IMG/VR virus record: IMGVR_UViG_3300027969_000230
Location: 1 to 36,503 of that record
Direction: 5' to 3' (one strand)
DNA: 36,503 nucleotides
Source: a virus
How positions within the stretch are numbered: the first letter of the stretch is position 1; each line of letters begins with the position of its first letter. This document shows, piece by piece, positions 1 to 36,503 of this stretch. A model generated the notes under the pieces. The model had not been told where the DNA came from. It did no database searches and saw nothing but the letters and a program-made list of their open reading frames with translations. The position numbers and the translations under genes were made by a program.

Positions 1-249
1 TCCCGCCGCCCGGCAGTAGACTACTACTTCCCTGGTCTGGGGTAGCCTACTCCCTAGTAGCTTCAAGAGCTCCTGCTTGTCGTAGTAGGTCCGGCCGTTA
101 ATCTCGTTCTTCCATTTGTTGACCGCGCCCCGGTTGACATAGCCTTCTAGGGTCTTTAACGATACCCCAAGAAACTGGGCGGCTTCCTTCTTGTACACGA
201 GCTCTCCGCTTGGAAAGGGTACTAGGGGTCTAGAGTCTGTCTGTTGCAT
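1..249 (-). CDS. IS607-like serine recombinase/transposase, N-terminal part (cut by window edge)
   Basis: Reading the minus strand from the ATG at 249 gives 83 uninterrupted codons that run off the window start. Residues about 20-65 look like a MerR/excisionase-type winged helix (KKEAAQFLGVSLKTLEGYV, then GRTYYDKQELLKLL). The visible part ends REVVVYCRAAG, which resembles the start of the serine-recombinase catalytic domain of IS607-family TnpA (VVIYCRVSS type). The catalytic Ser and the rest of the domain would lie outside the window. The gene is GC-rich and uses CTA-G codon pairs often, unlike the AT-rich phage genes to its right, which suggests recent acquisition. It could instead be a stand-alone excisionase-like regulator. 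The order HTH then YCR favours IS607. Confidence 0.45.
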   Translation of the reverse strand, partial: MQQTDSRPLVPFPSGELVYKKEAAQFLGVSLKTLEGYVNRGAVNKWKNEINGRTYYDKQELLKLLGSRLPQTREVVVYCRAAG

Positions 250-777
250 GAGGTTATTTATCCGGGCCCCGGCGGCCAGTCGGGAAGTCTCAGTAGCCAG
301 GGTCTCGCGGCTTCCTACTAGCGTCCAACGGCTCGGGCCCCTCTAGAGCCTGGGAGCCTGCTCGGGGCCGTGGAGTGGGCGGTCGCCGTACTCCCTAGTC
401 CCCATGAATGCACAGCTTGTACCCTTTGGGCGGTGGTCAGTCAGGGTACTCCCTAGTCCCACGGGGCCGGGGTCAGGGCTGGGTTAGGCTGGCCTGGCAG
501 GGGTACTCCCTAGTCCCGAGTGGTGCTAGCCTGGTCGGGTAGAGCCGGGCTGGCTGTGGGTACTCCCTAGTCCTAGCCTACCTGGCTCTGATAGAAATAG
601 GCTAGATTGGGCTAGCGTGCTGGCTAGCTCTGTACCGAGCATGGAGCTTGCTCCTAGTCTGGTTAGGCTAGTATCTGGTATTTTGTTTATTAATAATATA
701 GGTAGACTAGAGAGTATTTAAACTTTAGTGGGTAGGGGCGCACTCCAGTCTTTGTGACCCCAAATATCCACGGCTAG
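250..777. other. GC-rich, CTAG-rich noncoding stretch
   Basis: No convincing gene is seen on either strand. The DNA is much richer in G+C than the rest of the window, and CTAG occurs many times. The stretch holds a regularly spaced short repeat (388-573). Composition falls to phage-like AT-richness between about 670 and 800. It may be the left flank or end of the IS607-like element whose gene starts at 249. IS607 elements lack terminal inverted repeats, so no end can be defined by eye. Confidence 0.6.
388..573 (+). repeat. Four 14-15 bp direct repeats at 57-58 bp spacing
   Basis: The sequence GTACTCCCTAGTCC begins at 388, 446, 503 and 560, giving steps of 58, 57 and 57 bp. The first three copies carry an extra C. 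The DNA between copies is GC-rich and not conserved. The core ACTCCCTAGT also occurs inside the recombinase gene at about 49-58. The regular pitch suggests iteron-like protein-binding sites or a unit array whose spacers have diverged. Confidence 0.85.
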
Positions 778-831
778 ATGGGCCGGGCTCTGGGTATAAT
801 AATCAGGAGTAACAATTTAAAAAGAAATAAT

Positions 832-1011
832 ATGATAGAAATAATAGTAATAGCATCATTTTTTGCTATAATAGCAGCACTTTTATATCTAATTTATTTA
901 GGAAATAAAAACAATCCAATGTCAATATCAGCAACCGAAGATATTATGAAAATTACAGGTTCAAATCCTGTCCTGACTACCAAAAATAGAAATAATGAAA
1001 GCAATACTTGA
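832..1011 (+). CDS. Small single-pass membrane protein
   Basis: The 59-residue product begins MIEIIVIASFFAI and has one hydrophobic segment at about residues 2-22, followed by a polar Asn/Thr-rich tail. I chose the ATG at 832. An in-frame upstream ATG at 778 lies in the GC-rich flank and would add a basic leader with no family logic. A TATAAT-like box is at 795-800. The end overlaps the next gene by 17 bases. Function unknown; it may be an inner-membrane peptide. Confidence 0.55.
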   Translation: MIEIIVIASFFAIIAALLYLIYLGNKNNPMSISATEDIMKITGSNPVLTTKNRNNESNT

Positions 1012-1231
1012 ATTTGATTTAACTGAGCCGGCGGATGTTGAAGCCCACCTACGCTGTGTACAGTCCTTGGAGCTGGTACTTTTTGTACTCAAAATAGAAG
1101 CCGAACTCAGGGCTAAACTAAAATACGGCGAGCTGAGTGAATGCGAATGGAAAACCCTTGACCGCTTCAGGGAATTCTTTTACTCAGAGCTTAATGACCA
1201 TGGCCTTAACCTTGACAGCTTAGCCAGCTAA
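995..1231 (+). CDS. Conserved-looking small phage protein
   Basis: The 78-residue protein begins MKAILEFDLTEPADVEAHLRC and continues as amphipathic helices with many Leu and Glu residues. This start resembles a small hypothetical protein seen in many phages (MKAILEFDLTEPED type), recalled from memory and not searched. It overlaps the membrane peptide upstream, so the two are probably translated together. A T-run and an extended -10/late promoter pair follow it. No enzymatic motif is visible. Confidence 0.7.
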   Translation: MKAILEFDLTEPADVEAHLRCVQSLELVLFVLKIEAELRAKLKYGELSECEWKTLDRFREFFYSELNDHGLNLDSLAS

Positions 1232-1250
1232 AGACTGGTCCCTTTTTTTG

Positions 1251-1273
1251 GTATATTAGCCTAGATAAATAAC
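1251..1273 (+). promoter_or_regulatory. Paired extended -10 and T4-type late promoter
   Basis: TTGGTATATTA (TGnTATATT, extended -10 form) is followed 12-13 bp later by GATAAATAAC at 1264-1273, which matches the T4 late box TATAAATA. The capsid-targeted protein gene starts 25 bp downstream. Confidence 0.65.
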
Positions 1274-1297
1274 TTTACAAAAAAAAAGAATTAGAAA

Positions 1298-1879
1298 ATG
1301 AAAAACGTAATTAAAAGATTTACACAATTTGTAAACGAGTCAATGGGTTCTAACCTTAAAGGAATTCAACCAATCCGAAATTTTGGATATTTATCTGATG
1401 CTCAACGTGATGAGCTTGCTGCGGATGCAGATACTGAAGCTAGAATGGAAGACTTTGACGGAGAAGTAGACAATGCAATGATTGATCCTGTACTTAGTCA
1501 AATTCAAACTGACTTAACTAGGGATGATGAATTATATTTTGATATCAGCGTTGATTTAGAAGCTGGAGAATATACAGTTCATGGAATATACGATTCAACT
1601 TATGGAACTTATGGAGTTCGTATCCATGATAAATTTGATATTCCTGAATTACCTATCACTTTACCTCTACCTGACCTGTTTAATCAAGTAGTAGACGGTA
1701 CGGTTGAATATGGCGAAGCTCCTTCAGATACTGAAATGGAAGACTATCGTGGATTATCAAAAAAATACAGTTCACGTCCAACCGACGGACTAGAGCCAGA
1801 AGAAATGTCAAGATTTAATCAGTTAGGCAAAAAGGTTTCAGACTCTCGACCAAATTCAAGAGTTGACAGAAAGATGTAA
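1298..1879 (+). CDS. Putative capsid-targeted internal protein
   Basis: The 193-residue, acidic protein begins MKNVIKRFTQFVNE followed by S. This is the F-[IV]-x-E module shared by many proteins in this window and resembling the T4 capsid-targeting sequence MKTYQEFIAE. Predicted cleavage after E14 would leave a soluble protein. Residues about 60-130 are rich in Asp, Tyr and Gly and look like a compact beta/alpha domain (YFDISVDLEAGEYTVHG). The C-terminus is polar and probably disordered. It stands alone between a late promoter and a terminator, as expected for a late virion component. No known domain is recognised. The targeting role is inferred from the N-terminal pattern. Confidence 0.65.
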   Translation: MKNVIKRFTQFVNESMGSNLKGIQPIRNFGYLSDAQRDELAADADTEARMEDFDGEVDNAMIDPVLSQIQTDLTRDDELYFDISVDLEAGEYTVHGIYDSTYGTYGVRIHDKFDIPELPITLPLPDLFNQVVDGTVEYGEAPSDTEMEDYRGLSKKYSSRPTDGLEPEEMSRFNQLGKKVSDSRPNSRVDRKM

Positions 1880-1901
1880 GTTAATTACCAACCTATAATC
1901 T

Positions 1902-1930
1902 AAAGGACCCTTAGCAATATCGGTCCTTTT
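1902..1930 (+). terminator. Rho-independent terminator
   Basis: An 8-bp stem, AAAGGACC (1902-1909) with GGTCCTTT (1922-1929), is followed by further T residues, just after the targeted-protein gene. Confidence 0.8.
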
Positions 1931-1947
1931 TAGGGTATGCTGACTCA

Positions 1948-1957
1948 GATAAATAAA
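1948..1957 (+). promoter_or_regulatory. T4-type late promoter
   Basis: GATAAATAAA lies 18 bp upstream of the holin-like gene and matches the late box seen throughout the window. Confidence 0.55.
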
Positions 1958-1974
1958 AAAAACAGACAGACATT

Positions 1975-2139
1975 ATGCAAAAAGAACAAATACTAGGACT
2001 AGTAAGACACACATTAACCTTTATTGGTGGAGCCCTAGTGGCAAAAGGTTTAGCAACCGAGACTATCTCTAATGAATTGATTGGTGCAATCATGACCCTA
2101 ATCGGTGGTGTATGGTCAATCATAGCAAAGACCAAATAG
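1975..2139 (+). CDS. Holin-like small hydrophobic protein
   Basis: A 54-residue frame starts at the ATG at 1975 (MQKEQILGLVRHTLTFIGG) and ends at TAG 2139. It has two hydrophobic segments, about residues 13-27 and 36-50, split by a short polar turn (ETISNE). This matches small two-helix proteins often annotated as phage holins or putative holins in Bacteroidota phages (LGLxRHxLTFxGGxLVAKG type). It is a single-gene unit with its own late-type promoter and terminator. The lytic enzymes lie elsewhere (19568-20386 minus, 35953-36468). A holin role is inferred from size and topology only. Confidence 0.65.
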   Translation: MQKEQILGLVRHTLTFIGGALVAKGLATETISNELIGAIMTLIGGVWSIIAKTK

Positions 2140-2158
2140 AATTCTATAACCAGCAATG

Positions 2159-2184
2159 AAAGCTCCATATTTGGGGCTTTTTTT
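2159..2184 (+). terminator. Rho-independent terminator
   Basis: AAAGCTCC (2159-2166) pairs with GGGGCTTT (2173-2180), one G-T pair included, followed by TTTT. Confidence 0.8.
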
Positions 2185-2201
2185 GTGTCAGTAAATCGGG
2201 C

Positions 2202-2211
2202 GATAAATAAT
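2202..2211 (+). promoter_or_regulatory. T4-type late promoter
   Basis: GATAAATAAT lies 21 bp upstream of the adhesin gene at 2232. Confidence 0.6.
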
Positions 2212-2231
2212 AAAAACACTGAACTTGAATA

Positions 2232-3275
2232 ATGCCAAACGTAGTAAAATACAACGCGACCGCTCAAACCTCAGCTCTTAAAAAGTCAAATTACTGGATA
2301 GGGGTTGGTGACGTTGACAAAGGACCGACTGGGTCAACTGATTACTGGAACGGAATCACTCCACCGTCTGGCGGTTACACAATATATCAAAATAAGGCAT
2401 CAGGCGGTCCGTCAATTTTGGTTGCTGCAAACGATGCAGAGCTAATAACCTATACTAGAATGATTTCAGGCGTAACCTATGGCAGTGCCGCAGCTGCGTT
2501 ACAGTACTATTACGGCCAAACCGATAAGATGGTAATTGATCGAGATTATGAAGCAGTGAATACAACTAATTTAGTATGGTCGGTTGATGCTGCTTTTGCA
2601 CCTTCGTATCCACGCACCGGCACGGTGGTGAATGATATGGGCAGTTCAGTAGTTACCCAAAACCTGACAAACGGGCCAGCCTTTGTTTCAGCTGGGGCAG
2701 CCTCGTATTTTTCATTTGATGGCACCAATGATTTTCTAACCACTAGCGCTTACAATGCAGCATTCAATACCAACGGTAATCAAGCCTATACCGCTGAAGT
2801 CTGGTTCTATACTGGTGCAGCCAGTACAACAGCATATTACCCAATTTTTTCGAATTACACGGTTGTTGGTGGCTTTAACGCAGGTTGGGGCTTGTGGTAC
2901 TCTCAGAACTCAGCGAGCGTAAGTGCAGGTAATGTTATTGTATATGGTGAAAGATTTGGCGGTGCAGTTACCGGGTATGCCGGTGAAATAATTGCAACCG
3001 GCAGTTTCTATAATACTTGGCATCAAATCGTTTCAGTATATGACGGCACTAATCTAATGTTTTATCGTAATGGTGTTCTAAAGCAGACGACCTCTTCAAC
3101 GTACACAATATCAAATACCGTCGCTCTAGTGCAGCTTGCAGCTAGACCAAATACAAGTTCGCCGGTTGGATTCTCGCCAATCAGGGTTAACGTAGCTCGG
3201 CTCTATACAAGAGCCTTAACTTCAGCTCAAGTACTTCAAAATTTCAATGCACAAAAAGGCAGACTAGGCCTCTAA
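2232..3275 (+). CDS. LamG/concanavalin-A-like virion adhesin
   Basis: The 347-residue protein has two parts. Residues about 1-105 form a Gly/Tyr-rich N-terminal domain (TPPSGGYTIYQNKASGGPSI), a type I recall from Bacteroidota phage structural proteins. Residues about 110-347 look like a LamG/laminin-G_3 jelly roll: YFSFDGTNDFLTTS, AEVWFY, WHQIVSVYDGTNLMFYRNG, and the closing helix LYTRALTSAQVLQNFNAQKGR. This domain binds glycans or decorates virions. The gene follows a late promoter, which suits a tail-fibre or capsid-surface protein. The same LamG ending occurs in the protein at 33296-34459, where the N-domain is different. Confidence 0.75.
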   Translation: MPNVVKYNATAQTSALKKSNYWIGVGDVDKGPTGSTDYWNGITPPSGGYTIYQNKASGGPSILVAANDAELITYTRMISGVTYGSAAAALQYYYGQTDKMVIDRDYEAVNTTNLVWSVDAAFAPSYPRTGTVVNDMGSSVVTQNLTNGPAFVSAGAASYFSFDGTNDFLTTSAYNAAFNTNGNQAYTAEVWFYTGAASTTAYYPIFSNYTVVGGFNAGWGLWYSQNSASVSAGNVIVYGERFGGAVTGYAGEIIATGSFYNTWHQIVSVYDGTNLMFYRNGVLKQTTSSTYTISNTVALVQLAARPNTSSPVGFSPIRVNVARLYTRALTSAQVLQNFNAQKGRLGL

Positions 3276-3291
3276 AATAATACAACTTTTA

Positions 3292-3528
3292 ATGGAAAGG
3301 CAATTCATAATATTTAACGTTTCAGAATTATCAAAGATTAATTTCGAAGAGGTCCTAGAGACCAGTGCCGATACTGTTAGAAGATCACTAGACGGTACCA
3401 AAACCTTTGTTAAGTGGGAAGATCCAGTGCCTCAGTGCATTCAACTTTTGACCACAGCAGATGGGCCCTACTTGTATCAGGAAATGCTAGAGATTCTGGA
3501 CGGGCCGGACTGGCTGGATGAGGTCTAG
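3292..3528 (+). CDS. Small hypothetical protein
   Basis: The 78-residue acidic protein begins MERQFIIFNVSELSKINFEEV. It has alternating hydrophobic residues and ends GPDWLDEV. It starts 17 bases after the adhesin with no terminator between, so the two are probably co-transcribed. No motif is recognised. It looks like one of the many small phage proteins of unknown role. Confidence 0.65.
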   Translation: MERQFIIFNVSELSKINFEEVLETSADTVRRSLDGTKTFVKWEDPVPQCIQLLTTADGPYLYQEMLEILDGPDWLDEV

Positions 3529-3553
3529 CTTTAAGAGTGCTAATTTTTTGGGG

Positions 3554-3575
3554 TATATTAACCTGAATAAATAAC
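3554..3575 (+). promoter_or_regulatory. Paired extended -10 and late promoter
   Basis: TATATTA at 3554-3560 is followed by AATAAATAAC at 3566-3575, the same two-box layout as at 1251. The start codon of the next gene is 4 bp downstream, so the second box would leave almost no leader for translation. Confidence 0.55.
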
Positions 3576-3578
3576 CGT

Positions 3579-4088
3579 ATGAAATCACTAGTTAAAGGGT
3601 TTAGTCAGTTTATAAACGAGGACCTTGATTCGTCAGGTTCTAATCGTATTGAATTAGACTTGGTAAAAGAACTGCCTGACTTATACAGTCGAGCTGCACG
3701 AATTGGCGACGATGAAGATGACGATACTGATTATACCCATGATATTACGACTACTCTAACCGCAATCAAATACGATACACCGGCTGATATTGACCAGCTC
3801 AGAGAGTTGGGTCTAGCTCAAGGTGCTTGGGAAACTGATCCAGACTGGATAGAGGCACTGGATGAAATAAGTTACATAACTGATAAATTCATAGACGATT
3901 CATTCCATACTGAACCGGTTAAACTAAAATTAATATTTGACGATGAAGAAGGCGGGTACGGCGGATACGGTCCAGGCGGTGGAGGTATGGGCCGAACTAT
4001 CTTTTGTGGAGTTCAAGAATTTACTAAAGACGTGATCCTTGATAAGTTTACCTATTTATTACGATATACTGATATATTTGAATATTAA
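3579..4088 (+). CDS. Putative capsid-targeted acidic protein
   Basis: The 169-residue product begins MKSLVKGFSQFINE followed by D, the capsid-targeting-like module with predicted cleavage after E14. The rest is strongly acidic (GDDEDDDTDY) with a Gly/Tyr-rich loop near residues 125-136. At about residues 72-85 it carries LRELGLAQ, related to the xDLGLADPx motif of the next three genes. It is first in a run of four same-strand genes up to 6679. No known domain is recognised. Confidence 0.65.
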   Translation: MKSLVKGFSQFINEDLDSSGSNRIELDLVKELPDLYSRAARIGDDEDDDTDYTHDITTTLTAIKYDTPADIDQLRELGLAQGAWETDPDWIEALDEISYITDKFIDDSFHTEPVKLKLIFDDEEGGYGGYGPGGGGMGRTIFCGVQEFTKDVILDKFTYLLRYTDIFEY

Positions 4089-4110
4089 TACCTAAAATAA
4101 AAAACAGAGA

Positions 4111-4578
4111 ATGACAAAGTATATTAAACTATTTGAAGAGCATGAAGAGGACGAGGAAGACCTTAGGCAATTAAGAGATTTGGGTTTAGCCGATCCTGAA
4201 TTAACCTATGACTTGCAGTTTTCAATTGACCCGGATTGGGCAATGGGAAACGGGCCGGCCGAAACGGTTATTGAAATTACAAATTTAATTAATGGAATTG
4301 GGGATTGGAAAGGTGTTGGTAAAGTTTCAGTGATTGACGTATTTGGCAAGTTTGGAAGTAAGGGAATTGCTTGGGAAGGTCCGCTATCCGAAGTTGGACT
4401 TAACGATGAAGCTGACGACTACACTATGGATGAAATTGACATTGATGATTTTAATGCTGATGCATTTATTACCTTTACCAGTTTTTTAGGAGAAGATGAA
4501 ATTGAAGATTTTATTAATGATCAGTTGATTCACCTAACTGCTTATGGTAACTATGATCTTGAATTAATTGAAGATTAA
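4111..4578 (+). CDS. Acidic protein of the DLGLADP family, degenerate targeting N-terminus
   Basis: The 155-residue protein begins MTKYIKLFEEHEEDEEDL. It shares the KYIKLFE/KHLKLFE start of its neighbours but lacks the F-[IV]-x-E cleavage pattern, so it may not be processed. LRDLGLADPEL follows at about residues 22-32. The protein is very rich in Asp and Glu and ends in a predicted alpha/beta segment. It lies 22 bp after the previous gene and one base before the next. Probably a paralogue of 4580-5089. Role unknown. Confidence 0.6.
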   Translation: MTKYIKLFEEHEEDEEDLRQLRDLGLADPELTYDLQFSIDPDWAMGNGPAETVIEITNLINGIGDWKGVGKVSVIDVFGKFGSKGIAWEGPLSEVGLNDEADDYTMDEIDIDDFNADAFITFTSFLGEDEIEDFINDQLIHLTAYGNYDLELIED

Positions 4579-4579
4579 T

Positions 4580-5089
4580 ATGAAACACTTAAAACTATTT
4601 GAAGAACATATTAACCCTAGTCAAGCAGATGACGATGCTACTCGAGATGAATTAATAGATTTAGGTCTGGCTGATCCTGATCCTTATTATGAAAGGGTTG
4701 CTCGCCAATTAGCAGAGGCTGGTATTGAGATAATTGCAAGATTTAATTGGACTGACGAAGTTTATGAACCTCGACCAGATTTTTCAATAATGGTATTTGG
4801 AGTTACCATAGAATATAATGGTATGGAGTTTGATCTTGAATGGGATGAAAGCGATGCCTATTCAAATTGGGACGAATCACGTTGGAGACTTACATGGACT
4901 CAAGATTTTGAACCAATTAAGTGGAATCTAAGTTTAGATGAAGTAATTGAACTCGTTAAAACTTTAACCCCAAAACCAGAAGAAGATGATACTGACTTTG
5001 AAGTTGACGATGATTTATTGGGCTTACCAAAGGATGCACAAAAAACTCTAATGAAAGTCCGTAAAAAAATAAAAGACTTTAAGTCCTAG
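4580..5089 (+). CDS. Acidic protein of the DLGLADP family
   Basis: I place the start at the ATG at 4580, directly after the upstream stop. A TTG at 4568 in the same frame would be inside the previous gene. The 169-residue protein begins MKHLKLFEEHINPS, then LIDLGLADPDPYY, matching its neighbours in the first ~35 residues. The middle is rich in Trp, Asp and Glu (LEWDESDAYSNWDESRW) and the tail is basic (MKVRKKIKDFKS). The N-terminus resembles the targeting module without a clear cleavage site. Confidence 0.6.
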   Translation: MKHLKLFEEHINPSQADDDATRDELIDLGLADPDPYYERVARQLAEAGIEIIARFNWTDEVYEPRPDFSIMVFGVTIEYNGMEFDLEWDESDAYSNWDESRWRLTWTQDFEPIKWNLSLDEVIELVKTLTPKPEEDDTDFEVDDDLLGLPKDAQKTLMKVRKKIKDFKS

Positions 5090-5110
5090 TCAAAATGACA
5101 ATTTATAATT

Positions 5111-6679
5111 ATGAAACACTTGAAACTATTTGAAAATTTTATACCCGAAGCACGCGAATCTGATTTAGAAGGTTTGGCTGACTTGGGACTTGGTCCATCT
5201 CAACTTGAATGGGAGGTAGAATACGATGAGGATACTGAGAGCATGGAAAGATCCGATAAGCAAAAAATGTACGAGTATGAATCCCCAACTGGAGCTCACA
5301 TTACTAGGGTTGAAGGGGTAATCGAAGCATTTCAAACCAACTTAGACATTTACTTTAGCAATGAAGATAAAATTCAAATGCACATTAAATTCTCACAACA
5401 CCCTACATTTAAAGGCAGCTCCGCTTTTCAAGTTAGACATGGTGGTAAATGGCACTCATTGCTTAGTATTGACCAAGCTGAAGAATGGTTACAGAAAGTA
5501 GAAGACTCAGGCTCGGCCGTTCAGCCAATATTCTATTATTACGAAGAGTTTTTAAAAACTTTAAATGAAGGTTTAAATATTACAACTAATGAGATGATGA
5601 AGCCGGACTATACTCGACTACGCTTATTCATTAGAGCTTTACGTGATTTACCAATTGACTCAAATACCGTACTTAAAATACGTGGTTTAATTAATTCTCG
5701 AATGATTGATCCGTATCTTGATAGACTCACTATCTTAGCTGAAGTAGGCCGAACCTTTTCGGATATTCCAGGTATTAGTGAATTGGTTGCAAAGTTTAGC
5801 AGACCACTTACTGAAGCTCGTGAGATTGAGCCGCATGAAGAAGCTGAACTAGCTAATATGAAAGACACAGTTGATGACTTAAATGGCTTAATTGAATTAG
5901 GTTTAATCGATGATTCCGGATATCGGAAAGAGATGGTTGCTATTACTAAAGCTTTTAACAAATTTATTAAGGGTTTAAATTTAGATCGTAAAGATCAAGC
6001 GGATCTTGATCTGTTAAAATCTCTTGGCAAAAAAGCCGGCCAAGACTCATTAATTGGCTTAGATACAGCTGGTGCAAAAGCTCTCTTGGCAAAAGGTTTA
6101 CATCTGGTTTCCAGCCCAACCCAATTGGCAAACGGTTCATTAATATTTTCGGTTGACCCGAATTACAGACGTAGCGATGGATGGGGTATTGGATTTTTTC
6201 CTGGGCCAAAGGTTATCAGGCGTATGACCCCAAAACAAATTAATATTGGGGTTTGGTCAAGACGTGCTGGCTCAATGGATATTGCAATAAAACATTTTAG
6301 AGACACAACTAGTAATCTAGATTTCTATAATAAGGCAATGTTATGGGCGGCTGACAATATTGATTTTGAACATGCAGTAATGTATCCTGAAAAGAGCATA
6401 TGGAAATATTATAAAAAGAAAAAAAAGGCTATTACTAAAAGATCAGAATCAGACGAGCTACGTGTACAAGCTGATGAACTTGCATCAGAAACCAGAATCA
6501 TGCCGTATCAATCCCCGGCAGATCGAATTATTGCACTGACCAAGTACATTGAATCTTGGAAATTAAGACTTAAAGCTGCTCAGCTTGATAATAGCCAAAA
6601 AGACATATTTGATGCAGAGCAAAAGATTGCACATATGGAACTTGATATTGCTAACTTAAAGAAACACGGTTATAATTAA
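5111..6679 (+). CDS. Large putative capsid-targeted protein with a second internal cleavage-like site
   Basis: The 522-residue protein begins MKHLKLFENFIPE followed by A, a clear targeting-like module, then LADLGLGPS as in its neighbours. A second site of the same style, RPLTE followed by A, lies at E235/A236, and shortly after it comes LIELGLIDDS, a second copy of the DLGL motif. The protein thus looks like two family units joined head to tail. If a prohead protease cuts both sites, two polypeptides of about 220 and 290 residues result. The second half has a Trp-rich segment (GWGIGFFPGPK) and a helical, Lys-rich C-terminus likely to form coiled coils. No enzymatic family is recognised. A terminator follows. 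Confidence 0.65.
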   Translation: MKHLKLFENFIPEARESDLEGLADLGLGPSQLEWEVEYDEDTESMERSDKQKMYEYESPTGAHITRVEGVIEAFQTNLDIYFSNEDKIQMHIKFSQHPTFKGSSAFQVRHGGKWHSLLSIDQAEEWLQKVEDSGSAVQPIFYYYEEFLKTLNEGLNITTNEMMKPDYTRLRLFIRALRDLPIDSNTVLKIRGLINSRMIDPYLDRLTILAEVGRTFSDIPGISELVAKFSRPLTEAREIEPHEEAELANMKDTVDDLNGLIELGLIDDSGYRKEMVAITKAFNKFIKGLNLDRKDQADLDLLKSLGKKAGQDSLIGLDTAGAKALLAKGLHLVSSPTQLANGSLIFSVDPNYRRSDGWGIGFFPGPKVIRRMTPKQINIGVWSRRAGSMDIAIKHFRDTTSNLDFYNKAMLWAADNIDFEHAVMYPEKSIWKYYKKKKKAITKRSESDELRVQADELASETRIMPYQSPADRIIALTKYIESWKLRLKAAQLDNSQKDIFDAEQKIAHMELDIANLKKHGYN

Positions 6680-6705
6680 AGCAACCTCTATTCAATTTTA
6701 TACTT

Positions 6706-6730
6706 AAGGCTGGAATTCCAGCCTTTTTTT
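6706..6730 (+). terminator. Rho-independent terminator
   Basis: AAGGCTGG-AATT-CCAGCCTT is a near-perfect palindromic stem followed by a T-run. Confidence 0.9.
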
Positions 6731-6742
6731 ATGTGATGATAG

Positions 6743-6750
6743 TATAATAA
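6743..6750 (+). promoter_or_regulatory. Sigma-70-like -10 box
   Basis: AGTATAATAA directly follows the terminator and precedes the gene at 6760. No late box is adjacent, so this unit may be expressed early or in the middle period. Confidence 0.45.
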
Positions 6751-6759
6751 AACCATCTT

Positions 6760-6963
6760 ATGGAAAGTCAATTAACTGAAACTCAATCTGCAATTAACCA
6801 AGCCAGATTAATAATGGAAAGCTTTGATCCAACTGGCGCAATGACAATTGGATTTGATAAGCCAACGTATATCCTAACCTCTGAACAAATGGGAATTATT
6901 GCAGGAGCCCTCTATTTGGCAGACTGCGATTTAGACTACTTAATCAGTAACCATGTTATCTGA
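6760..6963 (+). CDS. Small hypothetical protein upstream of smpB
   Basis: The 67-residue protein begins MESQLTETQSAINQARLIMES and is mostly helical, with a Gly/Ala patch (MGIIAGALYLADCDLDYL) near the C-terminus. It overlaps the smpB start by 11 bases, so the two are likely translationally coupled. No family is recognised. Confidence 0.65.
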   Translation: MESQLTETQSAINQARLIMESFDPTGAMTIGFDKPTYILTSEQMGIIAGALYLADCDLDYLISNHVI

Positions 6964-7375
6964 AAACCGAAAAGCTCGATACGAATACGAGTTCATTGAA
7001 CGGTGGACTGCTGGTATTTCGCTAGTTGGATCAGAGGTTAAGTCAGTTAAAGCAGGTCATATTGATTTTACTGGGTCTTGGTGCGAATTACGAAATGGCG
7101 AGTGCTGGCTTAAGGATCTATACATTAAAGAATCAGCAACAGCCTTTAGCCACCAGGATAAACGAGAGAGGCGGTTATTGTTAACTAAAAAGGAACTAAA
7201 GAAGCTGGATAAGCTGATGGACAAGGGCCTCACGATCGTTCCAGTATCAATTCAGGTTAATCCAAAGGGTTTAATTAAAGTATCTATTGCTTTAGCCAAA
7301 GGTAAGAAACTTTGGGACAAGCGCCAAGTTATAAAGAATAGGGATGCTGACCGAGCTTTATTGATTTCAGGTTAA
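6953..7375 (+). CDS. smpB: SsrA-binding protein SmpB
   Basis: The 140-residue product has the SmpB hallmarks in order: NRKARYEYEF at residues 5-14, GSEVKSVKAGH at about 27-37, NGECWLKDLYI, RRLLLTKKELKKL, and the basic stretch ALAKGKKLWDKR near 113-124. SmpB binds the tRNA-like domain of tmRNA and brings it to stalled ribosomes (trans-translation). The end (RDADRALLISG) is shorter and less basic than the C-terminal tail of typical bacterial SmpB, the part that enters the mRNA channel, so decoding function may be altered. No full tmRNA gene is evident here, though a tmRNA-like 5' motif occurs at 30007. Family call is firm; the phage role is inferred. Confidence 0.9.
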   Translation: MLSENRKARYEYEFIERWTAGISLVGSEVKSVKAGHIDFTGSWCELRNGECWLKDLYIKESATAFSHQDKRERRLLLTKKELKKLDKLMDKGLTIVPVSIQVNPKGLIKVSIALAKGKKLWDKRQVIKNRDADRALLISG

Positions 7376-7384
7376 ATAAATAAA
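7372..7384 (+). promoter_or_regulatory. T4-type late promoter
   Basis: TTAAATAAATAAA overlaps the smpB stop codon and lies 19 bp before the next targeted-protein gene. Confidence 0.5.
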
Positions 7385-7403
7385 CCTTGAAATAATAATC
7401 ATT

Positions 7404-8219
7404 ATGAAATATATTAAACTATTTGAATCATTTATTGCAGAAGTCGCAGGTTATCCGTTGGTTGCTGCAACCTCAGCGGTTAAAGGTTGGGCTGATCAAG
7501 GCGATGGAACATGGATGGTTAAGTGCACATTAGGTAGAATTTATATAGCAACTGCCGAAACTAAAAATAACGGCAACGTTTCAGTATTTTTAACAGCAAA
7601 TGATCCGGCAACCGTAAAAAGTCTTCAAGCATTAGGTTGTAAAGAAACAGCTCCAGCTAGCGGAGTCTATAAATTAGTAGATAAAGATAAAACCGAATAT
7701 TCTTATAATAAAATGTTTAGTTTAACTTTAACTGATGTAAAGACTGGCGATCCAATTTTAGTATCAATTGCAAATGTACTAAACAAAGTGCAAGCTGCAG
7801 CTACTACTACGCAAACCGTAAGTGACTATACTGGTCTTAAAAATTCAACTACGGCCAATGATAAAGTTAAAGCTCTACAGACTGCAATTATTGCCAGTGG
7901 AAATGCGGCTGCTGCAAAAGCACTTAATGATAAGGGCGGAGCTACCGGAATTTACGGTCCTGAAACCGCTGCAGCCATTGGAATCCTAATTGACACCCCA
8001 ACTGCTCCACCGTCTGAAATTACAAAAGAGATTAATACTAAGATCCAAGCTAAATTAACCATTGATAAAACTGCTGGTCAAAAATACGCAGATGATTTCT
8101 TTGGAACGGTTACTGATCCAAACGATCCGACCAAACAAATTAAAGTAGGAGATGTAATCCGACAACAGCAAGCTGCTGATACCGCTGCGGTTACAACTAC
8201 CACAACTAACAAACCATAA
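7404..8219 (+). CDS. Putative capsid-targeted protein with PG-binding-like segment
   Basis: The 271-residue protein begins MKYIKLFESFIAE followed by V, one of the closest matches to the T4 signal MKTYQEFIAE, with predicted cleavage after E13. Residues about 14-130 are beta-rich. Residues about 150-190 (VKALQTAIIASGN, then GIYGPETAAAIGIL) resemble a peptidoglycan-binding type 1 repeat, where GxxGPxTxxAV is the hallmark. The tail is Ala/Thr-rich and probably disordered. A head-packaged protein that touches peptidoglycan could act during DNA entry. That is inference; the repeat may simply be structural. Confidence 0.65.
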   Translation: MKYIKLFESFIAEVAGYPLVAATSAVKGWADQGDGTWMVKCTLGRIYIATAETKNNGNVSVFLTANDPATVKSLQALGCKETAPASGVYKLVDKDKTEYSYNKMFSLTLTDVKTGDPILVSIANVLNKVQAAATTTQTVSDYTGLKNSTTANDKVKALQTAIIASGNAAAAKALNDKGGATGIYGPETAAAIGILIDTPTAPPSEITKEINTKIQAKLTIDKTAGQKYADDFFGTVTDPNDPTKQIKVGDVIRQQQAADTAAVTTTTTNKP

Positions 8220-8287
8220 TGTATTTTAATTAAATTAGCCAAATTTATCAAAAGATTGGTATTATTTAATTTTAATGAATAATATTT

Positions 8288-8467
8288 ATGGAAACTATCT
8301 TAAACAAGCGTGAAATTTTTGCAGTTGCTGCAATGCAAGGAATGCTAATGGACCACACCTATTCAGTTGAAATCATTCCTGAATTAGCTGTAAAAATTGC
8401 AGATAACTTAATTAGTCAACTAGATCAAATCAAGTCTGATTTACCTAACCCCTCTAACCCACAATGA
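8288..8467 (+). CDS. Small conserved-looking phage protein
   Basis: A 59-residue frame runs from the ATG at 8288 (METILNKREIFAVAAMQGML) to TGA 8467. NKREIFAxxAMQGML is a start I recall from many small phage proteins of unknown function. The stop overlaps the start of the following membrane-protein gene, a sign of coupling. It fills an otherwise empty 240-base gap. Confidence 0.65.
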   Translation: METILNKREIFAVAAMQGMLMDHTYSVEIIPELAVKIADNLISQLDQIKSDLPNPSNPQ

Positions 8468-8670
8468 TGATGTACTCTCTATTACAAGGAATTTTTGAAT
8501 ATTTAATAGTTGGAATTAGTTGGGCAATATTAGTTGAATATTTAGATTCACAAAGAGCCGCTTCTAAACTTAAAAAAAGTATTACCACTAGGCTTATACT
8601 TGTATTGTTGTGGCCAGCTACAATATTCATAGCAATCGTTAATCTATTAAGAAATTTAATACACAAATAA
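8464..8670 (+). CDS. Small membrane protein
   Basis: The 68-residue protein has two hydrophobic segments (about residues 5-24 and 42-62) separated by a basic loop (DSQRAASKLKKSITTR). Several ATG codons follow one another at the start; translation probably begins at 8464 or 8467. It overlaps the gene upstream and is one base from the next. It could be a holin-like or inner-membrane modifier, but no family is recognised. Confidence 0.6.
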   Translation: MMMYSLLQGIFEYLIVGISWAILVEYLDSQRAASKLKKSITTRLILVLLWPATIFIAIVNLLRNLIHK

Positions 8671-8671
8671 T

Positions 8672-8881
8672 ATGTCAAAAACAATAGTAGTACAGGATAA
8701 ATTCAGAACCAATGAACTAAGTGTACAGCCAGGCGGAGCAACTGTAACAGTTTCACATTCAGACGGGTCTCACCGAGTTTATAAAAATATTAAAAATCCA
8801 AGGGCTTATACCAATTCAATACTTAAGGACGAAACTATTATCTCAGTGCAAGTAGACGGTCAGGCCTATTGGGCCAGATAA
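8672..8881 (+). CDS. Small hypothetical protein
   Basis: The 69-residue protein begins MSKTIVVQDKFRTNELSV and is predicted to be beta-rich (ATVTVSHSDGSHRVYKN). It starts in a TAATATG junction with the previous gene. Its stop codon overlaps the late promoter of the next unit. Function unknown. Confidence 0.65.
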   Translation: MSKTIVVQDKFRTNELSVQPGGATVTVSHSDGSHRVYKNIKNPRAYTNSILKDETIISVQVDGQAYWAR

Positions 8882-8886
8882 ATAAC
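8877..8886 (+). promoter_or_regulatory. T4-type late promoter
   Basis: GATAAATAAC overlaps the upstream stop codon and precedes the methyltransferase/glycosyltransferase cluster, so that cluster is probably expressed late. Confidence 0.6.
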
Positions 8887-8904
8887 CTAAACATTTACGT
8901 CTAT

Positions 8905-9471
8905 ATGATTGACAAACTTGTAACTGGTAGAAATACCTCATTTCTAAAAGTCTTAGAAATTTTACAAAACACGTATGGCGAAACTCCAATTAATATAATC
9001 GAGACTGGTTGTATTCGAGGAACTAGCGAAGTAAGCAAAATGGGAGATGGTTGGAGCACATTTAACTGGGAATTCTATGCAAAACAAACTGGCTCAACTG
9101 TATATGTAGTTGATATAAATGCTGAACATATTAAACGCTCCCAAGAAATTGTTCCTGAAAGCAAGTTTGTTAAGTATAACCTAAGCGACTCAGTTGAATA
9201 TTTACAAAAGTTTGATAAAAAGATTGATCTGCTTTTCCTAGATAGTTTTGACTATTGTGGAGATGAGGAGAATGTTAGAGCATGTCACAATCATTCTCTT
9301 AATGAAACCCTTGCGGCTTGGGATAAATTAAATGACCATTGCTTTATTTTAATAGACGATGTCTTTAATACTGCATGGGACGGTAAAGGTAAATTAACAA
9401 TACCTTATCTACTTGAAAATGGATTTACTTTAGAGTATTTTACCGATCAACAAGCTTTATTAAGAAGATGA
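8905..9471 (+). CDS. Class I SAM-dependent methyltransferase-like protein
   Basis: The start is taken at the ATG at 8905, after the late promoter; an upstream TTG at 8869 would overlap the previous gene. The 188-residue protein shows a Rossmann-type order: motif I IIETGCIRGTS (residues 31-41), VYVVDIN (67-73) ending the second strand, DLLFLDSFDY (109-118), and CFILIDDVF. This resembles the methyltransferase 24 group often found beside glycosyltransferases. The substrate cannot be read; a sugar, glycan or small molecule is likely given the two glycosyltransferases that follow in overlap. Confidence 0.65.
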   Translation: MIDKLVTGRNTSFLKVLEILQNTYGETPINIIETGCIRGTSEVSKMGDGWSTFNWEFYAKQTGSTVYVVDINAEHIKRSQEIVPESKFVKYNLSDSVEYLQKFDKKIDLLFLDSFDYCGDEENVRACHNHSLNETLAAWDKLNDHCFILIDDVFNTAWDGKGKLTIPYLLENGFTLEYFTDQQALLRR

Positions 9472-10124
9472 AGTACTTCAACTATTTTGATGGAGCGCTC
9501 TACATAAATTTAGAAAGCAGACTTGATCGTAGAGAATCATTTGAGAACAAGGCGTTTGACGCTGGCTTAATAATTCCTAGATTTAATGCAATTGCGTTTA
9601 ATCCAGATGAGGTAGCTAAAAATCCAAATGATCCTAATTGGCATAAAAAGGTTAGCAGTGCAGCCTCTCATCAAGAGTGTATTAAACTTGCAAAGAATAA
9701 CGGTTGGGAAAATTGCCTTATATTTGAAGATGATTGTATTTTCATAGATAATTTCATGAGTAAAGCTGAAGCCTGTATTTCTGATTTAAAAGAGAGAGAT
9801 TGGGATATGTTCTTTTTTGGCGGAGAACCTGCAAGCAAATGTAATCCAATCACTCAGAATATTGTACAAACTGACGGAGTTTATGGAGCCCATGCCTATG
9901 CAATTAATAGCCGGTTCTATGATACCGTACTCTCATATCCAAATGATCGTAACTTAATTGATGTTATTTACATTCACTGCTCAATCCATAGCAAAAAATT
10001 CTATTTAGCTAAGGAATTATTAATTTGGCAAGATGATGATCGTTATCCATCTGATCTTTGGATCAAATCAGGAAGCGAAAAAATTTATCGAGATGCCTAT
10101 ACAAAATTTGTACCTAATGAATAA
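9468..10124 (+). CDS. Glycosyltransferase family 25-like protein
   Basis: The 218-residue protein has the GT25 pattern: YINLESRLDRRESFE at residues 12-26, a nucleotide-sugar-binding EDD at 87-89 (LIFEDDC), and GVYGAHAYAINSRFYD further on. GT25 enzymes, such as LgtB/LpsA, add galactose or similar sugars to lipopolysaccharide. The start overlaps the methyltransferase stop (ATGA), so the two are coupled. In a phage, the target may be virion protein, host surface glycan or modified DNA; the sequence does not decide. Confidence 0.8.
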   Translation: MKYFNYFDGALYINLESRLDRRESFENKAFDAGLIIPRFNAIAFNPDEVAKNPNDPNWHKKVSSAASHQECIKLAKNNGWENCLIFEDDCIFIDNFMSKAEACISDLKERDWDMFFFGGEPASKCNPITQNIVQTDGVYGAHAYAINSRFYDTVLSYPNDRNLIDVIYIHCSIHSKKFYLAKELLIWQDDDRYPSDLWIKSGSEKIYRDAYTKFVPNE

Positions 10125-10923
10125 ACTAAGTTTTGTTTGCACAACCTTTCGTCGATATCGTTGTGTTGAACGTATAATTGAACAATATCTACAACAGGAT
10201 TATCGAAATTCAGAGTTAATTATTTTTAATACTGACGAAGAAAACCCATTTAGTTTGGACCCAAGTCTTGACTATTCAAATATTATTATAGTTAACAATG
10301 GAATTGACTATGAGACTCAACTGCCGTACACTAATCGTGGAGCTATTTGCAGAGATGCAGTGACTCATGCAACTGGAGACTATTTCATGTTAGCAGATGA
10401 CGATGACATTTATTTGCCATGGCATTTTAGACAAGCAGTTGAAGGAATTCTGTCAAACGGAAAAGACTCATGGAAACCTGAACAAAGCTTCTTTGCAACT
10501 CCTTATAAACTTGAAATGGTAAGCAATACAATGGAAGCTTCCGTAATTGTTAAGATGCAAAGAATTAAAGAAATTGGGTTTAGAACTGATGCTACTGGGT
10601 ATGAGGGCTTAAGTTGGTATACCCAGCTTAGAGATGAAGGCCAATTAGACGAGCATAACTCTGAATACGTTCCATCTTATTGTTTTAATTGGTCTGATCC
10701 AACTGAACTTGCTGGACATAAACAAAGCGGTGATATTAATAACCCTAATAATTTTGATAATCATAAGCTTAGCTCAAATGATATTTCAAATAAACCGTTA
10801 AATCGTTGTGGTCTTGCAATTATAACAGAATGTTATTCAAAGTATTATAATTATTTACAATTAAATTCAAAAAGGTTTAATCCAGTCCTCTGGGATAAAT
10901 ATGTAAAAATGTACATCAGTTAA
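10117..10923 (+). CDS. Glycosyltransferase family 2-like (GT-A fold)
   Basis: I take the ATG at 10117, which overlaps the previous stop, and not the upstream in-frame ATG at 10033 inside the GT25 gene. The 268-residue protein begins MNKLSFVCTTFRRYRCVERI, as GT2 enzymes do. It has RGAICRDAVTHATGDYFML followed by ADDDDIYLP (residues 94-102), the DxD metal/nucleotide-sugar site. It ends the three-gene cluster methyltransferase-GT25-GT2. The acceptor is unknown. Confidence 0.8.
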   Translation: MNKLSFVCTTFRRYRCVERIIEQYLQQDYRNSELIIFNTDEENPFSLDPSLDYSNIIIVNNGIDYETQLPYTNRGAICRDAVTHATGDYFMLADDDDIYLPWHFRQAVEGILSNGKDSWKPEQSFFATPYKLEMVSNTMEASVIVKMQRIKEIGFRTDATGYEGLSWYTQLRDEGQLDEHNSEYVPSYCFNWSDPTELAGHKQSGDINNPNNFDNHKLSSNDISNKPLNRCGLAIITECYSKYYNYLQLNSKRFNPVLWDKYVKMYIS

Positions 10924-10933
10924 ATCGCTGACT

Positions 10934-10943
10934 GATAAATAAC
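10934..10943 (+). promoter_or_regulatory. T4-type late promoter
   Basis: GATAAATAAC lies five bases upstream of the nucleotidyltransferase-like gene, one of the cleanest late boxes in the window. Confidence 0.6.
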
Positions 10944-10947
10944 CTAG

Positions 10948-12090
10948 ATGAAACACTTAAAACCATATACATCATTTATTAATGAGGGCCAATTTTATCA
11001 AGGGGAACTTAACCCAGTATTTTGGCAAGATGGTCAATTTGACCAAGAGACCAGAACTAAACTATTACAAATAGCTACCGATTTTTATACTGACCTTAAA
11101 GTTGAGGCTCCAATTATTGATATTCATTTAACTGGCTCTTTGGCAAATTTTAACTGGACCGAACACTCTGACCTTGATGTACACGTTCTACTTGACTTCT
11201 CAACGATCGGAGAGGATGTTGAGCTTGTTAAAAAAGCAATGGACGGCTTACGATTCGTTTGGAACTTAAGACATCCAGTTAAAATTAAAGGATTTGATGT
11301 TGAACTCTATGCACAAGACCATAAAGAGCCTCACGTTGCATCAGGTTTATATTCTTTGCTAAAAGGCGAATGGATTATTGAACCAAAGGCAGATGAGCCA
11401 AAGATTGATGAAAACGACGTTTTACGTAAAGCCGAAGCTTATAAAGTAGAAATTGCTGAACTTGAAAAAGAGGTTGATCAAACTGATTCTGAACAAGCAC
11501 GTGAAGCTCAAGACCGTATCTCTGCCCTAAAGCAAAAGATAATGAAAGCTCGTAAAGAAGGTCTTGCCGCAAATGGCGAGTTCTCTATTGAGAATCTAGT
11601 ATTTAAACAGTTACGTAATGATGGATTTATTGAAAGACTTATAAACCTTGGAGCGAAAGCTTATTCTCATATCTATTCAGACCCAGCTGATTCGCTAGAC
11701 CGTGACGAGAGAGTAAATGAATCATTAGTTGGAAAAGGTAGTACGGTATTGGTGCTTGGCCCAAAAGTTGAAGGTGCTAAACGATTATTCCTGTTTCATG
11801 CTGATTGGTCAAGGCAAGTTGAAAGAAATGGTTGGACTGTAAACATGGTTGGTCTTACTGCACCAGTGTGTATCATTCAAGAACAGGATGGCAGACTAGT
11901 TGCAAAGACTATATCAATCAGTCCGGGTAATTTAAAAAAATACGCAGGTCTTACTGACTATAATGTGGTCCTAAATTCCAAAACAAAAACTCCTTTTTGG
12001 CATCAAGCGGTTAAGTATACAAATGCTGCTGCTTTATTAAAAGATTTGTCCGCAAGCATTCGATCAATACCTGAAGTTACATTTAATTAA
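10948..12090 (+). CDS. Capsid-targeted nucleotidyltransferase-like protein
   Basis: The 380-residue protein begins MKHLKPYTSFINE followed by G, a targeting-like module with predicted cleavage after E13. Residues about 50-125 carry the nucleotidyltransferase signature: LTGSLANFNW at 61-70, then SDLDVHVLL with D75 and D77 as metal ligands, and FDVELY (116-121) as a candidate third acidic site. A charged coiled-coil-like helix follows (about 150-200). At 256-259 VNE is followed by S, identical to the cleavage site of the protein at 1298, so the C-terminal ~120 residues may be released separately. The C-domain is not recognised. Delivering a nucleotidyltransferase with the DNA would let it act on host molecules at once; this is inference. 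Confidence 0.7.
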   Translation: MKHLKPYTSFINEGQFYQGELNPVFWQDGQFDQETRTKLLQIATDFYTDLKVEAPIIDIHLTGSLANFNWTEHSDLDVHVLLDFSTIGEDVELVKKAMDGLRFVWNLRHPVKIKGFDVELYAQDHKEPHVASGLYSLLKGEWIIEPKADEPKIDENDVLRKAEAYKVEIAELEKEVDQTDSEQAREAQDRISALKQKIMKARKEGLAANGEFSIENLVFKQLRNDGFIERLINLGAKAYSHIYSDPADSLDRDERVNESLVGKGSTVLVLGPKVEGAKRLFLFHADWSRQVERNGWTVNMVGLTAPVCIIQEQDGRLVAKTISISPGNLKKYAGLTDYNVVLNSKTKTPFWHQAVKYTNAAALLKDLSASIRSIPEVTFN

Positions 12091-12111
12091 TAATTTAAGT
12101 ATTTAATATAT

Positions 12112-12143
12112 AAATGGGTCCTAGCACTAGAGACCCATTTTTT
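12112..12143 (+). terminator. Rho-independent terminator fused to the next promoter
   Basis: AAATGGGTC (12112-12120) pairs with GACCCATTT (12132-12140), then a T-run leads directly into GGTATATTA, the next promoter. Confidence 0.85.
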
Positions 12144-12152
12144 GGTATATTA
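12144..12152 (+). promoter_or_regulatory. Extended -10 promoter
   Basis: TTGGTATATTA fits TGnTATAAT with one change and starts directly after the terminator T-run. No late box accompanies it. Confidence 0.5.
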
Positions 12153-12160
12153 GGACTAAC

Positions 12161-12574
12161 ATGAAATCAACTGACTTAAGAATAGGAAATATTGTGGATC
12201 TTGGAAACAGGATTGCTAAGATTATTGAGATTGGTCCACTAATGTGCATAGTTGTGGACTTAGAAGAAACTCAAGACACGATTGAAGATTACGAAAGAGT
12301 AAAAGGTCTTCCATTAACCGATGAATGGTTTATTGAATGGGGATTCCATAAGGATGGTGAGTATTGGTGCAAAGGTATATACGATTATAAGTTCTGCTTT
12401 AGATATCGGGACTGGGCTAAAAACTGGGCGTTCTATCAAGAGTTTACAGATAGTCCCGACCCAAGTGATGATGGAAAGAAATACCCAATATCATTTGATA
12501 TTGAATTCGTGCATCAAATACAAAACTTATGGTTCGCATTATTACATTACGAGATAACAACTAACCCAAATTAA
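12161..12574 (+). CDS. Bacteroidota-type small protein (LRIGN family)
   Basis: The 137-residue protein begins MKSTDLRIGNIVDLGNRIAK, has PLTDEWFIEWGF in the middle and ends IEFVHQIQNLWFALLHYEI. This arrangement (LRIGN start, 'PLTEEWL..FGF', and a 'HxLQNLYFALTGEEL'-like end) is recalled from many phage and prophage proteins in Bacteroidota. Its biochemical role is unknown. It heads a run of small genes separated by TAATATG junctions and is one of the better host clues here. Confidence 0.75.
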   Translation: MKSTDLRIGNIVDLGNRIAKIIEIGPLMCIVVDLEETQDTIEDYERVKGLPLTDEWFIEWGFHKDGEYWCKGIYDYKFCFRYRDWAKNWAFYQEFTDSPDPSDDGKKYPISFDIEFVHQIQNLWFALLHYEITTNPN

Positions 12575-12575
12575 T

Positions 12576-12830
12576 ATGGAAGATAAAGAACTAATCATAA
12601 AGGCAATAGCTGAGAGAATTAAAGAAGAGCAAAAGAAACATGAAAGGAGTATTCCAAATTGGCATGAAATTGCTGCAAGAAAGATTTATGCTACTTTTAA
12701 TATTCTATTATTGATTGAAGAATACAGAGAAAAGGAATTACTTAATCGTAATCAGCCATATCACTATGAGGCTGAAATATCATCAGGATTAAATGGCTTA
12801 ATAGAATTTATTAAAGACAAACAAGACTAA
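12576..12830 (+). CDS. Small hypothetical protein
   Basis: The 84-residue, charged protein begins MEDKELIIKAIAERIKEEQKK and is predicted almost wholly helical. It starts in a TAATATG junction with the gene upstream and ends in another with the gene downstream. No family is recognised. Confidence 0.65.
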   Translation: MEDKELIIKAIAERIKEEQKKHERSIPNWHEIAARKIYATFNILLLIEEYREKELLNRNQPYHYEAEISSGLNGLIEFIKDKQD

Positions 12831-12831
12831 T

Positions 12832-12996
12832 ATGGAAAAAATAGATAAAATAAGAATAATATGTTCTTTAACAATGATAGCATCTGGAATACTAGTAATA
12901 ATTATAGGTGAACCACATGAAAAAATACTAAGTGTAATTCCTTTTTTAATGGGATTATATCCTTTATCAAAAATAGGATTTGAAGAAAGGTATTAA
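12832..12996 (+). CDS. Small two-helix membrane protein
   Basis: A 54-residue frame starts at the ATG at 12832 (MEKIDKIRIICSLTMIASG) and ends at TAA 12996. Hydrophobic segments lie at about residues 8-26 and 32-46, joined by GEPHEK. It sits between two small genes on the same strand. It may be an inner-membrane peptide of unknown role. Confidence 0.55.
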   Translation: MEKIDKIRIICSLTMIASGILVIIIGEPHEKILSVIPFLMGLYPLSKIGFEERY

Positions 12997-13015
12997 ATTT
13001 AAAAACAAAACTAAT

Positions 13016-13264
13016 ATGAAAACACAAGCAGAAATAGTAATAAAAGCAAAAGCCTATGCAGAATCTATTGGTAATGAAGATGGAACATCTGCTTATGATT
13101 ATGTAATGGGTTATAATCAATGCCAAGAAGACATTTTTAATGAACTTAATGAATGGATCATAATTACTTTATCTGCTGAATCAAAGTTAGGTGCATCTGA
13201 TAATGTTATTGAAGCATTATTAAATGTTAAGTATAAAATAGAATCATTAAACAAACAAGGCTAA
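13016..13264 (+). CDS. Small hypothetical protein
   Basis: The ATG at 13016 is preferred: it follows the common ACTAATATG context, and the longer frame from 12980 would overlap the previous gene and add a basic leader. The 82-residue protein begins MKTQAEIVIKAKAYAESIG and is helical, with YDYVMGYNQCQEDI in the middle. No function can be assigned. Confidence 0.6.
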   Translation: MKTQAEIVIKAKAYAESIGNEDGTSAYDYVMGYNQCQEDIFNELNEWIIITLSAESKLGASDNVIEALLNVKYKIESLNKQG

Positions 13265-13265
13265 T

Positions 13266-13445
13266 ATGTGGAACTATATTAAATATCTTTTAAAACTATT
13301 ATTTGGCTTTATGATTATTATAGCAGTTGATGTTATATTAAAGAAGGCTGATCCGTTTGTAGGAAACGTGTGGTTTTACTTAACACTAATGTGTTACAAT
13401 GGATACTGTTATTTAGAATACAGATTAACTGATAAATCTGAATAA
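13266..13445 (+). CDS. Small membrane protein
   Basis: A 59-residue frame begins MWNYIKYLLKLLFGFMIII at 13266 and ends at TAA 13445. Two hydrophobic stretches lie at about residues 6-24 and 34-50. It starts in the TAATATG junction after the previous gene. Role unknown. Confidence 0.5.
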   Translation: MWNYIKYLLKLLFGFMIIIAVDVILKKADPFVGNVWFYLTLMCYNGYCYLEYRLTDKSE

Positions 13446-13448
13446 TAT

Positions 13449-13473
13449 GAGTTAGTTTAAAAGAATCTAACTC
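13449..13473 (+). terminator. Stem-loop before the topoisomerase gene
   Basis: GAGTTAG (13449-13455) pairs with CTAACTC (13467-13473) around an A/T loop, followed by TATTT and no long T-run. It may be a weak terminator or a leader structure of the topoisomerase message. Confidence 0.45.
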
Positions 13474-13514
13474 TATTTAAAAACTTTTAGTACTTTTACA
13501 AATACAATAAAAAT

Positions 13515-15350
13515 ATGGCATCGAACAAAGACATAGGAAAGAAGTATCAATTACTCGACGAGATTGAACACGTACTAAAAAGACCGGGCATGTATATTGG
13601 TTCTACTAAACCTCATACCGGAAATGAATGGATCCTAGAAGATGGAGTCTATGAAAAATACGAACTCACATATAACCCAGGTTTTCTTAAGCTGTTTGAT
13701 GAGATCATTTCAAATTCAGTCGATGAGCATAAGCGCTCAGGTAAAATCAATACAATTAAAGTAACTACTACCCTAGATACTATTACTATTTGGGATAATG
13801 GCGGAATCCCAGTAGTTCAACATCCGCAGCATAAAGTTTGGATTCCAGAATTAATCTTTTCGAATCTTAGAGCTGGTTCAAATTTTAATGACGATGAAGG
13901 TCGTACTGTTGCAGGTACAAATGGAGTAGGTGCATCGCTAGTTAATATATTCTCAAAGAGGTTTGTTATTGATACAGCTGATGGCAAGAATCGTTTGCTA
14001 CAAACCTTTACCAATAACATGGCAAACCGAACCCCTGCCAAAATTAGTCGCAGCAGCCAAGGTTTTACTGAGATTACTTATGTTCCAGATCTGGCCAGAT
14101 TTGAAATGAAAGAGATTAATGCAAGCAATTGGAAGATGATGCGCAAACGGGTTATTGATATTGCGGCAGCAAATCCAGGCCTTAAATTAGAATTCAATGG
14201 AGAAAAGTTTAAGTTTAAAACATTTAAAGAATACGTTGATCTCTATGTAAAGGATTCAATTTGGGAAAAGTCAAAGGACTGGGAATTTGCAATGGGCGTT
14301 TCAAAAGAAGGTTATCAATCTATTTCATTTGTTAATTCAATTCAAACCAAAGACGGCGGAACTCATGAAGCTTATATCTTAAATCAAGTTATTGAGTACT
14401 TACGTACCATGATTAAGAAAAAACACAAGGTTGAAGTTAAACCGTCTGAAATAAAAAACCATCTATTTCTTTTTATAAATTGTACAGTCTTAAATCCAGC
14501 ATTCTCTTCCCAAACTAAAGAGAAGTTAATTACTGAACCTAAAGATTTTGGTACCAAACACGATGTAACTGAAAAATTTGCAAAGGCAGTATTTACATCA
14601 GAAGTAATTCAGTCTCTACTGGATTGGATTGAGCAAAAGAAAAATGCAGATGAGAGAGCTGAACTTCGTAAACTAAATAAATCTCTTGCAAATACTAAAG
14701 TCTTAAAATTAATTGATGCAAAAGGCAAGGACCGCAACAAATGTGTTCTTGGAATATTTGAAGGTATGTCTGCCTTATCGGCAGTTCGTAAGTTTAGAGA
14801 TCCTCAGAACTTTGGAGCATTTCCATTAAAGGGTAAGTTCCTAAATGTAAGTGAGATGACAAATTCTGGAGTTATTCAGAATGACGAGGTGGTTCAGTTA
14901 ATGGCTTCATTAGGAATTAAGTTAGGAGAAGAACCCAAGGATCTTAGATATGGAAAAGTTTATATCTATACTGATGCAGATCCAGATGGAGACTCAATTG
15001 CAGCTCTCCTAATAAACTTCTTTAATAAGTATTGGCCAGAACTATTTGATCAAGGTCGAATATTTAAAGTAATGACTCCACTTGTTGTTGCAAAGAAAGG
15101 TAAAGAGGTAAAACCGTTCTATTCAAATGAAGAATATTCTGTATGGGAAAAGAAATCAGGTTCAAAGGGTTGGGATGTTGAATATAAGAAAGGGCTTGCA
15201 GCTCTTGAGGATGTTGAGTATCGAGATATTATACACAGCCCAGTTCTGGTTAAACTTCAAAATGATAAGTTATATAAAGATAGTCTTAGTGATTGGTTCG
15301 GTTCTGACTCTGAACCTCGTAAAGAAAAACTTCTTAAGCTTTCAATATAA
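13515..15350 (+). CDS. DNA topoisomerase II large subunit (ATPase + TOPRIM)
   Basis: The 611-residue protein joins a GHKL ATPase with a TOPRIM domain, as in GyrB and the T4 gp39/gp60 pair. ATPase motifs are HVLKRPGMYIG near residue 20, ISNSVDEHKRSG around 70-80, TIWDNGGIPV, and VAGTNGVGASL around 132-142. TOPRIM shows GIFEGMSA with E416 and YTDADPDGDSI with D487, D489 and D491 as Mg ligands. The usual EGDSA is EGMSA here. Unlike T4, where gp39 and gp60 are split, both domains are in one gene. The end overlaps the next small gene. With the 453-residue partner at 15746 it forms the phage enzyme that relaxes DNA for replication. Confidence 0.93.
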   Translation: MASNKDIGKKYQLLDEIEHVLKRPGMYIGSTKPHTGNEWILEDGVYEKYELTYNPGFLKLFDEIISNSVDEHKRSGKINTIKVTTTLDTITIWDNGGIPVVQHPQHKVWIPELIFSNLRAGSNFNDDEGRTVAGTNGVGASLVNIFSKRFVIDTADGKNRLLQTFTNNMANRTPAKISRSSQGFTEITYVPDLARFEMKEINASNWKMMRKRVIDIAAANPGLKLEFNGEKFKFKTFKEYVDLYVKDSIWEKSKDWEFAMGVSKEGYQSISFVNSIQTKDGGTHEAYILNQVIEYLRTMIKKKHKVEVKPSEIKNHLFLFINCTVLNPAFSSQTKEKLITEPKDFGTKHDVTEKFAKAVFTSEVIQSLLDWIEQKKNADERAELRKLNKSLANTKVLKLIDAKGKDRNKCVLGIFEGMSALSAVRKFRDPQNFGAFPLKGKFLNVSEMTNSGVIQNDEVVQLMASLGIKLGEEPKDLRYGKVYIYTDADPDGDSIAALLINFFNKYWPELFDQGRIFKVMTPLVVAKKGKEVKPFYSNEEYSVWEKKSGSKGWDVEYKKGLAALEDVEYRDIIHSPVLVKLQNDKLYKDSLSDWFGSDSEPRKEKLLKLSI

Positions 15351-15730
15351 TGACAGATAACAAAACCTTAATCCTTGCAGAGTTTGAACAGCTTAAAGGC
15401 CAATTCGTAATCAATGCCAGCTGGGAAATTGAAAGACTTGTAGCAGTTGGTGAAGACGATATGGACTACTACTGGATAACCTATAATGGCCGAAAACTAA
15501 AATGGAATACGTGTGTCGGTGGAGTTATGCCACTCAAAGGCCATTTAAGAGACCAAGACTATACTGAATTAGTTAGGTTAGCTAAGTTAAATCATTTCGA
15601 TCAAGCAACCGTTTGGGGAAATAGAAACGCTGAAGAGGCTGATGCCTTTAACCAGAACCATGTTGCTGAGCTTTTGCAATTACCAAAAGACCATAAGTTT
15701 TTAACAAAGGTCTGTCTTGAATTAAATTAA
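15350..15730 (+). CDS. Hypothetical protein between topoisomerase subunits
   Basis: The 126-residue protein begins MTDNKTLILAEFEQLKGQFV, and its ATG overlaps the topoisomerase stop. It contains WEIERLVAVGEDDMDYYWITYNG, a beta-rich stretch, and a helical C-terminus. Lying between two subunits of one enzyme, it may be made with them, but there is no motif that assigns a role. Confidence 0.65.
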   Translation: MTDNKTLILAEFEQLKGQFVINASWEIERLVAVGEDDMDYYWITYNGRKLKWNTCVGGVMPLKGHLRDQDYTELVRLAKLNHFDQATVWGNRNAEEADAFNQNHVAELLQLPKDHKFLTKVCLELN

Positions 15731-15731
15731 G

Positions 15732-15738
15732 TATATTA
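15732..15738 (+). promoter_or_regulatory. -10-like box before the medium subunit
   Basis: AGTATATTAA lies 8-14 bases upstream of the medium-subunit start, so that gene could have its own promoter. Confidence 0.35.
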
Positions 15739-15745
15739 ATAAAGC

Positions 15746-17107
15746 ATGAATCAACTACAAAATAAAACAGTTACTGAGTATCTTGACCAGGACTATGCAA
15801 TGTACGGAATGTATACTCTAGAGAGTAGAGCAATTCCATCTGTGATTGATGGTTTTAAACCTACTGCTCGTAAAATTATCTACATTGCAGATAAAGTTTG
15901 GAAATCAGGTAATGAGAAGCCCTTAAAGATATTTCAATTAGGCGGACGTATTGCAGCTGATGCGCATTACCATCATGGCGATGGATCCTTAAATGGTGCA
16001 ATTATTGGAATGGCTCAATCATTCAAGAATTCATTACCTCTACTTGAGGAACTTGGTCAGTTTGGTTCGTTACGATCCCCTGAAGCTGGAGCTGCTCGTT
16101 ATATTTCAACTAAATTAACTTCAAACTTTAGATTATTATATAAAGACTTTGAACTATTAGAAAATCAGGTCGAAGAAGGAAATACAATTGAACCCAAATA
16201 TTTCTTGCCAGTTATTCCAACTGTCCTATTAAATGGAAGTTCAGGTATTGCAGTAGGTTTTGCAACCAATATTCTTAATCGTAATCCACTTGACTTAGTT
16301 GATGCATGTGTTAAGGTGCTTGATGGTAAAAAGGTTGGCAAATTACTTCCATGGTGGAAAGAATATTCTGGCCCAGTTGAATTGGTTACTGGTACAAATC
16401 AATATGTAATGCGTGGAGTATACGAGATTCAAAATACAACAACCGTTAATATTACAGAACTTCCACCGTCAATGACCTTTCAAAAATATGAAGTGTACCT
16501 TAACTCCCTATTAGATAGAGGAATCATTTATTCATATGAAGACAATTCAACTAATGGAATTAACTACACTATTAAATTTGCACGAGCAACCTTAGCTGAT
16601 CTTATTGCAAAGGGCAAGCTTGATCAAACTCTTAAAATGGTTGAGACTGAAACTGAGAACTTAACTTGCCTAAATGAACGAGGTAAATTAATAATCTTTG
16701 AAGAGGTTTCTCAAGTTGTAGAATACTTTGTAAATTTCAGATTAAGTTTCTATTCAAAGCGAAAAGCTTTCCTAATTAATAAGTATACTGAAGAACTTAA
16801 GTATCTTTCAAACAGAGCACGCTTTGTAAAACTTATAGTTGATGGAAAATTAAAGGTTAATAATGTTCCACGAAAAGAAATAGTAGAATACTTGCAAGCA
16901 AATGGATTTGATGAAGTGAATGGTTCTTACAGCTACTTACTAAACATGCCAATTCATTCCTTAACTAAAGAAACCTATGAACAACTATTAAAAGAGGTTG
17001 CTGATAAGAAAATTGAATTGGCTGAAATTAAAAAATTAGAACCAATTGACATGTACAGAACAGATTTAACTGAGCTTAAGAAAAATTTAAAAACAACATT
17101 AAAATAA
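15746..17107 (+). CDS. DNA topoisomerase II medium subunit (gp52-like)
   Basis: The 453-residue protein matches the breakage-reunion subunit of T4-type topoisomerase (GyrA/ParC-like). It has YLDQDYAMYGMYTLESRAIP and DGFKPTARKIIY in the first 50 residues, AHYHHGDGSL around 73-82, and the active-site context GAARYIS with catalytic Y119. FLPVIPTVLLNGSSGIAVGFA follows. The helical C-terminal part replaces the long GyrA beta-pinwheel, as in T4 gp52. It acts with the large subunit at 13515. The family call is firm. Confidence 0.93.
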   Translation: MNQLQNKTVTEYLDQDYAMYGMYTLESRAIPSVIDGFKPTARKIIYIADKVWKSGNEKPLKIFQLGGRIAADAHYHHGDGSLNGAIIGMAQSFKNSLPLLEELGQFGSLRSPEAGAARYISTKLTSNFRLLYKDFELLENQVEEGNTIEPKYFLPVIPTVLLNGSSGIAVGFATNILNRNPLDLVDACVKVLDGKKVGKLLPWWKEYSGPVELVTGTNQYVMRGVYEIQNTTTVNITELPPSMTFQKYEVYLNSLLDRGIIYSYEDNSTNGINYTIKFARATLADLIAKGKLDQTLKMVETETENLTCLNERGKLIIFEEVSQVVEYFVNFRLSFYSKRKAFLINKYTEELKYLSNRARFVKLIVDGKLKVNNVPRKEIVEYLQANGFDEVNGSYSYLLNMPIHSLTKETYEQLLKEVADKKIELAEIKKLEPIDMYRTDLTELKKNLKTTLK

Positions 17108-17109
17108 AT

Positions 17110-17484
17110 ATGGAAAGACACGAAGTAATTTCGCAAACGTTAGGTTTTCCAGGAAGAATGATTTCTGGGTCAAAGAGTGGGTATCACAAAAACTATCCAA
17201 ACCATCTGGTAATATTCAATGCAAACGTATGTACTGACAAAAATAAAATATGGTATGGAGATTTAGATTTAACATTAGATAAAGATAAACTTTCATCGCT
17301 TGCGGTAGCATTGGACCAAGACATGTATGTACTATATGAGATGGATGGCCGCTTCGAAAATGAAAATTCTCCAATAATCAAATCAGCAGCAGTTATTTTT
17401 AAAGCTGATGGAACTTGTGAACTTGGTAAAGGATCGCGATACGGAAGTATTAATGTCAAAACTTTAACCATAAAAAATAATTAA
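17110..17484 (+). CDS. Hypothetical protein
   Basis: The 124-residue protein begins MERHEVISQTLGFPGRMISG and contains DLDLTLDKDKLSSLAVAL, a strand-helix segment, and a Gly-rich end (LGKGSRYGSINVKTL). It starts two bases after the topoisomerase stop. It resembles small phage proteins of unknown role; no catalytic pattern is seen. Confidence 0.65.
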   Translation: MERHEVISQTLGFPGRMISGSKSGYHKNYPNHLVIFNANVCTDKNKIWYGDLDLTLDKDKLSSLAVALDQDMYVLYEMDGRFENENSPIIKSAAVIFKADGTCELGKGSRYGSINVKTLTIKNN

Positions 17485-17491
17485 TACGATC

Positions 17492-18043
17492 ATGATCAAA
17501 ACATTTACACAATTCCTAACTAGTCTATTTGAAAAGAAAGGCGAAACTCACGAGTTTGGCTGCGCAATGGTCTATTTTAACTTTCCAGAAATAGCAGACT
17601 TTCATTCACAAATTGATCAAGCTGATGTCTATACTGAAGAAGGCGACCGCTCATTTGGCCTAGAGGACGAACCTCATACTACTCTGCTATACGGATTACA
17701 TTCATATAAAATTCCAGACCAAGAGGTGTTGGATATTTGTATGGCTCAACCAATTGGGCCAATGACACTAGTTAATGCATCGCTATTCCAAAACGAAAAA
17801 TACGATGTTCTTAAATTTGATGTTGAAAATCCGGTCTTATCCAAAATAAATGCAGAATTAGCAAAGCTTCCACATACTACTAATTTTCCAGACTACCATC
17901 CACATGCAACTATTGGATACCTAAAACCTGGTACCGGTAAAAAATACGTAGACCTATTTAAGGATAAACAGTATGATGTTGTTCCTGATAAAATTGTGTA
18001 CTCAAAACCAGGAGGAGAGAGGCTTGAAGAACCATGGAATTAG
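17492..18043 (+). CDS. 2H phosphoesterase-like protein with capsid-targeting-like N-terminus
   Basis: The 183-residue protein carries the two HxT motifs of 2H phosphoesterases: EPHTTLLYG with H62 and T64, and HPHATIGYL with H138 and T140. The spacing fits the family (2'-5' RNA ligase, cyclic phosphodiesterase and related). The N-terminus MIKTFTQFLTSLFE followed by K resembles the targeting module, less exactly than the others. The anti-CBASS nuclease Acb1 of T4 is also a 2H enzyme, so cleavage of host cyclic nucleotides is one possibility; tRNA or ADP-ribose cyclic-phosphate repair is another. It overlaps the thioesterase gene by 10 bases. The fold is well supported; substrate and packaging are inference. 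Confidence 0.75.
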   Translation: MIKTFTQFLTSLFEKKGETHEFGCAMVYFNFPEIADFHSQIDQADVYTEEGDRSFGLEDEPHTTLLYGLHSYKIPDQEVLDICMAQPIGPMTLVNASLFQNEKYDVLKFDVENPVLSKINAELAKLPHTTNFPDYHPHATIGYLKPGTGKKYVDLFKDKQYDVVPDKIVYSKPGGERLEEPWN

Positions 18044-18498
18044 TTAGCACCTACATTTGTAAAAAAGGAGATATTGGAATTCATGATAATATGTTCGGTG
18101 GAACAATTCTTTCAATAATAGACGATGCTTCTGCCAGCTATGCTTCGCAAGTTTGCGATACCCAACGTATTGTTACATTAAAGATCGATGAGCTTATTTT
18201 CAAGAAACCAGTTAAGGTTGGAAATATCTTAAAGGTGTATGCAAATGTAAAAGAGTTTGGCATAACATCAGTTACGTTATACATTGAAGTTCGCAAGCAT
18301 AACGTATACACAGGTTTGCAAACAGTCGTTACTCATACCCATATTAAATTTGTTAGAATAGACGATGAAGGTCTTCCGCTTGCAATAAGCAATAGAGTTA
18401 AAGAGAGATACTCTGATCGTATGAAAGAATTCGGTAGAGCTCTATTTACACCAGAAGAAATGATACAATTAAAAAAGAAATCTAAGAATACAAATTGA
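18034..18498 (+). CDS. Hotdog-fold acyl-CoA thioesterase
   Basis: The 154-residue protein has the YciA/BFIT-type hotdog pattern: HDNMFGGTILSIIDDAS near residues 18-34, the central helix, then IVTLKIDELIFKKPVKVGN and the strand SVTLYIEVRKHNVYTG. These enzymes hydrolyse acyl-CoA esters; the Asp in DDA is a plausible catalytic residue. The gene overlaps the 2H phosphoesterase upstream. A phage thioesterase could free fatty acids or CoA, or trim a host lipid signal. Family call is good; the role in infection is unknown. Confidence 0.8.
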   Translation: MELVSTYICKKGDIGIHDNMFGGTILSIIDDASASYASQVCDTQRIVTLKIDELIFKKPVKVGNILKVYANVKEFGITSVTLYIEVRKHNVYTGLQTVVTHTHIKFVRIDDEGLPLAISNRVKERYSDRMKEFGRALFTPEEMIQLKKKSKNTN

Positions 18499-18499
18499 T

Positions 18500-19246
18500 T
18501 TATAGGGTAATACCTACAATAATTGAAGCGGTCTCCTGTAAAGGACTGACCGCTTTATTTATGTAATAAGGATAGCCTTGATAGCTTAGTACATATAATA
18601 ACCCAATTGAATATTTCTTGGTTAGACTTAACACGATTGAATTTGTACTACGAATATTTAAGTTATTATTGAAACTAACTTGGCGATCTGAATAAAGAGC
18701 TGGTTGAAATAGAGTAATTGATGATACTTTGACTAGCGAGTGGATTGCATCAAACCTAAATCTGGTTGATGCTCTAACTGTAAAGTTATTCATATCAGCA
18801 TTTGAGCTTGATGAATAGTACTCAGGTAAAATTAATTCAGAAATATTAAGAGTACATTTTTTAGTCTTAATAACGGTTAACCCAAAACCCAAACCCACTG
18901 AACTTCTAAGATTAATTTTACGTTGAAAAGAGTTTTCGTCTTCGGTAAAGGCTGTTAATTTCCAATTATTGCCTAATGACTTCGTTAAATTAGCCGTTGT
19001 ATAAAATTCGCTTTCATATAAATCCATGGAGGTTTTACCGTATGGCGACTGTTCACTCCATCGGTAATTTGAATTGATTGCCCAACTATATTTGCCAGTA
19101 TCCTTTTTGATTTCAGTCTTAACTGTAAGTCCAAGAGAACTAAAATTTCCCCTGGTACCATCAGCTCCAAGGGAAAGATTTTTAACAATTTGACCATGGC
19201 TTATTTGAGCAAATCCTAGTACAACTACTAATAATAAGTATCTCAT
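18500..19246 (-). CDS. Outer-membrane beta-barrel protein (DUF481-like)
   Basis: The 248-residue protein starts with a signal peptide (MRYLLLVVVLGFAQISHG) and then has alternating strands with many aromatic residues: LGADGTRGNFSSLGLTV, KYSWAINSNYRWSE, FYTTANLTKSLGNNWKLTAF. It ends SIIVGITL, a typical barrel end. This looks like the DUF481 group of outer-membrane proteins. It lies last in a minus-strand unit with the tail-collar and endolysin genes. A phage-coded outer-membrane protein could block superinfection or change the host surface, but this is inference. Its 3' end contains the hairpin that can end the opposing transcript. Confidence 0.65.
   Translation of the reverse strand: MRYLLLVVVLGFAQISHGQIVKNLSLGADGTRGNFSSLGLTVKTEIKKDTGKYSWAINSNYRWSEQSPYGKTSMDLYESEFYTTANLTKSLGNNWKLTAFTEDENSFQRKINLRSSVGLGFGLTVIKTKKCTLNISELILPEYYSSSSNADMNNFTVRASTRFRFDAIHSLVKVSSITLFQPALYSDRQVSFNNNLNIRSTNSIVLSLTKKYSIGLLYVLSYQGYPYYINKAVSPLQETASIIVGITL
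18526..18560 (+). terminator. Hairpin terminator embedded in the opposing gene
   Basis: AAGCGGTC (18526-18533) pairs with GACCGCTT (18548-18555), followed by TATTT on the plus strand. It lies inside the last codons of the minus-strand barrel gene, so the end of that protein and the terminator of the thioesterase transcript share DNA. Confidence 0.7.
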
Positions 19247-19259
19247 TAATTAATTGAGT

Positions 19260-19550
19260 TTATGGACGCATTGGATATTCTCCAACTAGGGCAATATAAA
19301 ATGGAATATATTGTTTATCGCGATAATACATTTGTCCAGGAACATGATCTAATATATTTCCTCTATCGTCTCTAAGTCTTAAGTCAGGTAGTGCAAATGT
19401 ATGTTGACCATCTCCACCGTATGATCCTCCAATTAAAGAGAATAGTGCAGGATTTTCTTGAACTGATAAGATTTGGCCTTCACATTTTGCCCAGCCCTCT
19501 GGTGCCCAATCCCATGGGAATTGTGTAATTGTTCCAATAAAAGTTTCCAT
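19260..19550 (-). CDS. Tail-collar domain protein
   Basis: The 96-residue protein is essentially one phage tail-collar/MdpB-like domain: IGTITQFPWDWAPEGWAKCE, GQILSVQENPALFSLIGGSYGG, and DGQHTFALPDLRLR. These domains sit at the tip or collar of tail fibres. It is unusually short, lacking a shaft or trimerisation part, so it probably acts with a separate fibre protein or as an accessory cap. It lies between the endolysin and barrel genes in one minus-strand operon. Confidence 0.85.
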   Translation of the reverse strand: METFIGTITQFPWDWAPEGWAKCEGQILSVQENPALFSLIGGSYGGDGQHTFALPDLRLRDDRGNILDHVPGQMYYRDKQYIPFYIALVGEYPMRP

Positions 19551-19567
19551 TGTTTTGTTTTGTTTTA

Positions 19568-20386
19568 TTATTTTAGTAATGCGTAATATTCGTTGAAGTG
19601 TTTGATACGATCGTCTAAACCTATAGTTCCACCATTTACTCTTTTCGTAACTGCGGTTACGGTTGCCGTATCTGCTCCTTTATCGCAAATTGCCCAAAGA
19701 CTATTAGACTGAAAAAAGAAAGCAGCAGAGGCTAATGGATATTTTGTTGCAACTAGATCAGGACTGGCTAAAATATCGTCACTAACCGTTTTATCAAATT
19801 TTGTGTAATTATCTTTACCAGTTAATTGAATATAACCGCGGCCTCTAAATTTCCAGCCTTCTCCACTAGTTTCAGCACCATTACCCATACGGCTACTGTA
19901 TACCCGGTTTGCAATTTTTTCAGGTTTTCTTTCATATGGAGCAGCAGCTGCTTCATTAACAAAATACTTTTTAAATGTTCCAACTAGACCTTTTGCTGAA
20001 TAGTTTAAATTTTCCTGGACCGCTTTAAAACCTCCACTTTCATGACCGCATTGAGCAAGAAAATGAGCAAGTCTTAATGAATTGGTAATACCGAACTTGG
20101 CAGCCGTGTCTGGAATTTGTGCAATAACACTATCTGGGACATGGCCTTTAAGAGCCGAAAGTTTAAATTCGCTGGTCGGAATTACAGCTTGGACAGTTGA
20201 AACCGGCCCCATCAGTTTATCCCAAGAAGATTGAACGATTGTTCCATCTGCAACTAACCCATTAGCAAGTTGCCATTCTTTGACCTTTTTTTCAGTAGCT
20301 GGCCCAAATTGGCCATCTGCGGTTAATCCAAGCTTTGTTTGAAGTTGAATAACCTCCGGTCCGGTTGATCCATTTTTTAATACCAT
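19568..20386 (-). CDS. Endolysin: PG-binding domain + GH19 glycosidase
   Basis: The 272-residue protein has an N-terminal peptidoglycan-binding type 1 domain (residues 1-60, GSTGPEVIQLQTKLGLTADG, FGPATEKKVKEWQ) and a C-terminal chitinase-class GH19 domain (about 75-272). LAQCGHESGGF contains the likely catalytic E116, GEGWKFRGRGYIQLTG (175-190) is the family's second signature, and AAFFFQSNSLW follows. There is no signal peptide, so export would need a holin. It is the first gene of the minus-strand unit and follows a minus-strand late box, fitting late lysis. Confidence 0.92.
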   Translation of the reverse strand: MVLKNGSTGPEVIQLQTKLGLTADGQFGPATEKKVKEWQLANGLVADGTIVQSSWDKLMGPVSTVQAVIPTSEFKLSALKGHVPDSVIAQIPDTAAKFGITNSLRLAHFLAQCGHESGGFKAVQENLNYSAKGLVGTFKKYFVNEAAAAPYERKPEKIANRVYSSRMGNGAETSGEGWKFRGRGYIQLTGKDNYTKFDKTVSDDILASPDLVATKYPLASAAFFFQSNSLWAICDKGADTATVTAVTKRVNGGTIGLDDRIKHFNEYYALLK

Positions 20387-20401
20387 AAATACGAGTTTCT
20401 T

Positions 20402-20411
20402 GTTATTTATT
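20402..20411 (-). promoter_or_regulatory. T4-type late promoter (minus strand)
   Basis: GTTATTTATT reads AATAAATAAC on the minus strand, 16 bases before the endolysin start. It is back to back with the plus-strand late box at 20438. Confidence 0.6.
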
Positions 20412-20437
20412 CGTTGGATTCATCCTATCTAAACAGA

Positions 20438-20449
20438 AGAATAAATAAT
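20438..20449 (+). promoter_or_regulatory. T4-type late promoter
   Basis: AGAATAAATAATC, six bases before the HEXXH protein gene. It pairs with the minus-strand box at 20402 to make a divergent late promoter region. Confidence 0.5.
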
Positions 20450-20454
20450 CAAGT

Positions 20455-20826
20455 ATGGGCCTTTACATTAACAAAAGAGTTTCAAAATTAATATTAGATT
20501 GGTGTATTCAAAAATACGGTCCAAGTGCATACGCTAATGTAAAAACCTTAACCATTGAGCTGGATCCTAACCTGGAATGCTTTGGTCAATACTTTCCATA
20601 CCCTAATACAATTGTGATAAACCCCAAGAAACACCGCTCACTTATTGCACTATGCTCAACTATCATACATGAGTATACACATTTTCAACAAGACATGGTA
20701 AAATACCTAGAATATCGAAACAGCTATGAAAATCATCCATATGAGATAAGCTCAAATAACCGAGGCGACCGCGATAAACTTGAGGCTCGGCGTTATATTT
20801 TAGGGAAACTACGTAAAAGATTGTAG
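20455..20826 (+). CDS. Small HEXXH zinc metallopeptidase-like protein
   Basis: The 123-residue protein contains STIIHEYTHFQQD with HEYTH at 72-76, a zinc-binding HEXXH site. About 20 residues later comes YENHPYEISSN with E97 as a candidate third ligand (HEXXH-x20-E, gluzincin-like). It has no signal peptide and is about the size of minigluzincins. Targets are unknown; peptidoglycan peptides or a virion protein are possible, given the endolysin opposite. A divergent late promoter lies between them. Confidence 0.65.
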   Translation: MGLYINKRVSKLILDWCIQKYGPSAYANVKTLTIELDPNLECFGQYFPYPNTIVINPKKHRSLIALCSTIIHEYTHFQQDMVKYLEYRNSYENHPYEISSNNRGDRDKLEARRYILGKLRKRL

Positions 20827-20837
20827 TATAATTACTC

Positions 20838-20847
20838 TATAAATAAT
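20838..20847 (+). promoter_or_regulatory. Paired -10 and late promoter
   Basis: GTAGTATAATTA at 20822-20833 is followed by TATAAATAAT at 20838-20847. The lipoprotein gene starts 18 bases further on. Confidence 0.55.
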
Positions 20848-20865
20848 AAAAATAAAACAAAACAA

Positions 20866-21060
20866 ATGAGAAAGTCAATTTTCGCTATCGTTGCTATCAC
20901 TGCAATGCTTGCTGTTGCTAGCTGTCAAAACGCAGCAACTGAGACACCGGTTACAATTGGAGCTGATTCAACCCTAGTTGATTCAACTAAATGCGTTAAT
21001 CCGGATTCATGTGCTGCAGTTAATTCAACTTCAGTAGCTGATACGACCGTGTCTAAGTAA
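20866..21060 (+). CDS. Small lipoprotein
   Basis: The 64-residue protein has a signal sequence MRKSIFAIVAITAMLAVAS and then C-Q-N, a lipobox of Bacteroidota style, with the mature protein starting at about C20. The mature part is short and rich in Thr, Val, Asp and Ser. As a lipoprotein near the lysis genes it could be an outer spanin partner or a superinfection-exclusion protein, but it lacks the Pro-rich part common in o-spanins. A strong terminator follows. Confidence 0.75.
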   Translation: MRKSIFAIVAITAMLAVASCQNAATETPVTIGADSTLVDSTKCVNPDSCAAVNSTSVADTTVSK

Positions 21061-21083
21061 TTAGTTAACACTTTTTACTATCT

Positions 21084-21120
21084 AAATGCTCAAAGTGCAA
21101 ACTTTGAGCATTTGTTTTTT
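21084..21120 (+). terminator. Strong Rho-independent terminator with GCAA loop
   Basis: A 13-bp perfect stem, AAATGCTCAAAGT (21084-21096) with ACTTTGAGCATTT (21101-21113), closes a GCAA tetraloop and is followed by G and T6. Confidence 0.92.
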
Positions 21121-21121
21121 G

Positions 21122-21131
21122 TATAAATAAC
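21122..21131 (+). promoter_or_regulatory. T4-type late promoter
   Basis: TATAAATAAC, an exact T4 late box with the AC extension, 17 bases before the membrane/coiled-coil gene. Confidence 0.65.
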
Positions 21132-21147
21132 AAAAAATATTGCATGC

Positions 21148-21432
21148 ATGTCAGAAAATCAAAACCCAATTACTGGATTTGCAGATACATTTCTATCAAA
21201 GTTAAAAGAACAGTCATTTGTAATCATTCTTATGCTTGGAGTGATATATTACCAACACAGGTTAATGGAAGAGCGTGTTAACTATTGGCAAAAGTTATAT
21301 GAAGAAAAAGAGATTTATATAACCGAGACAGCTAAGGATGATAAGCAGGTTTTGTTAGACAGAATTAAATATTTACAAGATCAGCGGGATAAGTATGTGG
21401 ATGAAGCCTTAAACGAGGCACGATCAAAATAG
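21148..21432 (+). CDS. Membrane protein with coiled coil (spanin/holin-like?)
   Basis: The 94-residue protein has one hydrophobic segment (about residues 25-40, FVIILMLGVIYY) followed by a long charged helix (EERVNYWQKLYEEKE to the end), likely a coiled coil. This N-in membrane anchor plus periplasmic helix resembles inner spanins. It begins after an exact late box, and the next gene has the same plan. Lysis function is inferred from topology and neighbours only. Confidence 0.6.
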   Translation: MSENQNPITGFADTFLSKLKEQSFVIILMLGVIYYQHRLMEERVNYWQKLYEEKEIYITETAKDDKQVLLDRIKYLQDQRDKYVDEALNEARSK

Positions 21433-21448
21433 AAAAAATATAATAGAG

Positions 21449-21706
21449 ATGAACGAAACGTCAATTGTAGGTATAGTTTTAGCGCTAATTGGTATTCTTA
21501 AAGGTAAAGATATTTGGGAATTCTTTAAGCACCGAGCTGATGTTAAAAGTAAATCAACTGATAAAGTTATTGAAGTATATGAAAAGCAATTAAATAATTG
21601 CGAAACCAAGGTTCAGAATCTTGAAAGTAAGAATGAACTGTTATCTAAACGGTTTGAAGCTAAGTTAAAGAGTAGAGGCACTAAAAAACCTGAAAATAAA
21701 GCTTAG
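21449..21706 (+). CDS. Second membrane/coiled-coil protein
   Basis: The 85-residue protein has a hydrophobic N-terminus (MNETSIVGIVLALIGILKGK) and a long charged helical region (about 35-75, YEKQLNNCETKVQNLESKNE). It follows its neighbour of like design by 16 bases. It might be a holin partner or spanin. Not assignable beyond topology. Confidence 0.6.
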   Translation: MNETSIVGIVLALIGILKGKDIWEFFKHRADVKSKSTDKVIEVYEKQLNNCETKVQNLESKNELLSKRFEAKLKSRGTKKPENKA

Positions 21707-21759
21707 TCAATTAGAACCAAATTTTAGAAATTGAGTATTATAGTATAAAATAATATTCA

Positions 21760-22005
21760 ATGGAGCAAAATGTCAGAGTGGGACTTGAAAACTCAAGCCC
21801 AATTATTTGCGAGTCGTGCGGTGGAGACACCTTTAGCGAAGCAACCTATTTACGAAAAATTTCAAAATTATTAACTGGATCGCCGGAAGATATGATTGTA
21901 CCGGTTCCAACATTTATATGTACCAAATGCGGTCATGTGAATACTCAATTTCAAGTAAAGGATGCCAAGGCTCAACCTACTGACTCTCCTAAAATAATTT
22001 CATAA
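21760..22005 (+). CDS. Zinc-ribbon protein
   Basis: The 81-residue protein has two CxxC knuckles, CESCGGDTF at about 18-26 and CTKCGHVN at about 53-60, forming one treble-clef/zinc-ribbon. Between them lies LRKISKLLTGSPEDMIVPVP. Small ribbons of this kind occur in T4-like phages, often near replication or transcription genes; role unknown. A -10-like box (AGTATAAAATAAT) is at about 21742. Confidence 0.75.
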   Translation: MEQNVRVGLENSSPIICESCGGDTFSEATYLRKISKLLTGSPEDMIVPVPTFICTKCGHVNTQFQVKDAKAQPTDSPKIIS

Positions 22006-22006
22006 C

Positions 22007-22690
22007 ATGGAGATAACATTTATATCAGACACACATTGGCTAGTTTCGGATCAATCTAAGATAGAAGAATTAAATGAGCTTTTACCTGGTGGCCCAATTT
22101 TGGTACACGCAGGAGATGTAAGCGGCAGAGGTACGGAAAGAGAGATTAGACTCTTCTTGGATTGGTTTCACAAGCTACCTTACATGCATAAAATCTTAAT
22201 TGCAGGCAATCATGACTTCTTTTTTGAAGTTGCAAAACCTGAAGAGGTTCAAGCTCTACTTGCTGAATATCCTGGAATTACCTACTTAAACGATAGTGGA
22301 GTTACCATTGAAGATATAAAATTTTGGGGTAGTCCAGTAACACCGGAGTTTCATAATTGGGCATTTAATCGTTTTGAAAATGAAATTGGTGCCCATTGGG
22401 CTCTTATTCCTGAAGAAGTTGATGTCCTAATAACCCATGGCCCGCCTCACGGAGTTCTAGATAAAACAATCAGAGAAGGTTGGAGTGTTGGTTGTAAACA
22501 ATTACTCGCAAAGGTTGATCAAGTTAAACCACAAGTTCATGTATTTGGGCATATTCATGAAGGCATGGGTCAAATTAAAATTGGCAATACCCTTTTTATT
22601 AATGCATCAGTTGTTGATGAGCGTTACTCAATGTACTATGAGAATCCTCCAATTGTTAACATTGAACCAAAAGACAAAACTTTAGTATAA
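22007..22690 (+). CDS. Calcineurin-like metallophosphoesterase
   Basis: The 227-residue protein contains all the family motifs in order: FISDTHW (residues 4-10), HAGDVSGRG, IAGNHDFFF, ITHGPPHG and VFGHIHEGMG. These hold the two metal ions of the calcineurin/MPPED-type phosphoesterases. Substrates include nucleotides and cyclic nucleotides as well as phosphoproteins; the sequence does not choose. It starts one base after the zinc-ribbon gene, and a small membrane gene follows. Confidence 0.9.
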   Translation: MEITFISDTHWLVSDQSKIEELNELLPGGPILVHAGDVSGRGTEREIRLFLDWFHKLPYMHKILIAGNHDFFFEVAKPEEVQALLAEYPGITYLNDSGVTIEDIKFWGSPVTPEFHNWAFNRFENEIGAHWALIPEEVDVLITHGPPHGVLDKTIREGWSVGCKQLLAKVDQVKPQVHVFGHIHEGMGQIKIGNTLFINASVVDERYSMYYENPPIVNIEPKDKTLV

Positions 22691-22700
22691 TAATATAGAG

Positions 22701-22922
22701 ATGGATCAATTAGAAAACAAAAGAACTTATTCATTTAACCTTGGTGGGTTATATCCAGTCATTGCCTTTTGTACGGCAATGATAGGTTACACAATTCACA
22801 ATAGCATATTTTGGAGTATCATAGATTTCTTTTTTGCTCCATTTGCTTGGATGAAATGGTTGATCATGCATCAAGTAAATATTACAATCATTAAGGAAAC
22901 GTTTTCCTTTTTTATACAATAG
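22701..22922 (+). CDS. Small membrane protein
   Basis: The 73-residue protein has hydrophobic stretches at about residues 14-33 and 35-55, is rich in Phe, Trp and Ile, and ends KETFSFFIQ. A -10-like TATAATA lies just before it (22686-22692). No family is recognised. tRNA-Ser follows 12 bases after its stop. Confidence 0.55.
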   Translation: MDQLENKRTYSFNLGGLYPVIAFCTAMIGYTIHNSIFWSIIDFFFAPFAWMKWLIMHQVNITIIKETFSFFIQ

Positions 22923-22934
22923 TTCTTTACATAC

Positions 22935-23024
22935 GGAGAGGTACCAAAGCGGTTTACTGGACCAGTCTTGAAAACTGGCGATCTTGAAAGGGATCCGTGA
23001 GTTCGAATCTCACCCTCTCCGCCA
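22935..23024 (+). tRNA. tRNA-Ser(TGA)
   Basis: A class II cloverleaf with acceptor GGAGAGG/CCTCTCC, anticodon loop CTTGAAA (anticodon TGA), a long variable arm and T-arm GTTCGAATC. CCA is encoded at 23022-23024. It stands alone, about 6 kb from the main tRNA array. Confidence 0.93.
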
Positions 23025-23043
23025 CATTTAATAATAAAGCCCA

Positions 23044-23727
23044 ATGATTAAAAACAGAACACCATACCTTGGTAAAATTAGACTTAAGTTTGAAAAGTTT
23101 CCTTACTATTCAGGAAAAGACAAACTAAATAAAGTCCATCTAAACTTGGGCTTTACTAAATTAGTAAGTCGTATAACTCCATTTAGGGATTTTAGAGGTT
23201 GGATTGTAAATCCTGAATGTATTAAATTAATAGAGGAGAATACTGGCCTAAAGATAAAGACTCGCACAGTCGATCACCATGGCCAAGGAGGTGAGTTTGT
23301 TCTTTACCATTCAAGTATACACCCTGACGGTCATTACGTGGGATCTATTGAAGAGGGCTGGTGGTATTATAATAATAAGTTAAGAGCGACTAAAGGCTCG
23401 CATCCACATACTGCATGGCATAAAGAAAAGAAAAGATGGGTTGGGTATTCGCATAGAGCTTCTCAGTCTTTCGGTAAAGGCGATAAACTATTTACTGAGA
23501 CCTGGACTATCCCAGTTGAAGATTTATTAAGCTATGACCGTTACTATATTAAACACATTGATCAGTTTTATATTGAACGCTTGGCAAAAACTGAAGCAGA
23601 CGAAGAATTAACCCTTGAGAAATGGGCTACTGGATATGTTCCATTTAAACTTAGGGGAGCTAAAACAATTCATTCATACGAACAGGCCTATGAAGCAGCT
23701 GTTAACTTTGCAAAATATATTGGCTAA
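23044..23727 (+). CDS. Hypothetical protein with SHRA motif
   Basis: The 227-residue protein begins MIKNRTPYLGKIRLKFEKFP. A striking central part reads WWYYNNKLRATKGSHPHTAW followed by KKRWVGYSHRASQSFGKGD. I recall 'W.GYSHRA..FG.GD' from uncharacterised phage proteins. The two His-rich stretches might bind metal or nucleic acid, but no family is known to me. It starts 20 bases after tRNA-Ser and directly abuts the next gene. Confidence 0.65.
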   Translation: MIKNRTPYLGKIRLKFEKFPYYSGKDKLNKVHLNLGFTKLVSRITPFRDFRGWIVNPECIKLIEENTGLKIKTRTVDHHGQGGEFVLYHSSIHPDGHYVGSIEEGWWYYNNKLRATKGSHPHTAWHKEKKRWVGYSHRASQSFGKGDKLFTETWTIPVEDLLSYDRYYIKHIDQFYIERLAKTEADEELTLEKWATGYVPFKLRGAKTIHSYEQAYEAAVNFAKYIG

Positions 23728-23988
23728 ATGAAGAAAGGTTCCCAAATCCGTGCTGAAATACTGGACAAGGACTTACGTAACTTGGCTGCAGAATTCGTAG
23801 AGAAATTAGAAACTGACCCATACCAGCCTGGCGTGGTCCACCCACAAATATACCCAGACGATTTACAAGAAGTTGTCGAAGACCTTTTCTATATCAGGGG
23901 TTATTCGGAAGCAACCATTAAAATCTTTAGAAATAAGGATGGCGTTTCAATTAAGGTTGAAGTATTAGACCGAGCTGGAAATAAATAA
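23728..23988 (+). CDS. Small hypothetical protein
   Basis: The 86-residue protein begins MKKGSQIRAEILDKDLRNLA, immediately after the previous stop. It is mixed helix and strand (YSEATIKIFRNKDGVSIKVEV). No motif is recognised. A targeted-protein pair follows 18 bases later. Confidence 0.6.
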   Translation: MKKGSQIRAEILDKDLRNLAAEFVEKLETDPYQPGVVHPQIYPDDLQEVVEDLFYIRGYSEATIKIFRNKDGVSIKVEVLDRAGNK

Positions 23989-24006
23989 CTGAAAGTTATT
24001 ACCCTA

Positions 24007-24561
24007 GTGAAAGCTAAGAAATTTAAACAATTTGTAACCGAAGCAATTAAGCGTAGATCTGCTAGTATCAGTGTTGACGTAGAAGAGTGTGTATTTGTTA
24101 TTAATGATACCATTTATTTTATGACAGTTGAACTTGATGGAACGGTTGACCATGAACCAGCAGATTCGTCAGTTGGACTATCTGCTTCAACTTATGTAGA
24201 CGAGTGGTGGTTAAATAGTATTCCTTTTTGTGAAAAATTCACAGATCCAAAAATTAACCAACAAGTATTAGCTGAAATCTCTAATATCATAAATGATATA
24301 ACTGGCCTTCGTGAATTAGACTTAGTTGCTGATTCAGTTGAAAAAGCGGTAAGCGACTATCTTTGGAAGGCCTTAAATGAGTATCCAATGGAAGAGGTGC
24401 CTGATGCTGAACTATCTCAAGTAACGTCAATCCTAGCTAAACAAATTGATGACTCTAGTTATAGGAATTTATTATATCAAGATTTAACTGGAAACTTTGA
24501 CGAACGAGCTACTAGGGAATTAGATAATGAAGTTGAACATTATGATAACGGCCGATGGTAA
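24007..24561 (+). CDS. Putative capsid-targeted protein, tandem paralogue 1
   Basis: The 184-residue protein starts at a GTG and reads MKAKKFKQFVTE followed by A, a clear targeting-like module. The body is acidic and matches the next gene: VFVINDTIYFM, DEWWLNSIPFCEKFTDPKIN, ITGLRELDLVAD, MEEV and a helical end. The pair arose by tandem duplication. LRELDLV resembles the DLGL motif of the 3579-6679 genes. No enzyme family is recognised. Confidence 0.65.
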   Translation: MKAKKFKQFVTEAIKRRSASISVDVEECVFVINDTIYFMTVELDGTVDHEPADSSVGLSASTYVDEWWLNSIPFCEKFTDPKINQQVLAEISNIINDITGLRELDLVADSVEKAVSDYLWKALNEYPMEEVPDAELSQVTSILAKQIDDSSYRNLLYQDLTGNFDERATRELDNEVEHYDNGRW

Positions 24562-25118
24562 TGAAAGCTAAAAACTTTAAACAATTTGTAACTGAAGCAA
24601 GTCAGTTTCCAGCCACTAGAGATGTTCATGTAGCCTTTGAGGACCTGGTATTTGTCATTAACCAAATCATCTATCGTATGGGTATTGAAATTGCAGCGAA
24701 GGTTGGTGACCGTGATGATGAAGAGATCCGACATTTTGGGTCTAGATATTTTGCTGAAGACTGGTGGCTGTACAATATTCATTATTGCGAAAAGTTTAAA
24801 GATCCCGAAATTAATAATCTTATCTTAACTGAACTTGCTGAAGCAACAAATGATATATTAGGGCTTGGAGAATTAGGCCTAACCGATGCATCTCAAAAAG
24901 ACATACAGTCCAGTATTATAGATGAGGCATTTAGTAAATACTCAATGGAAGAGGTCTCTAGTGCTGACCATGATCAAGTAGAGTCAATTTTAACTGATCA
25001 GTTAAAAAATGACAAATATACTGAAATTTTATATAAGTCAAATGATACTTTTGCTCAGCAACTTAATAATATTCTAGCCGACGAAATTGGTGATTTAAAC
25101 GGAACTGATGATTACTAA
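24561..25118 (+). CDS. Putative capsid-targeted protein, tandem paralogue 2
   Basis: I place the start at the ATG at 24561, which overlaps the previous stop, so that the protein begins MKAKNFKQFVTE followed by A exactly like its neighbour; an ATG at 24555 would add two residues. The 185-residue body aligns with paralogue 1 (VFVINQIIYRM, EDWWLYNIHYCEKFKDPEIN, ILGLGELGLTD, MEEV) but is diverged, so the duplication is not recent. Acidic, no known domain. Confidence 0.65.
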   Translation: MKAKNFKQFVTEASQFPATRDVHVAFEDLVFVINQIIYRMGIEIAAKVGDRDDEEIRHFGSRYFAEDWWLYNIHYCEKFKDPEINNLILTELAEATNDILGLGELGLTDASQKDIQSSIIDEAFSKYSMEEVSSADHDQVESILTDQLKNDKYTEILYKSNDTFAQQLNNILADEIGDLNGTDDY

Positions 25119-25129
25119 GATTGGCTTAA

Positions 25130-25139
25130 TATAAATAAC
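25130..25139 (+). promoter_or_regulatory. T4-type late promoter
   Basis: TATAAATAAC, an exact late box, 20 bases before the next targeted-protein gene. Confidence 0.65.
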
Positions 25140-25159
25140 CTAAAATAATTAAAACACTC

Positions 25160-25708
25160 ATGCAAATGTTAAAATTTACACAATTTGTAAACGAAGCTCA
25201 AATTAAAGATAAAGCGCTTGTTTCAAAATTGGATAGAATCCATGAAATTAAAGAAAGACTTAAAGAACTAACTGCTGAAACCAAGTCAATTGAAGGCGAA
25301 TTAAAAGAGTTTGATGCTAGTATTAAACCAGTATTTGATGCAATGAAAGTCTTAAATGATAAATTGGCCTTAACTGAGAAGTACGTAATTAAGATTACTA
25401 GATACGGTGGAGAAGGTACGTCAATTGCATATGGTAAAGCAGTTGAACAAGCTCTTACTCAAGTTGATGAAGCTGCTCAAGCAATTATTAACGAATGTGT
25501 TAGAGTAAATACTGCAGTAACTAGTGTAAAACACTCTTATGATATTCAAAAGGTTGAAGAATCTAAATTATCTGATAAAGTAAGGGCAGTAGTTGCTAAA
25601 CTATCTGATAAAATTAAATCGGCGGTTGAGAAATTCAAATCAGTATTTGCAACTAAGACAGCTAAGATTGATCAAGCTAACCAAAAATTAGCAGGTATCG
25701 TAAAGTAA
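25160..25708 (+). CDS. Putative capsid-targeted coiled-coil protein
   Basis: The 182-residue protein begins MQMLKFTQFVNE followed by A; an internal ATG two codons on would give MLKFTQFVNE. Cleavage after E12 would leave a Lys-rich protein with long helices: KLDRIHEIKERLKELTAE at about 24-41, and LSDKVRAVVAKLSDKIKS near 143-160. The basic, helical body is the most like T4 internal proteins IPII/IPIII in character. A late promoter and a run of virion genes follow this logic. Family otherwise unknown. Confidence 0.65.
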   Translation: MQMLKFTQFVNEAQIKDKALVSKLDRIHEIKERLKELTAETKSIEGELKEFDASIKPVFDAMKVLNDKLALTEKYVIKITRYGGEGTSIAYGKAVEQALTQVDEAAQAIINECVRVNTAVTSVKHSYDIQKVEESKLSDKVRAVVAKLSDKIKSAVEKFKSVFATKTAKIDQANQKLAGIVK

Positions 25709-25735
25709 TTACACCAAAAAAAGAAATATCGAACA

Positions 25736-28075
25736 ATGTCAATATTAAAAACCACGCTAAAAGTTGAGTCAACTACCCTATTTCCAACTCCGACTGCACT
25801 TACTAATGTAAATAATAATGCAGAGATTGCTGACAGTAATTTTGGAAAGATTGCAGTTAATCACTTAACTCCTGCCTATTTAGTTACTGGAGACTTAGGT
25901 GCAAAAGGAACCTTCCTATATGTAAAAGCATCAGTGACTAATGGTCCTGAGATTGCAGTTAATATTTACGGAGATGATGCAGAAACTCCAGTGGTAACTG
26001 TATTTACTGGCGATACTGGCTTTATTCCAGTTACTGCAACTCAAGGTAAATTATATGCTAAAACAACTTACGGTACTGCTAACTTAGAATATTTTGTTGG
26101 AAGCCGTGGAGAAGATCTTGGTCAATTTACGCTAGTATATCATTTAGATAATACGCCTGGTACTACTTGGAAGTATTTTGTAGTTGATGCAAACAGTGGA
26201 GTTGCTTCTAAGTTATATGATACTGGCTTTGCTAAAGCAGATTACAATATGGACGGTTACGAAAGTGGCGTACAAAATGCAGGAATTGTTTTTAGACTAA
26301 ACGGCAATGGCCCAGCTGACGAATTATTCTTAACTGATAAAACTGGAGCTCCGCTATTTGGACACGGTCTTACCGTTGATTATGATAATTGGTGGTCGTT
26401 AGACGGTAAAGGAATTCTATGGACATACGTAACTGCAACCGGTTGGAGACTGTCTTATTATAACGGTAATGAAGTTTATCATCATGATTTTGTTGGAGCA
26501 AGCGGTATCGATATTGAAACTAACTGGGATAATTGCTCAGCAAATGGAACCGTTGCTGCCTATATTTACAATCATAACGGTATTAGTAATCAAGAGGCAA
26601 TCTATTTAATTAAAGACGATCAAAAGAGCCTAATTACTGATATTAATACAGATACGTATATTTATGCAGATGCTGCAACCTATACATTTGCTAACTATTT
26701 TATTGTAACTCTGTATGATGATGATAACGGATACTATACTGGCCTTAAAATCTTTGATACAAGTGGAAGCTTATTAAAATCGGTTAATTTAACTCCAAAT
26801 ACATATAACAGTATGTCATGGGATTTCTATGGTACTGGACATTGGCAGGGTTACTTGTATAATTATAGTGACACAGCGGTTGACTATTTAATGTTTAACT
26901 ATAACCAGTCAACTGGTGTTCTAATTGGAGAAGGTCTTGACTGGACTCATGAAAAGGGTTCTAATTTTCCTGACGTAAATGTTGAATATAATAATTATTC
27001 TCCAACTGGTACTGAAGGTGCTAAAGCTGAATCAATCGCCATATTATTTTATAATGAAGATGACAATGATTATGATTTAATTACTCCAGTTCTTATAGAT
27101 TATTTAGATATTCATTATGTAATTGGAAATTCAACTACTGCAAATAAACAGGTAATACACTCTGACCCAGGCACAGACTATTGGGTTAACTTAAATCTGG
27201 AAATTAATGATACGAGCATTCAGATGCTTACTCAATATGATGACTATGAAGGTGGACCTCTGTATGCAGTTAATTTTACAACCACTGGTTCAACTCAATA
27301 TGTATTAGTACAGGACATGACTACCTATACTCCTGGAAATTCATGGGATTTTTATGCAACTGGAGACTATCGACTATTCCAATACAGCAATCAGGCATTA
27401 GATAAAACAATTTATAAAGTAATCTCAGGTACAACTATCCTAGATACTCTTACTATTGATAATGCATATGAAACAAATTGGAGAACTCAACTAAATTCAA
27501 TCTTCATTCGTACTTGGAATCTAATCGGAACTCAAAAGTGCTGGTATTTTAATACAGTTACGGGTAAATTTGTTCAACTTCCTAAATTCTATTCACAAAG
27601 AGGTTATGCAAATATTACTGCAACTGATGGACTTAAACCTAACTATATGATATTAATTTCACCAAGCTATTGGAGAGATGATAATAAATGGGCAGCAAGA
27701 ATGTTGGTAAATGGAGTGGTTAGTGCTGAGGTTATTATTTTAGACGAATCAGTTGTTAATATTGGGGACTGGAACTGGTACCTTACTCCTCAAGGTTTTT
27801 GGTTCTTATATCAAGATTCAGATAACTTAGACAAATGGATAATTAAAGGGTTTGACCATTCATTAACCTCAACCTATACAATAAATACTGATTGTAAATA
27901 TTGGAGTTGGGACGATGACTATAATAATATTAATATGTTTGCATTTAGACCAGAATCAGGTTCTCTTGAATGGAACATATTTAACCTAGGTTCATTAATT
28001 AATTACAAAAAGTATATTGGTATAGATGATTTTGATCCAACCTATGTTATTAATGATTGGAACTATATTTACTAA
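25736..28075 (+). CDS. Large virion-like protein with propeller-type repeats
   Basis: The 779-residue protein has an N-terminal domain of ~125 residues (MSILKTTLKVESTTLFPTPT to YFVGSRGED) shared with the 135-residue protein at 28469. The rest is Tyr/Trp/Asp-rich with recurring blocks around Trp: NWWSLDGKGILWTYVTATGW, SMSWDFYGTGHWQGYLYNYS, NSWDFYATGDYRLFQYSNQ and NWYLTPQGFWFLYQDSD. These suggest a beta-propeller or a repetitive beta structure of a tail fibre or host-binding protein. It is the longest gene in the window. The fold is inferred from repeats. Confidence 0.7.
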   Translation: MSILKTTLKVESTTLFPTPTALTNVNNNAEIADSNFGKIAVNHLTPAYLVTGDLGAKGTFLYVKASVTNGPEIAVNIYGDDAETPVVTVFTGDTGFIPVTATQGKLYAKTTYGTANLEYFVGSRGEDLGQFTLVYHLDNTPGTTWKYFVVDANSGVASKLYDTGFAKADYNMDGYESGVQNAGIVFRLNGNGPADELFLTDKTGAPLFGHGLTVDYDNWWSLDGKGILWTYVTATGWRLSYYNGNEVYHHDFVGASGIDIETNWDNCSANGTVAAYIYNHNGISNQEAIYLIKDDQKSLITDINTDTYIYADAATYTFANYFIVTLYDDDNGYYTGLKIFDTSGSLLKSVNLTPNTYNSMSWDFYGTGHWQGYLYNYSDTAVDYLMFNYNQSTGVLIGEGLDWTHEKGSNFPDVNVEYNNYSPTGTEGAKAESIAILFYNEDDNDYDLITPVLIDYLDIHYVIGNSTTANKQVIHSDPGTDYWVNLNLEINDTSIQMLTQYDDYEGGPLYAVNFTTTGSTQYVLVQDMTTYTPGNSWDFYATGDYRLFQYSNQALDKTIYKVISGTTILDTLTIDNAYETNWRTQLNSIFIRTWNLIGTQKCWYFNTVTGKFVQLPKFYSQRGYANITATDGLKPNYMILISPSYWRDDNKWAARMLVNGVVSAEVIILDESVVNIGDWNWYLTPQGFWFLYQDSDNLDKWIIKGFDHSLTSTYTINTDCKYWSWDDDYNNINMFAFRPESGSLEWNIFNLGSLINYKKYIGIDDFDPTYVINDWNYIY

Positions 28076-28109
28076 TACTTAGAAATTAAAAAAGAAAAAA
28101 TATAACACT

Positions 28110-28448
28110 ATGAATTACATAATAACCGCAACAATATTCGATCAAATCAATATTGCAACTAGCGATCCTGGAAAAGAAAGAATTGTTCCTGCTCCAAAAT
28201 TAGTAAAGCAGATGGCTGACAAATCTTCATACAATATTAATGCCGGCAAAGATATTAAATTTACGGGCGCTGAACTTAAGGCTAAAATTAAAGCTGACCT
28301 TAAATTAGCAGACACAATTATTGATGTTACTCTTAAAACTGGAGACGGTAAGATTGTAGCTGATGATGTAGCTTGTGAAGCTTACGGAATTAAATTTGAG
28401 GCAACTAACGCCTATGTAGCACCAGTTACTCCAGTAAAAACTGTTTAA
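28110..28448 (+). CDS. Small virion-cluster protein
   Basis: The 112-residue protein begins MNYIITATIFDQINIATSDP, has a Lys/Asp-rich middle (GKDIKFTGAELKAKIKADLK) and ends with VAPVTPVKTV. It lies between two proteins that share the LKTTL N-terminal domain, so it is probably a structural accessory. No family is recognised. Confidence 0.6.
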   Translation: MNYIITATIFDQINIATSDPGKERIVPAPKLVKQMADKSSYNINAGKDIKFTGAELKAKIKADLKLADTIIDVTLKTGDGKIVADDVACEAYGIKFEATNAYVAPVTPVKTV

Positions 28449-28468
28449 TTAAAAAATATTAAAACTAA

Positions 28469-28876
28469 ATGTCAACTCTTAAAACCACACTCATATTTGA
28501 ATCGGCTGCTTTATTTCCAACGCCAATGTCATTTACTAAAATTGCAACTGAAACCTTAACTGGTACCTATGCATCATTTCAAACCAATACATTGGCTGCA
28601 GGTTCTTTAGAAACCTTATTTGAAACTAATGAATCAATTGGAAACTCTGGTGTTCTGTATTTTTATGCAAATGCAGCTTCGGCTAATACAAAACCAATTG
28701 ACTTAGTTATTGATAATAAAAGTACAAGCCAATCTTATTTTGTTAGACTAATTCCTGGAGATATAACCTATTTGCCAGTATTTGCAGCAGACTATGCAGG
28801 TATCAAAATTTCAGCAAGAAATAACGATCCTAGTAATACAGCAGCTCTTACCTATTTTTATGGATCTAAAGACTAA
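28469..28876 (+). CDS. Stand-alone copy of the LKTTL N-terminal domain
   Basis: The 135-residue protein (MSTLKTTLIFESAALFPTPM to LTYFYGSKD) aligns along its whole length with residues 1-125 of the protein at 25736: same start, FPTP, and the ending xYFxGSxD. It lacks any C-terminal domain, so it may be a capsid or tail decoration protein, or a docking part for other fibres. Confidence 0.7.
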   Translation: MSTLKTTLIFESAALFPTPMSFTKIATETLTGTYASFQTNTLAAGSLETLFETNESIGNSGVLYFYANAASANTKPIDLVIDNKSTSQSYFVRLIPGDITYLPVFAADYAGIKISARNNDPSNTAALTYFYGSKD

Positions 28877-28900
28877 TTAAAACCTTTTCTAAAAAAGTGG

Positions 28901-28921
28901 TATAATAGCTTTATAAATAAC
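28901..28921 (+). promoter_or_regulatory. Paired extended -10 and late promoter
   Basis: GTGGTATAATAG is followed 11 bp on by TATAAATAAC (28912-28921). It drives the small GTG-start gene and possibly the start of the tRNA array, if the terminator at 29097 is passed. Confidence 0.65.
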
Positions 28922-28942
28922 AAGACAAACATTCAAACACTC

Positions 28943-29074
28943 GTGCAACAAACTACAAAAATATCAAAAAATACACAAAACTGGAATCAGTATCCGGCAG
29001 GCACAGCTAATGTGATTGCAATAGAAACGATTAAAGATTTTGGGGTATTGCGAGGTTTAAGTAGACAGAGTTAA
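28943..29074 (+). CDS. Very small protein with GTG start
   Basis: A 43-residue frame begins at GTG 28943 (QQTTKISKNTQNWNQYPAG after the start residue) and ends at TAA 29074 (VLRGLSRQS). It lies neatly between a double promoter and a strong terminator, which supports it as a gene. It contains the ordered phrase NWNQYPAGTANVIAIE. No function is known. Confidence 0.6.
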   Translation: MQQTTKISKNTQNWNQYPAGTANVIAIETIKDFGVLRGLSRQS

Positions 29075-29096
29075 AGAAAAATATTAACTATGAAAC

Positions 29097-29131
29097 GAAA
29101 AACCTCGAACCTAAAAAATTCGAGGTTTTTT
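29097..29131 (+). terminator. Strong Rho-independent terminator
   Basis: AAAAACCTCGAA pairs with TTCGAGGTTTTT around CCTAAAAAA and continues into T residues. It separates the small gene from the tRNA array. Confidence 0.9.
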
Positions 29132-29141
29132 GGTTTAACAT

Positions 29142-29217
29142 GGTGCGGTAGCTCAGTTGGTAGAGCAAAGGACTGAAAATCCTTGTGTCGCTGGTTCGAT
29201 TCCAGCCCGCACCACCA
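29142..29217 (+). tRNA. tRNA-Phe(GAA)
   Basis: Acceptor GGTGCGG/CCGCACC, anticodon loop CTGAAAA (GAA), T-arm GGTTCGATTCC, discriminator A, CCA encoded. Confidence 0.95.
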
Positions 29218-29220
29218 AAT

Positions 29221-29297
29221 TGGAATATAGCTCAATTGGTTAGAGCATTCGCCTGATACGCGAAAGGTTATAGGTTCGAGTCCTATTATTCCAACCA
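29221..29297 (+). tRNA. tRNA-Ile(GAT)
   Basis: Acceptor TGGAATA/TATTCCA, anticodon loop CTGATAC (GAT), normal T-arm, CCA encoded at 29295-29297. Confidence 0.93.
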
Positions 29298-29310
29298 GTT
29301 CTTTAAATAC

Positions 29311-29381
29311 ATAGGTGTAGTGCAATGGTAGCATGCCGGTCTCCAAAACCGTTGATGGAAGTTCGAATCTTTCCACCTGTG
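29311..29381 (+). tRNA. tRNA-Trp(CCA)
   Basis: Acceptor ATAGGTG/CACCTGT with one T-G pair, anticodon loop CTCCAAA (CCA), T-arm AGTTCGAATCT. CCA is not encoded. Confidence 0.9.
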
Positions 29382-29400
29382 CAAATTTTCTAAATTATAG

Positions 29401-29408
29401 TATAATAG
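29401..29408 (+). promoter_or_regulatory. -10-like box inside the tRNA array
   Basis: ATAGTATAATAG lies between tRNA-Trp and tRNA-Gln and may drive the second part of the array. Confidence 0.45.
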
Positions 29409-29453
29409 CTATTAATTAGAAATCAGGTCTTTGACATGTTGGTTATTAAAAAT

Positions 29454-29524
29454 TGTCCTGTGGTGTAACGGCAGCACGTCTGGTTTTGGTCCAGAAAATT
29501 GAGGTTCGAATCCTTGCGGGACAA
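29454..29524 (+). tRNA. tRNA-Gln(TTG)
   Basis: Acceptor TGTCCTG/CGGGACA, anticodon loop TTTTGGT (TTG), T-arm GGTTCGAATCC. CCA not encoded. Confidence 0.92.
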
Positions 29525-29537
29525 CGCAAAAATATAT

Positions 29538-29612
29538 CGCGGGGTGGTGGCAGATGGTCAGCCCGCCAGCCTCATAAGCTGGAGATCGTCGGTTCGAATC
29601 CGGCCCCCGCTA
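29538..29612 (+). tRNA. tRNA-Met(CAT), initiator-like
   Basis: The acceptor CGCGGGG pairs with CCCCGC, leaving an unpaired first position (C1 against T72). This is the kind of mismatch that marks bacterial initiator tRNA (C1-A72). Anticodon loop CTCATAA (CAT). The usual three G-C pairs in the anticodon stem are not present, so initiator identity is tentative. Confidence 0.8.
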
Positions 29613-29617
29613 CTAAA

Positions 29618-29698
29618 TTGCGATATTGGTGTAAGGTCGTTCTCATGAGACGATTAGGTAGATATACCCCTGAGAGGTTCGAATCCTCTAATCGCAAC
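29618..29698 (+). tRNA. Atypical tRNA-like gene with long variable arm
   Basis: Acceptor TTGCGAT/ATCGCAA (seven pairs) and T-arm AGAGGTTCGAATCCTCT are clear, and a variable arm GGTA-GATA-TACC makes it class II. The anticodon stem TCGTT/GACGA holds loop CTCATGA, which would read CAT, odd for a class II tRNA. The D-arm is short. It may be a diverged or degenerate tRNA. Confidence 0.55.
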
Positions 29699-29806
29699 CC
29701 GGATCCATGCACGTCGAGCACAAACCAATTGCTCTTCAGGTAGATTTGCATGGATAAACAACCCGTCACGGTATACCCACAGGGTAGGAGTGAACTGAAG
29801 AGAAAC
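29699..29806 (+). ncRNA. Structured tRNA-array spacer with possible pseudoknot
   Basis: Two interleaved helices are present: ATCCATGCA (29703-29711) with TGCATGGAT (29747-29755), and CTCTTCAG (29732-29739) with CTGAAGAG (29795-29802). The order A-B-A'-B' is that of a pseudoknot. A third hairpin (TCAC..TACCC-ACA-GGGTA..GTGA) lies at 29766-29793. No T-arm or other tRNA sign is seen. It could be a functional small RNA or a processing element. Confidence 0.5.
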
Positions 29807-29878
29807 GGTCCTGTAGTTAATCGGCTATAATATCGCCCTGTCACGGCGAAGTGCCGGGTTCGATTCCCGGTGGGACCG
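29807..29878 (+). tRNA. tRNA-Asp(GTC)
   Basis: Acceptor GGTCCTG/TGGGACC with G-T pairs, anticodon loop CTGTCAC (GTC), T-arm CCGGGTTCGATTCCCGG. CCA not encoded. Confidence 0.92.
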
Positions 29879-30165
29879 CAACGAGTAAGAGGTACTCGGA
29901 GAGATTGGTCACATTCTGTAAAAAAGTGATGGTGGTAAAAAAATCCTCGACCTAATGAGGTATCGATTCGGACTAACGATAGCAAGATCCTGCATCGCCG
30001 ACGTAAGGATTGACAGGTTTTTATGTGGTAAGACACTAATGAAAAAGACCTATTGTATTGGGGGTAGCTATCTGGGCTATCAAACAGCAGTAGGAGATAT
30101 GGTTCTCGAAACAGTCAGAGAAACCCGTTAAAATCTAGTTTAGCAAATCTCACTAAGCGAAACTT
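29879..30165 (+). ncRNA. 287-base structured spacer with tmRNA-like 5' motif
   Basis: No gene is seen. There are several stems: CGAGTA/TACTCG (29882/29893), CCTC/GAGG near 29945-29960, an imperfect long hairpin 30016-30050 around GTGGTAAGACAC, and GGTTCTC/GAGAAACC around 30101-30125. GGATTGACAGG at 30007-30017 resembles the GGATTYGACRG found near the 5' end of tmRNA, and ACTAAGC occurs at 30152-30158 near the end. No tRNA-like acceptor half or clear tag frame was found, so a tmRNA is not shown. Confidence 0.4.
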
Positions 30166-30237
30166 GGCCCGTTAGTCTATCGGTTAGGACACGCCCCTTT
30201 CACGGGTGAGAGACGAGTTCGATTCTCGTACGGGCTA
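30166..30237 (+). tRNA. tRNA-Glu(TTC)
   Basis: Acceptor GGCCCGT/ACGGGCT, anticodon loop CTTTCAC (TTC), T-arm GAGTTCGATTCTC. CCA not encoded. Confidence 0.92.
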
Positions 30238-30297
30238 CCTTCGCAAGTAGAAACTGTCGGCCGCGTAAAGGTGCCGCTACTTTAAAAGTCAGTATTT
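30238..30297 (+). other. Hairpin spacer
   Basis: AAGTAG (30245-30250) pairs with CTACTT (30277-30282), enclosing CGGC/GCCG. No gene. Confidence 0.5.
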
Positions 30298-30370
30298 GCC
30301 TCCTTAGCTCAGCTGGTAGAGCAACTGATTTGTAATCAGTAGGTCGCTGGTTCGATTCCGGCAGGAGGCT
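30298..30370 (+). tRNA. tRNA-Thr(TGT)
   Basis: Acceptor GCCTCCT/AGGAGGC, anticodon loop TTTGTAA (TGT), T-arm CTGGTTCGATTCCGG, discriminator T. CCA not encoded. Confidence 0.93.
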
Positions 30371-30541
30371 CACATCATATCAGGGTCGAGCCGTATTGTG
30401 CCATGATATGAAATAGACTTGAGAGGATTAGAGACGGCCGTGACTACCTCAAGTCGAAAAATTAAATGGTGTCTTGGTACGCTCTGACGAAAGTTAACGA
30501 CAAGGTCTCGGTAGGCGGTTCTAGACCGATCCTACCCATTT
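30371..30541 (+). ncRNA. Structured spacer with two hairpins whose loops can pair
   Basis: Hairpin 1: TCATATCA (30375-30382) with TGATATGA (30404-30411). Hairpin 2: GACTTGAG (30416-30423) with CTCAAGTC (30448-30455). GCCGT in loop 1 (30390-30394) is complementary to ACGGC in loop 2 (30434-30438), a possible kissing pair. A third strong hairpin (GTAGG-CGGT...ACCG-CCTAC) is at 30511-30535. No tRNA arm is recognisable. Confidence 0.45.
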
Positions 30542-30617
30542 GCGGGAGTAGCTCAGTTGGTAGAGCGCAACCTTGCCAAGGTTGAGGTCGCCGGTTCGAA
30601 CCCGGTCTCCCGCTCCA
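30542..30617 (+). tRNA. tRNA-Gly(GCC)
   Basis: Acceptor GCGGGAG/CTCCCGC, anticodon loop TTGCCAA (GCC), T-arm CCGGTTCGAACCCGG, CCA encoded at 30615-30617. Confidence 0.95.
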
Positions 30618-30670
30618 AGTGGATCAAACGTGTAGTAACCACAGGCGCGATATCCGCCACTACACTCTAA
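30618..30670 (+). other. Hairpin spacer
   Basis: GTGTAGT (30630-30636) pairs with ACTACAC (30659-30665) around a GGC/GCC inner stem. No gene. Confidence 0.5.
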
Positions 30671-30742
30671 GCGAGTATCGTATAACGGTTATTACTCCAG
30701 CCTTCCAAGCTGGAGATCTCAGTTCGATTCTGAGTACTCGCT
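30671..30742 (+). tRNA. tRNA-Gly(TCC)
   Basis: Acceptor GCGAGTA/TACTCGC, anticodon loop CTTCCAA (TCC), T-arm CAGTTCGATTCTG. CCA not encoded. A second glycine tRNA, with a different anticodon from the one at 30542. Confidence 0.92.
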
Positions 30743-30827
30743 CTAACTGGTGGCTCCCTTAATGGTTCGAGGCCGACCTCAAGCATCAGTGATACGCCAT
30801 ACAGGGGGCGAAAGCGTATCAAACTAT
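30743..30827 (+). other. Hairpin spacer
   Basis: A perfect 8-bp stem TGATACGC (30790-30797) with GCGTATCA (30814-30821), preceded by TCGAGG/CCTCAA. No gene. Confidence 0.5.
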
Positions 30828-30905
30828 CGGGATATAGCGTAACCAGGTTATCGCGCCTGCTTTGGGAGCAGGAGGCTGGAGGTTCGAATCCTCCTATCCC
30901 GACCA
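30828..30905 (+). tRNA. tRNA-Pro(TGG)
   Basis: Acceptor CGGGATA/TATCCCG, anticodon loop TTTGGGA (TGG), T-arm GAGGTTCGAATCCTC, CCA encoded at 30903-30905. Confidence 0.95.
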
Positions 30906-30911
30906 AAAATA

Positions 30912-30997
30912 TGCCATATCGCAGTAGTTGGAGAGACTGGACGGTCTGTAAAACCGTTGACTTACGTCTGAATAGGTTCGAATCCTATATATGGCAC
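30912..30997 (+). tRNA. tRNA-Tyr(GTA)
   Basis: Class II: acceptor TGCCATA/TATGGCA, anticodon loop CTGTAAA (GTA), long variable arm, T-arm AGGTTCGAATCCT. CCA not encoded. Confidence 0.93.
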
Positions 30998-31115
30998 AAT
31001 GTAATAAGTCCAGGTTCGAGTCCTGGTAATAGCATAATTGGCAATGCGTCACGTGGAGTGAAGATTTGGGTTCGAGCCCCAGTATTGGTGTAACAGGTAG
31101 CACAATCATCTTATT
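30998..31115 (+). pseudogene. Rearranged tRNA remnants (orphan T-arms and D-arm)
   Basis: Two complete T-arms lack matching acceptor and anticodon arms: CCAGG-TTCGAGT-CCTGG at 31010-31026 and TTGGG-TTCGAGC-CCCAG at 31066-31082. A D-arm-like GCAT..ATGC segment lies at 31032-31045, and GTG-TAACAGGTAG-CAC at 31088-31103 looks like the D-arm of tRNA-Gln. I could not fold any combination into a full cloverleaf. They look like tRNA pieces left by recombination, though a permuted or highly unusual tRNA is not excluded. Confidence 0.5.
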
Positions 31116-31189
31116 GGACCTTTAGCTCAGTTGGTTAGAGCAGCGCACTCATAATGCGAAGGTCTCAGGTTCGAGTCCTGAATGGTCCA
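31116..31189 (+). tRNA. tRNA-Met(CAT), elongator (or Ile2)
   Basis: Acceptor GGACCTT/ATGGTCC (one mismatch), anticodon loop CTCATAA (CAT), T-arm CAGGTTCGAGTCCTG. The full first pair shows it is not the initiator. If C34 is modified to lysidine it would read Ile codon ATA instead. Confidence 0.88.
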
Positions 31190-31192
31190 CTT

Positions 31193-31210
31193 CAGGTATT
31201 TTTGTACCTG
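31193..31210 (+). terminator. Stem-loop at the end of the tRNA array
   Basis: CAGGTA (31193-31198) pairs with TACCTG (31205-31210) around TTTTTG, without a T-run. It may be a processing or weak termination signal. Confidence 0.4.
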
Positions 31211-31216
31211 GTCTTA

Positions 31217-31226
31217 GATAAATAAT
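31217..31226 (+). promoter_or_regulatory. T4-type late promoter
   Basis: GATAAATAAT lies 19 bases before the homing-endonuclease gene. Confidence 0.5.
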
Positions 31227-31244
31227 CAAAAGACTAGGACAAAA

Positions 31245-31874
31245 ATGCCAAGAAAACAACACACACATCATTACATCTATAAAATAATATGTAATGTAAC
31301 TGGAAAATACTATATCGGAATGCATTCGACTTCTAATTTAGATGACGGGTATTTCGGTAGCGGTAAGGTTCTGAAGAGATCCTTAAATAAGTACGGAAAG
31401 AAAAACCATTCGATTGAAATCTTAGAATGGTTTCTTGATCGAAGTTCTCTAAAAACCAGAGAAGCCGAATTGGTTAACGAATCTTTGGTATCAGATCCTC
31501 TATGCATGAACTTACAACTAGGCGGAGGCGGCGGATTCGTTAACGAAGATCACCTCAAAAAATGCTCTATTGCTGGAGGCAACGGTCATTCAAGCCGAAT
31601 GAAATTTGATGATTTATACAAACATCGAGTATCAAATACAGCTAGAGAAACAATGAAAACTCTTCACAGTAAAGGTTTGTTGAATAACTCCAGCCGGTTC
31701 TCCGGGAAAAATCACACAGCTGAAACTAAATTAAAACTGAGCGAACTTGGTAAAAATTACATAGGCGAAAAAAATTCTCAATTCGGTACACGTTGGATAA
31801 CAAACGGCGATATTTGTATCAAAATCAAAAGTGGAGAATCCATACCTAATGGTTGGAAATTCGGTCGAAAATAA
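31245..31874 (+). CDS. GIY-YIG homing endonuclease
   Basis: The 209-residue protein has the GIY-YIG core at its start: YIYKIICNVTGKYYIGMHST (residues about 9-28), followed by FGSGKVLKRSLNKYGKKNHS and EAELVNE. Residues about 110-200 carry repeated short motifs (GKNHTAETKLKLSELGKN, GEKNSQFGTRWITNG) as in the NUMOD-type DNA-binding tail of Seg-like enzymes. It lies free-standing at the end of the tRNA array. Seg-type nucleases cut nearby DNA to spread, and tRNA arrays are common neighbours. The family call is firm; its cut site is unknown. Confidence 0.9.
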   Translation: MPRKQHTHHYIYKIICNVTGKYYIGMHSTSNLDDGYFGSGKVLKRSLNKYGKKNHSIEILEWFLDRSSLKTREAELVNESLVSDPLCMNLQLGGGGGFVNEDHLKKCSIAGGNGHSSRMKFDDLYKHRVSNTARETMKTLHSKGLLNNSSRFSGKNHTAETKLKLSELGKNYIGEKNSQFGTRWITNGDICIKIKSGESIPNGWKFGRK

Positions 31875-31910
31875 TCGTTACTGACTCAAACTTTTTTTAG
31901 GCCACTATTG

Positions 31911-31930
31911 GTATAATAACCCTAAATAAT
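31911..31930 (+). promoter_or_regulatory. Paired extended -10 and late-like promoter
   Basis: ATTGGTATAATAAC at 31907-31920 is followed by CTAAATAATA at 31922. It serves the coiled-coil gene at 31937. Confidence 0.5.
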
Positions 31931-31936
31931 AATAAC

Positions 31937-32326
31937 ATGACACGTACAACATTATCAAACACGGCAGAGCGTTTAATGCAATTGCCAAAGCAGATCCAAG
32001 AACTCCAAGTAGAGATATTAAGTCTCACTAATGAGTCTAATCGAATTAGCGAATCAATCTCTAGTATTGAATCAAAGATTAAAACTGCCATCAATTCTGA
32101 AGTTGATGCAAACGGTAAAAAAGTTTATTCAAATGCGGAAGCTCGTGAAGCTGAATTAATTGAGCGTACTCAATTTAACTCTGAACTAATTGAACTTCGT
32201 AATGAACATGCGGATTTAAACCGGATCAATCAAGAAAAGAAAATTGAAGTTGAAGCATTAAGTAATGAACAACGTAATATTCGTTCAATTCTGTGGTTCT
32301 TTGCTGGACACGATGACCAATTATAA
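31937..32326 (+). CDS. Coiled-coil protein
   Basis: The 129-residue protein begins MTRTTLSNTAERLMQLPKQI and is an almost continuous charged helix: a heptad-like run from about residue 12 to 50, a short loop (ANGKKVYSNAEAREAE), and a second run to about 115. This suggests an antiparallel coiled coil or dimer. It stands alone between a promoter and a terminator. A scaffold or virion accessory role is possible but not shown. Confidence 0.65.
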   Translation: MTRTTLSNTAERLMQLPKQIQELQVEILSLTNESNRISESISSIESKIKTAINSEVDANGKKVYSNAEAREAELIERTQFNSELIELRNEHADLNRINQEKKIEVEALSNEQRNIRSILWFFAGHDDQL

Positions 32327-32347
32327 TTAAGTTAAACTTTATATATT

Positions 32348-32375
32348 AAACCGGTTCACCTGGACCGGTTTTTTT
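32348..32375 (+). terminator. Rho-independent terminator
   Basis: AAACCGGT (32348-32355) pairs with ACCGGTTT (32364-32371), then T residues. Confidence 0.88.
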
Positions 32376-32381
32376 ATGTGA

Positions 32382-32390
32382 GATAAATAG
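32382..32390 (+). promoter_or_regulatory. T4-type late promoter
   Basis: GATAAATAG lies 21 bases before the PA14 adhesin gene. Confidence 0.5.
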
Positions 32391-32410
32391 AATAAAGTAA
32401 TTAAAATAGG

Positions 32411-33280
32411 ATGAGTACTACCCCATTTGCATATAATCCAAGTCAGTCTACTATTGCTGGAACAACAAATTTAGTTAATTTATCAATAGGAACAACTGAC
32501 CAGCACTATGGCGCTAATCCGGGTGGGTTAACTTGGTGGATGGGGCCAGAAGATACAACCGGTTACCTAATTTGCAGACCGGTACCTGCTGGAAATCAAC
32601 CAACTCAAATGGGTGCAATTGGAACAGTTCGATTTGCTAGAAGTACTGCTAAAACTGATCAATCATTTTTGGAACTGGCTAATTATATTAAAAGAGATCT
32701 AGGCGGATTGCCTAATCTAGCAAGCGCATCAGCCGCTCTTACTTGGTTAAATGATAATGGTTATTGGACTTCATGGGTTCAACCATATATTGCAGGTTTA
32801 TATAAAACAACATATAGTGGATATTTTGCAGATAATGTAAGTTTCTTTGCAACCGCAACACCACAAGCATTTGGTGCAAATCCAATTACGTCAGTTCAAA
32901 CAACTACAATATCAGAACCTGGAACTGATGACGGATCTTCATTTAGTTGCCAATGGTTAGGTTATTTTAAACCAACTACTTCTGAAACTTATACATTCTT
33001 TACCTCAAGTGATGATGCTTCGTATATGTGGATTGGTGCAACGGCTCAAACTGGTTTTACGACAGCCAATGCAACGGTTAATAATGGTGGATTGCATGGA
33101 ACAACTGAAAAATCGGGATCAATTACATTAACTGCTGGAGTTTATTATCCAATTAGAATACAGTTTGGAGAACTAAGTGGCGGAGATGTTTTAACGTTTA
33201 ACTATTCAACCCCGACTATTACAAAAACAACTAATGTTACTGGATTAGTTTTCTATAATTCAACAACAAACAATTTTTAA
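32411..33280 (+). CDS. Virion adhesin: shared N-domain + PA14 domain
   Basis: The 289-residue protein has an N-terminal domain of ~123 residues (MSTTPFAYNPSQSTIAGTTN, NPGGLTWWMGPEDTTGY, LANYIKRDLGG) nearly matched in the next gene. Residues about 130-289 form a PA14-like domain: YSGYFADNVSFF, WLGYFKPTTSETYTFFTSSD, ASYMWIG, then GVYYPIRIQFGELSGGD. PA14 domains bind glycans in adhesins and glycosidases. A tail-fibre or virion-surface receptor protein is likely. The shared N-domain is probably the virion anchor. Confidence 0.75.
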   Translation: MSTTPFAYNPSQSTIAGTTNLVNLSIGTTDQHYGANPGGLTWWMGPEDTTGYLICRPVPAGNQPTQMGAIGTVRFARSTAKTDQSFLELANYIKRDLGGLPNLASASAALTWLNDNGYWTSWVQPYIAGLYKTTYSGYFADNVSFFATATPQAFGANPITSVQTTTISEPGTDDGSSFSCQWLGYFKPTTSETYTFFTSSDDASYMWIGATAQTGFTTANATVNNGGLHGTTEKSGSITLTAGVYYPIRIQFGELSGGDVLTFNYSTPTITKTTNVTGLVFYNSTTNNF

Positions 33281-33295
33281 AAATAAAATATTATA

Positions 33296-34459
33296 ATGGC
33301 TAGTACAAAACCATTTTCTAGAAATCCATCACATACTGCAATTTCAGGGGTAACCAATCTTGGAGATATTGCAATAGGAACCTCTGCTCAAAACTATTCA
33401 GCTAATCCAGGCGGATTAACTTGGTGGATGGGGCCAGACGAATCAACTGGCTATGTGATTGGTGCACCAGTTGCTCTAGAAAATCAGTCAACTCCAATTG
33501 GATCAGTAGGAAATGTTCAATTTTGGAGAACCAATTCCTTAAGTGATTCTGAATTTCTTTCATTAGCCAATTATGTTAAACGGACATTCGGTGGAGCTGC
33601 TGATTTAGCAACTGCCTCTGCTGCTAATGTATGGTTAGGTGCAAACAATTACTATACAAACTGGACTTTGCCAGCAACTACTACCACAACAACGGTTGCT
33701 GCCACCACTACAACCACAACAACTGCTGCGCCAACTACGACAACGACTACGGCAGCGCCAACTATAATAACCTCTGGCCTTATTTTAAATTATGATATTA
33801 GTAAGCCGGCCTCATACTCAGGCAGTGGAACTACTATAACTGACTTACAGGGAAATTCTAATGCAACAACCGTTAATAGCCCAACTTATACTTCTTCTGG
33901 GGGTGGCTACTTAACATTTAACGGAAGCAATCAATACTTTGTTACTAACACCTCATTAAATTCTAAATTATCACCAGCAAATACGTCAACCTTATTATCA
34001 ATATTTGTTTGGGTATATCCTATGGATAATGGTGTTATCGTAGCAGAATTAGGACAGGCAACGGCAAATGACTTATGGCATGATTCTCAAATCGAAATGG
34101 TTGCTGGAACAATTAAATTTTCTGTTTGGAGCGGTGTTGTACAAAACTTATCATCATCTATTTCAACGCCTTTAAATAACTGGTATTATGTTGGGTTCAC
34201 TTATGACGGAACAAATTTAAGAGGATATGTTAATGGTTCATTGGCTGTAACTTCCGGTACAATAACCAGACAAACTCCTTATAACAACGGAGGCGGCGTA
34301 GGACTGCACTATGCAGTAGCTTCAGAGGATCTTACAAAGCTTGGAGATGGCTCGTATGCTAACATGAGATTTGGTGGAATGCAAATCTACAATACGGCAT
34401 TAACTGGCAACAACGTGTTGACTAATTTTAACGCAACTAAATCAACCTACGGTCTGTAA
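33296..34459 (+). CDS. Virion adhesin: shared N-domain + Thr-rich linker + LamG domain
   Basis: The 387-residue protein repeats the N-domain of the previous gene (residues 1-123: MASTKPFSRNPSHTAISGVT, NPGGLTWWMGPDESTGY, LANYVKRTFGG). A linker of ~30 residues made mostly of Thr, Ala and Pro follows (about 124-155). Residues about 160-387 form a LamG/concanavalin-like domain (YLTFNGSNQYF, WYYVGFTYDGTNLRGYVNG, and the closing IYNTALTGNNVLTNFNATK), similar to that of the protein at 2232. The pair 32411/33296 thus shares one anchor with two different binding heads. Confidence 0.78.
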   Translation: MASTKPFSRNPSHTAISGVTNLGDIAIGTSAQNYSANPGGLTWWMGPDESTGYVIGAPVALENQSTPIGSVGNVQFWRTNSLSDSEFLSLANYVKRTFGGAADLATASAANVWLGANNYYTNWTLPATTTTTTVAATTTTTTTAAPTTTTTTAAPTIITSGLILNYDISKPASYSGSGTTITDLQGNSNATTVNSPTYTSSGGGYLTFNGSNQYFVTNTSLNSKLSPANTSTLLSIFVWVYPMDNGVIVAELGQATANDLWHDSQIEMVAGTIKFSVWSGVVQNLSSSISTPLNNWYYVGFTYDGTNLRGYVNGSLAVTSGTITRQTPYNNGGGVGLHYAVASEDLTKLGDGSYANMRFGGMQIYNTALTGNNVLTNFNATKSTYGL

Positions 34460-34463
34460 TTCT

Positions 34464-34473
34464 TGGTATATTA
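34464..34473 (+). promoter_or_regulatory. Extended -10 promoter
   Basis: TTGGTATATTA lies a few bases before the clpP-like start. There is no late box, so this unit may be expressed in the middle period. Confidence 0.45.
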
Positions 34474-34478
34474 ATACC

Positions 34479-35150
34479 ATGATGAATGAATTCCAAAAGT
34501 ATGCAATGAGCGAGCACGGGGTGTCCTCATTGAAATTAGATTATTACAGTAAACAAGTTGAGTCATCAATGACTCCTTATATCTTAGAAGAACGCGAGTT
34601 ACGGGTTACTCAAATGGATATTTTTTCCAGATTAATGAGGGACCGTATTCTTTGGGTTGCTGGTCCAGTAAATGATTATATGTCAACTATTGTGCAGGCT
34701 CAGTTAATGTTCCTAGATTCAGTTGATGGTACTGATATTACAATGCATATTGATTCTCCAGGCGGATCAGTTAAGTCTGGACTTTCAATGGTAGATGTAA
34801 TGGATTATATTAAAGCCGATATCCGAACAGTAAATACTGGAATGGCTGCATCAATGGGATCTATTCTCTTGGGTGCTGGCACAAAGGGTAAGCGTAGTTC
34901 CCTAAAGCACTCAACCACAATGTTACATCAATCTTCTGGTGGATTTAGCGGAAATATCCAAGACGCTGAAGTTGACTGGGCTGAATGGCAAAAAGTTAAT
35001 CATGAACTATTTGTATTATTAGGTAAATACTGCGGTAAAAAACCTGATCAAGTAAAGAAGGATGCAACCAGAGACTTTTGGTTAAATGCAGAAGAGGCCG
35101 TAAAATACGGAATCATTGATGAGATTGTAAAATCTAAAAAATCTAAATAA
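34479..35150 (+). CDS. clpP: ClpP-like serine protease
   Basis: The 223-residue protein has the ClpP catalytic triad in family spacing: S125 in GMAASMGSI, H150 in TTMLHQSSGG and D199 in TRDFWLNAEEAVKYGIID. Substrate-binding HIDSPGGSVKSGL is at about 88-100. Cellular ClpP forms a 14-mer and works with ClpX/ClpA. A phage copy might redirect the host chaperones or degrade host proteins. Some phage prohead proteases share the ClpP fold, but the complete AEEAxxYGIIDEI ending is that of true ClpP. It is followed closely by a P-loop kinase. Confidence 0.88.
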   Translation: MMNEFQKYAMSEHGVSSLKLDYYSKQVESSMTPYILEERELRVTQMDIFSRLMRDRILWVAGPVNDYMSTIVQAQLMFLDSVDGTDITMHIDSPGGSVKSGLSMVDVMDYIKADIRTVNTGMAASMGSILLGAGTKGKRSSLKHSTTMLHQSSGGFSGNIQDAEVDWAEWQKVNHELFVLLGKYCGKKPDQVKKDATRDFWLNAEEAVKYGIIDEIVKSKKSK

Positions 35151-35156
35151 TAATAT

Positions 35157-35576
35157 ATGCATGGTAAAGTATTAGTACTCCTACGTGGAGTTCCTGGAGC
35201 AGGCAAAAGCTCGTTCGCAAATTTTGTATGGAATAGCGGTGTAATTTTTGAAGCTGATAAATTCTTTGATACGCCAGATGGAGGTTATAAGTTTGATGGA
35301 GCTAAATTAAAAGAGGCCCATGAATGGTGTAGGCTTGGTGTACAAACTGCAATGGAAGAAAATATTCAAACCAACGGTCAGTATTATCCAGAAATAATTG
35401 TATCAAATACATTTACTCGTGAATGGGAAATGCAAGCCTATGTAGACTTAGCCAAAGAATTTGGGTATACAGTAGTCTCCCTAATTGTTGAGAACCGTCA
35501 TGGTGGAGTTAATCAACATGGAGTACCTGAGGAAAAGGTGCAAGAAATGCGAGATCGATTTGAAGTAAAATTATAA
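35157..35576 (+). CDS. P-loop kinase (polynucleotide-kinase-like)
   Basis: The 139-residue protein begins MHGKVLVLLRGVPGAGKSSF with the Walker A motif GVPGAGKS at residues 11-18. FEADKFFDTPDGGYKFDGA follows, then a helix and IIVSNTFTREWEM, which fits AAA_33/T4-PNK-type kinases that phosphorylate nucleic-acid ends or small molecules. It lacks the C-terminal phosphatase domain of T4 PseT. It starts six bases after the clpP stop. Substrate is unknown. Confidence 0.8.
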   Translation: MHGKVLVLLRGVPGAGKSSFANFVWNSGVIFEADKFFDTPDGGYKFDGAKLKEAHEWCRLGVQTAMEENIQTNGQYYPEIIVSNTFTREWEMQAYVDLAKEFGYTVVSLIVENRHGGVNQHGVPEEKVQEMRDRFEVKL

Positions 35577-35586
35577 ATTAAAGTGG

Positions 35587-35593
35587 TATATTA
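35587..35593 (+). promoter_or_regulatory. Extended -10 promoter
   Basis: GTGGTATATTA precedes the membrane-protein gene at 35618. Confidence 0.4.
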
Positions 35594-35617
35594 TTTAAAA
35601 TCATAAAAAATAAAGCT

Positions 35618-35953
35618 ATGAACAAAAAAGAATTAATTGATGCATTTCTAAAGAAGCTAGGAGTGTTTGGCAAAAAACTTGGTAACCTAATTATTGTTGC
35701 CATTGCAATGTTAGCCGGTTTCTTTATTGGCTATTACTATTGGGTAATGACAAACAAGGTTGGAAAATCTCAATGGGATAGTATTAAACCGTTAACCACA
35801 ACATCTGTTGCAATTAACGAACGTAATGAATTATTGGTAATTGACCGAAAGACTGGAATCTATTCAATTTATCAAGATTCAGTAGGGATTGTTATTTTTA
35901 ATCTCTATGCAAATCGTATTTATAAACAAGCAGTTCCAGTAACTACAAAATAA
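35618..35953 (+). CDS. Single-pass membrane protein
   Basis: The 111-residue protein has a basic start (MNKKELIDAFLKKLG), one membrane segment at about residues 22-43 (NLIIVAIAMLAGFFIGYYYW) and a beta-rich outer domain (NELLVIDRKTGIYSIYQDSV). Its last base is the first base of the transglycosylase gene, so the two are coupled. It may anchor or regulate that enzyme. No family recognised. Confidence 0.65.
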   Translation: MNKKELIDAFLKKLGVFGKKLGNLIIVAIAMLAGFFIGYYYWVMTNKVGKSQWDSIKPLTTTSVAINERNELLVIDRKTGIYSIYQDSVGIVIFNLYANRIYKQAVPVTTK

Positions 35954-36468
35954 TGACCTCATTAAAAACCATATTGATATTAAGTAGCTTAATCTTATTT
36001 GGAGCAATATGGACTTATGAGATTAATGAAACCACTGTTGGACTACCGGATGGAGCACGAACAATTGAAAGTGCTCCACCTTGTGTTCAAATGTATGATC
36101 ACCTTAAGGAATATTCAGATAAGTACAAGATTCCATTTCATATTGCATATGGAGTAGCTCATAAAGAAACTGGATACAATGGAGCATTTGATTGGTCATA
36201 TAACCCAGCACTAACCTCGTCGGCTGCTGCATACGGAGCAATGCAGGTACAGGTGCCTACTGCAAACTTTATTTGGCAGTCAGGCAAAAAGATTACCGCA
36301 AAAAGATTATTGACGGATCTGAAATTTAATGTTGAGACCTCAATGAAACTTCTTGCACATTTGAAAAAACGATACGGTAGTTGGGAACTTGCATTGGGTT
36401 GTTATAATACCGGAAGACCTTTAATAAATTCATATGCACTAGAAATTGTACACTCAAACTATAAATAA
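35953..36468 (+). CDS. Lytic transglycosylase-like protein (SLT fold)
   Basis: The 171-residue protein has a hydrophobic start that can be a signal anchor (MTSLKTILILSSLILFGAIW) and then an SLT domain: HIAYGVAHKETGYNG with catalytic E72, AAAYGAMQVQ (about 91-100), VETSMKLLAHLKKRYGSWEL and LGCYNTG. Such enzymes cut glycan strands in peptidoglycan. With the GH19 endolysin at 19568 this is a second muralytic enzyme; the membrane anchor suggests a role in DNA entry or a local cut in place of bulk lysis. It follows the membrane gene directly. Confidence 0.85.
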   Translation: MTSLKTILILSSLILFGAIWTYEINETTVGLPDGARTIESAPPCVQMYDHLKEYSDKYKIPFHIAYGVAHKETGYNGAFDWSYNPALTSSAAAYGAMQVQVPTANFIWQSGKKITAKRLLTDLKFNVETSMKLLAHLKKRYGSWELALGCYNTGRPLINSYALEIVHSNYK

Positions 36469-36482
36469 AAAAATTAAATAAA

Positions 36483-36503
36483 ATGGCAGACTTTTGTAAT
36501 AAA
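36483..36503 (+). CDS. Start of a gene cut by the window end
   Basis: ATG at 36483 opens a frame reading MADFCNK to the last base. It follows an A-rich stretch as other starts here do. Nothing can be said about its product. Confidence 0.4.

Follow-up and report, generated by a model that had tools for sequence, protein, structure and literature searches.

A putative head-packaged nucleotidyltransferase precursor with a conserved internal protease-like site in a T4-type jumbo phage

The nucleotidyltransferase locus and its product

The window is the whole stretch of DNA that was analyzed, a 36.5-kb fragment of a virus from IMG/VR which carries T4-like topoisomerase genes and 14 predicted tRNA genes. 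Approximately five of the 14 predicted tRNA genes (22935–23024 and 29142–31190) encode CCA, and some of the minus-strand open reading frames (ORFs) in these intervals probably are spurious. A 380-residue ORF on the plus strand (10948–12090) was found where a preliminary description of this DNA had placed it and comprises a capsid-targeting-like sequence, a nucleotidyltransferase, a linker and a C-terminal domain. Two adjacent glycosyltransferase genes lie nearby (9468–10124 and 10033–10923); the second is listed with a start that falls within the first and probably is too early, as a relative begins MHKLSFVCT. Structure prediction, proposed in the preliminary description as a check on the two halves of the 380-residue protein, was performed with AlphaFold2 on 65 sequences. 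The window protein was modeled with a mean pLDDT of 85, and values <50 were confined to residues 1–13 and 248–255 which correspond to the targeting tag and linker, respectively. Two confident parts that join at the putative internal site discussed below were predicted: residues 17–243 form a palm and a helical half, and residues 262–380 form a mainly beta domain. The pTM of 0.57 is the kind of value anticipated when the relative orientation of two parts is not fixed.

The palm (residues 17–146; 10996–11385, plus strand) was delineated by conservation and by Pfam and phrog_36119 matches. It includes the GS...DLD core noted previously, as G63-S64 and D75-L-D77 (GS-x10-DLD), together with E119, which conforms to the Pol-beta superfamily pattern of GS-x(9–11)-DxD and a third acidic residue. 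Residues G63, S64, D75, D77, H79, E119 and Y121 are invariant across the 65 aligned homologs. The helical second half (residues 154–243; 11407–11676, plus strand) was assigned from conservation and from the helices of the AlphaFold model (155–177, 181–212, 214–224 and 227–243), and contains the invariant residues R202, N216, F219, K220, L222 and R223. The best reading of these sequence data is that the protein is a catalytically intact NMP-transferase.

The transferase family is known but uncharacterized. The phrog_36119 profile, listed as of unknown function in PHROGs, matched the window protein with an E value of 1.6e-38 and matched 65/65 aligned members, and at least 597 viral loci of the family were recovered in one scan. 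The Pfam model NTP_transf_2 scored 19.2 bits (E 0.0016) with the window protein, which does not reach the curated cut-off of 21, and was matched by all 16 close members with a best E value of 0.00018. The top PDB fold matches were nucleotidyltransferases with E values of 0.003–0.09, none of which was significant. Overall, the sequence and fold searches lean to Pol-beta-type nucleotidyltransferases (NTP_transf_2, SidM_N, AAD(9), LinB and CdnC), all below threshold. The AAD(9)/ANT/LinB adenylyltransferases, CdnC, MntA and the N-domain of DrrA share the GS...DxD...acidic active site and the combination of palm and helical half, but none matches the 10948 protein significantly, whether in sequence or in fold (best PDB E 0.003). 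Thus, a substrate cannot be transferred from known Pol-beta-type enzymes. The RlaP, CCA-adding and MntA family models gave no Pfam or NCBIfam match above cut-off, the MntA model producing E values of 0.04–0.08 with two relatives. Protein AMPylation of the DrrA or MntA kind was not adopted by homology, as the likeness is confined to the active-site stretch and is below thresholds. Addition of CCA to the phage tRNAs also was considered and set aside: several tRNAs in the window lack an encoded CCA, yet nothing ties the enzyme to them. A viral model in BFVD that includes the transferase (A0A6J5M1C6) is named as an amidoligase.

Targeting sequence, late-promoter-like motif and packaging

The first 13 residues of the protein (10948–10986, plus strand) resemble a capsid-targeting sequence with a predicted cut after E13. 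The N-terminus reads MKHLKPYTSFINE/G, where the slash marks the predicted cut, in agreement with the targeting start that had been proposed. The assignment draws on the pLDDT values of <50, on ortholog variants and on tag sites in the phage group. Orthologs possess FINE/G, FITE/G, FLNE/G, FLTE/G, WIAE/S or WLSE/S at this position, and the tag agrees with 47 distinct tag sites of the group in which P3 is I, V or L in 45 cases, P2 mostly is N, and P1 is E throughout, the last being imposed by the search pattern. The protein also possesses the tag that typifies T4-type internal proteins, namely ~10–20 N-terminal residues ending in [L/I/V]-x-E. Targeting-like starts were present in 8 of the 41 window ORFs of at least 100 residues compared to 0.10 expected from internal stretches, and in 19 of 240 ORFs in the 271-kb relative G005 compared to 2.4 expected; these frequencies are far above chance. 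Further tagged ORFs in the window, all on the plus strand, include 1298–1879 (MKNVIKRFTQFVNE/S) which provides a comparison site, 5111–6679 (MKHLKLFENFIPE/A), 7404–8219 (MKYIKLFESFIAE/V) and 25160–25708 (MQMLKFTQFVNE/A). The ORFs at 24007–24561 and 24555–25118 are adjacent tagged paralogs (KQFVTE/A) that apparently arose by duplication.

Tag-like sequences also were noted in other settings. Dozens of tag-like starts (MKYLKxFNES, MIKKYLxFIKES) occur in the 635-kb phage LR745206.1 (L183–L202), whose transferase homolog has FVQ/S in place of the tag glutamate. The Q-for-E tag of such megaphage homologs was considered as a new protease specificity and this was rejected, since E is the last residue of other tags in that genome. 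The transferase is preceded by extra N-terminal parts with tag-like ends, e.g. AKYQE/S and NFKKYFE/N, in L104, L109, L119 and L124. In G005, a 217-residue protein encoded directly after the tail-tube gene (L025:16918–17571) has an internal full tag-like sequence, KRFEQFVNE/N, and an acidic tail.

The T4 late promoter is TATAAATA. The motif ATAAATAA, which we take to be close to this promoter, is located at 10935–10942 (plus strand), at a distance of 13 nt from the start codon of the transferase gene, with a predicted transcript start approximately at the ATG. The motif was found 11–13 nt before the transferase ATG in 17/17 orthologs compared, including those with unrelated neighboring DNA. It precedes 35 of 53 tagged genes but 88 of the 472 remaining genes (Fisher p 2.5e-12; 1.3 and 11.3 in shuffles), and the genes with upstream ATAAATAA include those for protease, sheath and tube. 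In the window, G001, G005 and G007, the motif mostly occupies two distances from the ATG, 12–15 nt and ~24–31 nt. Should ATAAATAA function in the manner of this promoter, leaderless mRNAs that start at the ATG would result from the 12–15-nt class.

The transferase domain matches Synechococcus phage S-CREM2 at 126174–126677, within gp156 (126012–126725). ORF 156 of this phage is listed as a hypothetical protein, and in CsCl-purified virions it was represented by six unique peptides (15.2% coverage; PMC10665884, Table 3), the authors remarking that CsCl purification might also carry along abundant proteins that are not structural (PMC10665884). The S-CREM2 protein belongs to the same transferase family, has all of the catalytic residues, retaining GG-NANYNYTPYSDIDLH and VELYAQD, and has a tag-like start (MKKLISE/L). 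In contrast to the 10948 protein, gp156 is ~237 residues long and lacks the C-terminal domain and the internal site, and identity is ~32% over the aligned part. A literature search found no naming of S-CREM2 ORF 156 as a nucleotidyltransferase.

These observations bear on whether the 10948 protein instead is an unpackaged early or middle metabolic nucleotidyltransferase whose N-terminus resembles a tag by chance. The strict tag pattern was present in 25 of 80 homologs, many distant homologs have no clear tag, and homologs are located near replication genes in some phages, as might be anticipated for a metabolic enzyme. Against this, the ortholog tags are conserved with protease-like variation, the gene is preceded by the late-promoter-like motif, and a homolog was detected in virions, which makes an unpackaged enzyme highly improbable.

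No gp21 or gp23 gene was found in the 36.5-kb window, and evidence for these components comes from relatives, with the capsid-protein check confined to G005. A gp21-type protease (Peptidase_S77) scored above the Pfam cut-off in four relatives of 270–271 kb. In G005, the protease is joined to a scaffold-like region of repeats and is encoded beside a capsid protein of the gp23 type (phrog_207 and phrog_138) which itself bears SINE/S near residue 53, and tail sheath and tube genes are present in this 271-kb relative. Fusion of the head protease to long scaffold-like repeats such as YSEYLAENLDKNIA was noted both in G005 (L025:10746–12767) and in the 635-kb phage (L193; LR745206.1 198546–200669). 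A ClpP-like serine protease encoded in the window (34479–35150) matches several head-maturation-protease families (phrog_94, E 1.2e-34); the phage group with this protease also carries the gp21-type enzyme. The G005 capsid protein matched T4-like phages widely, the best matches among named phages being Lak phages of Prevotella. This match, together with a homologous contig binned with Bacteroidetes that is described below, suggests a Bacteroidota host, and the host probably belongs to this phylum.

The internal site and the C-terminal domain

The transferase is followed by a hypervariable linker (residues 244–258; 11677–11721, plus strand) in which pLDDT is <50 at positions 248–255. The internal VNE-S that had been pointed out previously is present as V256-N-E258/S259 (11713–11724, plus strand), and VNE/S comprises the same letters as in FVNE/S of the 1298 ORF. 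The site was recognized as protease-like from its conservation in all homologs with the C-terminal domain: [V/I/L]-[N/D]-E is kept at the joint in 25/25 such loci, comprising 24 viral loci and one contig binned with an uncultured Bacteroidetes MAG. The variants are VNE/S, VNE/A, VNE/N, IDE/S, VDE/S, LDE/S, VNE/D and INE/D; thus P1′ is S, A, N or D, and is not limited to A, S or G, a point against cleavage at the joint. E258 is the sole invariant column of the linker, the remainder of which differs in sequence and, through indels, in length.

Judged on the motif alone, the internal site is weak evidence at chance level. The 380-residue protein contains nine [ILV]xE sequences, and a second strict match, IDE155/N, is located inside the transferase. 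Across the proteomes, tagged proteins had no significant excess of strict internal sites (25 in 12,966 residues) over untagged proteins (169 in 126,348 residues; p = 0.11). What raises the joint above chance is that E258, V/I/L at P3 and N/D at P2 are invariant within a variable linker, whereas the E155 site is not conserved, E155 being replaced by P or followed by K in relatives. The chance expectation for [ILV][ND]E in these proteomes is 0.05 per 25 residues. T4 gp21 cleaves after L/I-X-E (PMC9026906), and the P3 and P2 variation at the internal site, as read from the sequences, is of the kind that the T4 head protease allows. The low pLDDT of the linker between two confident parts further indicates that the site is not buried within one domain, the arrangement that the preliminary description had named as incompatible with its proposal.

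The C-terminal domain (residues 262–380; 11731–12087, plus strand) is mostly beta, with pLDDT ~85 over most of its length, and belongs to no known family. No copy without the transferase was found on scanning viral_contigs twice and genome_contigs and phages once each, and no match to the domain was found in the phages collection or among PDB sequences. As it was found only in fused form in the contig and phage scans, a stand-alone tagged version was discounted. Foldseek matches, including one to a norovirus-protease-like fold, were weak with low TM scores and were taken as chance. A close relative (L079) with 67% identity over the aligned stretch consists of tag and transferase, ends within the linker and has no C-terminal domain, which implies that the domain is an add-on. 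Additional modules flank the transferase on either side in L012, L093, L101, L104, L119 and L124. Window and L008 DNA are similar up to 11318, divergent at 11319–11716, and similar again from 11717 which is codon 257, at the site. A simple whole-domain swap does not describe this comparison, as it is the middle that differs, with one breakpoint at the site.

Three uses of the joint were weighed. In the first, which is favored on the basis of conservation and the structural model, the head protease probably also cuts the protein in two at E258. In the second, the protein would be packaged and cut at E13 only, VNE would be kept as a start or docking motif of the C-terminal domain, and the two domains would act as enzyme and accessory domain. 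Matches to the motif are common and the C-terminal domain always lies beside the transferase and never alone, both of which suit this arrangement. However, restriction of P3 to V/I/L and of P2 to N/D while flanks and length vary freely is the behavior of a protease site, and the site adjoins a disordered linker; cleavage at E13 only is considered unlikely. In the third, the C-terminal domain would be a propeptide or inhibitor that silences the transferase, or anchors it in the core in the producing cell, and that is removed on maturation. T4 Alt and giant-phage proteases shed C-terminal pieces (PMC9026906, PMC10052503) and the domain is fused to this transferase only, but close relatives such as L079 do without it, and it is a folded, sequence-conserved unit of ~120 residues rather than a short tail. 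A propeptide role is correspondingly very unlikely.

The favored cut at E258 has a possible parallel in the tagged ORF at 5111–6679. The encoded protein of 522 residues has an internal PLTE235/A that is kept in G007 and G001, and is a second apparent two-cargo protein. Its homolog in G001 (86585–88693, 702 residues) contains a tandem duplication (39% identity, E 9e-27) in which the second unit starts exactly at LDE/I, as the first does after the tag. In G005, a tagged protein that stands by itself (185148–186293) is similar to the C-terminal part of the 5111 protein. This layout supports a general arrangement of several cargos per tag in the phage group.

A two-cargo precursor and its relation to known systems

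The 10948 protein is interpreted, with a probability of roughly 60%, as a late, head-packaged transferase precursor of a T4-type (gp23/gp21) jumbo phage that the head protease converts into two cargos. The packed polyprotein of the preliminary description is supported as regards packing by several independent lines, namely the tag, the late-promoter-like motif, the gp21-like protease in relatives and the virion homolog, and its processing is putative. Likewise, release of the transferase from the C-terminal domain agrees with two separately folding parts that meet at the putative site, the cut itself being inferred, as are the cut at E13, delivery, activity and target. The 380-residue precursor would be synthesized late and its first 13 residues would bring it into the prohead core, where a gp21-like protease would cut after E13 to remove the tag and after E258 to produce a transferase of ~245 residues (14–258) and a C-terminal domain of ~122 residues (259–380). 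Both folded pieces would remain inside the head and pass, along with the DNA, into the next host. At the start of infection, the transferase then may attach a nucleotide to a target in the host, for which a protein or the end of an RNA is preferred here, as a step in early takeover or counter-defense.

The closest parallels are the internal proteins IPI–III and Alt of T4, which have a short N-terminal tag cut after [L/I/V]-x-E (PMC9026906, PMC3012670). The packed T4 proteins are presumed to be ejected with the DNA, and Alt also is a host-modifying transferase (PMC9026906, PMC3012670). The 10948 protein has the sequence-level features of this system, virion presence being known for the distant homolog only. 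It differs in that the enzyme is a nucleotidyltransferase unrelated to ADP-ribosyltransferase and in that its two folded domains are separated by a second conserved site. In phages and conjugative elements, polyvalent proteins similarly place several effector domains, among them some Pol-beta nucleotidyltransferases, in one delivered chain (PMC5512222), and were likened to polyproteins by their authors (PMC5512222). However, they either stay intact or are freed by peptidase domains of their own (PMC5512222), whereas the 10948 protein would depend on the head protease acting in trans. Polyvalent proteins are recognized by a single chain that combines an embedded peptidase or other effector domains of the set listed for them, which the 10948 protein lacks; searches of Pfam, PHROGs, NCBIfam and PADLOC found no peptidase domain in it. 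In T4 gp22, gp67 and gp68 and in the heads of the giant phages SPN3US and phiKZ, the head protease also cuts at several sites per protein, but these cuts destroy the scaffold or remove propeptides. Thirteen of the 14 mapped cuts in SPN3US remove N-terminal propeptides and one removes the C-terminal propeptide of the protease itself (PMC10052503); none of the cuts listed in that study parts two folded cargo domains (PMC10052503). Packaged host-modifying enzymes of the T4 type are known, whereas the putative head-processed two-cargo layout would be new.

T4-like internal head proteins are a main route by which a phage can strike the host before its genes are read, and few are known beyond T4. 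With the present analysis, a transferase family formerly of unknown function gains a predicted location, inside the head, and a predicted activity. More broadly, and as a tentative proposal with a little less than an even chance of being correct, T4-like jumbo phages of Bacteroidota may deliver head-processed polyproteins in which one tag serves several effectors and cuts in trans at linker sites precede injection. If so, both the transferase and the tandem proteins of the 5111 type would exemplify this, and head maturation may double as polyprotein processing.
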